A stretch of DNA of 64,000 nt from Acidobacteriota bacterium. Its GTDB lineage: Bacteria; Acidobacteriota; Terriglobia; Terriglobales; Acidobacteriaceae. Location: NCBI GenBank assembly GCA_031296115.1, contig JARLGI010000120.1, positions 1 to 64,000 on the forward strand, in the 5' to 3' direction. Within the stretch, counting starts at the first letter, position 1; every line of letters starts with the position of its first letter. Made by a program: the position numbers and the translations under genes. Below the pieces are notes generated by a model. That model did not search any database. It was given only the letters and a program-made list of their open reading frames with translations, and was not told the DNA's origin. Below, one piece after another: positions 1 to 64,000 of this stretch.

Positions 1-2
1 AC

Positions 3-191
3 CTGCGTCATAGCTTGGCGAGCTTCCTCGTTCGGAAAGGGACGGACGTGAAGACGGTGCAGAAGATGCTTCGCCACAGCGACGTCGCTACTACGCTCGG
101 GATATACGCTCACAGCATGAGCGAGGATCGCCTGGCAGCGCAGGATGAAATGCTGACCGCGATGATGACGCCGTCAAACGCCGTGAACTGA
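3..191 (+). CDS. Tyrosine recombinase/integrase, C-terminal fragment (5' end outside window)
   Basis: Frame-3 translation [50 protein letters not shown]... contains the HxLR...LGH(HS)xxxTxxxY-like catalytic C-terminus of phage-type integrases; stop TGA at 189-191. Confidence 0.85.
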
Positions 192-196
192 GCCAC

Positions 197-224
197 CACA
201 GGTGTGAAATCACAGGTGTGAAAT
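197..224. repeat. Perfect 14-bp tandem duplication (CACAGGTGTGAAAT x2)
   Basis: Direct reading of sequence between integrase stop and tRNA. Confidence 0.9.
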
Positions 225-256
225 TTTGGGCTGGTCCGCTAAACGATTGAAAGATA

Positions 257-332
257 TGGTGGCCAGGGACGGAATCGAACCGCCGACGCCAGCCTTTTCA
301 GGGCTGCGCTCTACCAGCTGAGCTACCTGGCC
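257..332 (-). tRNA. tRNA-Phe (GAA), CCA encoded
   Basis: Reverse complement GGCCAGGTAGCTCAGCTGGTAGAGCGCAGCCCTGAAAAGGCTGGCGTCGGCGGTTCGATTCCGTCCCTGGCCACCA; 7-bp acceptor stem GGCCAGG/CCTGGCC, anticodon loop CTGAAAA. Confidence 0.95.
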
Positions 333-438
333 ACGGGCACGGATGCGCTGTGAGGGGTGCTGCGACCGTTTGAATTATAGCAAGCGATGAGGAAGGTTCG
401 CCATTGGCGAACCTTCAGCACCCCCTTCGTGCCGCAGT

Positions 439-1368
439 TCACCAAGACTTGCCGCTTGCCGTTAGGACGAGTTTTGCTGCGGCAAGGTCCTCCACCGCAA
501 GCCCCAACGACTTGAACACCGTGAACTCCGCCTGCGGTCCTGCCTTAGTCCCAGCGAGCAATTCGCCAAGTTCAGCATAAACGGTTGCGCCCGCTATCAA
601 GATGTCTCCAGACTCGATCATTGCCGCTTCGCGAGAATCTACCACCACCCTGCCCTGCATGGCGGCATCGTCCAACTCGCGGCGTGTTGGGCCTACCGCG
701 CCCACTGCATTGACCAGAACGCCCGGCTTCAGCCACGTTCCTCGTAACACCGGCTGCGGCGAGTCGGTGGCCGTCACGACGACGTCGGCTCCGTGTACGG
801 CGGCCTCAGCCGACGTGGCAGTTGCACCAATTTCCTCGGCGAACGCCTGCGCACGTTGTGAATTGCGGCTCCAAACTCGAACCTCGACGAACTCCCCCAC
901 CAATCGAAGCGCGCGAACGTGGGACCGCGCTTGAACTCCGCTGCCCAGGATTGCAAGCACTCTCGATTCCGGCGCGGACAGCAGCTTGGTCGCGACTGCC
1001 GATACCGCAGCCGTGCGCAATTCGGTAATCAGGCGACCATCCATCACGGCGAGTGGCTCGCCGGTATCCGAGCGAAACAACATGATCATGGCCTGATGCG
1101 TTGGCAAGCCGCGTGCGGCGTTATCAGGGTAGACGTTCACCAGCTTCGCTCCCATCACGTCGCCGTAGACCGCCGGCATGGTGCCCATTCGCCCGTTGTG
1201 TTGCTCAATGGAGAGCACGCCCCGCACAGGCTGCTGCACCCGCCCAGCGCTGAAGTCAATCAGTGCCTGCGTCATGGCGGGGATCAGGTCTTCCAACCGT
1301 AGCACTCGCTCGACGGCTGCTTCGTCGAAGAAGGGAACGGCAGGCTCATTACTGGCCGATCGGCTCAT
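439..1368 (-). CDS. Ornithine cyclodeaminase / mu-crystallin family protein
   Basis: MSRSASNEPAVPFFDEAAVERVLRLEDLIPAMTQALIDFSAG...GRLITELRTAAVSAVATKLLSAPESRVLAILGSGVQARSH: family Rossmann motif GSGVQA; ATG chosen at 1368. Confidence 0.88.
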   Translation of the reverse strand: MSRSASNEPAVPFFDEAAVERVLRLEDLIPAMTQALIDFSAGRVQQPVRGVLSIEQHNGRMGTMPAVYGDVMGAKLVNVYPDNAARGLPTHQAMIMLFRSDTGEPLAVMDGRLITELRTAAVSAVATKLLSAPESRVLAILGSGVQARSHVRALRLVGEFVEVRVWSRNSQRAQAFAEEIGATATSAEAAVHGADVVVTATDSPQPVLRGTWLKPGVLVNAVGAVGPTRRELDDAAMQGRVVVDSREAAMIESGDILIAGATVYAELGELLAGTKAGPQAEFTVFKSLGLAVEDLAAAKLVLTASGKSW

Positions 1369-1447
1369 AGGTGATGCCCTACTGTAAATAACGGAATTGG
1401 CCAGCGTCGATAGGATTCCGCGTGGACGTGGCACAATTAAGACATTC

Positions 1448-1864
1448 ATGCTCAAAGTGAAGAAGCTGTCGCCTGCCGCCACGCTCCCAACCGTTGCCCA
1501 CCCCGGAGAGGACATCGGTTACGATCTTTATTCCGCCGAAGACCGCACAATCGTCGCGCACGGTGCGTCAGGAGTGTGCACCGGGGTCGCCATCGAGTTT
1601 GTGCCCACCGCCGGCGGTGTCGTGAAGACGCGGTCGGGAATGGCGAAGAAGCGGCTTATGTGTAATGCGGGCGTGATTGATGCCGGTTATCGCGGCGAGA
1701 TTATTGTGCTCATGGAAAATCTCGGCGATGAACCATACACGATTCATTGCGGCGACAAAATCGCTCAACTCCTGGAGCACCCGTCCCTTGCCACCGACGT
1801 TGTGGAAGGCGAACTCAGCCAAGCCGTCCGCGAAGCGAAAGGATTCGGGTCATCAGGAGATTGA
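1448..1864 (+). CDS. dut: dUTP diphosphatase (dUTPase)
   Basis: MLKVKKLSPAATLPTVAHPGEDIGYDLYSAEDRTI...GVVKTRSGMAKKRLMCNAGVIDAGYRGEI...GDKIAQLL...GFGSSGD: dUTPase motifs 1-5 all visible. Confidence 0.93.
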   Translation: MLKVKKLSPAATLPTVAHPGEDIGYDLYSAEDRTIVAHGASGVCTGVAIEFVPTAGGVVKTRSGMAKKRLMCNAGVIDAGYRGEIIVLMENLGDEPYTIHCGDKIAQLLEHPSLATDVVEGELSQAVREAKGFGSSGD

Positions 1865-1924
1865 GGTGGGACGTGCCGAATCCACCGCGCCCGGGTGTTT
1901 ACGCCTCGGATATAATCGCGGGCG

Positions 1925-2962
1925 ATGGAGCGTACGGCAGTTTTCTGCTCGGGCCAAATCCGGGAAGAAAACTCAAACCCGCGGCCCAAGAGGATCTTTG
2001 TCTTCGCCGGGGAACCGGAAGACGCTGCTTCTGGGACTTGTGCTAGCGGTCGCGACCATCGCCCTGTATGTCCCCGTCCACTCTTATCCATTCGTCAACT
2101 ATGACGACGAGCTCTATGTAACTTACAATGACCACGTGAAGGCCGGGCTAACGCTTGAGACCGTCAAGTGGGCGTTCACCAGCTTCGATGCTTCCAATTG
2201 GCATCCGCTTACCTGGGTATCGCACGCTGGACTATCAACTTTTCCAGTTGGACGCCGGCGGCTGTTTCTCATGGTCATCTGGGGAGTAGCGGAACGGGCC
2301 GACCAACGCCACGTTCCTCTTGCTTGGCGGGCGGCCTGTAGCACGGCGGTCTTGTTGACCCTGTTGGTGGTTGCTCGTGCCTAGCTCGATTACTGGAGCG
2401 ACAACGTGGACTGTGGACCCACGTGCTCGAGGTCACGGGCAAGAATTGGGTAGCACAAAACAATCTGGGCCATGCCCTGCAGAATCAGGACAGGGAAGAC
2501 GAGGCTTTGCCGCACCTCCAGGAGGCGGTCGCGATCAACCCGTCCGATGCCGATAGCAACCTCAACATCGGGGCGTACGATCAACAGCACAAGAACATGT
2601 CAGCGGCACTCGAGCAATACGAGAAGGTAGTCAGCCTTACTCAGAATAACGCTCGCTTAACCCTGCCCATACGAGACCAGGCGTTCAGAAATATGGGTTA
2701 CGTTTACCTCTCCCAGGGAGATCACGTCCGCGCGCGCGAGAGTTTCCAGCAGGCAGTAAACTTGAACCCGCAAGACGGAGAGGCGTGGATTGGACTGGGC
2801 GTGATGGAACAGGGGCTTGGAGAGTCGAATCGGGCGGTCGACGCCTACAACCACGCATTGCGTATTCAGCCCTTCGATTTAGGGTATCTGCTGCTCTCCC
2901 GGGCACCGCAACAAGCAGGACGCGTGGAAGAGGCACCGATAGCGATGAAGAAGGCGCAGTAG
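1925..2962 (+). pseudogene. Decayed membrane/TPR repeat protein (N-terminal TM part and C-terminal TPRs in different frames, middle missing)
   Basis: N-part ...LLLGLVLAVATIALYVPVHSYPFVNYDDELYVTYN..WAFTSFDASNWHPLTWVSHA then LDYQLFQLDAGG in a shifted frame; C-part THVLEVTGKNWVAQNNLGHALQNQDREDEALPHLQEAVAINPSDADSNLN. Confidence 0.75.
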
Positions 2963-3089
2963 TTGTCCCGAAATTTTCAGAAGGCACAGCTGGTTGCCGA
3001 TCGTCTCCTCGCACAGTGAGCCATGACGCCTCTGCCTTGACGATTCCGCTCGGGCCGCAATACAGTCGGACTATCCGGAGACTCACGCC

Positions 3090-5837
3090 TTGGACGCCCT
3101 CACTGGGAAGACATTTCTTCACTACATAATCGTGCGCAAGCTGGGCGCCGGTGGCATGGGTGTGGTGTATGAGGCTGAAGACACTCGGCTCACGCGTCAT
3201 GTCGCTGTAAAGTTTCTGTCCAAAGACTTCGAGCAGGATGCCTATGCGCTAGTGCGTTTCCAGCAGGAGGCCCGGGCGGCCTCCGCACTGAACCATCCGA
3301 ACATCTGCACCATTTACGCCATTGAGGAATGTGAGGGGCAGCACTTCATCGCGATGGAGTTGCTGGAGGGGCAGAGCCTCGGGGAGAAGATCAATGGCCA
3401 CCCGCTCACCCAGGAAAGAATTCTTGACCTTGGGATCCAGTTGGCCGACGCGCTGGAGGCGGCGCACAGTCGGGGGATTGTCCACCGCGACCTGAAACCC
3501 GCCAATATCTTCATTACTTCCCGCGGGCAGGCCAAAATTCTCGATTTCGGGCTGGCTAAGCTGGTTCGCGATCGCCGCGCCGCCCTGGAAACCGTGGCCG
3601 CCGATGCTGCAACCGTTGCGTCACTGCAATTGACGTCGCCGGGAACGGCCGTAGGCACCGTCGCATACATGTCTCCCGAGCAGGCTCGCGGGGAGGAGCT
3701 TGACGGCCGCAGCGACCTCTTCTCGATGGGTTCGATACTGTATGAAATGGCGACGGGGAAGCTGCCCTTCGATGGCAGCACCTCAGCCGTAATGTTCCAA
3801 GGCATTCTAGGCGGCAATCCGCGACCGCCGATCGAGTGGAACCCGGCCATTTCTCCGAGGTTGGAAGAAATCATCGGTAAGGCGTTGGAGAAAGATCCTG
3901 ACCTGCGCTATCAGAGTGCAGCAGAGCTGCGGGCGGACCTGAAGCGGTTGAAGCGGGACAGCAGTGGTCACACCTCGCAAGTTGGAAGGGCGGCCGCTTC
4001 GTCGTCAGTCTTCGCAGCCAGCGGATCCGATGTGCGAGAACGGTCCTCCGGCAGCTCCGGCATTTTGGAAGCCGCCAAGCGGCATAAGAGCGGTGCAGGC
4101 CTTATCACCCTGCTCAGCATCGGCATGGTTGCCGCGGGCCTGTACGGCTTCTATAAGTGGTTCTCCCAGTGGCGGGCCGATTCCGGCCCGGTGCCTTTCC
4201 AGAACATGAGCCTGCAAAAACTCACGACCTCGGGAAAGGCGGTGCTGGCGACCATCTCCCCCGATGGCAAGTACGTGGTGAATGTCGTCGATGAGGGCCA
4301 CGGACAACAGGCGCTTTGGATGCGCCACATCGCAACGGGCAGCAACGCCCAAATCATGCCTCCGGCCCAAGTTCGCTACACGGGGCTGACCTTCACTCCG
4401 AGTGGCGACTTTCTGTATTTCGTGCGCCAGGAACCGGAGAAACCGGGTTTGGGGTTTCTCTATGAGGTTCCCGTTTTGGGAGGCACACCGCGCAAGTTAG
4501 TGGACGATGTTGACAGCGCGGTCAGCTTCTCGCCGGATGGGCAGCAGATGGCTTTCCTGCGGCAGAGCAGCTCGGAAGGCAGCTCGAAGATCATCATTGC
4601 CCAAGCCGACGGCACTGGGGAACGGGCGTTGGCAGCGCTTCCTCTGCCCGGCTATGCCAGTCCCGTTTGGTCTCCGGACGGCAAATTGATCGCTGCGACG
4701 GTTCTCGATCCGGGCAGCAAGGAGCTGGGCAGGGTCGTCGTCCTCGATGCAAAGAGCGGAAGAGAGAAAACCGTTTATGCGGGCACGGCGAGCCTGCAAA
4801 AGCCGGTTTGGATGCCGGATGGACAGCACTTACTGCTGATTTTTCACGACATTTCCAGCGAGTGGAATGGGCAAGTGGGAGAAATCTCACTTGCCGGCGG
4901 AAAATTCCACCGCATAACCAACGACTTGAGCAGTTACAGCAACAACACTTTAGCCGTCACCCGGGATGGGAAGCAGGTGATCGCCGTGCAAACCCTGCCG
5001 GAGGCCGGCGTGTACACGATGAGTTCAGAGCCGAACAGCAGTGCCACTGCGGTACAGATTGATAACCACGGGGACATCAATGTCGGCTGGCTACCGTCGG
5101 GCGGGTTGGTGACACTGGACTATGACGGCCACATCTCTACCATGAACGCGGATGGAAGCAATCGAAACGTGATCTATCAGCAGACCCTGCCGCTGCAAGG
5201 GCTCAGCGTCTGTCCGGATGGATCCCATGCTCTCTTCCAGATGCCCAATAAAGACACGAAGGCCCTTAATATCTGGCGTTTGGACCTGCAGAGCGATCGG
5301 GCCGAAGTGCTCACCAGCGGCAAAGTGGACCAGAACCCTATGTGCTCACCGGACAGCCAGTTCTTCATCTACACCAGTTTGCGGAATGGCAAACAGGTGT
5401 TGATGCGAATGCCGGTCGGCGGCGGTGCTGCCAAACAACTTTATGATAAGTACGTGGGCTTCGCCGCCATCTCTCCTGACGGAAAGCAGGTATTGGTATT
5501 TACCGCGGTCGGTGCAGGGGTTAATTTTAGGTCGATCGTGGAGATTATTCCGTCCGAGGGTGGGCTGGCGGTGAACAGCTTCTCTCCGAGCCGGGCGCTG
5601 GCTGGTCTGTTCCGCTATTCCGAAGACGGGCAAAGCCTGTATTACCCGGTTGCCGACAAGGGTGTGTTCAACCTGGCTGTCCAGTCGATGGCCGGCGGAG
5701 TGCCTAAACTCGTTACGAATTTTACCGATCTCTCGATCTATGGGTTTGACTATGATTGGAAGAACAAGCGGTTGGCGATAACTCGCGGACGCACGAACTT
5801 TGATATCGTGCTGATATCCCAACAGCAAGCGCAATAG
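3090..5837 (+). CDS. Ser/Thr protein kinase with TM segment and C-terminal TolB/WD40-like beta-propeller
   Basis: [68 protein letters not shown]; repeated 'SPDGKxx' propeller repeats after TM; TTG start. Confidence 0.92.
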
Positions 5838-6067
5838 CTGTCAAACCTGAGCGCCGCGTGTCCGCGAGGGCGGCCCATCAGGTGTTTCAACCAAAAAGGG
5901 TTTTTCATTTGGTTGCAGTTGAATTATTCTTCGGTTCAACACGCACTTCTTCGTCATTGGCCCAGCCGGATCTGCAAGCCGCTGGGTGCCGCGCCAAACG
6001 GGACGGTCGGCCAGTCCTTTGGGAGAGGCGTTTACATAACCAGCTTATTGAGCTTTGCATAATATAG

Positions 6068-6461
6068 TTACAGAGGAAAGAGTTCTGCTTGTTCCCAGAA
6101 AGCGCAGACCAGGGTGGGGCGACGGCGCCTCCGACGCAACGCTTGGCGTGCGTGGGAGCTCAACTGCCCGAACGTAGTGGGGCAGAAGTTGGGTAACTCG
6201 TGCTGCTTCCAGTGTGACCACAGATACTCCACTGGGTTCAGTTCTGGAGCATAGCCGGGAAGGTATTCCAGCCACGGACGCCCCTCTGTTGCTGTACGAA
6301 CTGCCAGAGGGCACGGCTGCGGTGACCGGGCAGTCCGTCCCAAACGATCAGCAACTTACCAGGAATGTGGCGCAGCAGATGAGCGAGGAACTGGATGATT
6401 TGCGGGCTACGGATCGCTTCCGGAAACAGGCGGAAGCAAAAGTGCCACCAGGACCTGGCGG
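6068..6461 (-). mobile_element. IS630-family transposase remnant, frameshifted
   Basis: Minus-strand FRLFPEAIRSPQIIQFLAHLLRHIPGKLLIVWDGLPGHRSRALW in one frame and EGRPWLEYLPGYAPELNPVEYLWSHWKQHELPNFCP in another: DDE C-terminal half of IS630 transposases. Confidence 0.8.
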
Positions 6462-6887
6462 AATGACGAACGGAAGTCTAGGGGGCGCCTATTCCAGCCC
6501 AGACTCCAGCACCACCAGGACCCCGGTCCTGGACAGCAATGGGAACCTTGTGGATGTGCTTTACATCGTTTCAGCGAGCACGGCGGGAGCGACCAACACC
6601 CAAACCAAAGGTGTGTTGCTGAGCACTGACAAGAATCCGAAATTGAGTGTCTTGGCGCATTAGGGCAGCAGAAACGCGAAGCAAGCTTTGCGTTTCTGTT
6701 CATATACAGGTCGTCTCGTGAGTTGGCTCTATACGCCTTCGCGGCTGGGTGTGCTCGGAATGGCCGCCCTTTCCTAAGCTAGGAAACGACCCCTATCAGC
6801 GGGGAATCACGTTATACTCTGTAGTTACTTGGCTTCGGGTGGGAGCCTGTCTCCGTACACCTTGGCTCGGCCGCGGAAGGTGGGGAA

Positions 6888-9800
6888 ATGGCTGGGGATA
6901 AAGACGGTGCAGGGCGCAGAGTGCAGGATGGCACGGCTGTGTCCAGCGGTGACAGTTCCGCTGCTACGACTAATCCGGCGCTCGGCTCAGAGGGGATGAC
7001 CCTTCCCGGGATTGACAGCGCTGATGTTACTTTAGCGGGCGTTCCCACTTCGTCCGGCCCGCCTCAGGCCGCTTCTACTCCGAGAAGCGACCCCTCAGAC
7101 GCCGTGACCATCGTGGAGTCCAGTGGTTCCGGCGGCAGCAGTACGCCGCACCCGATCTTCTCTTCCATTGGCGCTACGATTTTCCCTGAAGGCGATGTCC
7201 TCGGCGGCCGCTATGAAATTCAAAAACTGCTTGGCATGGGCGGCATGGGGGCCGTCTACAAAGCGCGCGACATGGAAGTGGAGCGCGTAGTCGGACTTAA
7301 AGTGATTCGGCCTGACCTCGCCGGCGATCCCGCCATACTGGCCCGCTTCAAGCAGGAACTGGTGCTGGCCCGCCAGGTCACCCACAAGAACATTATCCGG
7401 ATTTACGACCTGAATGAAGCCGATGGTGTGAAGTTCATCACCATGGAGTTCATCGAAGGTGAGGACTTGCGCACCATCCTCACCCGGCAGGGCAAGTTAT
7501 CGGCGGAGGAATCCGTCTCCATCATCATCCAGGTGTGTGCCGGCTTACAGGCGGCGCACAGCGAAGGCGTCATCCATCGCGATCTGAAACCCAGCAACAT
7601 CATGCGCGACGGAGCGGGCCGGGTCGTCATCATGGACTTTGGTTTGGCCCGCACCGTCCAGGGTGATGGCATGACTCGCACCGGCATGATGATCGGCACC
7701 ATGGAATACATGTCGCCGGAACAGGCCATGGGCAAGGAACTGGACGCGCGCTCGGACGAATTCGCCGTCGGCCTCATCCTCTATGAACTGTTGAGCGGTT
7801 TCATCCCCTTTCAGGCGGACAGTGCGATTGCCAGTCTGGTAAAGCGCACGCAGGAGCAGGCAACCCCGCTCACTGACGTGGATTCTAGTGTCCCCGTGCC
7901 GTTGAGCAATATCGTCAGCAAGTGTTTGGAGCGGGACCCCAACGGACGGTTCAACTCCGTCCAGGAGCTGATCGACCAACTGGAGATTTGGCAGGGGAAG
8001 AAAGCAGGTCAGACTGTAAGTGCTCCAGTACTCCCATCGGCTGCGGCTCCCGCGAAGCGGTTGCCATGGAAGTGGATCGTGGTTGCTGCCGCGGTGGTTG
8101 TACTCGCAATAGGAGCCGTTGTTGGAATTCGGTCCGGGAGCGGCGCCGGTGGGGCACCCGCAGCCGTAAAGGGCCCCGTGACCTCGCTGGCCATTATCCC
8201 GTTTCAGAATGGTTCAGGCGATCCCAGTCTCGACTGGCTCTCCTCGAGCCTCTCAGAAAACCTGAGCTCCGATATGGGGCAATCGGCGCACCTGCATCTG
8301 GTTTCTCCCGCGCGGCTGCAGCAGGTGCTCCACGATCTCCACATCTCGCCGCAGTCACAACTGGATCTTTCACAACTAAAGCGTATCGCCGAGTTCACGA
8401 ATGCCAACACGGTTGTGTTTGGGCAATACGCAAAGTTCGGTGATCAGATCCGGGTGAACGCCACGGTCAACGACTTAAAGAACGACCGTCAGTACCAAGT
8501 CGCGACTGACGTTGCCAGCGAGAAAGATCTTCTCGCTGGTCTGACCAAACTGGCTGAGGAAGTGCGGCAGAAGCTCGCGTCGTCGCCTGAACTCCTCAAA
8601 GAACTGCAGTCGCAGACCCCGTTTGTGCTGACCAAGTCGGTTCCTGCCTTGCGTGCCTACGACCAAGGGCTGCAACTCTCACGTTCCGGCAAGGAGCAGG
8701 AGGCTGCCAAGAAATTCGAGGAAGCCACCGAAGCTGATCCCAACTTTGCCATGGCATATTCCCAGTTGGCGAAAAGTTACCAAACGCTTGGATTTGATGA
8801 CAAAGCGGAACAGACTTCACGCCGTGCGGTGACCCTTAGTGACGGCTTACCCGCACGGGAGCGCTATCTGATCGAGGCGACGCATGCCCGCATCATGAAC
8901 CAACCCGAGAAGGCGATCGAGGCCTACCAGAACATCACCCAGGCGAATCCGTCTGATACGGACGCGCAATTTGCGCTCGCCGGCCTGTACGAAGATGCCC
9001 GCAATTTTGACGAGGCCCGCAAATGCCTCGCCAAGGTACGTGCGGCGGATGGAAAGAATGTGTATGCGTTGCTGGCCAGCGGACGAGTTGAATTGAGGGC
9101 GGGCAATGCACAAGCAGGGCTGGAATTCCTGAACCCGGCTTACAGTCTGGCGATGCAACTGGATAACGAAGAGGTGAAGGCCTCCATCGAGCAGGCGATG
9201 GGAGTTGCGTACGAGCAGTTGGGCAAGCTGGACGAAGCGCTGCGGAATATGCAGGACGCGTTGGCAATCCGTAAGAAGCTTGGCTTACAACGCGATATGG
9301 CGAGCAGCCTTTACGCTATCGCCGGGGTCCAAGACACGCTGGGGAACAGCGCCGCCGCCTTCGCCAGCTACAAGGAGGCCCTAGCGGTTCTCCAGCAGAT
9401 AGGCGACAAGCACGGCATTGCTACGACATTGATGAATCTCGGCGCTACTTACAACGATCACGCCCAGTACGACGAAGCGCTCAAGAACCTGAACGATGCA
9501 CTTACCCGCTTCCGCGAACTGGGGGACGAGCCTGCTCAAGCCACCGTCTTGAATAACATTGGCACCGCTCGTTTCAGCATGGGAGAATTCCAGGACGCAT
9601 TGACCTATTTCCAGCAGGCGTACCAGTTGCGGGAGAAGCTCAAGCTCTCGGCGGACATGACCCAAAGCCTGCATAATCTGGCCGAAACCAACGTGAAACT
9701 TGGGCAGTACGACACCGCGCTCTCGCAATATCTGAAGGCGCTGGACAGTGGCAGGGCCAGCGCCGACCAGAGTGTCATCGGTCAGGAATCGAGCAGCTTG

Positions 9801-10577
9801 GGAGCACTGTTTGCGACTCAGGGCAAGTACGATGCAGCCCTAAAGTCGTTGCAGGAAGCGATGAAGCAATACCAGCAGGCCAATGATCACACTTGGCTGA
9901 TGGCCGAGACGCAGGCGCGTTACGGAGACGTACTTTCGCAGGTCGGCCGTTTCGAAGAGGGGCAGAAACAACTGGAAGATGCGCTGAAGGTGGCGGCGGA
10001 CGTCAAGAACAATACCGTGACCGCCGAAGCTCTCAACTGGCTGGGTGACAGTTACTTCTACCGCGGCGACTACGCAGCGGCGCGGCAGCAATACGAAAAG
10101 GCAGCAGCGGTAGCGGCCAAGGCCAAGATCCGCGAGCAGGTCGCTGTGTCAAAGTTCGGGCTCGCGCGTCTTGATGTGGTGCAGGGCCGCAGCACGGCCG
10201 CGATCCCTGCCCTGCAAAAGCTAGTCCAGGAGAGTGACGCCTCGGGATTGAAGGCCCTCTCGGTGCAAGCGTCCAATTATTTGGCGCAAGCCTTGGAGGC
10301 AACCGGCAAGACTGACGCCGCCCGGCAAGAGTTGGATCGTGCCCTGAATCGCGCCGAGAAACTGGGGCTGCTGGTGGAGCAGGCCCGGGCGCACTATCTT
10401 TTGGCGCAGGCGTTTGACAAGACCGGCAAGGCCAGCCAGTCCACGCCCCAGTACCGCGAAGCCGTTAAACTGCTGGAATCAATCAGCAAAGAAGATGGCG
10501 CATCCCGCCTCCTGGAGCGCTCCGACCTGAAAGATATCTACCACGAAGCTACCAAGTCCTATCAAGGCGCGGCGTAA
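6888..10577 (+). CDS. Ser/Thr protein kinase with TM, TolB-N-like segment and C-terminal TPR array
   Basis: GGRYEIQKLLGMGGMGAVYKARDMEVERVVGLKVI, HRDLKPSNIM, DFGLARTV, MSPEQAMGKELDARSDEFAVG; VTSLAIIPFQNGSGDPSLDWLSSSLSENLSSDM; ~12 TPR-like repeats. Confidence 0.93.
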   Translation: MAGDKDGAGRRVQDGTAVSSGDSSAATTNPALGSEGMTLPGIDSADVTLAGVPTSSGPPQAASTPRSDPSDAVTIVESSGSGGSSTPHPIFSSIGATIFPEGDVLGGRYEIQKLLGMGGMGAVYKARDMEVERVVGLKVIRPDLAGDPAILARFKQELVLARQVTHKNIIRIYDLNEADGVKFITMEFIEGEDLRTILTRQGKLSAEESVSIIIQVCAGLQAAHSEGVIHRDLKPSNIMRDGAGRVVIMDFGLARTVQGDGMTRTGMMIGTMEYMSPEQAMGKELDARSDEFAVGLILYELLSGFIPFQADSAIASLVKRTQEQATPLTDVDSSVPVPLSNIVSKCLERDPNGRFNSVQELIDQLEIWQGKKAGQTVSAPVLPSAAAPAKRLPWKWIVVAAAVVVLAIGAVVGIRSGSGAGGAPAAVKGPVTSLAIIPFQNGSGDPSLDWLSSSLSENLSSDMGQSAHLHLVSPARLQQVLHDLHISPQSQLDLSQLKRIAEFTNANTVVFGQYAKFGDQIRVNATVNDLKNDRQYQVATDVASEKDLLAGLTKLAEEVRQKLASSPELLKELQSQTPFVLTKSVPALRAYDQGLQLSRSGKEQEAAKKFEEATEADPNFAMAYSQLAKSYQTLGFDDKAEQTSRRAVTLSDGLPARERYLIEATHARIMNQPEKAIEAYQNITQANPSDTDAQFALAGLYEDARNFDEARKCLAKVRAADGKNVYALLASGRVELRAGNAQAGLEFLNPAYSLAMQLDNEEVKASIEQAMGVAYEQLGKLDEALRNMQDALAIRKKLGLQRDMASSLYAIAGVQDTLGNSAAAFASYKEALAVLQQIGDKHGIATTLMNLGATYNDHAQYDEALKNLNDALTRFRELGDEPAQATVLNNIGTARFSMGEFQDALTYFQQAYQLREKLKLSADMTQSLHNLAETNVKLGQYDTALSQYLKALDSGRASADQSVIGQESSSLGALFATQGKYDAALKSLQEAMKQYQQANDHTWLMAETQARYGDVLSQVGRFEEGQKQLEDALKVAADVKNNTVTAEALNWLGDSYFYRGDYAAARQQYEKAAAVAAKAKIREQVAVSKFGLARLDVVQGRSTAAIPALQKLVQESDASGLKALSVQASNYLAQALEATGKTDAARQELDRALNRAEKLGLLVEQARAHYLLAQAFDKTGKASQSTPQYREAVKLLESISKEDGASRLLERSDLKDIYHEATKSYQGAA

Positions 10578-10599
10578 GCCGGCGTTGTGCGGAAGAAGC

Positions 10600-10630
10600 A
10601 AGAGCCCCGAATTTCTTCGGGGCTCTTTCC
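10600..10630 (+). terminator. Rho-independent terminator-like hairpin
   Basis: AGAGCCCCGAATTTCTTCGGGGCTCTTT, immediately after kinase stop; may serve convergent genes. Confidence 0.8.
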
Positions 10631-10649
10631 TCTGCATGATCGAACCGAG

Positions 10650-12131
10650 TTATGGCTTGTTGCGCTGGAAGGTGGCAACGAGGTCGGAGAAGCCCTGTCC
10701 TTTTCCCGAAACCACTCCGTCGTAGTCGTTGGGATTGTAGCTCGTGAAAATGCTGAACCAGTTGCTGGAACCGATGGGCTCGCCCTCCAGAAAGTCGGCA
10801 TTGGTTGGCGAAATCGGGTCTGTCGTGGTGAACGATGACTGGATCAATATTTCATTATCGGGAGGCTCGGTGGGGCACATCACAGGACCACTCTGGTCCT
10901 GGCACGTAACCGAATACACAATGCAGTTACCCCCGGTTTGCAAATAAGTCACGCAGACTTCATTGGCGAACCCCGTTCCCAACAGGCGCTGCTTGAAGAA
11001 GGTCGCCTGGTTCCAGGGCGTAGCCAGCACGTTCATGAAAATGCAGTTGGGATTACAGTTCTGGAACCCCGCTGGGTAGGTGACGTCGGCCTCGTGGCCG
11101 CCGAAGGGGAAGGTCGTCGGCGTTCCGCCATTCTGGATTTGCTTGGTGATCAGGGTCGCTACGTGCGGAGTGAATTCCCAGGCCAGGATGTCCTGGGTCG
11201 TGCCATTGCTGGGCTGGTCGGCGGAGAAACCGACCCATCCTGCGCCGCAGTTCTTCTGGCCAGGTTGGCACTGGGAAGTGTCGAGAGCCAATCCGTAACC
11301 GGGGTCGTTGATGGTGTAGGCGATAGGAGGTACAACCGTGGGAGTTCCGGGCTTGGGAGTGTGCGTGCCCTCCATGAGCGGCGGATTGAGCCAAATGCTC
11401 AAAGTGCCGGAGTTCCCGTTTCCCGTAGGTGGAGCGTATTCAATCACGACAGTATTCACCGGGCCATTTTGGCAGATGCGAGTGGTGCAAGCGCCCCCCA
11501 GCATCGGAATCGTGGTGTTGATCGACTGCTGGCTCTGGAACAGCAGGCAGCTTTCTACGTGGTGGTTGTTCCCGATGGTGTAGTCGCCGGGCAGGTGGAC
11601 AGGAGTGTTGAAACTCTGGCCGCAACTCTGTACCGCGACATGGTTTGAGTTCGGGTCCCAGGGATTTCCAAGGATATCGAACTCTACCACCAGGCTGTTG
11701 TTAATACCCGCGTAGCCGATACCTCCTCTGCCAGCACCCAACGCTGTAAGTCCAGCGCCTGTGGCGCCCATGGTGCCATCCGTCGCGGTAGAGTTCTGGA
11801 TGATAAATGCCACCCCATCGCCCGGGGCGCAACAGGTGGTTGGGTTGTGCATCTGGAACTCGAACCACGTGGTGAATCCAGAGGCAATGGGTTGCTTGAC
11901 CTGGAAGTAGCTGGACGCGACCTGTGGAGGGCCAAACGGCCAAAACGGCCCGTCGGTAAGGCGAAGTACCTTCTGGGAGAGCCATGTGGCCTGATGCGAG
12001 CTACCATTCAATTGCAGGTTGGCTATGGAGGAGAAATCCTCAAAGCGAACTTGTTGCGCCGCCGATGACCCTGCAAAACACAAAAGGGTAACGACGAAAA
12101 GAACCAACGGAAACTTGATTGCCGATCGCAT
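10650..12131 (-). CDS. Secreted legume-type (L-type) lectin domain protein
   Basis: Signal peptide MRSAIKFPLVLFVVTLLCFAGSSAAQ; GDGVAFIIQNS...GAGRGGIGYAGINNSLVVEFDILGNPWDPNSNHVAVQS matches the L-type lectin core. Confidence 0.8.
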   Translation of the reverse strand: MRSAIKFPLVLFVVTLLCFAGSSAAQQVRFEDFSSIANLQLNGSSHQATWLSQKVLRLTDGPFWPFGPPQVASSYFQVKQPIASGFTTWFEFQMHNPTTCCAPGDGVAFIIQNSTATDGTMGATGAGLTALGAGRGGIGYAGINNSLVVEFDILGNPWDPNSNHVAVQSCGQSFNTPVHLPGDYTIGNNHHVESCLLFQSQQSINTTIPMLGGACTTRICQNGPVNTVVIEYAPPTGNGNSGTLSIWLNPPLMEGTHTPKPGTPTVVPPIAYTINDPGYGLALDTSQCQPGQKNCGAGWVGFSADQPSNGTTQDILAWEFTPHVATLITKQIQNGGTPTTFPFGGHEADVTYPAGFQNCNPNCIFMNVLATPWNQATFFKQRLLGTGFANEVCVTYLQTGGNCIVYSVTCQDQSGPVMCPTEPPDNEILIQSSFTTTDPISPTNADFLEGEPIGSSNWFSIFTSYNPNDYDGVVSGKGQGFSDLVATFQRNKP

Positions 12132-12622
12132 GGAGAGTGCTTCCTTTTGCGCCGGATCACCGGCGTACTAGCTATATGACTGATTTACAGCCGACGACAG
12201 TCGACGGGGGCGTTCTCGCGCAATCGCCGCGGGTGAAAACTGCACCAAGGGTAGATGGCGAGATTTTGCGGTGATTGGGGGCTCAATGTCAAGCAATTCC
12301 CGAGAATTGACGGGCCTACCGCTTGCATTTGCGATTCCAGGACGCTTCAATCAACCAAGGTGGTTCTTGGACTACACACTTTTCGGTTGAAGACCCCAGT
12401 TCGGTCCTTGCCCCATCCCACTACGTCTTCCACCAGACATACCGGGGTTCGTCTTGTGAAGCATTAAAGTGTAACGATTGTCCAGGACTTGATGTATGAT
12501 GATAGTGCGTTTGTACGAACGGCGCGTCCAGCGGACATCCCTCCTGCGGTTTGAGCGATTCCTGCCTGCAACCTTCCGGTTCTCCAGCGCAACATCAAGA
12601 CTTAAGGATTAACAAGAATCAA

Positions 12623-12823
12623 ATGGAACAAGGAACTGTAAAGTGGTTTAACGATGCCAAGGGTTTTGGCTTTATTTCACGTCAGAACGGCGAAGATGTT
12701 TTCGTCCATTTCTCCGCCATCCAGTCGAACGGCTTCCGTTCGCTGCAGGAAGGCCAGGCGGTGAGTTTCGACGTGAAGCGTGGAGCAAAAGGCTGGCAGG
12801 CTGAGAACGTTCAAGTTCTCTAA
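12623..12823 (+). CDS. Cold-shock domain protein
   Basis: [69 protein letters not shown]1/RNP2 of CspA family. Confidence 0.95.
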
Positions 12824-12838
12824 ACAGAAAGAACGAGC

Positions 12839-12869
12839 GAGGGCGGCGTGTGCTGCCCTCTGCTTTTTA
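12839..12869 (+). terminator. Terminator hairpin after csp gene
   Basis: GAGGGCGGC-GTGT-GCTGCCCTC followed by TGCTTTTT. Confidence 0.75.
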
Positions 12870-12977
12870 CGCGGCTATAAGTTCAGTTGAGTCTTTGGTC
12901 GTCAAAACCCCAACCGGAAGCCGTGCACGCTGATTGCTCTCGCACAGCCACGCGGCTCAACTCAGAAACGAGGAACT

Positions 12978-13340
12978 ATGAAGAACATCTATGTGGGGAA
13001 CTTAACCTTCGATGCGACTGAAGACCAAGTCCGCGGACTATTTGAAGCCTACGGCCCAGTCGACAAAGTCAGTATCGTGACCGACCGTGACACAGGACAG
13101 CCGCGAGGATTTGCCTTCGTCGAGATGTCGGACGACGACTCGGCTGGCAAGGCGATGGAAGCCCTGAACGGTACCAACCTTGGCGGACGGAACCTGACGG
13201 TGAACGAAGCCCGTCCCAAGACCGACCGGCCGCGTCGCGAAGGCGGCGGCGGACGCGGCGGCTTCGGTCGCAGCGGCGGTGGTGGCGGTGGCCGTGGCCG
13301 CTCGGGCGGCGGCGGTGGCGGCGGTTACGGACGCTACTAA
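12978..13340 (+). CDS. RRM-type RNA-binding protein with glycine-rich tail
   Basis: MKNIYVGNLTFDATEDQVRGLFEAYGPVDKVSIVTDRDTGQPRGFAFVEM (RNP motifs) and GGGGRGGFGRSGGGGGGRGRSGGGGGGGYGRY tail. Confidence 0.95.
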   Translation: MKNIYVGNLTFDATEDQVRGLFEAYGPVDKVSIVTDRDTGQPRGFAFVEMSDDDSAGKAMEALNGTNLGGRNLTVNEARPKTDRPRREGGGGRGGFGRSGGGGGGRGRSGGGGGGGYGRY

Positions 13341-13376
13341 GCTTCGCTGCTCGAATAAAGAATGTACAAAATTTGA

Positions 13377-13412
13377 TGCCGGAGCTGATCTTGCGAGATC
13401 GGCTCCGGCATT
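13377..13412 (+). terminator. Hairpin downstream of RRM gene, possible terminator
   Basis: ATGCCGGAGCTGATCTTGCGAGATCGGCTCCGGCAT long near-perfect stem; only a weak T-tract. Confidence 0.5.
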
Positions 13413-13501
13413 CGTGCTTGCGGATGCTGTGCCCGTAAGAGTGAACGTGGCATCGGCGACGAGTCTGCTACGCTTGACCGTTTCGCAGTCCTCGGTTTGC
13501 T

Positions 13502-14269
13502 ATGGATCAAGACTCCCGCACCGCCATCGAGTTTGCCGATGTAGGCTTCCGCGTGGCCGATGGTAAGGCTCTGCTCGAGGGCGTGAACCTGCAGATCCAG
13601 CGCGGCGAAGCCTTGATGCTGCTCGGTCGCAGCGGTTCCGGCAAGACGACCTCGCTGAAGATGATCAATCGCCTGCTCACTCCCACCGCGGGCGAGGTGC
13701 GCGTGGACGGAACTCCCACATCTGAGTGGGACGTGATCCAGTTGCGGCGGCGTATCGGCTACGCCATCCAGGACGTCGGCCTGTTTCCTCATTACACTGT
13801 CCGCGAAAACGTGGCGCTGGTTCCGAAACTCGAACAGTGGGAGAGCGGCAGAATTAACGCGCGCGTAGACGAAGTCCTGGCGCTGGTCGGGCTTTCCGGT
13901 AGTGAGTTCGCCGGACGCTATCCGCATGAACTTTCGGGCGGGCAGCGCCAGCGGGTTGGACTGGCTCGAGCTCTCGCGGCCGATCCGCCGATCCTGCTGA
14001 TGGATGAGCCCTTCGGTGCGCTCGATCCGATTACGCGGGCCGAACTCCAGATGGAATTCAAGAAGCTGCAGCAAAGCTTGGGGAAAACTATCGTTTTCGT
14101 CACGCACGACGTTGGCGAGGCTTTGCTGCTGGGCAGTCAAATCGGCCTGATGGAGAATGGCCGCCTGCGGGGCGTTTATTCGCCGGAAGAATTTCTGCAG
14201 GCGGGCGATTCTGCCATCAAGGCATACCTCGATGTTTTCCGCGCCGGGCAACAGATGTTTCGCAATTGA
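13502..14269 (+). CDS. Glycine betaine/choline-type ABC transporter ATP-binding protein (OpuCA/YehX-like)
   Basis: Walker A GRSGSGKTTSLKMINRLL, LSGGQRQRVGLARAL, LLMDEPFGALDP; followed by OpuC-type permease and binding protein. Confidence 0.9.
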   Translation: MDQDSRTAIEFADVGFRVADGKALLEGVNLQIQRGEALMLLGRSGSGKTTSLKMINRLLTPTAGEVRVDGTPTSEWDVIQLRRRIGYAIQDVGLFPHYTVRENVALVPKLEQWESGRINARVDEVLALVGLSGSEFAGRYPHELSGGQRQRVGLARALAADPPILLMDEPFGALDPITRAELQMEFKKLQQSLGKTIVFVTHDVGEALLLGSQIGLMENGRLRGVYSPEEFLQAGDSAIKAYLDVFRAGQQMFRN

Positions 14270-14275
14270 GCAACT

Positions 14276-14905
14276 GTGAACTTCCTCTTTACTCATAAAC
14301 GCGAAGTGGCGACCCTCACCGCGGAACATCTCTGGCTCGTCGGCGTCTCGATGTTGTTGGCCATCGTCATCGGCGTACCGCTGGGAATTCTGCTGACGCG
14401 CCGGCCGAAATGGAAGGCCCTTGTGCTCGGCAGTACCAATGTCATCCAGACAATTCCCAGCCTCGCGCTCTTCGGGCTGCTGTTGCCGCTGCCGTGGCTG
14501 GGCGCGCGTGCCGATCGCCTGGCGATCCTCGCTCTCGCTCTTTACGCCTTGCTTCCCATCGTGCGTAACACATATGTCGGCATTGTCGGCATCAGCGCAC
14601 CCGTCCGCGAAGCAGCGGTCGGAATGGGACTCACATCTGCGCAACTGCTGTGGCATGTCGAGCTTCCGCTGGCGTTGCCGGTCATGCTTTCCGGCATCCG
14701 CGTGGCGGCGGTGATCACCATTGGCGTCGCGACCATCGCGGCGGCAATCGGCGCGGGCGGTCTCGGCGAGTTCATCTTTCGCGGCATCGCCATGGTGGAC
14801 AATGGCGTAATTCTCGCCGGTGCAATTCCCGCCGCGCTGATGGCGCTTGCCGCCGATCTGCTGCTGAGCGGCGTCGAGAAGCTGCTGGTCCGCAGGACGC
14901 ATTAG
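14276..14905 (+). CDS. Glycine betaine/choline-type ABC transporter permease (OpuCB/YehW-like)
   Basis: TM protein with EAAVGMGLTSAQLLWHVELPLALPVMLSGIRVAAVITIGVATIAAAIGAGGLGEFIFRG; GTG start. Confidence 0.88.
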   Translation: MNFLFTHKREVATLTAEHLWLVGVSMLLAIVIGVPLGILLTRRPKWKALVLGSTNVIQTIPSLALFGLLLPLPWLGARADRLAILALALYALLPIVRNTYVGIVGISAPVREAAVGMGLTSAQLLWHVELPLALPVMLSGIRVAAVITIGVATIAAAIGAGGLGEFIFRGIAMVDNGVILAGAIPAALMALAADLLLSGVEKLLVRRTH

Positions 14906-15787
14906 ATGGACCGCCGCACCTTCGTCTCCGGACTGATGCTTCTGGCCGTGGGGTGCTCGCCTCGTAGAACGGCAATCACCGTTGGCTCCAAGAACTTCAC
15001 GGAACAACTCGTGCTCGGCGAACTGCTCGCGCAATACCTGGAGAGCGTTTGCCATCAGCCGGTGGAGCGCCGCTTCTATCTCGCCGGCACCTATATCTGC
15101 CAGCAGGCAATCATGGCGGGACGCATCGACACCTATGTCGAATACACGGGGACCGCGCTGGCCGCGATCCTGAAGCAGCATCCGTCGGGCGACTCGCAAG
15201 CCGTCTACCAGCAGGTGAAGGAGCAATACCGGCAGAAGTTCAATCTTGAGGTTATGCCGCCGCTCGGATTCAACAACAGCTTCGCCATGGTGATGCGCGG
15301 CGACGATGCCCGACGGCTGGGCGTGAGCACACTGTCGCAACTGGCGGCAGTTGCTCCGCAATTGCGGCTCGGCGTGGGCTACGAGTTTCTGGAGCGCGAG
15401 GACGGGTACAAAGGCCTGGTCAACCTGTACGGCTTGAAGTTTGCGGAAGCTCCGCGCGTAATGGATCTCGGGTTACTTTATCGCGCGCTGGAGAACAAGT
15501 CGGTGGACATCGTCGCCGGCAACAACACCGATGGGTTGATCGCAGCGCTGGGGCTGGTCGTGCTCGAGGATGACAAACATTATTTTCCGCCCTACGACGC
15601 CGTGCCGATTGTGCGGCCGCAGCTCTTCCAGATGTGTTCGTCGGCACGAGCGGCTTTTGAACACCTTGCCGGGCGCATCAGCGCCGACGACATGCGGCAG
15701 GTGAACTACGCCGTCGATGGCCAGAAAAAAGACGCAGCCGTCGTGGCGCGCGAATTCCTCGTCAGTCACCATCTACTGTCATCCTGA
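14906..15787 (+). CDS. Glycine betaine/choline-type substrate-binding lipoprotein (OpuCC/OsmF-like)
   Basis: Lipobox LLAVGC; ITVGSKNFTEQLVLGELLAQYLE...DTYVEYTGTAL; TAG/ATG junction with permease. Confidence 0.9.
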   Translation: MDRRTFVSGLMLLAVGCSPRRTAITVGSKNFTEQLVLGELLAQYLESVCHQPVERRFYLAGTYICQQAIMAGRIDTYVEYTGTALAAILKQHPSGDSQAVYQQVKEQYRQKFNLEVMPPLGFNNSFAMVMRGDDARRLGVSTLSQLAAVAPQLRLGVGYEFLEREDGYKGLVNLYGLKFAEAPRVMDLGLLYRALENKSVDIVAGNNTDGLIAALGLVVLEDDKHYFPPYDAVPIVRPQLFQMCSSARAAFEHLAGRISADDMRQVNYAVDGQKKDAAVVAREFLVSHHLLSS

Positions 15788-15945
15788 GTGCGCCCGCTTT
15801 GTTTTCGCGGGCCAGTCGAAGTGCCCCCAGTCCCGCTGCGACCTTCCCCGGCAATCTCCGCATCTCTTTCTCGACCAACCGTAGAGTCGATCCAAAGTTG
15901 CCGGATGGGTGCGTACTGACGATAATCGAACTGGACAAATAACCC

Positions 15946-16537
15946 GATGCTCATTCGCTCCCGCTTTGCTCAACGCTCCTTTGCACGCACCTGAGCTTGC
16001 CGCTGCTGGCGCAAGCTCCGACAGAAACCATCACCATTGATGCGCGCGCGCCGGCGCATCCCTTTCCGCACTTTTGGGAGCAGATGTTCGGCTCCGGGCA
16101 CGCCTCGCTTAGCCCCGCGCCGCCTATCGCGGAGACCTGCGGGCGGTGCGGCAGATCACCGGCTTCCAGTACGTTCGCTTCCACGGCATCTCTCTCGGCG
16201 ACGTCGGCGTGTACGACGAGGACAAGCAGGGCCATCCGATTTACAACTTCTCCTAGGTTGACCAGATTAAGACGGCCTGCTGGCCAACAACGCAAAGACC
16301 TTCGTGGAGCTCAGTTTCATCCCCTACAAGCTGGCGGCGCGCCCTGATCTGCAATCCTCGTGGTATCACCCGAACGTTTCGCCGCCCAGGGACTACGCCA
16401 AGTGGGATGACCTCGTCACCCAGTTCACCAAGCACCTGGCCGACCGCTATGGCATCGATGAAGTCGCCAACTGGTCCGATGGCAGCGTCACTCTGCAATT
16501 GCCGGTGAATGGGCTGGCGATCATCCAGGTGCGGTAG
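15946..16537 (+). pseudogene. Glycoside hydrolase family 39 (beta-xylosidase-like) remnant with frameshifts, stop and internal deletion
   Basis: Pieces FPHFWEQMFGSGHASL / RAVRQITGFQYVRFHGISLGDVGVYDEDKQGHPIYNFS* / DGLLANNAKTFVELSFIPYKLAARPDLQSSWYHPNVSPPRDYAKWDDLVTQFTKHLADRYGIDEVANW then SDGSVTLQLPVNGLAIIQVR*. Confidence 0.7.
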
Positions 16538-17111
16538 GAGGACAGTCCCCGAAGCGAGCTTGGCCATTTGATCTCGTCACATCGACGGGATTACGCCCGT
16601 TGGACAACGCCGAGCCTTCTATACCCCCCCACCCCTCACGCATGGAAACGCTTGAAGATAGGATAGTTATCTGACTTTTCGTGGTGAGAGCTTGGTAACA
16701 AAGGAGTTATCGCATCATCTAGATCATAAAAGACTTAGACCTGAAGTTTTAGGATAGATTGAGTATTGGTTTGGGCGGATCCGCTAAGTTCCTAGCTCAG
16801 CAGGAAGGCCGGAACGGCTGAATCTCGATTGTCAAGACTGGTACAGAGCCCCTCCGACTAGTCAGCGGCGGCTGGGCACACATCTCCCAACTCGTCAGAG
16901 TAGCGCCGCATGCCAGCTTGTCAAGTTACGAAGGTGCATTGGACTTTCGTAACCTGAAAAACTGGCGAGGGTAACCTGCGGCCCGCGGACCGTTCAATGG
17001 ATATAGCGAACGGATTGCCTGCAAACCTTGCGCTTCGCTGTCGGTGGCTTTGCCAATCCTATACAAGCTGCGATACTTGAGGGGTAGGTGCGGTTCTAAT
17101 TGCTGGGTATG

Positions 17112-17166
17112 CCGGGGCTGAAGCCCCGGGATGGGCAAGGGATTGAACGCGGACCTAAAGGTCCGC
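17112..17166. repeat. Paired palindromes (REP-like): CCGGGGCT-GA-AGCCCCGG and GCGGACCT-AA-AGGTCCGC
   Basis: Two perfect inverted repeats, centres 37 bp apart, upstream of metH. Confidence 0.8.
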
Positions 17167-17209
17167 TCTTCCACCAAAGGCCCTTGGAAATCCGCGCTGC
17201 CAGGTGCCA

Positions 17210-20200
17210 ATGAGTGACTTTCTAAAGGCCGTGCAGGAGCGCGTCGTCGTCTATGACGGCGCGATGGGGACGAACGTTCAGTTCCGCAACCCCACCGTGG
17301 ACGATTTCTGGGGCAAAGAGGGCTGCAACGAGCTGCTGGTGCTGAGCCGGCCCGACATCATTAAGGACATCCATGCCGATTTCTACAAAGTCGGCTGCGA
17401 CGTGGTCGAGACCGACACGTTCGGCGCCACCCGCGTGGTGCTGGCGGAATACGACCTGCAGGACAAAGTGCACGAGATCAACCTTGCTGCCGCGAAGATC
17501 GCGCGCGAGGTAGCGTCCAGCTTCAACGGACTTAAGCGCTTTGTCGCCGGTTCCATGGGGCCCACGACCAAGCTGCCGTCGCTCGGCCACATCAGCTTCG
17601 ACGACATGGCCGACTCCTATGCCGAGCAGGCCGTCGCGCTGATTGAAGGCGGAGTGGACGCTCTGCTGCTGGAGACCTGCCAGGACATTCTGCAGGCCAA
17701 GGCCGGGCTGGTCGGCATCTTCGACGCGCTGAAGAAGACTGGCAAGAACGTCCCCGTGCAGGTGCAGGTCACACTGGAAGCCACCGGGACGATGCTGCTG
17801 GGCACCGAGATCGGAGCGGCGCTCACCACGCTGGAGATGTTCGACGTCGCCGCCATCGGCCTTAACTGCGCGACGGGACCGAAGGAGATGAACGACGCGG
17901 TCCGCTACCTAGGAGCGAACTCGGCGAAGCACGTTTCGGTGTTGCCCAACGCGGGCCTGCCGCACAACGTGGGTGGACGCGCGGTGTACCTGCTGCAGCC
18001 GCAGGAGCTGGCCGACTACCACAAGCAGTTCATCACTGAATACGGTGTGCGCATCGTGGGCGGATGCTGCGGAACTACGCCTGAGCACCTGAAGGCGGTC
18101 GCTGAGACCTGCGCCAATCTTGAGCCTGCGCACCGCGACGTGAAGGTGACTGCGGCGGCAGCGAGCGCTTATTCCATGGTGCCGCTGGATCTTGATCCCA
18201 AGCCGTTGATTGTGGCTGAGGAGATGAACACCACCACCCGCGTCGAGCACTTCAAGAACATGGTGCGCTCGCAGAATTACGACGGGATCCTGACGCTGGC
18301 CAAGAAGCTGGTGAACGAAGGCTCGCACATGCTCGACCTGTGCTGCGCCATTGTCGGCGAAGACGAAAAAGATTACATCAGCAACATCCTGGAGAAGATT
18401 GCCACGCGTGTGCCGGCGCCGATCACGGTGGATTCGACCGAAGCCGATGTGGTCGAGGAGGCGCTGAAGCGCATTCCGGGCAAGGCCATCATCAACTCGA
18501 TTAATCTTGAGGATGGCGAGAAGCGCACGTCGAAAGTTCTGCCCATGGCCAAGCGTTACGGTGCGGCGGTCATCGCGCTGACGATCGACGAACAGGGCAT
18601 GGCGCTGACCTGGCAGAAAAAGCTGGCCATCGCCAAGCGCATCTTCGACCTGGCGGTGAACAAGTATGGCATTCGTCCGATGGATCTTATTTTCGACCCG
18701 CTGACCCTGCCGATTTCGACCGGGCAGGACGATTACCGCACTGCCGGCATCGAAACGCTGAAGGCGGTGCAGGCGATCAAGAAGGAAGTGCCCGAGGTGA
18801 AGACCATCCTCGGGGTCAGCAACATTTCGTTCGGGCTGAATGCCTATTCGCGGCGCATCTTAAACAGCGTGTTCATGCACGAGGCGGTGGACCATGGGCT
18901 CGACATGGCCATCGTCAACTACAGCAAGATCTATCCGCTGTACAAAATTCCGGAAGCGGAAGTTGATCTGGCGCGCAAGCTGATCTACTACGACCAGTCG
19001 AACGGCGATCCGCTGCAGGCCTACATGGCGCACTTCGCCGGAACCAAGGGCAAGGAAGAAACCACCACGGCGCACGTGGACACGCTGTCCATTGAAGACA
19101 AGCTAAAGTGGGCCATCATCAACGGCGAAAAACAGGTGGGCGAAGGCGCGCACAAGAAGTCGCTGGACGAGCTGTTGGAGGAGGCCCTAAACAATTACAC
19201 GCCGCTCGACCTCATCAACAATATCCTGCTCGACGGCATGCGGACGGTAGGCGACCTGTTCGGCTCGCGCAAGATGCAGTTGCCCTCGGTGCTGGATTCC
19301 GCCGGGGTGATGAAGGCCGCAGTCGCCTACCTCGAGCCGAAGATGGAGAAGAAAGAAGGAAGCCAGAAGGCGACCATCGTACTGGCGACGGTGAAGGGCG
19401 ATGTCCACGACATCGGCAAGAACCTGGTGGACATCATCCTCACCAATAACGGTTACCGCGTGGTGAACCTCGGCATCAAGCAGCCGTCGGACAGCATTAT
19501 CAAGGCTGCACTTGCGGAGAAGGCCGACGCCATTGGTCTGAGCGGGCTGCTGGTGAAATCCACGCTGGAGATGAAGTATGTGGTGCAGGACCTGCATCAC
19601 CAGAAGCTGGAGTTCCCGGTGATTTGTGGCGGAGCAGCACTCACGCGCAAGTACGTGGAGGATGACCTTCGGCGCGAATACACCGGCGGCGTGTTCTACG
19701 CGGACGACGCCTTCGCCGGGCTGCATCTGATGGAGCGGCTCGCATCGCCCAATGGCGAACGCGAAAAGTGCATTGCAGAAGGCCGTGTCGTGAAGGAGTT
19801 CGCTCGCGCGGCTGCAGCGGGCGGCAACGGAGATGGCGCCACCGCGCCCAACATCGAAGTCGCGCCGGCGCCGAACATTCCGCAGCCACCATTCTGGGGC
19901 ATCAAGGTGCTGAAGCCGCAGGACTTCGACTTGTGCGAGGTCTTTCAGTACATCAACCACACGGCGCTGTTCAAGAACCAGTGGCAGTTGAAGACCGCCT
20001 CGCAGGAAGACTACGGCCGTCTGGTGGAGACGAAGTACAAGCCGATCCTGGCGAAGCTCCAGGACGAGGTCATCGCCGCCGGCTGGTTTGAGCCGAAAGT
20101 TGTCTGCGGCTATTTTGGTGCGCAAGGCGAGGGCAACGACGTTATCGTCTACAACCTTCCAGAAGGCTGGAAGCAGGGCGACGCCGTCCCGCCGGAGACC

Positions 20201-20695
20201 TTGCGCTTCACCTTCCCGCGCCAGCGCGAAGGACGGGGCTTGTGCATTTCTGACTTCTTCCTTCCAAAGAGTAGCGGGAAGATGGACGTGCTGGGCATGT
20301 CGTGCGTGACCATCGGCGCGACAGCGTCGCATGAGACGCAGAAGCTGTTCGAGGGCGGCGAATACACCAAATACCTCTACCTCCACGGGCTCAGCGTAGA
20401 ATCAGCCGAAGCTCTGGCCGAGCTGTCGCACAAGCGCATGCGCGAAGAACTGGGCATTGCCGGCGAGGACGCGCCGCACATCCGCGACTTCTTTCATCAG
20501 AAGTATCGGGGCTCGCGCTATTCGTTCGGGTATCCCGCGTGTCCCAACCTCGAGGACCAGACCAAGCTGTTCGCGCTGCTGCATCCCGACGAGAACATTG
20601 GGGTGCATCTGACGACCGGATTTCTGCTCGACCCGGAGCAGAGCACGTCGGCGATCGTCGTACACAATCCCGCAGCAAAATACTTCGTGGCATAG
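17210..20695 (+). CDS. metH: Cobalamin-dependent methionine synthase
   Basis: Hcy domain (DGAMGTN...GGCCGTTPEH), pterin-binding domain, B12 motif GDVHDIGKN, SAM-activation domain (FWGIKVLKP...VVCGYFGAQGEGNDVIVYN). Confidence 0.97.
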   Translation: MSDFLKAVQERVVVYDGAMGTNVQFRNPTVDDFWGKEGCNELLVLSRPDIIKDIHADFYKVGCDVVETDTFGATRVVLAEYDLQDKVHEINLAAAKIAREVASSFNGLKRFVAGSMGPTTKLPSLGHISFDDMADSYAEQAVALIEGGVDALLLETCQDILQAKAGLVGIFDALKKTGKNVPVQVQVTLEATGTMLLGTEIGAALTTLEMFDVAAIGLNCATGPKEMNDAVRYLGANSAKHVSVLPNAGLPHNVGGRAVYLLQPQELADYHKQFITEYGVRIVGGCCGTTPEHLKAVAETCANLEPAHRDVKVTAAAASAYSMVPLDLDPKPLIVAEEMNTTTRVEHFKNMVRSQNYDGILTLAKKLVNEGSHMLDLCCAIVGEDEKDYISNILEKIATRVPAPITVDSTEADVVEEALKRIPGKAIINSINLEDGEKRTSKVLPMAKRYGAAVIALTIDEQGMALTWQKKLAIAKRIFDLAVNKYGIRPMDLIFDPLTLPISTGQDDYRTAGIETLKAVQAIKKEVPEVKTILGVSNISFGLNAYSRRILNSVFMHEAVDHGLDMAIVNYSKIYPLYKIPEAEVDLARKLIYYDQSNGDPLQAYMAHFAGTKGKEETTTAHVDTLSIEDKLKWAIINGEKQVGEGAHKKSLDELLEEALNNYTPLDLINNILLDGMRTVGDLFGSRKMQLPSVLDSAGVMKAAVAYLEPKMEKKEGSQKATIVLATVKGDVHDIGKNLVDIILTNNGYRVVNLGIKQPSDSIIKAALAEKADAIGLSGLLVKSTLEMKYVVQDLHHQKLEFPVICGGAALTRKYVEDDLRREYTGGVFYADDAFAGLHLMERLASPNGEREKCIAEGRVVKEFARAAAAGGNGDGATAPNIEVAPAPNIPQPPFWGIKVLKPQDFDLCEVFQYINHTALFKNQWQLKTASQEDYGRLVETKYKPILAKLQDEVIAAGWFEPKVVCGYFGAQGEGNDVIVYNLPEGWKQGDAVPPETLRFTFPRQREGRGLCISDFFLPKSSGKMDVLGMSCVTIGATASHETQKLFEGGEYTKYLYLHGLSVESAEALAELSHKRMREELGIAGEDAPHIRDFFHQKYRGSRYSFGYPACPNLEDQTKLFALLHPDENIGVHLTTGFLLDPEQSTSAIVVHNPAAKYFVA

Positions 20696-20730
20696 GGTCT
20701 TGGCCGGAACCCTTGCCCCAAAACAGTTAC

Positions 20731-20748
20731 TTGCACGTTTTTGTGCAA
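20731..20748. promoter_or_regulatory. Operator-like palindrome 1: TTGCAC-GTTTTT-GTGCAA
   Basis: Perfect 6-bp arms, 6-bp spacer; upstream of SatD-like gene. Confidence 0.8.
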
Positions 20749-20759
20749 TATTGTCTAAT

Positions 20760-20777
20760 TTGCACGTAGGCGTGCAA
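20760..20777. promoter_or_regulatory. Operator-like palindrome 2: TTGCAC-GTAGGC-GTGCAA
   Basis: Same arms, centre 29 bp from palindrome 1; ends 11 bp before SatD start. Confidence 0.8.
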
Positions 20778-20788
20778 GTGAGGTATTT

Positions 20789-21436
20789 GTGACCGCGAAC
20801 CGTTTGTATGCCGTAATTACAGCCGATGTCATCGACTCCCGGCACATCGAGTCGTTTCGGCACAAGCGAGACGCGAAGCTGCGTCCGCTTTCCCGATTGC
20901 ATCTCCGCGACAAGCTGATTGTCTCCGAGTTTGCGGTAACGGCGTGGGACGAATTTCAGACGGTTCTGTCAAAACCCTCGGCGGTCCCTCGTGTCGTTCT
21001 CGACCTCAGGCGTAATTTCTATCCCATGCAGTTGTGGATCGCTCTGGGCCTGGGCAAGGTGAGCGAACCGCGCAAGAAACCGGTCAATCAGTTTGCCGGG
21101 GGCGAGGCTTTTGAGCGGGCGCGGCTTGGGGCCGAGCGGTTGAAAGATGATAAGGCCGGCAAGGACCGTCCTCTGACCTGGTTTATTTCGGGCGATGAGG
21201 TGTTCGATCTGATCGCCAATACGATCTATCGCCTTCACGACACGCTGCTGCAGGACGTTTCCCCCAAGCAGTGGGAGACGATCCTCGCCCAGACAAAGAT
21301 GGGCAGCCAGGAGTTAGCGGCAAAGAAGCTGGCCGTGAATGTTTCGACCGTCTCCAGAAATCTACGACGAGCGCACTTCTGGCAGATGGAAGAGACCTGT
21401 AAAGCCGTGGAAAAGATTATTCAAGCTTACTTTTAA
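20789..21436 (+). CDS. SatD family protein (predicted C-terminal helix-turn-helix)
   Basis: MTANRLYAVITADVIDSRHIESF...RPLTWFISGDEVFDLIANTIYRLHDTLLQDVSPKQWETILAQ..GSQELAAKKLAVNVSTVSRNLRRAHFWQMEET; paired with DUF3307 gene. Confidence 0.75.
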   Translation: MTANRLYAVITADVIDSRHIESFRHKRDAKLRPLSRLHLRDKLIVSEFAVTAWDEFQTVLSKPSAVPRVVLDLRRNFYPMQLWIALGLGKVSEPRKKPVNQFAGGEAFERARLGAERLKDDKAGKDRPLTWFISGDEVFDLIANTIYRLHDTLLQDVSPKQWETILAQTKMGSQELAAKKLAVNVSTVSRNLRRAHFWQMEETCKAVEKIIQAYF

Positions 21437-21456
21437 TTTGCACGCTAGCGTGCAAA
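21437..21456. promoter_or_regulatory. Operator-like palindrome 3: perfect 20-bp TTTGCACGCT/AGCGTGCAAA
   Basis: Core TTGCAC-GCTAGC-GTGCAA at 21438-21455, directly after SatD stop. Confidence 0.8.
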
Positions 21457-21466
21457 AAGTGACTTT

Positions 21467-21484
21467 TTGCACTCCGCTATGCAA
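21467..21484. promoter_or_regulatory. Operator-like palindrome 4: TTGCAC-TCCGCT-ATGCAA (one mismatch), overlapping start codon of DUF3307 gene
   Basis: Centre 29 bp from palindrome 3; right arm contains ATG at 21479. Confidence 0.7.
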
Positions 21485-22261
21485 ACCGTATTTCGCATCT
21501 TTCTGGCGTTTTTGCTGGCCCATTTGCTGGCCGACTTCCCGCTTCAGTCGGAAGCCATGGTCGTGGGGAAAAAGCAGGGCTGCGCGCTCTTTTATGTCCA
21601 GCATGCGGCGATTCATCTGGTGGTGCTGCTGGGGCTGCTGCGGGCCTTCACCAATCTCTCGCTTGGGTCGTGGAACACCCTGCTGCTGGTCTCCTATGTT
21701 GTCATCCATGTTGCCTGCGATGTGATGAAGACCTGGCTGGTCAAGCGCCGCGGTTTTCGCGATTCGGCCGGGCTTTTCCTGCTGGATCAGGCATTTCACC
21801 TGGCGACCATCGTGGCAATGACGTGGGTCTTTACCAGAGTTCGCTGGACCGATATCAAGGCAGCAGCGAGTTGGACAGAAACAAAGCAATTACAGGTATT
21901 GCTGGTGGCCGTGCTCTATGTGGTGGTGATCTTCGGTGGCGGCTACCTAGTCCGGTATCTGACCCGTTCTTTGACGGTTCAACTTCCGAGGACGGAAGGC
22001 GGTAGCCCTGAAGAGCTTCGCAATGCCGGACTCTACATTGGATGGCTGGAGCGCTTCCTGATCCTGACTGCGGTGATGGTGCAGTCTCCGGCGCTCATTG
22101 GCCTTATTCTGACCGGGAAATCCATTGCCCGGCTTCCAGAACTGAAAGGCCCGCGGTTTGCGGAGTATTTTCTGATCGGCACGTTCCTGAGCATCAGCCT
22201 GGCGCTGGTGGGAGGCATCGTCCTGTCGCGGCTCCTCTTCGGGACAAGCTCTCTCAAATAA
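21479..22261 (+). CDS. DUF3307 family membrane protein
   Basis: MQTVFRIFLAFLLAHLLADFPLQSEAMVVGKKQGCALFYVQHAAIHLVVLLGLL: DUF3307 N-terminal pattern, multiple TM helices. Confidence 0.8.
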   Translation: MQTVFRIFLAFLLAHLLADFPLQSEAMVVGKKQGCALFYVQHAAIHLVVLLGLLRAFTNLSLGSWNTLLLVSYVVIHVACDVMKTWLVKRRGFRDSAGLFLLDQAFHLATIVAMTWVFTRVRWTDIKAAASWTETKQLQVLLVAVLYVVVIFGGGYLVRYLTRSLTVQLPRTEGGSPEELRNAGLYIGWLERFLILTAVMVQSPALIGLILTGKSIARLPELKGPRFAEYFLIGTFLSISLALVGGIVLSRLLFGTSSLK

Positions 22262-22280
22262 GGTTGCGGTCCGCCGCAAC

Positions 22281-23173
22281 TCACTGTCCGTTGATGGCCA
22301 CATGCTCCAGGACCGCGTTCTGCACACGTCTGGCCTTGTTCTGCGAATGGGGTGACGGGTCCCTGTGACGGTCCTTGTGCGCGACGAAGGTCCCCACGCC
22401 GTAACCGATCACTGAGCCCGAAAACACATCCGAGGGGAAATGGACGCCGCCGGTCACGCGGGTGGTACTGACGACAGTGGCGACGCCGTACATCAACAGG
22501 CGCATCGGCCAGTTCGGGTACTCGTGCGCCATGACGGAAGCCAGCGTCCAGGCGAAGGTGGCGTGTCCCGAGGGGAAGGAACCCTTGGTCCAGTTGCCGG
22601 AAAAGAATTTGCCTTCGCCGGTGCCCATGTAGGGCCGTTGCCTCGCCAGGATGACTTTCAATGAGGCGTAGAGGATGACGCTGTCAACCGCGGCTTCCGC
22701 GCTGCGGATTCCGGTAGTAGTCGCGTGCTCGTCGTGGAGGATGAGGCCGGCGACAAATATACCGCCGGCAGCCGCGCCCAGGCCGTACACTCCGGCATTG
22801 GAAATATTGATGCTGGTGTTGTGCCAGCTCGGCGAAACCTGGTGCGCCACGCTCTCATCGTTGGCGATGAGGACGCCGGTGGCGCCGACCACCAGCGCGT
22901 CCCACACCAAGGGTTTCTTCTGGAGGGGTACTTCAGGATGTGCCACTCGTCAGAGCCGATCGTCTTGACGGCGGTCCCGAGGTCCTCCCCGAAGGCGTGC
23001 GATTTGGTTGCCGATAGGGCGTCCGGCAGGGTCGTGCCGGCGGTGGCAGGGGAGGTTGCGGCGCCGGCGTTATCCGGCGCCTCCAGCGCAGGCGCGGTTG
23101 AGCACGACGCCAGCAGCACCAGGCAGAGAAGGCCGGCGCCGCCGGACTGGCGAATGCGATGCCGAAAAACCAT
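22281..23173 (-). pseudogene. PAP2-family phosphatase lipoprotein, single-base frameshift
   Basis: N-part LLCLVLLASCSTAPALE...DEWHILKYP in one frame and LQKKPLVWDALVVGATGVLIAND...KVILARQRPYM..GSFPSGHATFAW...GGVHFPSDVFSG in another; junction about 22932. Confidence 0.75.
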
Positions 23174-23468
23174 GCTTAGTCGTCCTGAAGGTCTGCTTAG
23201 CAAGGCGGACAACGTTTCCTCTGGCATTATCGGCCCCCAAAGCACAGGTGCTGGTTTGATTCGCCCTGCCCGGCCAGAGTTCGCCCTTCTTATCGCGTCG
23301 CTCAGCAGTCCACAACCGCGATGCGCCAGGCCGATCACCGGACTTTTGTCCGGTAGCCGAAACCACCAGATAGGCCTTCCCGCCAGTTGTGCGCTGTGAA
23401 CTTAGCTCTGTGACGTATGCCGCAGACTGAATGTTCGTTCCCTCGCAGAATCAAAGCGGAGGGGAACT

Positions 23469-24371
23469 GTGTTCGAAATCGTGGAAGCGCGCCCGCTGGC
23501 GCGAGGCATCAAGCAGTTCGTCATCAAGGCCCCCCGCATCGCCAAGAAGCAGCGGCCGGGGCAGTTCATCATCGTACGGCTGGACGAGTCAGGCGAGCGG
23601 ATTCCGTTGACCATCGCCGACGCCGATCCCCAGGCCGGCACCATTACCATCTGCGTCCAGGCCATCGGCAAGACGACCATGCTGATGAACATGCTGGAGA
23701 AGGGCGACTTCATCCTTGACGTGGTCGGCCCATTGGGTAAGCCGTCAGAAATCGAACAATTTGGCACGACCGTTGTGGTGAGCGGGAGCGTCGGCACCGC
23801 GATGGCCTATCCCACCGCGCGCGAGTTGAAGCGGGCAGGGAACAAGGTGGTCTCCATCGTCGGAGCGCGAAGCAAGGATCTGTTGGTTCTGGAGGACGAG
23901 GTCCGGGCCGTCAGCGATAAGACTTACGTCCTGACTGACGACGGGAGCTGGGGCGAAAAAGGCCTGGTCACCGAGCGGCTCAAGCAGGTACTGGAGTCGT
24001 GCAAGGTAGACCTAGTGCTCGCCGTCGGCCCGGTGCCGATGATGCGCGCGGTCGCCAATCTCACCGCGCCGCTGGGAATCAAGACGATCGTCAGCCTGAA
24101 TTCCATCATGGTGGACGGCACCGGCATGTGCGGCGGCTGCCGCGTACTGGTCAACAACAGCAGTCAATTCGCCTGCGTGGATGGCCCCGACTTTGACGCC
24201 GCGCAGGTCAACTTCGAGGTCCTGATGCAACGCAATAATATGTACCGCGAACAGGAGCGGACCAGCATCGAGCTCCTGCAGGCCGATCCGGGGGCAGAGC
24301 TGAAAAAGCTCCGAGAAGAGAATGCGCGGCACGCCTGCGCGTTGGACGCGGTGGAGGCGAGCCATGACTAA
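23469..24371 (+). CDS. NfnA/SudB-like ferredoxin-NADP+ oxidoreductase FAD/NAD subunit with 2Fe-2S motif
   Basis: MFEIVEARPLARGIKQFVIKAPRIAKKQRPGQFIIVRLDESGERIPLTIADAD...VGPVPMMRAVANLT...MVDGTGMCGGCRV...FACVDGPDFDA. Confidence 0.88.
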   Translation: MFEIVEARPLARGIKQFVIKAPRIAKKQRPGQFIIVRLDESGERIPLTIADADPQAGTITICVQAIGKTTMLMNMLEKGDFILDVVGPLGKPSEIEQFGTTVVVSGSVGTAMAYPTARELKRAGNKVVSIVGARSKDLLVLEDEVRAVSDKTYVLTDDGSWGEKGLVTERLKQVLESCKVDLVLAVGPVPMMRAVANLTAPLGIKTIVSLNSIMVDGTGMCGGCRVLVNNSSQFACVDGPDFDAAQVNFEVLMQRNNMYREQERTSIELLQADPGAELKKLREENARHACALDAVEASHD

Positions 24372-25845
24372 GCCGCCCAGCAACAATCCGCTGCCCAACA
24401 AGGAGCGCATCAAGCTGCCCCGCCAGCGCGTGCCCGAGCAGGATCCCCAGGTACGCGCCCACAATTTCCAGGAAGTGAATCTCGGTTTTCCCGCCGAGCA
24501 GGCGCGGCAGGAATCGCTGCGCTGCATCGAGTGCAATAAGCCGGGCTGCATCGACCTGTGCCCGGTGTCGGTGAATGTGCGAGCGGTGATCGACCTCATT
24601 CTCGCCGGAGATTATCTGGGGGCGGCTTCGAAGGTGCGCGAGGACAACGCCCTGCCCGCCATCACCGGGCGCGTGTGCCCGGTGGAGGACCAATGCGAGT
24701 CGGGCTGCGTGCTGGGCAAGAAAGGCGAGCCGGTGGGCATTGCCTACCTGGAGCGCTTCGTCGCCGATTGGGAGCGCGAGACGGGGCAGTTTGGATCGCC
24801 GGTTGCCGCGCCCGCCACAGGCAAGAAAGTCGGCCTGATCGGTAGCGGACCCGCGAGTTTGGCGTGCGCCGGGGACCTCATCCAGATGGGGCACCAGGTG
24901 CATGTCTTCGAAGCGCTGCACGAACTGGGTGGCGTGCTGGTGTATGGCATCCCGGAGTTTCGCCTGCCCAAGGACATCGTGCGTCACGAAATTGACGTGC
25001 TGCGGCGCCGCGGCGTGGTGTTCGAGACCAACGTCGTGGTCGGCAAGACGGTCACCATCGACGAGCTGATGCAGGAGGAAGGCTTCAACGCGATCTTTAT
25101 CGCGACCGGCGCCGGCCTGCCGCGATTCCTGAATGTTCCAGGCGAGCACTTCAACGGTGTCTATTCCGCCAACGAATTTCTTACCCGCGTGAACCTGATG
25201 CGCGCCTACCGTTTCCCCGAGTACGACGAGCCGCTCTATCCCTGTCAGGACCGCGACGTGATCGTGGTGGGTGGTGGTAACACTGCGATGGATGCGGTGC
25301 GCAGTGCGTTGCGGTTAGGAGCGAAGAGCGCCAGCATCTACTATCGCCGCACCGAGAAAGAAATGCCGGCGCGTGTGGAAGAAGTGCATCACGCCAAGGA
25401 CGAGGGCGTCCACTTCGAGATGCTGGTAAACCCCGTGGAGTTCCTCGGCGACGAGAAGGGTAATCTCACTTCGGTGAAGTGCATTCGCCAGGAGCTGGGC
25501 GAGCCGGACGACTCGGGCCGGCGCAGCCCGGTGCCGATCAAGGGTTCGGAGTTCGTGGTGCCGTGCCACGTGGCGATTATTGCCGCGGGTACCAGCGCCA
25601 ATCCCCTGATCCAGTCCACGACTCCCGGTCTGGCGGTCACCAAGCGCGGCTACATCGCGGCCAAGGAAGACACCCTTGCTACGTCAAAGCCGGGTGTGTT
25701 CGCCGGCGGCGACATCGTGACCGGAGGCGCCACGGTGATCCTCGCCATGGGCGCGGGACGCAAAGCGGCGAAGGCCATCAACGAATACCTGAAGGGACTC
25801 GACGAACCTAAGCCTGAGCAGGCGCAGGCAACAGTCCAGGCTTAG
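24364..25845 (+). CDS. NfnB/glutamate synthase small subunit-like NADPH oxidoreductase (GltA type)
   Basis: RCIECNKPGCIDLCPVSVNV, GRVCPVEDQCESGCVLGKKGEPVGIAYLERFVAD, GLIGSGPASLACAGDL, VVGGGNTAMDAVRSALRLGA; overlaps upstream subunit by 8 nt. Confidence 0.9.
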   Translation: MTKPPSNNPLPNKERIKLPRQRVPEQDPQVRAHNFQEVNLGFPAEQARQESLRCIECNKPGCIDLCPVSVNVRAVIDLILAGDYLGAASKVREDNALPAITGRVCPVEDQCESGCVLGKKGEPVGIAYLERFVADWERETGQFGSPVAAPATGKKVGLIGSGPASLACAGDLIQMGHQVHVFEALHELGGVLVYGIPEFRLPKDIVRHEIDVLRRRGVVFETNVVVGKTVTIDELMQEEGFNAIFIATGAGLPRFLNVPGEHFNGVYSANEFLTRVNLMRAYRFPEYDEPLYPCQDRDVIVVGGGNTAMDAVRSALRLGAKSASIYYRRTEKEMPARVEEVHHAKDEGVHFEMLVNPVEFLGDEKGNLTSVKCIRQELGEPDDSGRRSPVPIKGSEFVVPCHVAIIAAGTSANPLIQSTTPGLAVTKRGYIAAKEDTLATSKPGVFAGGDIVTGGATVILAMGAGRKAAKAINEYLKGLDEPKPEQAQATVQA

Positions 25846-25857
25846 TACCCTCCGAGA

Positions 25858-25895
25858 GCGCGCGGCAGCCCACTCCTCGCTGCCGCGCTTTGTTG
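25858..25895 (+). terminator. Terminator hairpin after nfnB-like gene
   Basis: GCGCGGCAGC-CCACTCCTC-GCTGCCGCGC-TTTGTT. Confidence 0.75.
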
Positions 25896-26085
25896 CCGAA
25901 CTATCCGCAATCATAAATCCTGCTCCCCGATTGGGAACATTTCACCTGTGATGTTCGTACTTGAAACTGAGGGCGGGGAGGGTTAATAAATAACTAGACA
26001 GACTGTCGCGGTGTGTTCCTCTCTTCGTCAAACATCTAACTTGGTTTTGCGCAGGGTTCAGCAGACAATTCCCAGGAGGCAAGTT

Positions 26086-26316
26086 ATGCCGGACATAGCC
26101 ATACTGCCCCGTTCCGAGCAGCTGGGATCGCTTGAGTTGACCGAGGAGATCATCCGGCGGCGCGCTTATGAGCTTTTTGAAAAACGCGGCTACCAGCACG
26201 GTCATGATTTGGACGATTGGCTCCGGGCGGAGGCCGAGGTAATGGGCAAGAAATCCACCGCAATAGTTGAGGAAATCGCAGAGCCGCAGGACGCCAACAC
26301 CGCAGTGGCCGCCTGA
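26086..26316 (+). CDS. DUF2934 domain small protein
   Basis: EEIIRRRAYELFEKRGYQHGHDLDDWLRAEAEV; RBS-like AGGAGG upstream of ATG 26086. Confidence 0.85.
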   Translation: MPDIAILPRSEQLGSLELTEEIIRRRAYELFEKRGYQHGHDLDDWLRAEAEVMGKKSTAIVEEIAEPQDANTAVAA

Positions 26317-26389
26317 TCGAACGCAACCACCGTCCGATCAGCCTATCCTGCAGGTTACGCATTAATTCCATGCAGCGAGGTTAAAGACG

Positions 26390-27052
26390 GTGAGAGTGTT
26401 GTCCGTCAACATCGGCAGGCCGCAGGAGCGCGAGTGGAAGGGCCTGCGCGTTCTGACCAGCATCTTCAAATATCCCGTGGAAGGCGAGGTGCGGGTCGGC
26501 TCGCTCGACCTGGAGGGCGATGAGCAGGCCGACCTCTCCGTTCACGGCGGCGCGGACAAGGCCCTGTATCTCTATCCCTCCGAGCACTACGCCTACTGGA
26601 AGGAGCAACTTCCCGAGGAAGTGCTCACCATGGGCAACTTCGGTGAGAACTTGACGACCGAAGGTGTGCTTGAGAGCGACGTATGCGTTGGCGATGAACT
26701 TAAGATCGGTACCGCGATGGTCGCGATTACCCAGCCTCGCCTACCGTGCTACAAGCTACAAGTCCGCTTCAACCGCGAGGAGATGACCAAACGCTTCTAT
26801 GAGAGCCGACGCTTCGGGTTTTACTTTCGCGTGCTGCGGGAAGGCACGGTGGCGGCGGGCTCGGCGATTCGCGTGGTCGACCGGGATCCTGCCCAGGTGA
26901 CGGTCAGTGAGTTGATTCGGCTGTACACCAAAGACAGCCGCGATCCGGATTTGCGGCGGCGCGCCGTGCGCGCGCGCTATTTGCCGGCGGGTTGGCGCCA
27001 AGAACTGCAGGGGCGAGCGCAGGCGGCAGCGTCAAACCCACGGCGCGGCTGA
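26390..27052 (+). CDS. MOSC domain protein (YiiM-like)
   Basis: MRVLSVNIGRPQEREWKG...DLSVHGGADKALYLYPSEHYAYW...MGNFGENLTTEG...VGDELKIGTAMVAITQPRLPCYKL. Confidence 0.9.
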   Translation: MRVLSVNIGRPQEREWKGLRVLTSIFKYPVEGEVRVGSLDLEGDEQADLSVHGGADKALYLYPSEHYAYWKEQLPEEVLTMGNFGENLTTEGVLESDVCVGDELKIGTAMVAITQPRLPCYKLQVRFNREEMTKRFYESRRFGFYFRVLREGTVAAGSAIRVVDRDPAQVTVSELIRLYTKDSRDPDLRRRAVRARYLPAGWRQELQGRAQAAASNPRRG

Positions 27053-27080
27053 GCCGCCCACCCATTCGAGATTGCGGTTA
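27037..27080. repeat. 44-bp direct repeat, copy A
   Basis: 41/44 identical to 30644-30687, same orientation. Confidence 0.85.
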
Positions 27081-27092
27081 CTTATGCGCTGG

Positions 27093-27350
27093 CTACCCCA
27101 ACTCGATCGTTACACGCCGCACGAGCATCGCAGCCGCCCGTTGCAGGCTGCCGAGCTTAATGTCGTTTTTCATATCAGGGATACGGTCAACCTGGGTGCG
27201 GCTCGTCTTCAGCAGCGGTGCCAGCTTGTTCTTGGAGATTTTCTTTTTCTTCATGGCTTCGGCGAGCTGCCACGCGACGACCTCTTTGACCGCCTGCATT
27301 CGTGCCTGTTCGAAGATGCCCTCCTGCTTGAGGAAGTCATCCGACCCAGG
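27093..27350 (-). CDS. Small XRE/HigA-like helix-turn-helix protein (start uncertain, possibly truncated)
   Basis: ...DDFLKQEGIFEQARMQAVKEVVAWQLAEAMKKKKISKNKLAPLLKTSRTQVDRIPDMKNDIKLGSLQRAAAMLVRRVTIELG; no clear ATG before QEGIF. Confidence 0.6.
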   Translation of the reverse strand, partial: PGSDDFLKQEGIFEQARMQAVKEVVAWQLAEAMKKKKISKNKLAPLLKTSRTQVDRIPDMKNDIKLGSLQRAAAMLVRRVTIELG

Positions 27351-27373
27351 AATACAGCAATTGTGGAAATGCT

Positions 27374-28591
27374 CTAGGCTGTCGTCGTGCGGAGCGCACG
27401 AAGGGCGACCCCGCCCAGGACCGCAACTGCGGCGATGATGGCAACCCAGAGCACCACCGGATGGCGTTCCGACCAGGGGCGGTCATCGGGACGCCCGATG
27501 TAAGCGGTGTTGGATGTCTCCAGTCCCAGTTGCGCCGCGGTGGCAGCTTTCTCGCGCTGAAATAGCTCGGCATAGTCGTAGACCGGCGGCCCCAGTTTTT
27601 CGTCGCCGTAGTACAGCGTCAACTGGTCTCGTGCCGGCGCGTCAAAGTAAAGCCGGCGCTCCAGTTGCTGCAGGCTTGCACCCGTCAGTTTGAGCGGCGG
27701 ATCGTCGCCATTGTGGATAACGACCTTGATGGTCGTCAATCCTGTTTTCCGTCCGTGATCGGAAAAGTCCACACTCTGGTCTTCTGAATCGATCTTCTGG
27801 CCCCCGCGCACCATGTGAATGCGATTGATCTCGCCTGAACCCAACCAGGCCCCCTTGTCGTTTTGGATCTCAAGTTCGCGCCGGAAATTGGGCTGCGCCG
27901 GCTCAACCACAAACATCACCCGCTCCACTGGGACATTCTCTGCGGCAGAAAAGGTAAAGACGGTATCTTTACCCTTCTGCTCCTGTTTTGACGTGCTGCT
28001 TACCTGGCGCCACAGCGCGGGTTGCTCCTCTCTCATTTCGGAAGTTGCGCCCTGGACGTCCTCTGGCTTGACGGCACCGTCGATGGTGACACGCAGATAT
28101 TTGTAGGTGGCCCGCGGCAGTCGCAGCATGTAGTTCCGGCCCAGGTTCTCCTTGGAGAGGTCATAGAGAATGCTGTCGCCCAGCGACGCCCAATGCCACC
28201 CGTGTGGATCGTCCTGGCCCTCCACGCGGGCATGGGCGACGAAGTTCTTGGTCGCGAGCTTGAGGTCCACGTGGTCGTACTCAGCCAGATGGGACATGTC
28301 AATCAGAAACTGCGTCTTGCCTGCGACCGTGGACTGTTGCAGGACGGGCACGTCGGTGCGCTCGCGCTCCCGGCTACCCCGCTCCACCACCAGGGAGTAC
28401 GGAACCTCCATCTCCCCCGCGTAGATACGCAAGTCACCCAAGTCAGACCGGGCGTGCTTCCAGACCGATTCATCCACAACCAGATAGTGTTGGCCGGCGC
28501 CAGTGAGTTGCACCGGCCGTTGGTATTGGAAATAGGAGAGAGAAGGCCCTCCTGACAAAACAAAGGCGACCAACCAGAGAATATTCCTCAC
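27374..28591 (-). CDS. DUF3999 family protein
   Basis: Signal/TM N-terminus; FQYQRPVQLTGAGQHYLVVDESVWKHARSDLGDLRIYAGEMEVPYSL; C-terminal TM; 4-nt overlap with DUF2339 gene. Confidence 0.75.
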   Translation of the reverse strand: MRNILWLVAFVLSGGPSLSYFQYQRPVQLTGAGQHYLVVDESVWKHARSDLGDLRIYAGEMEVPYSLVVERGSRERERTDVPVLQQSTVAGKTQFLIDMSHLAEYDHVDLKLATKNFVAHARVEGQDDPHGWHWASLGDSILYDLSKENLGRNYMLRLPRATYKYLRVTIDGAVKPEDVQGATSEMREEQPALWRQVSSTSKQEQKGKDTVFTFSAAENVPVERVMFVVEPAQPNFRRELEIQNDKGAWLGSGEINRIHMVRGGQKIDSEDQSVDFSDHGRKTGLTTIKVVIHNGDDPPLKLTGASLQQLERRLYFDAPARDQLTLYYGDEKLGPPVYDYAELFQREKAATAAQLGLETSNTAYIGRPDDRPWSERHPVVLWVAIIAAVAVLGGVALRALRTTTA

Positions 28592-30459
28592 GGCGGCGTC
28601 CTCTGGGTCGAGTTGTCTTGTGCGCGGGGCGAAAGCTGCAGCCAGTCGCGATGATAGATATAGGAAATGCCCATCAGAACGGCTCCCAAAGCGATGAAGC
28701 TCAGGATACGGTAGCCCTGCTGCAGCATCGAGACGTCGTACAGAAACACTTTGCCAATCGTGAACGCAATGAGCGCCAGGGCCTGCCAGCGCGCAAAAGC
28801 CGATCGCTTCCAGAAGCCGAACGCCATCAGGCCCGCCCCATAGGCAAGCCAGATGGCGGAATAGCTGAAATTACGGGCAAACTGAATTTGCTGGAGTGGC
28901 TCGTAGTTGCCATGCGGGTGGGTCTGGTACAAGTTGGTGAGTTCACGGCCAAAATAATCCGAGGCCTCGAGGGTAAGCGCGATCAGCGCCAGCAGGTTCA
29001 GAACGACCTCCGCGAGCTGCAGCAATGGCCTCTCACCCTCGGTCACAAGGTGGTTGCCAGCAACCACGATTCCCCCGAGAATGGCGATGGCAACCAGATA
29101 AGTCGCAAAGCGAGCATTGAAGACCAGAGTTTGAACCTGAAAATTATCGTAAAGCAGCAGGCGAGCGATTCCCAGGGTCAGTGTCGCCGCCGCGAAGTAG
29201 CGCAGGAAGTCTGTTGCCGTGCGCACTGCGACAAACAGCAGCACGGCAGACTCGATCAACCAGCCAATGGTGATCCAGTGCGCGTTGAGCTTCAGCGGGA
29301 TGGCAATGGTGATGAAGGCAATCGCGATGGCTACGTGCAGCAGGCTAATCGTCCGCACTGCAGTCGGGTCACCCCCGGCGCGCCGTTTGAGCTGGCTGCC
29401 CAGCCCCAGATAGGAGGAGGCCAGGCCCAGCGCGTACCAGGTGAGGGTGCCCGTCTCGTTTTCATACATCGCAAACAGCGCCAGGAAAAGAGCGCTCGCA
29501 TTGACGAGCGGCAACAGTGTCAACGCAATGGAAAAACCGCGGTGCCATTGCGACTTGGTCAACGGAGTAAGCAGAGGGGTTGTAGCAAAGATGGCCGCAA
29601 AGACCCCGGCGAAAAAGACCGTGAGAGCCCGCTGGTCCCTGGTGTAATAGTCGCCGAACCATCCCACGTAGAGAATTGCAGTACCGAGGAAGCTGCCCAC
29701 CAGCAAACGGCGCCACGGCTTGAATACGACCATTGCCAAAATGGCCAGATTGAGCAAGCAGACATAGGAGAAGAGCACGATCTCGTGGTTCTCTCCGGTA
29801 GAAAGAAGAACCGGGGTGCTGAAGCCGCCAATCATGGCGAAGGCGGCCAGAATCTCCGCATCCTGAGTGAGCGCCAGCGTAATCGTGCAAGCCGTCACCA
29901 CGATCATGGCGGCAAATGCGACCCAACTGGGCACCAGGTGGTAGACCTGGAATGCCCCCCATAGCGAGAGGTAGAGCGTTCCAATGCCGACCGCTTTCAA
30001 GGAATAAGAAAAGGCCACATAACCCTTGCTGCGGAAACGCTCACCCCACAGGACCAGCCCGATGCCCACCAACAATCCCAGCGCGATTCTTCCGGTGGGG
30101 CCGATCCATCCGTTATCAAAGGCATACTTGATGAAGTAGGAGACCCCAATCAGAATGGCGAAAATGCCGATGCGGTTCAGCCAAAGTTTCCCAATCCTGC
30201 TTTCTAGTTGCTCGGCTTCAGGAGTCGGTTCGGTTGACGGGATCCGTAATGGGGGCCACTGTTGGCTGGGTGCATCCGATGGGAGCGGAGCCGGAGTCGG
30301 AGTCGGTGCTGTCACTCTCTCCGTGGGGGGACTTGCAACCCTGGGCTCGGGTTGCCACTGAACGTTCACGCCCGCTTGTTGCTCCAGACGATAAACGCGC
30401 GCAGTAAGGGCCGCTAAGTGGTCGCGTAGCGCCTGCAGTTCATCTTGTGGGGTGGCCAT
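28588..30459 (-). CDS. DUF2339 family polytopic membrane protein
   Basis: Coiled-coil N-term, LESRIGKLWLNRIGIFAILIGVSYFIKYAFDNGWIGPTGRIALGLLVGIGLVLWGERFR, many TM helices. Confidence 0.85.
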   Translation of the reverse strand: MATPQDELQALRDHLAALTARVYRLEQQAGVNVQWQPEPRVASPPTERVTAPTPTPAPLPSDAPSQQWPPLRIPSTEPTPEAEQLESRIGKLWLNRIGIFAILIGVSYFIKYAFDNGWIGPTGRIALGLLVGIGLVLWGERFRSKGYVAFSYSLKAVGIGTLYLSLWGAFQVYHLVPSWVAFAAMIVVTACTITLALTQDAEILAAFAMIGGFSTPVLLSTGENHEIVLFSYVCLLNLAILAMVVFKPWRRLLVGSFLGTAILYVGWFGDYYTRDQRALTVFFAGVFAAIFATTPLLTPLTKSQWHRGFSIALTLLPLVNASALFLALFAMYENETGTLTWYALGLASSYLGLGSQLKRRAGGDPTAVRTISLLHVAIAIAFITIAIPLKLNAHWITIGWLIESAVLLFVAVRTATDFLRYFAAATLTLGIARLLLYDNFQVQTLVFNARFATYLVAIAILGGIVVAGNHLVTEGERPLLQLAEVVLNLLALIALTLEASDYFGRELTNLYQTHPHGNYEPLQQIQFARNFSYSAIWLAYGAGLMAFGFWKRSAFARWQALALIAFTIGKVFLYDVSMLQQGYRILSFIALGAVLMGISYIYHRDWLQLSPRAQDNSTQRTPP

Positions 30460-30635
30460 GCGCTTAAGCTACCGCATCGGGGTCAGTGTGGAAAAGGACT
30501 ATTTCGGGGCATATCTCACCAATCTTGTCTTTGGGTTGCACAGGGGTGATTCGACTCGCGCCACCAATGCGGGCAGTACGCGCTCAACGTAACGGCAGAG
30601 CACTTTCTCTCAGTATCTGTGCTTCGGCGATTGGA

Positions 30636-31829
30636 CTATTCCACCCACAGCGCGGCTGAGCCGCCCACCCATTTCAGATTGCGGTTATGGTCGACGCCCA
30701 TCATCATGCCGCGGCCCATGCGCACCAGCGGAAGGACGCATGTGAGTTCGCCTCCCTCCGGCCATACGTACATCACGCGGATTTCCATCTGCGTCGCCCC
30801 GTGCGGCGTCTGGATGACCGGCTCGAAGTTCATCCGCTCTTGCAGAATGTAGTTGTGGCGCTGGTCCTGCGGGATGGCCTCGATGTCGGCCTGGGTCGGC
30901 GCGAACTTGATGCCCACTCCGGCGAATGAATACAGCGGCTTGAGCAGGTAGTTGTCGTTGTCGGCGGGAACGTGCCGATTCTCATCGACAAACCACGTCC
31001 GCGGCACGCACGGATGTTTCAGGTAGGGGATGGAGAACTTGCTGATGCGGAAGTACCAGTTGGGATGGCCGGCCCATTCAACGTCAAGCTCATCGCGCAG
31101 ATCGAACGGCAGAGTGATGCCTTTGCGCTCCAGCTCGTCAACGATACAGCGGTTGTAGACGCGGCGGACTTCGATCTCGCGCCCATCCTTGGCGTAGAAC
31201 AGTTTTGCGCCGCGCTTCTTCAGCGAAAGGATGTCCACGATGGCAATGCCGAGTTCGCGCTGCGTGACCAGGAAGTCGGGCAGGGTCTTCTGGTGCTCGG
31301 GGTCCAGTTCCATCAGGATGACGTTCTCGGGATCGTGATCGGCCACGATGAGATCGCGCATCAATTTCCAATAGGAATCGCGCGTCAGTCTCGAGAGATA
31401 GACGCCCAGATCGCGGGACAAACCGTACGACTCGATGTACTGCTGCGCGGCTAGCTGCTGATATCCGTAGAGCGATGGAAAAGCCTGCAGCTCGACCAGC
31501 TTGGGCTCCAGCTCGCCACCGGCATTGCGTACGACGCCAAAGTCCACCTGCACAAACATCGGTCGTGGCGATTCATTGGGAACGTTGTAGAGCGCGGGAA
31601 GGGAAGCGTCCGACTTGCGCAGGTACTCGGGACTGCTCACCAATTGCGACACCAGTTCGCGGCCGTACTGCGCCATCTGGTCGAGCAGAGTCTTGGGTAC
31701 GAAGCCCGGCGTCTCGGAGACGCGAAAGCCGACATGGGTGCCGCAGGCGTTATCCAGCGCCGCCAGGAATTGCTGGTATTTTTCCGGGGTATAACGGCGG
31801 TTGAATTCCTCGCGCAGCGCGGGAACCAT
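30636..31829 (-). CDS. Predicted ATP-grasp-like protein (function unknown)
   Basis: NDNYLLKPLYSFAGVGIKFAPTQADIEAIPQDQRHNYILQERMNFEP...TQMEIRVMYVW resembles ATP-grasp nucleotide-binding core; 2-nt gap to M29 gene. Confidence 0.65.
   Translation of the reverse strand: MVPALREEFNRRYTPEKYQQFLAALDNACGTHVGFRVSETPGFVPKTLLDQMAQYGRELVSQLVSSPEYLRKSDASLPALYNVPNESPRPMFVQVDFGVVRNAGGELEPKLVELQAFPSLYGYQQLAAQQYIESYGLSRDLGVYLSRLTRDSYWKLMRDLIVADHDPENVILMELDPEHQKTLPDFLVTQRELGIAIVDILSLKKRGAKLFYAKDGREIEVRRVYNRCIVDELERKGITLPFDLRDELDVEWAGHPNWYFRISKFSIPYLKHPCVPRTWFVDENRHVPADNDNYLLKPLYSFAGVGIKFAPTQADIEAIPQDQRHNYILQERMNFEPVIQTPHGATQMEIRVMYVWPEGGELTCVLPLVRMGRGMMMGVDHNRNLKWVGGSAALWVE
30644..30687. repeat. 44-bp direct repeat, copy B (within 3' end of ATP-grasp-like gene)
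   Basis: 41/44 identical to 27037-27080. Confidence 0.85.
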
Positions 31830-31831
31830 AC

Positions 31832-32869
31832 TCAGACCTCGATGAGGAAGCGGCCTTTTTCCATAATCTGCCGGCCGTCAACCCAGATGTCGAAGCGTGT
31901 TCCCACCACGTCAATGTGGGTGCTGGAATACCAGTCGGCGCCGGTGTGCGCACCGTAAGGATTGCCAAAGGCGATGTGCAGGCCGGGGAACTTCTCGTCC
32001 TGGAGGATCTGCCCGATGACCTGCTTCAACTGGAAGTTGGTGCCGATGGCAAACTCGCCCACCAGGTGGCTGTTTTCGTCGGTGTGGGTATAGTTCCAGA
32101 ACTCTTCTTCCAGTGCCTTGTTGTCGCTGGAAACCTCGGTGATGCGGTTGTTCTTCATGCGGATGGTCAGGGGCTGCCGCGCCAGGTCCTGGTACTTCTC
32201 GCACAGGTAATCGCCGACGACGCCGTCCACGACGTAGGTCCCGTTCACCTCGCCGGGCGTGGTGAACACCTCGCCGCCCGGCAGGTTGCCCCACTTGTCG
32301 GGGCTGATGATGCCGCTGGTCTTCACCCAGCGGTAGTTCGGGTTCAAGGTCGTGTTGAAGTCGCTGCCGGCCGGGTTCTTAGCGCTGATTACTTTCGCCG
32401 CGCTGACGATCTCGATGACTTGCTTGCTGAGCGCGTCCACCCGGTTGAAGTCGGCGCGCATGCCCTCCAGCATAATCTGGTGATTGATGTTGACCATGTG
32501 CGCGTGGCGCATCTTCCGCCGGTTCACGATGTCCGTCATCTGCATGCGCGACTTCAACTCATTGCGCTGGGCGTGCACGGCAAAGATGCTGACTTGGCTG
32601 GTTTCCATGTCGCTGGCGACGTCCGGCGGCAAATCGGCAAGCGGCCGAGGCGCCAGGTCTTCCAGCACAAATGCCTTGAACGGCGAGCCCACCTTCACCA
32701 ATTCGTTGGCAATGCTGGCCGCGATCTCACGGCAATCATTATCGGTGATGACCGTGACCTTCTCCGATGGCTGAATGCGGAGGCAGGTGTTCACCGCGTT
32801 GAAAGCGCCGGGAGTAAGTTCGGGGTCGAAAGAAGTCTTAGTAAGGTCGGTAAGAGCGGGAGAGATCAA
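31832..32869 (-). CDS. M29-family (aminopeptidase T-like) peptidase
   Basis: ...CLRIQPSEKVTVITDNDCREIAASIANELVK...GEVFTTPGEVNGTYVVDGVVGDY...EFAIGTNFQLKQVIGQILQDEKFPGLHIAFGNPYGAHTGADWYSSTHIDVV. Confidence 0.8.
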   Translation of the reverse strand: MISPALTDLTKTSFDPELTPGAFNAVNTCLRIQPSEKVTVITDNDCREIAASIANELVKVGSPFKAFVLEDLAPRPLADLPPDVASDMETSQVSIFAVHAQRNELKSRMQMTDIVNRRKMRHAHMVNINHQIMLEGMRADFNRVDALSKQVIEIVSAAKVISAKNPAGSDFNTTLNPNYRWVKTSGIISPDKWGNLPGGEVFTTPGEVNGTYVVDGVVGDYLCEKYQDLARQPLTIRMKNNRITEVSSDNKALEEEFWNYTHTDENSHLVGEFAIGTNFQLKQVIGQILQDEKFPGLHIAFGNPYGAHTGADWYSSTHIDVVGTRFDIWVDGRQIMEKGRFLIEV

Positions 32870-32899
32870 GAACAGTCCTTTCCAGATATTTTGACGTAT

Positions 32900-34012
32900 C
32901 TAATCGAAGACGCCCACCCGCGTCTCGGCAACCATATAGTCAACCACCTTCTTCAGGTCGCCGGTTTCCTCGAACACCTTTAACTGCCGGTCGGCGCCGG
33001 TGCCCATCTTGAGCATCTGAAGAATGTAATTGATCTCTTTGCGCGAACCAAGTTCGTCCAGGACGGGGTCGATCAGGTCGAGATACTCCTGCATTAGCGC
33101 ACGCACCGGCACTTCCTCTTCCTTGCCGAAGTCGATCAGCATTCCGTCCAGGCCGTAGCGCGCGGCGCGGAACTTGTTCTCCATGATGAGGGCGCGGCCG
33201 TAAATCCGGTAGCTCTTGTTGGAGGCGTGCAGCTTGTACAACATCGCGACCGTGGCCTGAATGAGCGCGGCGATGGCCATGGTCTCGTCGAGCCGCATGG
33301 GGATGTCGCACACCCGCACCTCCAGGGTGTTGAAGTACGGATGGGGACGAATGTCCCACCAGATCTTCTTGCCATTGTCGATGCAGCCGGTCTTGACCAG
33401 CAGATTGACGAAGGTTTCATAATCCGACCAGTTGGCGAACACGTCCGGGATGCCGGTGCGCGGAAACCGTTCGAACACCTTGCTGCGATACGACTTGAAA
33501 CCGGTCGGCATGCCCATCCAGAAGGGCGAGTTGGACGACAGCGCCAGAATATGCGGCAGGAAATAGCGCATCGAGTTCATGATGTGGATGGCAGTGTTGC
33601 GGTCCTCAATGCCGACGTGCACGTGCAGCCCAAAGACAAGATTGGCGCGCGCGATCATCTGCATCTCTTCCAGCACCTGGCGGTAACGCTCGTCGGGATA
33701 AATCTCCTGCAGCTTCCAGTCGGCGAAGGGATGGGTGCTGGCGGCGGCCAGCATCATGCCATTCTCGCTGGCCAGGTTGATCATCTGGTGGCGCAGCGAG
33801 CGGATGTCTTCCCGCGCTTCTTTGACGTTATGGCAAACCTTGGTGCCGACCTCGATGACCGCCTGGTGCATCTCGGGCTTGACCGCCTCGTGCAGCGCCA
33901 TCTTGGCCTTGGGAAGGATCTCCGCCTGAATATGCGACCGCAGATCGCGACTATCCGGGTCGATCGTTTGATATTCCTCTTCGATGCCGATGCTGAGGCT
34001 TGGCGGGTTCAT
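32900..34012 (-). CDS. GCS2/YbdK-type carboxylate-amine ligase
   Basis: MNPPSLSIGIEEEYQTIDPDSRDLRSHI...GLHVHVGIEDRNTAIHIMNSMRYFLPHILALSSNSPFWMG...DIRPHPYFNTLEVRVCDIPM. Confidence 0.93.
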   Translation of the reverse strand: MNPPSLSIGIEEEYQTIDPDSRDLRSHIQAEILPKAKMALHEAVKPEMHQAVIEVGTKVCHNVKEAREDIRSLRHQMINLASENGMMLAAASTHPFADWKLQEIYPDERYRQVLEEMQMIARANLVFGLHVHVGIEDRNTAIHIMNSMRYFLPHILALSSNSPFWMGMPTGFKSYRSKVFERFPRTGIPDVFANWSDYETFVNLLVKTGCIDNGKKIWWDIRPHPYFNTLEVRVCDIPMRLDETMAIAALIQATVAMLYKLHASNKSYRIYGRALIMENKFRAARYGLDGMLIDFGKEEEVPVRALMQEYLDLIDPVLDELGSRKEINYILQMLKMGTGADRQLKVFEETGDLKKVVDYMVAETRVGVFD

Positions 34013-34016
34013 CTGG

Positions 34017-35033
34017 TTACCTCTTGGCCGCTCGCGAAGCTGCTTTCTTGGCTGCAGCTTTTTTGGGCGCCGTCTCCTTCGCCTTGGCGGCCTCGTCATA
34101 GTATCCGCTGAGGAACGCGCTCCAGCGGTATTCCGGCGTGAGACCGGAATGCTGCTTAGCCTTGCGGACCGCCAACTCCGCGACCGCATTCACGATCCAG
34201 TCGAAGTTCTCCTGGCCGACCGAGTTTACGTCGGCGTCGGGCGCGGGATTCATGAAGTCAATGGCGTACGGGATGCCGTCTTCGCAGGCAAACTCCACAG
34301 TGTTCAGGTCGTACCCCAGCGCGCGGCACAAGGTGAGCGAGTCGCGTTCCACCCGCTCCAACAGCTTGGGATCCACCGGCGGCGGGTTCTTCACGTAGCG
34401 CTCATGGAAGGGCGCGGAGGGATGGTAGTGCATGATGTGCACTTTCTCCTGCCCAACCACGTAACAGCGGAAATACTCCTTGAACTTCACACCGCGCTGC
34501 AGCGTCATGCACAAGTCGCGGCTCTGGTCGTAGGCGTGGTAGAGCTCCTCCGGGGAGTTCACCTTGTAGACGTCCTTCCAGCCGCCGCCGTCGAAGGGCT
34601 TCAGAAAGGCCGGAAACCCGACGTAGCTGAAAATGCTGTCCCACGGCATGGGATATTGCAGGTTGCGCATGGAGCGGTCGGTGGTGCCCGGCGGATGCTG
34701 CTTGTGCGGCAGCAGCACCGTCTCAGGGATGGCGACCCCCAGTTTGTGCCCGAGTGCGAAGTTGAAGAACTTGTCGTCGGCACTCCACCAGAATGGGTTG
34801 TTGATGACGATCGCGCCCGATAGCGCCGCATTCTTCAAATAGGCACGATAGAAGGGGATGTCGTGCGAGATGCGGTCGACGATGACGTTGTAGGGAGACG
34901 GTTCCGCCATGCGGACCTCGCCCACCGTCGCCAGTTCGGCCTGGATCCGGGCCTCGCCCATGGAGTTGATCTTCTCCACCAAGGCGGGTGGAAAGGTTGT
35001 CTCCATCCCGAAAATGATTCCGATCTTCTTCAC
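34017..35033 (-). CDS. ATP-grasp ligase (RimK/GshB-like superfamily) with basic Lys/Ala-rich C-terminal tail
   Basis: GFPAFLKPFDGGGWKDVYKVNSPEEL; LNTVEFACEDGIPYAIDFMNPAPDADV; tail AKAKETAPKKAAAKKAASRAAKR. Confidence 0.85.
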   Translation of the reverse strand: MKKIGIIFGMETTFPPALVEKINSMGEARIQAELATVGEVRMAEPSPYNVIVDRISHDIPFYRAYLKNAALSGAIVINNPFWWSADDKFFNFALGHKLGVAIPETVLLPHKQHPPGTTDRSMRNLQYPMPWDSIFSYVGFPAFLKPFDGGGWKDVYKVNSPEELYHAYDQSRDLCMTLQRGVKFKEYFRCYVVGQEKVHIMHYHPSAPFHERYVKNPPPVDPKLLERVERDSLTLCRALGYDLNTVEFACEDGIPYAIDFMNPAPDADVNSVGQENFDWIVNAVAELAVRKAKQHSGLTPEYRWSAFLSGYYDEAAKAKETAPKKAAAKKAASRAAKR

Positions 35034-35248
35034 GAATACTCCTCCGGAAGCGAACGCGAGTCTGGCCTTCGCCCGATTGCCATTACTGTTGGAAATCCCA
35101 AGAAGAAGGGCTGGGAGCGCCTCAATGAACCAATCTTTATTTTAAGCGAAAAAATCGGGATTTGTAAGTTGAAGCCGGGCCCCTTCAAAGCGTGATATGC
35201 CGGGTGATCTGCGGCTGTGATGCGGAACACACTGTCTCGGGCCTTGCT

Positions 35249-35290
35249 CCCACCCTTTCGCCAAAGGCGGGTGAAAGGTTGGGGTACCCC
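35249..35290. repeat. Intergenic imperfect palindrome
   Basis: CCCACCCTTTCGCC-AAAG-GCGGGTGAAAGGTTGGGGTACCCC. Confidence 0.65.
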
Positions 35291-35302
35291 GCCGGGTCAG
35301 AT

Positions 35303-36007
35303 TTACTCCAGGTACGCCCGTGCCATGGGCCGCCACCACGGCCAGTCGTGGTAGCTGTGGTCGCCCCACACGTAAAGCTCGTGCCGAATGCCGCGCGCCC
35401 GCAGGATGGAAGCGAACCACTCGTTCTTCTCCCAGCACATGTCCCACTCCCCGGTGGCGAGCACGGTGCGGATGTGGTTGTACTTCCAGCCGTCGGTGCA
35501 GCTGGCCAGATAATCGGGCGGGTTGTTGAAGTACACGTCCTCGCTATACCAGCCGTTGACGAAGCTCTTGATGTCGAACGACCCGCCCATGGCGACGCAG
35601 CCAGTGACCTGGTCGGGATGACGGAAGGCAAAATTGACCGCGTGATAAGCGCCGAAGCTGCAACCGGTGACAATGGTGCGCGGTGTCCAGTTCTTGTTCC
35701 ACATCAGCGGCAGCACGTCGTTGAGGATGTAGTTCTCGTACTGAATGTGGTGTTGCACGCGCCAGTAGGGATGCGCCCGCTTGTTATACCAGCTCTCGCT
35801 GTCCACGCCATCGACGCAATAAATCTGCAGCTGCCCGGCGTCAATGCGGTCGGCGACCGCGGCAATCATCTTGTTGTCTTCGTACTCGAAGTATTTGCCC
35901 ATCGAGGTAGGGAAGACCAGAACCTTCGTGCCAGCGTGGCCGAAGACAAGCAATTCCATGTCGCGTTGCAGGTCTTTCGACCACCAACGGTGATATTCAC
36001 GATTCAC
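35303..36007 (-). CDS. Esterase family alpha/beta hydrolase
   Basis: VNREYHRWWSKDLQRDMELLVFGHAGTKVLVFPTSMGKYFEYED...TGCSFGAYHAVNFAFRHPD nucleophile elbow; GTG start at 36007. Confidence 0.82.
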   Translation of the reverse strand: MNREYHRWWSKDLQRDMELLVFGHAGTKVLVFPTSMGKYFEYEDNKMIAAVADRIDAGQLQIYCVDGVDSESWYNKRAHPYWRVQHHIQYENYILNDVLPLMWNKNWTPRTIVTGCSFGAYHAVNFAFRHPDQVTGCVAMGGSFDIKSFVNGWYSEDVYFNNPPDYLASCTDGWKYNHIRTVLATGEWDMCWEKNEWFASILRARGIRHELYVWGDHSYHDWPWWRPMARAYLE

Positions 36008-36085
36008 GTTGTTTGAGCCTCTTCCGTGAGAGATAGTGTTGGAACGAACCGCATTTGGTAATCTAGGGAACCACAATTCTACAGA

Positions 36086-36916
36086 ATGAGCACGAATCCG
36101 ATCATAACCGACCGGCCTGTGGGGCCGGAGCAGATGCACGGTGCCCTGAACTCGCGTCTTCGCAAGCACGAGCAGTTCGCCTCCACGCTGCTGGACGAGA
36201 AGCATGATTTCATCGTCTATATGCCACCGATGTACGACGCCGAACAAGACCGGCGCTATCCCGTGTTGTACATGCAAGACGGGCAAAACCTCTTCGATCC
36301 CGAGACCTCGTTCATCCACGGCAAGTACTGGCGCATGGGCGAGACCGCCGATGAGCTGATCCTGAGCGCGCAGATCGAGCCGCTTATCATCGTGGGCGTC
36401 TACAACACTAGCAGCCATCGCATCAATGAATACACGCCGGTACAGGACAAGCGGCTTGGAGGCGGCCAGGCCGATGCCTACGGCCAGATGCTGGTGGAAG
36501 AGCTGAAGCCGTTCGTCGAGCACACTTACCGCACCTTGCCGGGAGCGGACAACTGCGGTATGGGCGGCTCGTCGCTGGGCGGGCTGGTGACCATGTACCT
36601 GGGCCTGCGCTACACGTGGGTCTTCAGCAAGCTATGCGCGATGTCGCCTTCGGTATGGTGGCGCGGTCGCGCCTTGCTTGAGACGGTTGCCCAGATTCAG
36701 CGCAAGCCGGATTTGCGCATCTGGCTCGACGTCGGGATCAAGGAGGGCCAGCGGGCTTTGCCGGATGCGCGAGCGCTAAAGACAGCGCTGGTCGGCAAAG
36801 GCTGGGAGGTTGATCGCGACCTGGCATACAGCGAAATCCCGGATGGTGAACACAATGAGGTCGCGTGGGCGCAGCGCGTCGCGCCTATGCTGAAGTTCTT
36901 GTACCCGCCCCGCTAG
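36086..36916 (+). CDS. Putative esterase (Fes/enterochelin esterase-like alpha/beta hydrolase)
   Basis: HDFIVYMPPMYDAEQDRRYPVLYMQDGQNLFDPETSF...NCGMGGSSLGGLVTMYLGLRY. Confidence 0.9.
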   Translation: MSTNPIITDRPVGPEQMHGALNSRLRKHEQFASTLLDEKHDFIVYMPPMYDAEQDRRYPVLYMQDGQNLFDPETSFIHGKYWRMGETADELILSAQIEPLIIVGVYNTSSHRINEYTPVQDKRLGGGQADAYGQMLVEELKPFVEHTYRTLPGADNCGMGGSSLGGLVTMYLGLRYTWVFSKLCAMSPSVWWRGRALLETVAQIQRKPDLRIWLDVGIKEGQRALPDARALKTALVGKGWEVDRDLAYSEIPDGEHNEVAWAQRVAPMLKFLYPPR

Positions 36917-37010
36917 TCCTGTAATCGAATTGTGACTTCGTCACATCCCTACGTGACCAGTGCGCTAGTGGGCAGGCTTTCCTGGGCCGTAGAATTTTCC
37001 TCGAAAAGCT

Positions 37011-38105
37011 ATGTCTATTGCCACACCGATTCTCGATTCCTCCATCAGGGCGCGATTGCAGGGTCTCGAGCGCCTGATCGGCAACACGCCGCTGCTGGCC
37101 ATCGAGTACGAAATGCAAGGCCGCCAGCGCACCATTTACGCGAAGAGCGAGCAGATGAATTTCACCGGCAGCATCAAGGACCGGATGGCTCTGCACATCT
37201 TGCGTAAGGCATACGCCGCCGGACTGATTCACCCAGGCGACACGATTGTAGAAGCGACCAGCGGCAACACCGGCATTTCGTTTGCCGCCGTGGGCCGCGC
37301 GCTTGGGCACCCCGTCACCATCTTCATGCCCAATTGGATGAGCCGGGAACGCATGGACCTCATCCACAGCCTGGGCGCCAACATCGTGCCGGTAACCAGG
37401 GCGCAGGGTGGCTTCCTTGGCAGCATTCGTATGGCGGAGGAGATGGCAGCGCAGCGCGATGATGTGTTTCTGCCGCGTCAGTTCTCGAACTCGGCCAACG
37501 TGGAAGCCCACGAGCAGACAACTGGCCCGGAACTGTACTGGCAACTCCGCTACGAAGGTCTGACCGCCGACGCCTTCGTTGCTGGCGTCGGCACGGGCGG
37601 AACGGTGATGGGCGTTGGACGGTTTCTCAAGGCGGCCCATTCCACGACTCGCATCTATCCCATGGAGCCGGCCGAGTCGCCCACGCTCTCCACTGGATGC
37701 AAGGTCGGGCAACACCGGATTCAAGGAATCTCGGACGAGTTCGTGCCGGAAATCCTGCATTTGACCGAAATTGAGCCGCCGGTGGACGTCTGTGATGGCG
37801 ATTCCATCCTGATGGCGCAGAAACTGGCAGGCGAGCTCGGGCTGGCGGTTGGAATCAGTTCGGGAGCGAATTTCCTGGCGGCGGTGAAGGTGCAGGGCAG
37901 CCTGGGAGATGACGCGGTGGTGGCCACCGTCTTCGCCGACGATAATAGGAAATATCTCAGCACCGATCTGTTGCGCGACGAGCCTGTGAAGTCGCACTAT
38001 CTCTCCGCTGGTATCAACCTGGTTGGGTTACGTGCGCTGAGCCGGGTGTGCAAGGCGTGTACCGCAGTGCGGGATGGAGCTCAGCTGGGCGAAGAAGTGA
38101 CATGA
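37011..38105 (+). CDS. Cysteine synthase family PLP enzyme with C-terminal extension
   Basis: [50 protein letters not shown]. Confidence 0.92.
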
Positions 38106-38135
38106 CGCTGAGTCCGCTACAGTTGGAAAACGGTG

Positions 38136-39128
38136 CTAACCCGCCGCGCTAACCGCTGCCAGTGAGCTCAATCCAGGTGTTTTACCCGAGAGAGAAAATT
38201 CAGGATGTGGTTCCCGGTAAGCGGTATCGAATCTATCCTTCCCGTTGCCGTCCTCGCTGAAAACGAGGTGGTCGGCCCCGTCAATCACCCACAACTCGGC
38301 ATTCGGCCCAGCGGCCTGCTTCAGAAGGTAGGCATCCCGCACCGGGATTTGCTTGTCGGCAGTTCCGTGCAGAAGCAGGATAGGGCGGGGCTGAATGCGT
38401 GGAATGTCATGCAGCGGGGAGGCATTCGGCGACCACACACCATAGAGTGTCAAGATGCTGAGCCGACCGAGGAGTAGCTGAACCCCCTGACCCATCATCG
38501 GATCGAACGAAGCAAATGAGCTGACGCTGATCACTGCGTCTACATCGTTGCGGAAGGCAGCGATGCAAATGGCCGTTGCGCCTCCCATCGAAAGGCCGAG
38601 CAGAACCTGCGGCTTACCTTTCACGGAGGTTTGCGTTCCCAGCCAGTCCAGGGCGGCGCTGACGTCTCGCGGCTCCTCCAGCGAGAGTCCGATGCGTTTG
38701 CCGCCACTCCGGCCGTGGGCTCGCATGTCGAGTAGCAGCGTCGACCATCCGGCCTCGTGCAGAAATTTCGCCTGTGACAACAGGCAGGATGCGTCGAGGC
38801 CGTCCATTCCGTGCAGCACGATGACGGCGCCTGTAGCCGGATCGGCGGGAACCCACCATGCTTTGAGAGGAACCCCGTCGGAGCTTGTCAGGGAGACGCT
38901 CTCTCCCTGTAGGCCAAGATCGGCCGGGACGGCTATTAGTTTCACAACCCGATGGGAAAAGGTCCCCTGAACGAAATACACCGAGGCGCAATACATGGCT
39001 ATCACTACGGTTGCAGCCAGCACTGCCACAATGATCAGAACTCGGCGCAGGATGCGGCGACTGCGGCTAGGGGCATTACCCGGCGCAAGCAGTGGGGCGA
39101 TCTGCTGCTCAAGCTCACTTACCGGCAT
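38136..39128 (-). CDS. Membrane-anchored alpha/beta hydrolase
   Basis: N-terminal TM; AVIVLHGMDGLDAS, LLGLSMGGATAI, PILLLHGTADKQIPV. Confidence 0.88.
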   Translation of the reverse strand: MPVSELEQQIAPLLAPGNAPSRSRRILRRVLIIVAVLAATVVIAMYCASVYFVQGTFSHRVVKLIAVPADLGLQGESVSLTSSDGVPLKAWWVPADPATGAVIVLHGMDGLDASCLLSQAKFLHEAGWSTLLLDMRAHGRSGGKRIGLSLEEPRDVSAALDWLGTQTSVKGKPQVLLGLSMGGATAICIAAFRNDVDAVISVSSFASFDPMMGQGVQLLLGRLSILTLYGVWSPNASPLHDIPRIQPRPILLLHGTADKQIPVRDAYLLKQAAGPNAELWVIDGADHLVFSEDGNGKDRFDTAYREPHPEFSLSGKTPGLSSLAAVSAAG

Positions 39129-39285
39129 GAGCTAATAAGAAATCTTTTGCCGCTCACTGTCAGTGACGCGTATCTCGTAGCCATGTGATTTCGAGTCCCG
39201 CAGGTGAAGTCTCAGTGGGTGGCTTCCGGCTCCGCTACAATGGATCAACGGCGCAACCCGCCGCGCACTTATGGAGGCGAATCGA

Positions 39286-39537
39286 ATGGCGCAAGTGAAG
39301 ATTACGTGCCGCAAGAATGGGCCCTACCGCGTGGAAGCTCCCGAGGGCACGATCGAGTTGGTGGATGCCGACGGCAATGCCTACGACCTGACGGGCAAGC
39401 CGGCATTTTCGCTGTGCCGCTGCGGTGCCTCGGTCAACAAGCCGTTCTGCGACGGCACCCATTCTAAGATGGGATTCCAGGCCGCTGAGGCCGCCGTCAA
39501 GAAAGCGGAAGAGGGTACGCCGAGCCCAGGAGCGTAA
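39286..39537 (+). CDS. CDGSH-type iron-sulfur protein
   Basis: FSLCRCGASVNKPFCDGTHSKMGF. Confidence 0.93.
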   Translation: MAQVKITCRKNGPYRVEAPEGTIELVDADGNAYDLTGKPAFSLCRCGASVNKPFCDGTHSKMGFQAAEAAVKKAEEGTPSPGA

Positions 39538-39606
39538 TCGGGAGTCGAATTGGAGCAGAAGCAGGGACCGCGTGATGCGGTTCTTTGTTCATTTCTGACG
39601 TCTGGG

Positions 39607-40143
39607 CTACTGCGCCCGTGTGGCTTTGCCTTCCATCACACTGGCCCATCCGCCGCTCGCCGTGGCGACCTCGGACTTGAAGCTGTAAGCGGTCGGCGAG
39701 ACGACGTTGACGGTATAACGCGCCTTGGTGACCAGCCCATTCATTTTCTGGTCAGCGGTCCACGTCCAGGTGTTGCCCTGCACATGGCCAATTGCCACGA
39801 TGTGTTCGCCGAGACTGTTGTAGGCGTTGTAGGTGTAAACCTTGTCTGCCGGGTTGTATTCCATAACGCGCGTGCCCTGAATGTTCCCCATGGGCGAGTT
39901 CATCGACGAGTGCGTCTCCACGAAGTAATTGCCCGCAGTCCATTCGCTGCGCTCCGTCGAAGTAAACGGCGCGCCCGGACCAGTAGGACTGGTCTTCATG
40001 GTGCCTTGCGTCGTCCAGTTGCCGATGAAGTAGGCCATCAACTGGATCTCCGGCGGTGGCGCCGGCATGGACTGCTGAGCTTGGGCGATGACGAGCGAAC
40101 TTAGAAACAATGCAATTGGCATGAGTGCGGAAACGCGTTTCAT
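39607..40143 (-). CDS. DUF1579-like secreted protein
   Basis: Signal peptide; EIQLMAYFIGNWTTQGTMK...GNYFVETHSSMNSPMGNIQGTRVMEYNPADKVYTYNAYNSLGE. Confidence 0.75.
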   Translation of the reverse strand: MKRVSALMPIALFLSSLVIAQAQQSMPAPPPEIQLMAYFIGNWTTQGTMKTSPTGPGAPFTSTERSEWTAGNYFVETHSSMNSPMGNIQGTRVMEYNPADKVYTYNAYNSLGEHIVAIGHVQGNTWTWTADQKMNGLVTKARYTVNVVSPTAYSFKSEVATASGGWASVMEGKATRAQ

Positions 40144-40217
40144 CAACCTGCTCCTTCGCGGTGAGCTGCGATCATGCGTTAGGAAGTCGAGAAATCGTAG
40201 CATGAAACGCCTTGCGT

Positions 40218-41351
40218 CTATTGACTGTTGCCTTTACTCACGGCTGGCAGAGCCTGCAGCATGGCTTCCACCTCGTTAGCAAAACGGCCGTGAGGCGTGA
40301 GGCTTAGATACTCACGGAACGCATTGACGACTCCGTCGTACGATCCGTGACCATTGGCGGCGAGTCGCAACTGACACAGGCCCTTCCAGTACAGGACCTC
40401 CGGATTTTGCGGCGCTCCGACGGCCATTACGCGATTGAAGGCCTGCAATGCCTGCTGGAGTAGGTCGAGGGCGACAGCATCGGGCGAAGACTGCGCCTGT
40501 TCTACCAGCGCCATCCCCAGATTTTGCTCGTACAACGCAGCCTCGCTGGGATTGAGCAATTCTGCCTGGCGATACTGCTGCACAGCATTCTCGTACTGCT
40601 TGAGCTTCACATAAGCATTTCCGAGATTATTGTGATAAGCGCCGGCCGGTGCGAGAGCGATGGCCTTCTGGTAGCTGCGGATACTGTCGTCCAGTTGCGC
40701 CTTGCCGCCATCGGGCGAGTGCGTCGCCTGGTTGTAATAGGCCGCCCCCAGCAACGCCCAGGGAAGATCGCGTTTGGGGTCGATCTCGATCGCGCTCCAC
40801 AGGGCGCCAATCGCGCCTTGCCAGTCATTCTGCTCGGACGACCGCCTTGCGACGGTCAATTGCTGGTTGATGGCCGCGATTGTCACTTGAACGGTATTGT
40901 CCGGCGCTATCAGCGCGGCCGGAGACTCGTCCGAGCGGAAGAATTCCGGCAGCATGGTGTTGCGCGTGATCTTCGCCGTGCCAGCCTGAAGATTGACATC
41001 CAGCGTGAGCGGCCGCGAATTCCACTCGATCACGATGTTCTCGAACTTCGTTGACGGCCTGCCCTCGCGCATGATCCGCAATGTGTAAATGGCGGGCGGT
41101 GCGGCGATGTAGGAGAACATCCCGAGCGAGTCGGTCCGGACCTGGAAGGTCCGCCCATTGGCTTGATCGGTGAAATGTAAAACCGCTCCAGGTTGCGGTT
41201 TCCCGTGCTCGTCAATGCAGGTACCGGTGATGGTGGCTAGCCAGATACTGGCGAAACAAGTGGTCGCGGAAAGGAGCAGAGTGACGAGCAGCGCACAGTG
41301 AGCCAGCCGAGTTCGAGCGGGCGGCAGCATTATCGGGATGGACGACAGCAA
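40218..41351 (-). CDS. TPR protein with N-terminal carboxypeptidase-regulatory-like domain
   Basis: TITGTCIDEHGKPQPGAVLHFTDQANGRTFQVRTDSLGMFSYIAAPPAIYTLRI then TPR repeats. Confidence 0.82.
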   Translation of the reverse strand: MLSSIPIMLPPARTRLAHCALLVTLLLSATTCFASIWLATITGTCIDEHGKPQPGAVLHFTDQANGRTFQVRTDSLGMFSYIAAPPAIYTLRIMREGRPSTKFENIVIEWNSRPLTLDVNLQAGTAKITRNTMLPEFFRSDESPAALIAPDNTVQVTIAAINQQLTVARRSSEQNDWQGAIGALWSAIEIDPKRDLPWALLGAAYYNQATHSPDGGKAQLDDSIRSYQKAIALAPAGAYHNNLGNAYVKLKQYENAVQQYRQAELLNPSEAALYEQNLGMALVEQAQSSPDAVALDLLQQALQAFNRVMAVGAPQNPEVLYWKGLCQLRLAANGHGSYDGVVNAFREYLSLTPHGRFANEVEAMLQALPAVSKGNSQ

Positions 41352-41524
41352 GGAGATATGGTGAACCAGAACAGCAGGAGAGCCCAGCGATTCATTGGGA
41401 AAGCAGCTCCTTCGACTGGCGCCCGCCCGACCCGCAAAATCAGCGGGTCCTCAAGAACGCGGCGCACGCTCGCTCAAGATGACAGCGTTGATATTTGTAC
41501 GCTATCCGCAATTTGCCAATTGCA

Positions 41525-42769
41525 TCAATGGACGGTTTTCGTCTTTCGCGACATGTAGTCCATCAGCAGGTACTGCCCCAGAGTGTACGGCGTGGTGAAG
41601 TAAGCCTTGCCACGGCACATCTCTGTTACCTTCTGTACGAACTGCACCAGTCCGTAGTCCGAAGCAAGCATAAATGTATTAATGAGAATGCCGGAGCGCT
41701 TACACTTCGAAACTTCCTTTAAGGTTTCACTGACTACCAGCGGATCCAGCCCGAAGGCGTTCTTGTAGATGCGACCGTCTTCCAGGGTCAGGGCCGAGGG
41801 CTTACCATCGGTGATCATCACGATCTGCTTCATGTCCTTGCGCTGCCGCTGCAGAATGCGCTGCGCCATGCGCAGGCCTTCACGCGTGTTGGTGTAGTAC
41901 GGCCCGACCTTGACGCGTGCCAGTTGCGACAACGGCAGCTCCGCCGCCGAGTCGTGGAAGAGCACCAGCGAAAGGGAATCGCCGGGATACTGCGTGCGGA
42001 TCAGGTGCGAGAGCGCCATTGCCACTTTCTTGGCCGGGGTGAAGCGGTCTTCGCCGTAGAGGATCATGGAGTGCGAGCAATCCAGCATGAGCACGGTTGC
42101 GCACGATGACTGGTACTCGCACTGATGCACCTGAAGATCGCGGTATTCGATATTGAGCGGCAGGTGCAGGCCCTCACGCTGAATGGCGTTCGAGAGCGTG
42201 GCCGTGATGTCCAGGTTAAGGGTGTCGCCGAACTCGTAGGTCTTGGACGCGCCACTGGCCTCGATGCCGGTCGCAGTGTCGCGCGTGTCGTGGCGGCCAA
42301 AGCTGGACTTGCCGAGCGAGCCCAGCAGGTCGCGCAGCGCACGGAAGCCGAGGAAGTCGAGGCTCTTGTCCGTGACTTCGAAGCGCGATTGCGACTGATT
42401 TTCGCCCACCTGTCCACCAACGCTCGAGTTGCGGGCGGGATCGTGCGGCGGGTCCACGCTGATGTAATTTTCCTGCTGCATGCGGTCGATGAGCTGCTCG
42501 ATCAGTTGCTCCATCTGCTCAGCGCTCATGTTTTCGATCTGCTCCCGCATCTGCTCATCCAGCATGTCGCTGTTAAGCAGGGCCTCGGCAACGGCCTGGC
42601 GGAGTTGCTCGAGCGTTTGCTCGGCGTCGTTGAGGTCGTAGAAATCCGTGTACTGCTGCTGGAAACCGCTCTGCAGCAGGTAGTCGGAGAGCGCGCCAAG
42701 CAGGTCCTCCATGCTCATCTCGGAGGCCGGTTCGGGAACGTATTTCTTGTAGCGAATGAATCGCGCCAT
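41525..42769 (-). CDS. VWA domain protein
   Basis: [32 protein letters not shown] (MIDAS DxSxS); ITDGKPSA; adjacent MoxR AAA+ gene. Confidence 0.9.
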
Positions 42770-42932
42770 AAGGATTGGAGAAAACAACTGTGCCGCCGCT
42801 ACGCGGCTCTCATCGCAATAAAGGTTCCACCCATGGCTCACGCCCTGGGCTAAAACAAGTGACGCCGAGGCGCCGCCATCGAGCGCAGAACCAGCGCTCG
42901 ATGGAATGCCGGCTCCCCAGCTTGACCTACCA

Positions 42933-44465
<1,533 letters not shown>

Positions 44466-44633
44466 GGCGCTATCCCACCTAGCGACCGTCGATGCCGAAT
44501 GTTCGTATTCTACGCCTGCCAGGGACCGCGACCACTCGTGACCAAGGTCTTCGCATGGGCGATTGTCTCGTCAGGAAAGAGAAGTGCTGGCCATTAGAGG
44601 CAGGAGAAGGGTGTGGCGTTGCGGAATTTCCAA

Positions 44634-47249
44634 TCAGCGCTCGCCAATGGACCTGGTCTCGGGCTGTCGCCCGATCTCAAGCTCTTGACCACTATGCGAG
44701 TCGTGATGAGCGAGCAAGGACGCTGCTGCTTCCGGAGAAACAGCGCGCACTCGCAGATCTCGTTGCGGGAAGGGAATCTCGATGCCGGCCTCGTCGAGTA
44801 GCCGCATCACCTCGAGCGCGACCTCGCTTTTCACCTTGACGGTGTTGCTGTCCTGCATCACCCAGAAGCGAAGCTCGAAATTCAGGGCGCTGTCGCCGAA
44901 GCCCATAAAGAAAGCCTCGGGTTCGGGCGAGGTGAGGACGTCGGCGTGCTGGATGGCGGGACGCTCCAGCAACTCCTTTACCAGCCTGGGATCGGTGCCG
45001 TAGGCGACACCGACGGGAAACTCCAGCCGGCGCTTGGCTTCCGACAGCGTCCAGTTAATGACCTTGCCGGAAATGAAGTTTGCATTGGGGATGATGACCT
45101 CGGCGCCCTGAAACGTCTGGATAGTGCTGGAGCGTATGCCAATGCGGGTCACCGTGCCGGTGGTGGCGTCCACCTCGAGCACGTCGTTGACGCGGATGGG
45201 CCGCTCGAATTGCAGGATCAGGCCGGACACGAAGTTGTTGATGACGTTTTGCAGGCCAAAGCCGACGCCGACGCCCAGCGCGCCGGTGATTACCGTGAAC
45301 TTGTTCAGCGCGACGCCACCGGCGTTCACTGCAAACAGGAAGACCAGCAGCAGAATCAGGTAATGGAGCGTGGTGGAGATGAGCTCGGGAATGCCGCGCT
45401 TCAGGTGCAGGCGCTTGAGCAGTTCTTCCCGCAGGAGAAATCGCAGCGCACTGGAGAGTGCAAAACCGCCCAGCAGGATGGCAAAAAACGCCAGGACGCT
45501 GCCCAGCGTGATATTGCTGGCTTTGCCGGCAATGTTAAAGTCCAGCAGGTCCGAGATCCGCTGGTTCAGCGCATCGCGAGCCTGCAGGAGGTCTAAGGTC
45601 ACTCCCAGCCATATCAGGACTCCAGCCCATTGCATCATTCGCGGAGTCCAGCGTGCTATGCCCTCACGATGCATGCGCACCATCGCCAGGTTCTCGGCGG
45701 CGGGTGTATTTACGGCGGCCAGGAACAAGAGAGTGAGGACGCGAAGGGCAGTGAAGACAGCAATGGCTATGAAGGTGCTGTAAACACACAATACGCTCAG
45801 AAATTGCGTCAGCTTGTAGAAACCGAATAGATTCGCCAACTGGGCCAAGGCCATGACGGCCACGGCGAGTCGCATAGCGAAGATCAGGAGCTTACGTCGG
45901 CCGCCCTGCTGATGCAGCTCCGAGATTTGCTTCTGCCCCAGAAGGTAGGCAAACAGCACAACCGCCGCGGAGGAACCCAGGAATTGCACCTCGCGCCTCG
46001 TAGAGGACGAGAGGTTGATCCAGGCGAGTACTGCATTGAACACGTACACCACCACCATCCAGTAGAGCAGGACGCGGAAGCGCGGCTCGATCAACGGCGG
46101 CAACAGCACGAGGATGGAAAAGAAGGAACACAGGATGGTCAAGCCAATGAGCGCCAAAGGTGCAAGCGGCGCCATCAGAAAGGCAACCAGCAGGGGCAGG
46201 AGAAGCCCAAGAGCAAACCAGTGCTGAATAATATCCAACACCTGGACCTGCGACGGTCCCTCAGCTTGAATTCCGCGCGTCGCAATCTTGAGCCGGTAAG
46301 ACACGAACAAAGACAGGAAAAGGAAAAAGGCCAGCGCGGCCAGGATACCCAAGTTCTCACGGACAAATGACCGGATGCCGATCATCCGCGCTTTGGTGTT
46401 GCGAAAGTAATCTGGAGGCTCTCCCTGCTGGCGTCGCAGGAAAACTTGCCACATGGGCAGGCTGTCACGTTGCAGAACGCGGCCCTTAAGCTGGTTACGG
46501 GATTTCCCCAGCATGTCGAGTACATCCAACGCCAGTTGGTGTTGATTGGCGGCGACCACTTGCAAGTTGACGATAACCCGCAACAGCTCCTGCGCCTGTG
46601 TCTTGGTGGTTTGAACGCTCTTGACGGAGTCGCGGATAACATCCAGCGTCGGCCCCAACTCGGCTGTTGATTGATTCTCTTGGAGGGTAGCCTGCCATTG
46701 GGGTTGCAGGGCAGACAGTTGCTGCGCCGCGGACTGCGCCGCATTGGCCCAATCCAGCAACTGCCGCCGCGTAGCAGCGCCTTCGTTCGAAATCACGTAC
46801 CAGTACGTCTCCTGCTCGCGCAACTCGAGGGCGCTGGGCGATCCCTCCAGAAGAGCGTCGACCTCCTTCTTCTTCTCCAGCAACACAGCATCGCGCTGTT
46901 CCAGCGTGGTCTTCAGGTCCAGGAGCACCTCGCGGGTGGGCAACTGGCTGTCGATGTCCCGTAGCAGGCGTGAAAGTTCTTCGGCCTGGGCAGCCACCTC
47001 GGGGAGCGGAATGGCCGTCGGTTCGGCAGGCTCGGCCGGGGCAGCCGGCGCCGGAGCTTTAGACTGGCCGGCCGGCGGAGAAGTCTTATTGAGCAGAGAA
47101 GTAAGCGGGTTCTTCGCCGACGAACCCCCCTGCTGGGCGACTGCCGACAGACCGAAGCATAGCAACAGCGCCGGCAGAAAGAGGCCGATACCGCGCCGCA
47201 TCTTGGCTCTGCGTTGCCCCAGGCTCGCGGTTGACGTGACTTGAACCAT
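44634..47249 (-). CDS. Large mechanosensitive channel MscS-family protein with periplasmic N-terminal region
   Basis: TGALGVGVGFGLQNVINNFVSGLILQFERPIRVNDVLEVDATTGTVTRIGIRSSTIQTFQGAEVIIPNANFISGKVINWT. Confidence 0.9.
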   Translation of the reverse strand: MVQVTSTASLGQRRAKMRRGIGLFLPALLLCFGLSAVAQQGGSSAKNPLTSLLNKTSPPAGQSKAPAPAAPAEPAEPTAIPLPEVAAQAEELSRLLRDIDSQLPTREVLLDLKTTLEQRDAVLLEKKKEVDALLEGSPSALELREQETYWYVISNEGAATRRQLLDWANAAQSAAQQLSALQPQWQATLQENQSTAELGPTLDVIRDSVKSVQTTKTQAQELLRVIVNLQVVAANQHQLALDVLDMLGKSRNQLKGRVLQRDSLPMWQVFLRRQQGEPPDYFRNTKARMIGIRSFVRENLGILAALAFFLFLSLFVSYRLKIATRGIQAEGPSQVQVLDIIQHWFALGLLLPLLVAFLMAPLAPLALIGLTILCSFFSILVLLPPLIEPRFRVLLYWMVVVYVFNAVLAWINLSSSTRREVQFLGSSAAVVLFAYLLGQKQISELHQQGGRRKLLIFAMRLAVAVMALAQLANLFGFYKLTQFLSVLCVYSTFIAIAVFTALRVLTLLFLAAVNTPAAENLAMVRMHREGIARWTPRMMQWAGVLIWLGVTLDLLQARDALNQRISDLLDFNIAGKASNITLGSVLAFFAILLGGFALSSALRFLLREELLKRLHLKRGIPELISTTLHYLILLLVFLFAVNAGGVALNKFTVITGALGVGVGFGLQNVINNFVSGLILQFERPIRVNDVLEVDATTGTVTRIGIRSSTIQTFQGAEVIIPNANFISGKVINWTLSEAKRRLEFPVGVAYGTDPRLVKELLERPAIQHADVLTSPEPEAFFMGFGDSALNFELRFWVMQDSNTVKVKSEVALEVMRLLDEAGIEIPFPQRDLRVRAVSPEAAASLLAHHDSHSGQELEIGRQPETRSIGER

Positions 47250-47290
47250 GCCTCCGCCCATTATCGCACTGAGCACTGGGCAATCAGCGA

Positions 47291-47617
47291 CTACGACTCC
47301 ATCGCCAGATCGTCGAGCATGGCTTCCATCTCGGAGAGCGCGTGCTGGTTGCGGGTACGGCGGGCACACTCTATGCCCTGTTGCAACATGGCCTTGGCTT
47401 CATCCTTGCGCTCGGCGCGAGCGAGCGCCTGCGCAGCCATGAAATATCCGTTGGTGCAGTCAGGATGGGCGGCCAGCAGGAGCTGAAATTCGGTGAGGGC
47501 GGCGTCCGTGTCGCCACTTCCGGAATACTCCAGCCCGAGCGCATAGCGAGCAAACGCATCGTCGGGATCGGCGGCCAGGATCTCTTTCAGCGCTGCCACA
47601 CGGCTCTCGTCAGGCAT
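47291..47617 (-). CDS. Small TPR protein
   Basis: MPDESRVAALKEILAADPDDAFARYALGLEYSGSGDTDAALTEFQLLLAAHPDCTNGYFMAAQALARA. Confidence 0.8.
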   Translation of the reverse strand: MPDESRVAALKEILAADPDDAFARYALGLEYSGSGDTDAALTEFQLLLAAHPDCTNGYFMAAQALARAERKDEAKAMLQQGIECARRTRNQHALSEMEAMLDDLAMES

Positions 47618-47736
47618 TCGGTATTCTCCTGTTTCGAAGTCATGATACAGGAGCGCGCCGGCTGGTTACTGGCGGCGATGCAGTGTTGCATTACAATGGC
47701 GTTTTGCTTCTCGTCACCCTTAACCCAAGGAATTTC

Positions 47737-48162
47737 ATGGCCTGCCCATTCTTTATGCCGGACCAGCGTTTCGAGTCGGACTGGCCCTTTCCGCAGCGCC
47801 TTCCCCTGGGCGCGGGATGGGCGGGCAACTGCACCGCCCCCGGTCACGAGGGTGTCCGCCCGAGCGACGACGAGCTGAAATCGGGTTGCAACTTGGGGTA
47901 TGCGAAGAGGTGCAACTGGTTGCCCGCCGAACGTCACGCCGACGCGGTGCGCTTTGTGCTCGGCGAGGAGCACGACGGAGTCGTACGTGTTCTGTTTGCC
48001 TGCGAGCGTGAGCATCTTCCGGCTGGCCATGGTGAGTTGGTGTATGAGATTGCCAGCGCGTCCTGGGTGCAGCAACACGAGGACCCCCGCGTGCAGCGGA
48101 TGGCCGAGTGTTATGTAGAGGCACAACGGTCGCGACGTCCAGGCTTGCTGGAGAAATCCTGA
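47737..48162 (+). CDS. Cys-rich hypothetical protein
   Basis: MACPFFMPDQRF...GNCTAPGHEGVRPSDDELKSGCNLGYAKRCNWLPAERHADAVRFVLGEEH. Confidence 0.75.
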   Translation: MACPFFMPDQRFESDWPFPQRLPLGAGWAGNCTAPGHEGVRPSDDELKSGCNLGYAKRCNWLPAERHADAVRFVLGEEHDGVVRVLFACEREHLPAGHGELVYEIASASWVQQHEDPRVQRMAECYVEAQRSRRPGLLEKS

Positions 48163-48184
48163 GACATAACAGATTGAAGGAGAC

Positions 48185-48703
48185 ATGAACCAGAACGACG
48201 GAAATCTGCAGCCCCGGCCGGTTAGCGAATCGAAGTCCGAGATGATCGAACTGGTACTGCCCAATGACACCAATCCGCTGGGCGCACTGCTCGGCGGCCG
48301 CCTGATGCACTGGATCGATCTCGCCGGAGCGCTGGCCGCGCATCGCCACTCGCACTCTTACGCCGTGACTGCCTCGATGGACCACATTGATTTCCTTGTG
48401 CCGGTGCACGTTGGCGACATGGTCATCCTGCAGTCCGCTGTCAATTGCGCCTTCAACACCTCGATGGAAGTCGGTGTACGGGTGCTGGTGGAGAACTACA
48501 TTTCCGCCTCGCGCCAGAAAGTTGCGACTGCGTATCTCACCTTCGTGGCCGTGGACCGTCATGGGAGAAGGCTGCACGTTCCGCCCGTGATCCCGGAATC
48601 GGAAGACGAAAAGCGGCGCTACGAAGGCGCACTTCGGCGTCGCGAGGCAGCGAAGGCGGAGCGGGACCGGCGGAAGGCAGCGAGAGGAGTGGACGAAGAG
48701 TGA
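48185..48703 (+). CDS. Acyl-CoA thioesterase (hotdog fold)
   Basis: ELVLPNDTNPLGALLGGRLMHWIDLAGALAAHRHSHSYAVTASMDHIDFLVPVHVGDMVIL. Confidence 0.92.
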   Translation: MNQNDGNLQPRPVSESKSEMIELVLPNDTNPLGALLGGRLMHWIDLAGALAAHRHSHSYAVTASMDHIDFLVPVHVGDMVILQSAVNCAFNTSMEVGVRVLVENYISASRQKVATAYLTFVAVDRHGRRLHVPPVIPESEDEKRRYEGALRRREAAKAERDRRKAARGVDEE

Positions 48704-48843
48704 GACATGCGCATCTTGCGGTGATCCTGTGCGACGCAGTGCTCGGTGGGCGGACCCCGCGCAGCAGAGCGACCAGCCCAAATCAGAGCAGACGGTGGGC
48801 CTGGCTGACCAATGCGCTGAAGTGACTTTGCTCGGCGAATTGC

Positions 48844-49377
48844 CTACGGCCGGCCTTGCATTTCCCGCTTGCCCGTCATGCGATACGTGATTCCGTTCCA
48901 CTCGTAGGCGTAGACCGTGTAATCGATGCGGCCGGGCGAATCTGCCGACGGAGCCTGCGGAACGCCGACTTCGATGATGTTGTTCACTGCCTCGGCTCGC
49001 GCGCTGCCGAAGGCGCTGTCGCAGAAGGCCTGGCCATCAGGATCCTGCGAGATCGACATCAGCTTGGAGAACGAGGTTGGCGACAGCTGCCGGAAGACCG
49101 TGAGAGTCAGACAGTTCTTCTCGCCGGCATAGGTGACGAACAGTATGTGATGATGTTCGGCCAGACCTTCCAGATCGATGTTGGCGATGCGCGAGTCGTC
49201 GTCTTTCTCGCTGGCCGCGGTCGAGGCCTGGCGCCAGAGTTTGTGAATGGTCTGCTGGTCGAGCCGAGTCTCTTTGGCCCATTTAACCTCGTCGGCTTTG
49301 TGGACCTGTTTCCAATCCTGCGCGAAACCCGCGGCTGACAGGAGAAGCAGGGCGGCGAGAATGACGTGGTAGCGCAT
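48844..49377 (-). CDS. Secreted hypothetical protein
   Basis: Signal peptide MRYHVILAALLLLSAAGFAQDW; rest unassigned. Confidence 0.65.
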   Translation of the reverse strand: MRYHVILAALLLLSAAGFAQDWKQVHKADEVKWAKETRLDQQTIHKLWRQASTAASEKDDDSRIANIDLEGLAEHHHILFVTYAGEKNCLTLTVFRQLSPTSFSKLMSISQDPDGQAFCDSAFGSARAEAVNNIIEVGVPQAPSADSPGRIDYTVYAYEWNGITYRMTGKREMQGRP

Positions 49378-49464
49378 GCGAGGCCATCATCTCGCACAGC
49401 GGATGTATAGGCAAGGAAGAGAAGTTGCAGTTGGCACTTGGCAAAAAGTGAAGAACGTACACTG

Positions 49465-49540
49465 CCAATGCCAAATGCCAACTACCAACGACCAACGACT
49501 AATCACCATTACCAATTACCAATCACCAACTGTTGGTTGC
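49465..49540. repeat. Degenerate CCAAY-rich simple repeat
   Basis: CCAATGCCAAATGCCAACTACCAACGACCAACGACTAATCACCATTACCAATTACCAATCACCAACTG. Confidence 0.7.
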
Positions 49541-49541
49541 T

Positions 49542-50294
49542 TTAGTCGTACCGCTCAAAGACAATCCGCTTGCGGTCCCAGCCAAGCACTTCTTTCAGGA
49601 GCTTGCGGTTGGCGTCAACCATCTGATGCAGACCGCAAATATAGGCTTGCATGTCGCTGCGTCCGGCGACGATCTCGCGCACATGGTCTTGCACATAGCC
49701 GCGACATCCGGCCCAACGATCGCCGCCGCGGCTGAGCGTCGGCACGTAATGGAAGTTCGGGTTGTCGCGCACAATCTGCTCGAACTCGTCGCGGTAGTAC
49801 AGGCTGTGTTCGTAGCGAGTGCCAAACACCAGCCAATACTGGTGATCGCGATTGCGCTCCTGGCGCTCGAAGAGCCAATGCAGCATGCCGCGAATAGGCG
49901 CAATGCCAGTGCCGGTGGCGATGAACACTGCATCTTTGTGCGGTTCGCGCAGGGTGAACAGACCATGCGGGCCATGGAACTTCACCGTCGCTCCTTCTTC
50001 GAGGTCGCACAGCCAGTTCGACAGAAAGCCGCTGTCCACGCGGTTCAGGCACAGGTCGAAGGTGGCGTTGGTGCGCGGCGCCGACGCGATTGAGTAGGCG
50101 CGTGTGTGCTCTTTGCCGTCCGGTTTGGGCTGCTTAATGGAAACAAATTGTCCGGGCGTGAAGTGGAACTCGTCGAGGTCTTCGACCGCAAGTTTCAGAT
50201 GTTTGGTTTGTTCGGACAGAAAGATAGAGCGAAGCACCTGCGCTGTGTACAGTTGCCGCTCAACGGCCGACGGTTGCTGCAGTTGTGTGCTCAT
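49542..50294 (-). CDS. Ferredoxin/flavodoxin-NADP reductase-like flavoprotein
   Basis: FTPGQFVSIKQPKPDGKEHTRAYSIASAPRT...AVFIATGTGIAPIRGML...YICGLHQMVDANRKLL. Confidence 0.88.
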   Translation of the reverse strand: MSTQLQQPSAVERQLYTAQVLRSIFLSEQTKHLKLAVEDLDEFHFTPGQFVSIKQPKPDGKEHTRAYSIASAPRTNATFDLCLNRVDSGFLSNWLCDLEEGATVKFHGPHGLFTLREPHKDAVFIATGTGIAPIRGMLHWLFERQERNRDHQYWLVFGTRYEHSLYYRDEFEQIVRDNPNFHYVPTLSRGGDRWAGCRGYVQDHVREIVAGRSDMQAYICGLHQMVDANRKLLKEVLGWDRKRIVFERYD

Positions 50295-50461
50295 GCTGGT
50301 AGTGATTTAGATGCATTGGACGCGCCGCGGACGCGGGCTTCGCAGCGTTAGCACAGATGGACGAAGCGGCCGAGCGCTGTCGCAATGAAAAAATGCCGGG
50401 ACGAGCAAAGCAAGTCATCCCGCTCTCCTGGTTCCGCTTCGAAAAGAGGGGTCAGACGCGG

Positions 50462-52333
50462 CTATTCCACCGTCACCGACTTGGCGAGGTTGCGTGGCTG
50501 GTCCACGTCGCAGCCGCGGCGGACGGCAATGTGATACGCAAGCAGCTGGCAGGGAACCACTTCCAGGATGGGCGCGAGCAGCTCCGGCGCTTGCGGGACG
50601 TAGAGTACGTGGTCGGCGGCCTCGCGGATCTCCTCATCGCCGTCGGTGGCGATGGCAATGACCGTGCCTGAGCGCGCCTTCACTTCCTTCAGGTTCGAGA
50701 TGGTCTTCTCGTAGCGCGTGACCGAGCCGGGATCGTTGAGGTCGCGCGTAGCCAGGATGACGACCGGAAGGTCCTCGTCGATCAACGCGTTGGGGCCGTG
50801 CTTCATCTCGCCCGCAGGATAGCCTTCAGCGTGGATATAGGAGATTTCCTTCAGCTTGAGCGCGCCTTCCAACGCGATGGGATAGTGAATACCGCGTCCG
50901 AGGAAGAGGAAGTCGTTCGCGCGGTGGTACTCCTTCGCGAGATCTTCGGTCTCTTCATCGCGCGCCAGGACTGCTTCCAACTTGCCCGGCATGAGCGTGA
51001 GATCGGTCAGCAGCTGCTTGGAGTGTTCCTCGTCGATGGTGCCGCGGACCTGCCCAAGATACACCGCGAACAGGAACAGCGCGGTCAACTGCGCCGTAAA
51101 AGCCTTGGTGGAAGCGACGCCGATCTCCGGCCCGGCGTGGGTGTAGATGGTGCCGTTCGACTCGCGCACGATCATGGAGCCGACGACGTTGCAAATGCCG
51201 AGGGTCTTGCCGCCCTTGGCGCGCGATTCGCGCATGGCCGCAATGGTATCGGCAGTCTCGCCGGACTGGGTGATGAGGATGGTCAGATCGTCCGGGCCGG
51301 TGAGCGGATCGCGGTAGCGGAATTCGCTGGCGTAGTCTACTTCGACCGGCAGCTTGGCCAGGCGCTCAATCATGAACTTGCCGGCCAGCGCGGCGTGCCA
51401 ACTGGTTCCGCAAGCGGCGATGTACACCTTCTGCAGCTTGCGGAAGTCGTCGTCGGTGATGTCCATCTCGTCGAGGAAGACCTTGCCGCTGTCGAGTGAG
51501 ACTCGGCCCAGTGTGGTGTCGCGGACGGCGCGCGGCTGCTCGTAGATTTCCTTGAGCATGAAGTGCTTGAAGCCGCCCTTTTCCGCCATGATCGGGTCCC
51601 ACGTAATGTGCTGCACTTCGCGGGTGAGAGGCTTGCCGTCGAAGTCGGTGACCTGCACGCCGGCAGGCGTGATGGTCGCAAGGTCGCCGTCGGCAAGGAA
51701 GAACAGGTCGCGCGTGTGATACAGGATCGCGGGAACGTCGCTGGCAACAAAGTACTCGTCCTTGCCGAGGCCGATGACCGCAGGCGGCCCGTTGCGCGCC
51801 GCAACAATCTTGTTGGGCTCGTCGGATGAGATTACCGCGATGGCGAAAACGCCGGTCAGGAGCTGTACCGTCTTGCGGACCGCTTCTTCCAGCGGAATCT
51901 TGTGACCGTTGTGAGTGGCGAGGTTCTTCTCCACCAGGTGGGCAATGACTTCGGTGTCGGTTTCGGTGCGGAACTTGTGGCCTTCGTCAATCAGCTTGCG
52001 CTTCAGGGTGACGTAGTTCTCCACGATGCCGTTGTGCACGACGACAATCTTGCCGGTGCAGTCGCGATGGGGATGCGCGTTCTCTTCGGTTGGACGTCCA
52101 TGCGTGGCCCAGCGGGTGTGGCCGATGCCGTAGGTGCCGTCGAGCGGATGCAGACGGATGACTTCCTCGAGGTTGCGCAGCTTGCCTTCCGCGCGGCGCA
52201 CCTGCAAGCCTTCGCCGTTGCCGCCTACCGCGATGCCGGCCGAGTCATAGCCGCGATATTCCAGACGTCGCAAACCATCTATGATGACCGGCACAACCCG
52301 CTTGTTTCCGACGTATCCAACAATCCCACACAT
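50462..52333 (-). CDS. glmS: Glutamine-fructose-6-phosphate aminotransferase
   Basis: [36 protein letters not shown]...[17 protein letters not shown]...LAKSVTVE. Confidence 0.97.
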
Positions 52334-52412
52334 GGGTTCTGCTCTCCAATGCGACTGCTATTTGATGAGCCAGGGCGAGCTTCTGATGCGGAACGGTCCG
52401 CCCGGCCGCTGG

Positions 52413-52658
52413 CTAGTCTTCCAGCGTGAAGCGGTATTCCTCGATCACCGGGTTGGTCAGTACCTCGCGGGCAACGCGCTCGACTTCGGCATTCGCCTCC
52501 TCGCGGCTAAGGCTTGCGTCGAGGTTGATCTCGAAGTACTTGCCCTGGCGCAGATCGCTGATGCCGCGATAACCCATCTTCTTCAATGCGCCGTGAATGG
52601 TTTTGCCCTGCGGATCGAGCACACTCTTCTTCAGCGAGACGTAAACGTAGGCTTTCAT
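52413..52658 (-). CDS. purS: Phosphoribosylformylglycinamidine synthase subunit PurS
   Basis: MKAYVYVSLKKSVLDPQGKTIHGALKKMGYRGISDLRQGKYFEINLDASLSREEANAEVERVAREVLTNPVIEEYRF. Confidence 0.92.
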   Translation of the reverse strand: MKAYVYVSLKKSVLDPQGKTIHGALKKMGYRGISDLRQGKYFEINLDASLSREEANAEVERVAREVLTNPVIEEYRFTLED

Positions 52659-52671
52659 AGGAGATGTTCCA

Positions 52672-53085
52672 TTATAGGGTGCGGGGCTTCGCCGTCGCGA
52701 ATTGCTCGTCGATCTCGACCTGGTAGCCATTGGCCAGTCGGTTGTTGGCGTTGGCCAACCCGACGACGGCCATCATCTCGTGGAACATCGCGTCCGTCAT
52801 GCCTTTCTTGCGGGCCGAAACCGTGTGTGCTGCGACGCAGTAGGGACACCCGTTGGTGATGCTGACGGCGAGATAGATCAGCTCTTTCATGACCGGGTCG
52901 AGCGTGCCCGGAGCCATCAGCTGCTTGGTGTCTTCCCAGGTGCGCTTTAACAGCGCCGGGTCCGCCGCCAGGGCCTTCCAGAAATTGTTGACCCAGTCGG
53001 TCTTGCGCGTCGCCATGATGTCGTCATAAACCGCGCGGACTTCGGGGTTGGCGTCTCTGTATTCAATGAGCCCGAACGTTGCCAT
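52672..53085 (-). CDS. Carboxymuconolactone decarboxylase/AhpD-like protein
   Basis: MKELIYLAVSITNGCPYCVAAHTVSARKKGMTDAMFHEMMAVVGLANANNRLANGY: CxxC-H motif. Confidence 0.9.
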   Translation of the reverse strand: MATFGLIEYRDANPEVRAVYDDIMATRKTDWVNNFWKALAADPALLKRTWEDTKQLMAPGTLDPVMKELIYLAVSITNGCPYCVAAHTVSARKKGMTDAMFHEMMAVVGLANANNRLANGYQVEIDEQFATAKPRTL

Positions 53086-53094
53086 GGTCTCTCC

Positions 53095-54522
53095 TTATAC
53101 CTCCACCTTCTGCTTATACGCCGCCACCTGCACGTTCCATCCCAGCGCCTGGACCATGGCATCGCGCAATTGCGAGGCCGCACTGGGCTCGCCATGCACC
53201 AGGTACGTTCGAGCGGGTGCGCGATGGAACGTGTGCAGCCATTCCAACAGTTCGCCCGTGTCGGCGTGATCGCTGAACTGCTCCAGGGCCACGACCTGGG
53301 CGCGTATGGGCACCACCTGCCCAAACATCTTCACCTCGTGCGCTCCGCTCTTGATGGTGAAGCCGCGCGTGCCTGGCGCTTGAAACCCGATGAAGAGCAC
53401 CAGGTTTCGCGGATCGGGCAGCCGCTGCATCAGATGGTGCAGGATGCGGCCGCCGGTGACCATGCCGCTGGAAGAGACGATGATCGCGGGATACATCGAG
53501 TCGTTGATCTTCTTCGAATCGTCCTGGGTGACGTCGAAAAAGAAGTTCGGCCATTCCAGCGGCGAGCCGTACTTCTCGATGAGTTCCTTGGTTTCTGGCG
53601 AGAATTCTTCGCTGTGCTTCAGGAATATCTGCACCGCCTTGATCGCCATGGGGCTGTCGGCATGCACCGGCACGCGCGGAATCTGGCCGGTTTCCATGAG
53701 CTCTTTCACGATGAACAGGAACTTCTGCGAGCGCTCGACGGCGAACGAGGGCACAACCACCGTTCCTCCAAGCTGTACCGTCGTGCGAATCAGCGCCGCC
53801 ATCTGCGGCCGCGGATCGGTGTGCGGATGCTCGCGGTTGCCGTAGGTGCTCTCCATCACCAGCAGGTCGCAGTCCTCGCCTTCCGTCGGGCCGGAATGCA
53901 ACACTTTGCCGGGCGCAATCTGGTTGTTGCGCACACGTCCGATGTCGCCGGTGAAGAGCAGCTTCGACGTTTTTCCATCGGCGGTCAGAGTGACTTCCGC
54001 CATCGACGAGCCGAGGATGTGGGCGGCGCGGACGTAGCGGAACGAGAAGTGCGGACTGAGCTGCTTGGTCTCCTCGAAGTTGACCGGGCGGAAGAGCGTC
54101 AGGCACTGCTGCGCTTCCTCCATGGTGTACAGCGGCAACGCGGGATGATGCTTGGTCGCCCGTGTCTTGTTGTAAAACTCCGCGTCTTCTTCCTGCAGGT
54201 GTCCGGAATCGGGAAGCAGGATGCCGCAGAGATCAATCGTCGCCGGGGTCGCATAAATCGGCCCGTGGAAGCCTTGCTTCACCAGCCGCGGGATCCAGCC
54301 GGAATGGTCGAGGTGGGCGTGGGTCAGAATGACCGCGTCGATCTCGCGCGCGGGCACGGGCAAGTCCTGCCAGTTGCGCTCGCGCCACTCTTTTTGTCCC
54401 TGAAAAAGTCCGCAATCCACCAACACCTGAATGCCTTGCTTGCCGGTCTCATCGCCGGTGTTGATCAGGTGCTTCGAGCCGGTGACGACGCCGGCTGCGC
54501 CAAGAAATTGTATGTAGCTCAA
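53095..54522 (-). CDS. MBL-fold/beta-CASP hydrolase (RNA-specificity domain, Ysh1-like)
   Basis: VILTHAHLDHSGWIPRLVKQGF; LLFTGDIGR; VVVPSFAVERSQ; IIVSSSGMVTGGRILHHL. Confidence 0.93.
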   Translation of the reverse strand: MSYIQFLGAAGVVTGSKHLINTGDETGKQGIQVLVDCGLFQGQKEWRERNWQDLPVPAREIDAVILTHAHLDHSGWIPRLVKQGFHGPIYATPATIDLCGILLPDSGHLQEEDAEFYNKTRATKHHPALPLYTMEEAQQCLTLFRPVNFEETKQLSPHFSFRYVRAAHILGSSMAEVTLTADGKTSKLLFTGDIGRVRNNQIAPGKVLHSGPTEGEDCDLLVMESTYGNREHPHTDPRPQMAALIRTTVQLGGTVVVPSFAVERSQKFLFIVKELMETGQIPRVPVHADSPMAIKAVQIFLKHSEEFSPETKELIEKYGSPLEWPNFFFDVTQDDSKKINDSMYPAIIVSSSGMVTGGRILHHLMQRLPDPRNLVLFIGFQAPGTRGFTIKSGAHEVKMFGQVVPIRAQVVALEQFSDHADTGELLEWLHTFHRAPARTYLVHGEPSAASQLRDAMVQALGWNVQVAAYKQKVEV

Positions 54523-54636
54523 TCGGTCCTCATGCGTGCGAGCCAGATTCTACCGCAAGCGCTGCCAGCTGACGAGGCAATCCTCGATGATACTGCGCCA
54601 TGAAAAAAAGTTCGGGTTGGCCCGGACCACCGTCTC

Positions 54637-56406
54637 TTATCGCACCGGCGGCGGCACATCGTAAACGTTGTTGCCGGTACTGGCTTCGGGGACGCTGCCG
54701 TCGTTGACAACGATTTTGTCAGGCGCGACTGGTACCTCGAGGCGACCAGTGCCTTTCTGCCCGGCCTTTACGACGATGCGGACACTCTTTTCGCCCGATG
54801 GCGTCTGGACAAGCCCGGGTACCTCGGCCCCAGTGCGTCCGCGGTTCTCGATGGTGACCGTCACCATGAAGTTTGAGCCCTCGCCCAGCATCGGGCGCGT
54901 ATAGACCGACTCAACCTTGAACTCGGGCAGCCCGCGATCGCGATAGACCCAGTCGTCGAAGAACCACTCCAGGTCGCGCTTGGAGTTGGTTTGCAGGAGC
55001 TTCTGGAAGTAGCTGGGGTCCTTGTCGGCGCCGCCGCGGTAGGCCAGCAGGGTACGCTGCATGTCGGTGGTTCCGACCATGTCGCGCAGCATCCACATGA
55101 CGAAGCCGCCCTTGCCGTGCAGGTAGACCTCGTCGTTGGTGTTGAGCAAGGTGTTGTCGGCCTCGCTGGCTTTCATCGCGCCGGCCGCTTGCGCTGCCGG
55201 ATGAGACAGCTTTTCGGCCTCGATGAGAGGCTCGCGATACTGGTCGAGATATTCCAGCGCCGCGCGCCGGCCGGAACGCATCTCCACCGCCATCACCTGG
55301 AGGAAGCGCTCGACTCCGTCCTGGATCCACGCGTGCGGAGAATGTAAGCGCGACGCAACCTGCAATGGCATCAGCAACAGCTGGAGCATGGGTGTGGAGG
55401 CTTCGCGCAGCGGTGTGAACAGCACTGCGCCGTTCTTCCACGGATTGGCGTTAGGGTTGGCGAGCTCGATGACGCGCGCGGGCTCATGCGGCTCGTGCAG
55501 CCAATCGTGCAGCAGAGGGTCGTTGGCTTCGGCGGCGAGCGCGTAGTCGCGGGCCTCGGTGGTGTGCTCAGGAAGGTGGGTGAACGCAATCGTGGGGCGC
55601 GGCAGCTCGACGTAGTTGGCAATGGCGAAGGCGGGAACCATCTCACCCAGGCCATCCAGCTGAAGCGTGTTGCTGGACTCTTCTGTGCCTCCGCCGGGCG
55701 GCGAATACCCAACCGTCTGCTTGTCGCCGCAGGTGGAACCGGTACCGTTAACCGCAATGCAGAGCGGTTGCTGTGCGGCCGGCGTCAGGATGCGGGCGGC
55801 AAATTCGCTGCGCTCATGCCGCTGCTTCCAGCGCGCCATGGCATCGAAAACGGCGCTGCCGTCGCTGAGGCTAACGGCGTCAATCGCCACCGGATACCAG
55901 ACCACGTAGCCGAGCCCGCGGACCGCGGTGAAGGAATTGCTAATATGGTCCCAGTCGTTGCGCACAGCAACTTCGGCGGGGATGCCAGTGCGCGTCAGGC
56001 GAGTCGCGTCCGGGGTGATGGTGCCGCCGTATTGCACGTCGAGGGTGACGGTACTGGCGGGTGCTATTTCTTTCGGCAGGGTGACGATGACTTCCGAGAG
56101 GCTGCCGGTGTGGTCGATGTCGGAGGTGTAGTTGTCGCCCAGCCACTCTAACGGCTGGTCGTTCAGCGTGATGGCGTTCCATGCCAGCGACGAAGACACT
56201 TGCAGCGTGACCAGCTTCTGCGGCTTGTTGGAGTCGTTGCGCAGAGTGAGCTTGCCGTTGACGGCGATGACGTGCGCGGTGCGGTCCACCTGCGCTTCGA
56301 GCTGATAGCGCGTGATGGTGAAGGCCTCGCGGTCGATGGCGGCGAGCGGCTGTAGGATTGCGAGGAAGCAGAAGGGCAAAAAGAGCAGCCGTGAAAGACG
56401 CTTCAT
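54637..56406 (-). CDS. Secreted M1-peptidase-like protein lacking an obvious HExxH motif
   Basis: N-terminal beta domain (QLEAQVDRTAHVIAVNGKLTLRNDSNK..), KGGFVMWMLRDMVGTTDMQRTLLAYRGGADKDPSYFQKLLQTNSKRDLEWFFDDWVYRDRGLPEF resembles M1 C-terminal part. Confidence 0.65.
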   Translation of the reverse strand: MKRLSRLLFLPFCFLAILQPLAAIDREAFTITRYQLEAQVDRTAHVIAVNGKLTLRNDSNKPQKLVTLQVSSSLAWNAITLNDQPLEWLGDNYTSDIDHTGSLSEVIVTLPKEIAPASTVTLDVQYGGTITPDATRLTRTGIPAEVAVRNDWDHISNSFTAVRGLGYVVWYPVAIDAVSLSDGSAVFDAMARWKQRHERSEFAARILTPAAQQPLCIAVNGTGSTCGDKQTVGYSPPGGGTEESSNTLQLDGLGEMVPAFAIANYVELPRPTIAFTHLPEHTTEARDYALAAEANDPLLHDWLHEPHEPARVIELANPNANPWKNGAVLFTPLREASTPMLQLLLMPLQVASRLHSPHAWIQDGVERFLQVMAVEMRSGRRAALEYLDQYREPLIEAEKLSHPAAQAAGAMKASEADNTLLNTNDEVYLHGKGGFVMWMLRDMVGTTDMQRTLLAYRGGADKDPSYFQKLLQTNSKRDLEWFFDDWVYRDRGLPEFKVESVYTRPMLGEGSNFMVTVTIENRGRTGAEVPGLVQTPSGEKSVRIVVKAGQKGTGRLEVPVAPDKIVVNDGSVPEASTGNNVYDVPPPVR

Positions 56407-56564
56407 GAGTGGTGACAGAATTCTATTCACAATTGTCATGACGAGCGAAGCGAGGCATCTGCTGTTGGATGGCTGGCGAGAAAGCAAATCCCTCACTGCG
56501 CTCGTGATGACAACTCCAATCGCAGGCCGTATTCTCGCGCCGGAGGAGCGACGCCCTCCGGTGG

Positions 56565-57311
56565 TCAGTCACTGGCGCCCTTCTTAGCACGGCGCTGGCG
56601 AGCGAGTTCGTACATCACGATGCCGCCGGCGACCGATACATTCAGCGACGGCACAGCGCCCGTCATGGGGATAGACACCAGAAAATCGCAGCGACGGCGC
56701 ACCAGGTCGTGCAGCCCTTTGCCTTCGGCGCCGAGCACGATGGCGCAGTGCATGTTGTAATCAATCTCGTCATAGCTTTGCGTGCCGCGCTCGTCGAGGC
56801 CGACGGTCCAGACGTTGCGCTCCTTCAATTCGTCGAGGGTGCGCGAGATGTTGGTGACCCGCGCGATGGGCAGGTGCTCCGACGCCCCTGCCGAAGCTTT
56901 CACCGCAGTCCCAGTGAGTCCGGCCGCGCGGCGCTCGGGGATGATGGCTCCGTCGGCGCCGGCTCCGTCGGCGGTGCGAATCAGCGCGCCCAGGTTGTGC
57001 GGATCCTCGACACTGTCGAGCACCAGCAGGAAGCTGTATTCGCCGTGACGGTTTTCTAGGAGCGTGTCCACGTCGGCATATTGCTTGCCGGTGGTGACGG
57101 CGATGACGCCCTGGTGCGTGTTCGTATTGGCAGTACGGTCCAGTTGCTCGCGCAGCAGGAAGCGCACCTGCACGCCGCTGGCGCGGCAGTCGTCAATGAG
57201 CCGCTGCATGCGCTGATCGTGGCGCTCGCGCGCAATGCCGACGTACTCGAAGCTGCGGCCTCCGGACTTCAGAGCCTCGCTGACCGCATGAATGCCGTAG
57301 ATAACGACCAT
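56565..57311 (-). CDS. rlmB: 23S rRNA 2'-O-methyltransferase (RlmB/SpoU family)
   Basis: VIYGIHAVSEALKSG...FLLVLDSVEDPHNLGALIRTADGAGADGAIIPERR...IVLGAEGKGLHDLVRRRCDFLVSIPMTGAVPSLNVSVAGGIVMYEL. Confidence 0.93.
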   Translation of the reverse strand: MVVIYGIHAVSEALKSGGRSFEYVGIARERHDQRMQRLIDDCRASGVQVRFLLREQLDRTANTNTHQGVIAVTTGKQYADVDTLLENRHGEYSFLLVLDSVEDPHNLGALIRTADGAGADGAIIPERRAAGLTGTAVKASAGASEHLPIARVTNISRTLDELKERNVWTVGLDERGTQSYDEIDYNMHCAIVLGAEGKGLHDLVRRRCDFLVSIPMTGAVPSLNVSVAGGIVMYELARQRRAKKGASD

Positions 57312-57447
57312 GTTTTATCAGTTTACGACATCGGTCGAGCTCACCACCCGATCGTCCTTCGCGTCAGGACTAGTGACAGCCGGAGAATTTCAAGGAAACG
57401 ATGCGGGTCCTCCAATCTTGCGAGCCCGACTGCAAGTATTCCGTCGT

Positions 57448-58960
57448 TTACCACAGCAGGCAATCGTCCGCGGGATCAGGGACCATGCTGCTGTAATCGC
57501 CCCAACGGTCACCATTCGCCTGTGAGGCGGTGCCGGCCTTGATGCTGGCTTCCTGCTCCATGGTGCTCGGCGGATCGGTGAGCAGGCGTCTGGTGAAGTT
57601 GATCGAAAGATACATGGTGCTGCTCGAGATGCTATAGCCCATTGCCATATCGCCTACTTTGTCCATGGCGATGCTGCCCATCCAGCGAGAGTTACTGTCG
57701 GGTGCGAACGTGCTCTGCTGGAAGGCGGTAAAGTCTCCCTTCTCCAGTGCCCGCAACTCGTACCAGCGGATTCCGTACGAACCATCGTTGTTTTGCACGG
57801 TATGCGTCACCACCATGCTTTGATGCGCCGACTGGCCGGCCGTTGCCGGTACGGTGGGGGGGGGGGGACGAAGTTGCGATAACGAGACGGTACATGGTTA
57901 TCTGGCCCAGCGCATAGAGCAGAGTGCTGGTGTCTTTCTGCGGAACGCAGTCGGCCAGCACGCCACCGTGTAGGGAGCCACAGATATGGAAAACGGACCG
58001 GTGAAGGTGGAATTCTGCGGATTGGCAAAGTCTACATGGAACTTGAAAAGGCCCAACGCATGGTTGGAGCCGCTGACGTTGCCGACGATGAAATTGGGGG
58101 CCCCTCGCGGCGGCGGCACAGCGCCATCCAGATCGGCAGGCAGGAAATGAAAAATGTCACTGCCGGTTTGAAAACAGATGGCCGAGGCCGGACCGCCTTG
58201 CAGCATCGAGCTGCGATCCAGGGCGCACGCCGAGCTGGCCTGGAACGCCCAATTCAGATACAAGTCAGTCGTCAGATAATACGCGTCGGGCCAGACGGCA
58301 AGCTTCGGGTAGTCCGGAAGGTAATTGTTATAGGGAATGGCGTAACGGTAGTAAGCTCACGTAGCGTCGGAGGTGGTCGAGACCGCGATGCAGATAAACA
58401 ATGGCGGCGTAAATCCATACTCTCCCGCGATCTGCTGGATGATCCATCGCCCCGCCGCTCGGTCGAAGCGAACGGTGGGATCGCTCATCGCGTCCTCCGT
58501 CTCAAATTGGCCTCCAAATCCCTGGAACAGGCTTTTGACGTAGTACGGCCCGAAGATGACGTTGCCTGTGGTCTTGTCGAATACGGCATACAGGAAGTTG
58601 GTGGTCTGCACGTATTGCCCGTTAGTGCCCGGAGCGCCATTGGTGTCGGGAGGGACGGCGCCGCCCTGCGTAATTCCTTCGAAGCTCATGACAATCTGCG
58701 CTTGTTGCGCCAGCCCCGGCGAAGATTGCACTACCGGGCCGAATGCCGGCGGGATGTGACGAGCGGGCGGTTCCTCCATTTCCAGCACCTGTTGCCGCCC
58801 GGTATCACGCACAGGCTTGGTGCCGTGCATCAGTTCGCGGAGTGGTGGGGACGTGTCATACCGTACTGCCGGAACTACTACCGGGCCTTGACCGGCTGTT
58901 GCGCGACCACGGCGGGAACGAGGCAAAGCACTAGCAGCAGCGAGATAAGGATGCGAACCA
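57448..58960 (-). pseudogene. Decayed large secreted protein (several frameshifts, in-frame TGA, 12-nt G homopolymer)
   Basis: Collinear pieces MVRILISLLLVLCLVPAVVAQQPVKAR / VVVPAVRYDTSPPLRELMHG...SFEGITQGGAVPPDTNGAPGTNGQYVQTTNFLYAVFDK...STTSDAT* / AYYRYAIPYNNYLPDYPKLAVWPDAYYLTTDLY... / CVPQKDTSTLLYALGQITMYRL / MVVTHTVQNNDGSYGIRWYELR...GDRWGDYSSMVPDPADDCLLW. Confidence 0.75.
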
Positions 58961-59124
58961 TACGATTTCTCCTGCGAGGATGACCGAGCGACATTTTGCG
59001 GACTTTCAGTGTAGCGCCTCGGGTGAGGACGGCCTCGATTGTATTCCTGTCGCTGGTCCTCGATGAATCGCCGAGCAGTACGCCGCGCAGCCAACCTGCA
59101 TTTATACTTCCCTAAGGAGCGTGC

Positions 59125-59895
59125 GTGTCCCTTTCGGCCATTATTGTGGATGATGAGCAACTGGCCCGCGACGAACTTGCCTACCTGTTGCGCGATCTCG
59201 ATGTGGACGTCATCGCGCAGGGCAAGAACGGCGTCGACGCGGTCAACCTGATCAAGGAGTTTTCGCCCGACCTGGTGTTCCTCGACGTGCAGATGCCGGG
59301 GCTCGACGGCTTCGGCGCCATCAAGAAGCTGCTGGACAAGAAAGTGCCGCTGCCGCAGATCGTGTTCGCTACCGCGTTCGATCAGTATGCAGTAAAGGCC
59401 TTCGAGGTCAACGCGGTTGACTACCTGCTGAAGCCGTTCGACAAAACGCGCGTGGCCAAGTCGGTGGAGAAGGCTCGGCAGAAGCTGGAGACCGCCGGGT
59501 CGCCGAGCGAGCAGATCGGCACCATCGTCAAGATGCTGGAGCAGCAGCAGCGTCCGTCGTCGACCAAGGTAATGCTGAAGTCGGCGGGGCGGCTCTTCCT
59601 GGTGGACCAGAAAGACATCTGCTACGCCTCGATCGAGGACGGCGTCATCACCGTGGTGGCGACCAACATGGAAGGGCAGTCGAACTGCCGCACCCTGGAA
59701 GAGCTGCTCGACTCGCTTGACCCCAACACCTTCTGGCGCGCGCATCGCTCGTACCTGGTCAACATCAATCGCATCAAGGAAGTCGTGCCCTGGTTCAAGA
59801 GCTCGTACCAGATCCGCATGGAAGACAAGAAGCAGGCGGAGATTCCGGTCAGCCGGGCGCAGACCAAGCGGCTGAGAGAGCTGTTTGGCCTGTAG
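59125..59895 (+). CDS. LytTR-family response regulator
   Basis: AIIVDDEQLARDELAYLL...LVFLDVQMPGLDGF...VFATAFDQYAVKAFEVNAVDYLLKPFDKTRV...FWRAHRSYLVNINRIKEVVPW. Confidence 0.95.
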   Translation: MSLSAIIVDDEQLARDELAYLLRDLDVDVIAQGKNGVDAVNLIKEFSPDLVFLDVQMPGLDGFGAIKKLLDKKVPLPQIVFATAFDQYAVKAFEVNAVDYLLKPFDKTRVAKSVEKARQKLETAGSPSEQIGTIVKMLEQQQRPSSTKVMLKSAGRLFLVDQKDICYASIEDGVITVVATNMEGQSNCRTLEELLDSLDPNTFWRAHRSYLVNINRIKEVVPWFKSSYQIRMEDKKQAEIPVSRAQTKRLRELFGL

Positions 59896-60003
59896 GGAGC
59901 GACTAGCAACTAGCAACTGGCAATTCGCGTCTGCTCAGCGATCGGAATGACTGTTTGACACAAGTTGCTGGGAACCCTCGCTTCTGCACCCCCCGAAGCC
60001 TCC

Positions 60004-60080
60004 AGTTGCCAGTTGCCAGTTGCCAGTTGCCAGTTGCCAGTTGCCAGTTGCCAGTTGCCAGTTGCCAGTTGCCAGGTGCC
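60004..60080. repeat. Heptanucleotide tandem repeat (AGTTGCC)x10 plus one imperfect unit
   Basis: Ten exact copies 60004-60073, then AGGTGCC; ends 12 bp before ATG of HpnK-like gene. Confidence 0.95.
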
Positions 60081-60091
60081 AGTGCTCTCCC

Positions 60092-60976
60092 ATGCGCAGA
60101 CTCATCATTAATGCCGATGACTTTGGGCTAACGACAGGCGTGAACCGCGCCATCGCCGAGGCGCAGCAGCACGGCATTGTGACCTCCGCAACGTTGATGG
60201 CGAATTCACGCGCGTTCGACGAAGCGGCCGGCCTGGCCCGTTCGTTGACCGCACGGGGACGCAACTTCAGCGTGGGGTGCCACGTTGTGCTGATGGACGG
60301 CGCGCCGCTTCTGCCGCCCGAGCAAGTTCCGAGCCTGCTGCAGCCTGGCTCCAACAACGGCCGCTTCCGCAGCAAGCTGAATGACTTCGTGGTGGCGTCG
60401 TTTCGCGGCAAGCTTCAGCCGACGGAGATCGAAGCCGAAGCTACGGCGCAGATTCGCAAGCTACAGACGGCGGGAATCTCGCCATCGCACTTCGACACCC
60501 ACAAGCACGCGCACATGTTTCCCGCCGTGCTGCGGCCGCTGCTGCGGGCGGCGCAGGCGTGCGGCGTTCCGGCAGTGCGCAATCCCTTCGGGCAGGTGTG
60601 GCCGTTGCCGTTCGGCGACATGGTGCGCAAACGTCATCTATGGACGCGCTTTGCCCAGCTGAATGTCCTGCGTAACTTCTCCGGGCAGTTTCGCCGCGAG
60701 GTGCAAGCACACGGCATGCACACCACAGACGGCTCGGTGGCGGTGCTGGTCACCGGCTCGCTCGACCTGAAACTATTCGGCAAAATCATGGACCGGCTGC
60801 CGGAAGGGGCGTGGGAGTTCGTCTGCCATCCCGGATACAACGATGCGGAGTTGACCAAGGTGCAAACGCGGCTGCGCCAGTCCCGGGAGCAGGAACTGGC
60901 GCTGCTGATCTCGCCGGAGGCGCGGGACGTTCTCGACCGGCACGGGATTGAGTTGATCAGCTATCGCCAGCTATGA
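60092..60976 (+). CDS. YdjC/ChbG-family deacetylase, HpnK-like
   Basis: MRRLIINADDFGLTTGVNRAIAEAQQHGIVTSATLMANS...SHFDTHKHAHMFPAV...FVCHPGYND. Confidence 0.88.
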   Translation: MRRLIINADDFGLTTGVNRAIAEAQQHGIVTSATLMANSRAFDEAAGLARSLTARGRNFSVGCHVVLMDGAPLLPPEQVPSLLQPGSNNGRFRSKLNDFVVASFRGKLQPTEIEAEATAQIRKLQTAGISPSHFDTHKHAHMFPAVLRPLLRAAQACGVPAVRNPFGQVWPLPFGDMVRKRHLWTRFAQLNVLRNFSGQFRREVQAHGMHTTDGSVAVLVTGSLDLKLFGKIMDRLPEGAWEFVCHPGYNDAELTKVQTRLRQSREQELALLISPEARDVLDRHGIELISYRQL

Positions 60977-61034
60977 GCGCGCTACAATGGCTGTCCCGCC
61001 AAACCAAGAAACAAGGACGCGGGCAGCGTCGCTC

Positions 61035-62441
61035 ATGAATCCACTCGTACTGTCCGACGAGCAATATCGCGAGGTCTTCGAGCAGATTACGCAGCGCGCC
61101 TTGGCGTATGTGTCGTCAATCCCGGAACGCCGGATTCTCCCTGCTGCGAGTGGAAGTGATACCGAAGCTTTATTCCGTAAGCCATTGCCAGAGCATGGGA
61201 TGGGAGTTCAAGTCCTAGACGACTTAGGGCTCGTAATCGACAACGTTCGGGTCGCAGGACCTGGCTTTTTCGGCTACGTTCTTGGCTCCGGTGAGCCGGT
61301 CGCGGCGGCTGCCGATTTGTTGGCCAGCGTGCTGAACCAGAACGTCACGGCGTGGCGGTCGGGACCGTCGGCAGCGACCGTCGAGCGCGTGGTCGTGGGC
61401 TGGCTGGCCGAGGCGATTGGCTGCCAAGGCTTCACCGGCAGCCTGACCGGCGGAGGCTCGTCAGCGAACCTGATGGCGCTGGCCATGGCGCGCGAAGCTC
61501 GCTTGCCGGCCAACGAGGCGGGCGCGCGGCCGGGTACGGTGTACGCGTCGGAGCAGGTGCACATGTCGATCCCGAAGGCGATCGCGCTGCTGGGCATCGG
61601 GCGCGACAACCTGCGGCTCATTCCTTGCGATGACCAGTTTCGCATCCGCATCGATCTTGTGCGCCAGACGATTGAGAAAGACATTCGCGCCGGCGTGACG
61701 CCGATCGCCGTGGTCGGCTCTGCGGGGACGGTCGCGACCGGTAGCATCGACGACATAAATAGGCTGGCGGAGATCGCCCAGGGTTTTGACGCGTGGTTCC
61801 ACGTGGACGGCGCCTACGGAGCGTTGGCCGCCATCGCGGAGCCGGCAAAATTTCTCGGGATGAATCGTGCGGATTCGATGTCGCTTGATCCCCATAAATG
61901 GCTCTATCAACCCCTCGACTGCGGATGTCTGCTGTTCCGCGATGCGGCGGCCGCGCAGCGAGCTTTCTCGCACACCGGCGATTACGCCAAGTCGCTCATT
62001 GACGACCCGGTGGAAGGCTTCGTGTTCTTCGAGGAGTCGATGGAGCTGTCGCGGCGGTTCCGCGCGCTGAAGCTGTGGCTGTCGCTGCGCTATCACGGGA
62101 TGGGGAATTTCCGCGAAGCTATGAGAAACGATCTGGCGATGGCACAGCACCTGGCTGAGTGCATTGCGAATGAAGCGCGGCTGGAGTTGTCGGCGCCAGT
62201 TGCGCTGAGCGCGGTGTGTTTCCGGTATCTCCCGCAAGCGGGTGGGGATTCCGACAAACTCAACCAGGAAATCCTTCGTGGGGTGAATCGCCGCGGGCGC
62301 GTGTTTCTGTCGAATGCCAGCATCTACGGAAAGTTTGCCTTGCGGGCGTGCATCGTCAACCACCGCACCACGGCGAGTGATGTCGAGCGGGTAGTGAGCG
62401 AAGTGCTGGAGGTGGGAAGGGAAATGGAACGCGTCTCCTGA
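61035..62441 (+). CDS. PLP-dependent group II amino acid decarboxylase (aromatic-L-amino-acid decarboxylase-like)
   Basis: GFTGSLTGGGSSANLMALAMARE; WFHVDGAYGALAAI; SMSLDPHKWLYQPLDCG. Confidence 0.92.
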   Translation: MNPLVLSDEQYREVFEQITQRALAYVSSIPERRILPAASGSDTEALFRKPLPEHGMGVQVLDDLGLVIDNVRVAGPGFFGYVLGSGEPVAAAADLLASVLNQNVTAWRSGPSAATVERVVVGWLAEAIGCQGFTGSLTGGGSSANLMALAMAREARLPANEAGARPGTVYASEQVHMSIPKAIALLGIGRDNLRLIPCDDQFRIRIDLVRQTIEKDIRAGVTPIAVVGSAGTVATGSIDDINRLAEIAQGFDAWFHVDGAYGALAAIAEPAKFLGMNRADSMSLDPHKWLYQPLDCGCLLFRDAAAAQRAFSHTGDYAKSLIDDPVEGFVFFEESMELSRRFRALKLWLSLRYHGMGNFREAMRNDLAMAQHLAECIANEARLELSAPVALSAVCFRYLPQAGGDSDKLNQEILRGVNRRGRVFLSNASIYGKFALRACIVNHRTTASDVERVVSEVLEVGREMERVS

Positions 62442-62470
62442 CTAGCGTTTGCAGGTGCGAGCTTTGAAGG

Positions 62471-62527
62471 GGCACGGCTTCAGCCGTGCCTGAAGTGTGC
62501 GGAGAAAGTTCGAGTCCCATAGGGACT
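62471..62527. repeat. Paired palindromes (REP-like): GGCACGGCT-TC-AGCCGTGCC and AGTCCC-ATA-GGGACT
   Basis: Two perfect inverted repeats with centres about 40 bp apart; same layout as 17112-17166. Confidence 0.8.
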
Positions 62528-62708
62528 GCACAGGCATTCTGGCCGGGATAGGGGTCCTTCGACTCCGCACGATTCCGCTTCGCGGATTCGTGCTCCGCTC
62601 AGGATGACAAAACTAATAAATGCTGCGCTCGTCGCTCAGGATGACAGCAAGTAAAGATGCGGGAAAGAACACGATGAAACAATTGGTATTCACAGAGGCG
62701 GAATCGCA

Positions 62709-63767
62709 GTGACAACTCTAGCGCAGATGGTTTCGCAGACCGGTGGAGACGCCATCGTGACCACCGCGCCCTGCCGCGCCGACCTGGCGGGCGGCACTAT
62801 CGACATCTGGCCGCTCTACCTGTTTCATCCCGGCGCGCTCAGCGTGAACATCGCGCTGAACATCCTGACCGCCTGCAAGATCACGCCGCACGCCGGGCGA
62901 GAAATCGTGCTCAAGTCGCACGACACCGGCGGCGAGGAGCGCTTCGCCAGCCTGGACGAATTGCTGGCGAAGCGCGAGTACCAACTTCCGCTGGCGGCGT
63001 ATCTCCTCCGCTACTTTCAACCGAGCGGCGGATTTCTGCTGGCGACGCATTCGGAGTCGCCCGCAGGGGCGGGCATCTCCGGCTCGTCAGCGCTGATGAT
63101 TGCCACGGCCTCGGCGCTGGCACGGTTCACCGGCCGCGAGATCGACATCGAGCAGATTCGTGTGATCGCGCAGAACGTCGAAGCGCAACTCATCAAGGTG
63201 CCCACCGGTTGCCAGGATTACTACCCGGCGATGTACGGCGGGGTGAGCGCGGTGCATCTTGAGACCGGTGGTGTATGGCGCGAAGCGGTTCCGGTTTCGC
63301 TCGATGAGATGGATGAACGCTTCGTCCTCTTCTACACCGGCGCGCCGCGACAGTCGGGGATCAATAACTGGCAGGTGTTCAAGCAGCACATCGACGGCAA
63401 CCCACGTGTCGTGCAGAACTTCGCGGAGATTGCGCGCATCGCCCAGGCCATGCGCGCGGCGTTGGCCGGCGCTAGGTGGGACGAAGTCGAGGGTCTCATT
63501 CACGACGAGTGGACCTTGCGCCGGACCAATGCTCCGGGCATCGCAACGCCCCTCATGGAGAAGCTCATTGACGTCTCGCTGCGGCACGGGGGGCGGGCGG
63601 CCAAGGTTTGCGGCGCGGGCGGCGGAGGCTGCGTCATCGTCCTTATCGAGAAAGGTACGCGCCACCAAGTTGAGGCCGCCATCCGCGATCACGGTGGCCA
63701 GCCGCTCGACTTCCGCGTCGCGCGCGCGGGAGTCACGTTCCACTCAGGGCAAGCGGACAAAGGATAG
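62709..63767 (+). CDS. GHMP-family kinase (sugar kinase-like)
   Basis: APCRADLAGGTIDIWPLY; SPAGAGISGSSALMIATASAL; KVCGAGGGGCVIVLI. Confidence 0.9.
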   Translation: MTTLAQMVSQTGGDAIVTTAPCRADLAGGTIDIWPLYLFHPGALSVNIALNILTACKITPHAGREIVLKSHDTGGEERFASLDELLAKREYQLPLAAYLLRYFQPSGGFLLATHSESPAGAGISGSSALMIATASALARFTGREIDIEQIRVIAQNVEAQLIKVPTGCQDYYPAMYGGVSAVHLETGGVWREAVPVSLDEMDERFVLFYTGAPRQSGINNWQVFKQHIDGNPRVVQNFAEIARIAQAMRAALAGARWDEVEGLIHDEWTLRRTNAPGIATPLMEKLIDVSLRHGGRAAKVCGAGGGGCVIVLIEKGTRHQVEAAIRDHGGQPLDFRVARAGVTFHSGQADKG

Positions 63768-63778
63768 GACCCGTAGCC

Positions 63779-64000
63779 ATGTTCACCACCAGCGAAGGAA
63801 AGCTGCATCCGGTTTGGGCGTTCGTGATATCGGGCGTCTTCTCCTTCGCGGCATTCTTTATTTCAGGCGTGGTGGCCGAAGCCATCGCGGGCGAGCGCAG
63901 TCTCTTGCTGGAAGTTATCTTCCGAGCGCTGCTCGCGGTCTTGGTGTTTGGGCTGTACGTCTGGCTGCTGGCGGTGGCCGATGGGATCCATCAGCACCGC
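63779..64000 (+). CDS. Membrane protein, N-terminal part only (runs off window)
   Basis: MFTTSEGKLHPVWAFVISGVFSFAAFFISGVVAEAIAGERSLLLEVIFRALLAVLVFGLYVWLLAVADGIHQHR; two TM helices. Confidence 0.65.
   Translation, partial: MFTTSEGKLHPVWAFVISGVFSFAAFFISGVVAEAIAGERSLLLEVIFRALLAVLVFGLYVWLLAVADGIHQHR

Follow-up and report, generated by a model that had tools for sequence, protein, structure and literature searches.

A conserved set of three amide-ligase modules, a metallopeptidase and two esterases in Acidobacteriota: a candidate NRPS-independent pathway to a short peptide or amide

Three amide-ligase modules, a peptidase and two esterases are encoded side by side in the stretch of Acidobacteriota DNA analysed here (64,000 nucleotides of contig JARLGI010000120.1; hereafter the window). 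The locus raises the question of whether the six genes form one unit and, if they do, what they might make. The gene set, the folds, the conserved active-site residues, the conserved order and the co-inheritance were established by computation. All six open reading frames proposed in the initial annotation were found, as follows.

36007-35303, minus strand: EstA, PF00756 serine hydrolase/esterase, 234 aa; the ATG at 36007 agrees with the N-terminus of the family
35033-34017, minus strand: AGrasp1, canonical ATP-grasp ligase, 338 aa; GTG start
34012-32900, minus strand: GCS2, YbdK-family carboxylate-amine ligase, 370 aa; 4 nt after AGrasp1
32869-31832, minus strand: M29-family metallopeptidase (M29), 345 aa; TTG start, 30 nt after GCS2
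31829-30636, minus strand: AGrasp2, permuted ATP-grasp ligase (by predicted structure), 397 aa; 2 nt after M29
36086-36916, plus strand: EstB, PF00756 esterase, 276 aa; divergent from EstA
36008-36085, between the divergent starts: EstA/EstB intergenic region, 78 nt, putative shared promoter region

The head-to-head layout of EstA and EstB is conserved among relatives; a promoter scan of the 78 nt between them gave no match above chance. No obvious hydrophobic signal stretch was seen by eye in the N-terminal sequences of the encoded proteins.

Gene order was compared in 51 loci, namely those AGrasp2 relatives with enough upstream DNA. EstA, AGrasp1, GCS2, M29 and AGrasp2 were found in the same order in 38 of these, and the order was identical in every locus with all five genes (38/38). 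The set recurs in several Acidobacteriota classes, with identities of 40-57% in those other than the class of the window; a restriction to close relatives, which would have counted against the initial reading, was not observed. No further gene family was common to the loci across classes beyond lineage synteny, and neither EstA nor EstB was found in the sequenced flank of the sister species. In a scan of genome contigs, none of the best 80 matches listed was labelled as another phylum.

Co-occurrence was assessed in 80 Acidobacteriota genomes, 49 with and 31 without AGrasp2. AGrasp1 was detected in 46/49 AGrasp2-positive and 5/31 AGrasp2-negative genomes, GCS2 in 45/49 and 1/31, and M29 in 28/49 and 0/31, respectively; the tests take genomes as independent and their P values are indicative only. 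Within the family of the window, GCS2 and M29 were both present in all 21 genomes with AGrasp2 and in none of the 20 without it. An EstB homologue (at least 45% identity) was present in 18 and 0 of these, respectively, and in Terriglobia EstB completes the set as its sixth member. Co-inheritance also held in four genomes in which AGrasp2 lies 0.4-0.9 Mb from the other genes. M29 was absent from 21 of the 49 AGrasp2-positive genomes, outside Terriglobia and a few other lineages, and is therefore dispensable. EstA was found alone in four genomes and with AGrasp1, without the remaining genes, in four others, so that both may also serve another role. The recurring order and orientation, together with the phyletic co-occurrence, show that the six genes are a real unit arranged in a manner beyond chance; the view of three ligase modules, a peptidase and two esterases as one conserved functional unit is upheld.

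The GCS2 protein belongs to the YbdK/GCS2 family by both model scores and signature. It matched PF04107 (E=1e-67), the NCBIfam carboxylate-amine ligase model NF010039 (E=7.5e-162, 538 bits, cut-off 371) and TIGR02050 (320 bits, cut-off 176), and it aligned with the YbdK structure 1r8g (E=9e-56; glutamine-synthetase fold). The match to the family (E. coli YbdK) extends over the full length and includes the GhExE signature, with G9, E11 and E13 invariant and the segment GIEEE invariant save for one I10V. The genome holds a single GCS2 gene, that of the set. This gene is inherited together with those of two ATP-grasp ligases, which argues against a YbdK-type protein acting alone.

AGrasp1 scored above the cut-off of no Pfam family, and gave 21 bits with the RimK model TIGR00768 (cut-off 143) and scores far below cut-off with Ddl-type models. 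Its AlphaFold2 model (pLDDT 85.7) had 552 PDB matches in Foldseek at E<=0.001, led by Ddl, LysX/ArgX and RimK (D-Ala-D-Ala ligase 3r23, E=1.8e-14; LysX/ArgX, 5k2m; RimK, 5zk6). K145-P146, G149-W152 (GGGW), E247 and D259-x-x-N262 are invariant in 32 sequences. By its fold and its ATP/Mg-binding residues AGrasp1 is a member of the ATP-grasp superfamily only, and by curated model score it stands outside the RimK and Ddl subfamilies. A relationship to CDC123/R2K, raised by a weak Pfam match below cut-off, was rejected; the structure groups AGrasp1 with Ddl/RimK.

For AGrasp2, which had been called 'ATP-grasp-like', no match was found in Pfam, NCBIfam or PDB sequences. The AlphaFold2 model (pLDDT 90.6, pTM 0.90) bore out this call and allowed it to be made more specific. 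The top 25 PDB matches in Foldseek were all of the eukaryotic glutathione synthetase/GspS/YgiC type (E 1e-8 to 1e-14), with glutathione synthetase 8fbz at E=1.1e-14 and 1m0w, the GspS-like 3n6x, YgiC 7uk8 and YjfC 7uk6 also among the matches, whereas conventional ATP-grasps gave E values of at least 0.0027. The fold predicted for AGrasp2 is common to YgiC/YjfC, GspS and eukaryotic-type glutathione synthetase (Foldseek E 1e-11 to 1e-14, TM 0.5-0.64). D96, E113, Q115, K264, K297-P298 and Q330 are invariant, and the segment KPLYSFAG lies in register with KPIFSREG of YgiC (KP-x-(Y/F)-S-x-x-G). A significant sequence link to YgiC/GspS was sought and not obtained: identity in the structural alignments with YgiC, GspS and glutathione synthetase was about 15%, and the profile comparison with YgiC/YjfC/GspS gave a probability of 6%, although the KP-loop aligned. 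The kinship is thus one of predicted structure, and the topology of the model indicates that AGrasp2 is an ATP-grasp of the permuted eukaryotic glutathione synthetase/GspS/YgiC-YjfC type, placed by sequence in none of the named families. It differs from YgiC, GspS and glutathione synthetase in its length of 397 aa, in having no amidase domain and in a C-terminal motif of its own, RxGRGxxMGVDHN.

These structural neighbours invite the reading that a protein or a polyamine is the acceptor to which one or more of the ligases attach amino acids, peptides or polyamines, and that the hydrolases reverse the attachment. AGrasp1 folds like the protein-modifying RimK, the target of which is ribosomal protein S6, and LysX; its C-terminal tail is basic and Lys/Ala-rich; YgiC/YjfC and GspS, which ligate peptides to spermidine, are among the structural neighbours of AGrasp2; and EstA, with or without AGrasp1, adjoins rpsP-rimM-trmD-rplS in several genomes of one family. 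That ribosomal-operon neighbourhood is, however, limited to this family and absent from the window, the set is accompanied by no conserved gene for a small carrier protein or a tag, and small-molecule ligases (Ddl) match the AGrasp1 fold with equal or better scores. We regard protein or polyamine modification as unlikely.

The same evidence on GCS2 and AGrasp2 could be taken to indicate non-orthologous synthesis of a glutathione- or homoglutathione-like thiol, in which GCS2, from the gamma-glutamylcysteine ligase family, would supply gamma-glutamylcysteine and AGrasp2, with glutathione synthetase as its best structural match, would act as the eukaryotic-type glutathione synthetase. The genome of the window lacks a classical GshB, and a cysteine synthase gene (37011-38105) adjoins EstB; the latter went undetected beside the set in other loci and was rejected as a member. 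Bacillithiol synthase BshC was found in the genome of the window, in 48/49 AGrasp2-positive genomes and in 20/20 AGrasp2-negative members of the family, so the thiol niche is filled with or without AGrasp2. The GST_N domain was found in 0/47 genomes tested, with control genomes positive, and glutathione synthesis would need neither a third ligase nor a peptidase or esterases. After these searches the replacement of glutathione appears very unlikely, and the set was not assigned to the glutathione pathway.

M29 matched PF02073 (E=1.2e-14, 54 bits, cut-off 27), and E200, E272, H298, H318 and D320, which we take to be the metal ligands by their spacing, with AmpS/AmpT as the guide, do not vary among 17 sequences, placing it among the M29 metallopeptidases. 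Among solved structures the nearest chain, a 2,5-dihydroxypyridine dioxygenase, shares this fold, so that aminopeptidase activity cannot be assumed. In EstA (PF00756, E=6e-6), directly upstream of AGrasp1 in most relatives, S117 (GxSxG) and H220 are invariant and D189 is nearly so. M29 and EstA are predicted from these residues to be catalytically intact. EstB gave a stronger match to PF00756 (E=2.4e-29). With hydrolases making up three of the six genes, and low-score NCBIfam matches of EstB that include enterochelin and feruloyl esterases, the set might be read as a catabolic or salvage cluster, in which peptides or esters taken up by the cell would be broken down by the peptidase and esterases, and the ligases would reclaim amino acids or render a compound harmless by conjugation. 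The set includes no conserved transporter or regulator, and its deepest-conserved core consists of the three ligases and not of the hydrolases; we give this reading very little credence indeed.

The initial annotation had also stated that neither an NRPS nor a precursor peptide accompanies the set, and this was borne out at the loci. The gaps of 2-4 nt around the ligases leave no room for a precursor gene. Between EstA and AGrasp1 there is a 66-aa open reading frame; the other loci contain no homologue of it, and many relatives have a gap of only 15-60 nt at this point. The graspetide/RiPP reading was rejected, as no precursor peptide gene lies beside the ATP-grasp and no precursor open reading frame is conserved at the loci. 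A viral or mobile origin was likewise rejected: there was no PHROG match, neither AGrasp1 nor AGrasp2 had a match on plasmids, and viral contigs contained no AGrasp1 relative.

Iyer et al. in 2009 are said to have predicted amidoligase gene neighbourhoods and to have inferred peptide synthesis from neighbouring ligases and peptidases. Outside the Acidobacteriota, a pairing of EstA with an ATP-grasp was the only part of the arrangement seen: on replicons of Peptoclostridium, Sinorhizobium and Pararhizobium, EstA homologues (35-39% identity) directly adjoin a 388-aa ATP-grasp; this ATP-grasp belongs to another family (PF13535) and resembles AGrasp1 in short segments only, and GCS2, M29 and AGrasp2 are absent nearby. 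A DAHP synthase gene follows AGrasp2 in sister species and also adjoins the Peptoclostridium pair; it was in no other locus and was set aside as coincidence. In the pupylation-related analysis of GCS2, related ligases are described with an amidotransferase or a cyclotransferase as neighbouring partner (PMC2588565), partners that differ from those in the Acidobacteriota set. Fungal E-64 is made with no NRPS by a GSS/YgiC-like ATP-grasp, Cp1B, and a second stand-alone amide-forming ligase (PMC12568646). The present set resembles that pathway in its discrete ligases, one with a GSS/YgiC-type ATP-grasp fold, and in the lack of an NRPS; it is bacterial and phylum-wide rather than fungal, has no oxygenase or amide-bond-synthetase-type enzyme, and contains GCS2, a canonical ATP-grasp, M29 and two esterases.

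Since the six genes are kept or lost together across the Acidobacteriota, they most likely make a small peptide-like molecule. We favour, with some reserve, an NRPS-independent and probably cytoplasmic pathway in which a short peptide or amide metabolite is built stepwise, each amide bond being formed singly at the expense of ATP. GCS2 would turn a carboxylate (the gamma-carboxyl of glutamate, to judge by family precedent) into an acyl-phosphate and then couple an amine to it. AGrasp1 would form a further amide bond much as Ddl/RimK do, and AGrasp2 would place the last amine or amino acid on the C-terminal carboxylate of the peptide, as glutathione synthetase does with glycine and YgiC with spermidine. 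M29, EstA and EstB may trim, deprotect or recycle intermediates or the product. We infer the common pathway, the order of its steps and the small soluble nature of the product. More tentatively, a hitherto unrecognized small gamma-glutamyl-type peptide or conjugate, made by three ligase architectures, might act beside bacillithiol as a cofactor of general use or as a stress or storage compound, with AGrasp2 founding a new ATP-grasp family.

Acidobacteriota dominate many soils, yet little of their small-molecule metabolism has been charted. The set is carried by cultured strains of Granulicella and Edaphobacter, in Granulicella aggregans M8UP14 as one contiguous run of genes, so that the product could be found by comparing the wild type with a deletion. 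AGrasp2 would be an added family among the glutathione-synthetase-type ATP-grasps, and a phylum-wide, co-inherited trio of amide ligases with neither an NRPS nor a precursor would escape ordinary searches for biosynthetic clusters.

The set comprises six open reading frames, found in the window at exactly the coordinates given in the initial annotation:

36007-35303, minus strand: EstA, PF00756 esterase
35033-34017, minus strand: AGrasp1, ATP-grasp ligase
34012-32900, minus strand: GCS2, YbdK-family ligase
32869-31832, minus strand: M29, metallopeptidase-family protein
31829-30636, minus strand: AGrasp2, ATP-grasp ligase
36086-36916, divergent from EstA at a distance of 78 nt: EstB, second PF00756 protein of the set

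The gaps along the minus-strand genes, from EstA to AGrasp2, are 269, 4, 30 and 2 nt. The genome (3.75 Mb, 125 contigs) carries one GCS2 gene. Same-strand DUF2339 and DUF3999 membrane protein genes (27374-30459) come after AGrasp2 and a cysteine synthase-like gene (37011-38105) adjoins EstB; no counterpart of either was detected beside the set at other loci.

Over its full length GCS2 belongs to the YbdK family of carboxylate-amine ligases (NF010039, 538 bits, above its cut-off; E = 9e-56 against the YbdK structure), and it keeps the GhExE signature. All family matches of AGrasp1 to sequence models were sub-threshold; its AlphaFold model (pLDDT 85.7) resembles D-Ala-D-Ala ligase, LysX/ArgX and RimK, and its KP, Gly-rich and E...D-x-x-N positions do not vary across 32 sequences. 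Its C-terminus (34017-34110) is closed by a Lys/Ala-rich basic tail, KAKETAPKKAAAKKAASRAAKR, modelled with low confidence; several homologues carry similar tails of differing sequence. AGrasp2 matched no Pfam family. The ATP-grasp-like fold first proposed for it was seen in its AlphaFold model (pLDDT 90.6, pTM 0.90), the top 25 structure matches of which (E 1e-8 to 1e-14) were all of the glutathione synthetase/GspS/YgiC/YjfC/Cp1B type, including human, yeast and plant glutathione synthetases, a GspS-like protein, YgiC, YjfC and the fungal ligase Cp1B, with conventional ATP-grasps matching only at E >= 0.0027. Comparison of its profile with that of YgiC/YjfC/GspS was not significant; the KPLYSFAG loop was aligned on KPIFSREG. 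Being YbdK-type, Ddl/LysX/RimK-like and glutathione-synthetase-type, respectively, GCS2, AGrasp1 and AGrasp2 are three ligases of three distinct architectures.

M29 keeps residues E200, E272, H298, H318 and D320, which we take to be the counterparts of the two metal sites. Among solved structures its closest relative is a dioxygenase that shares this fold, and peptidase activity is therefore not certain. In EstA the Ser and His are invariant and the Asp nearly so. One genome (G191:C11:138479-138565) has, beside an intact EstB, a stretch of 29 EstA residues that includes a stop, consistent with decay of EstA at its ancestral place.

A scan of GTDB species genomes with AGrasp2 matched at least 595 stretches, 589 of them confirmed as relatives. 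The best 80 of these at least 589 relatives were fetched, all from Acidobacteriota or its subgroups. Upstream sequence of 7.5 kb or more was available at 51 loci; there, M29 (45/51), GCS2 (45/51), AGrasp1 (42/51) and EstA (38/51) lay upstream of AGrasp2 on the same strand. Conservation within Acidobacteriota, which the initial annotation had left to be checked, was borne out: gene order was identical at all 38 full-set loci, and in other classes the genes are still clustered at 40-57% identity, with EstA often inverted and M29 often missing. No further gene family was common to these loci beyond lineage synteny. Such synteny apparently accounts for a Ser/Thr protein kinase gene and a gene for a ~970-residue protein resembling a PIG-L/LmbE-type deacetylase downstream of AGrasp2 at many Terriglobia loci (L064:13829-16735 and 37 others). 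In sister species in the window's genus, AGrasp2 is followed by a DAHP-synthase-like gene (L003:11240-12292, L005, L006), of which L004 has a remnant; a Peptoclostridium plasmid (L123) carries an ATP-grasp/EstA pair with two flanking DAHP synthase genes. Such a gene was found at no other locus.

AGrasp2 was found in 49/396 Acidobacteriota genomes, of which 80 (49 with, 31 without) were sampled for co-inheritance; since related genomes are not independent, the co-occurrence tests are indicative. AGrasp1 was present in 46/49 AGrasp2-positive versus 5/31 negative genomes, GCS2 (>=53% identity) in 45/49 versus 1/31 and M29 (>=50% identity) in 28/49 versus 0/31. In the window's own family, both GCS2 and M29 occur in 21/21 members with AGrasp2 and 0/20 without (12/12 versus 0/8 in genus g4 alone), and EstB (>=45%) in 18/21 versus 0/20. 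Co-inheritance holds in four genomes (G094, G155, G233, G329) with AGrasp2 0.4-0.9 Mb from the remaining genes, and is therefore not a by-product of linkage. Lone matches of 23-25 residues to the AGrasp2 C-terminus (G592:C3:19076-19144, G629:C22:64883-64957) are possibly remnants after gene loss.

Presence within the family is nested: EstA alone (G179, G225, G305, G313), EstA with AGrasp1 (G049, G112, G147, G217) or all five genes. EstA and AGrasp1 may thus have a separate role of their own. In Peptoclostridium and two rhizobia, EstA homologues adjoin an ATP-grasp of another family. In several family members from Terriglobales (L134, L135, L139, L152, L154, L155) EstA(-AGrasp1) stands divergent beside a ribosomal operon of rpsP, rimM, trmD and rplS, as named from sequence; this operon is absent in the window, and the association is probably positional, worth noting given the RimK-like fold of AGrasp1.

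That GCS2 occurs together with a glutathione-synthetase-type ligase suggested glutathione synthesis. This reading is unlikely: 48/49 AGrasp2 genomes and every AGrasp2-negative member of the family carry bacillithiol synthase, GshB was not found in the window genome, and GST_N gave no match in 47 genomes, with matches in control genomes. A RiPP is also unlikely, since there is no precursor space between the ligases and the sole small ORF, in the EstA-AGrasp1 gap, has a counterpart at no other locus; within the set, the lack of a precursor peptide noted initially stands.

The ligase-based pathway put forward in the initial annotation is partly supported, namely by the conserved, co-inherited set, the three ligase architectures and the lack of a precursor. 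Since the structural neighbours of AGrasp1 include RimK and those of AGrasp2 include YgiC, modification of a protein or polyamine is a genuine rival. For a stepwise pathway, fungal E-64 provides a proven precedent, made by an ATP-grasp ligase with the fold of AGrasp2 and a second stand-alone amide former, with no NRPS (PMC12568646). As no transporter, regulator or precursor is conserved with the set and no N-terminal signal sequences are obvious on its proteins, the simplest reading is a stepwise pathway, probably cytoplasmic, in which the ligases would build a small peptide or amide.
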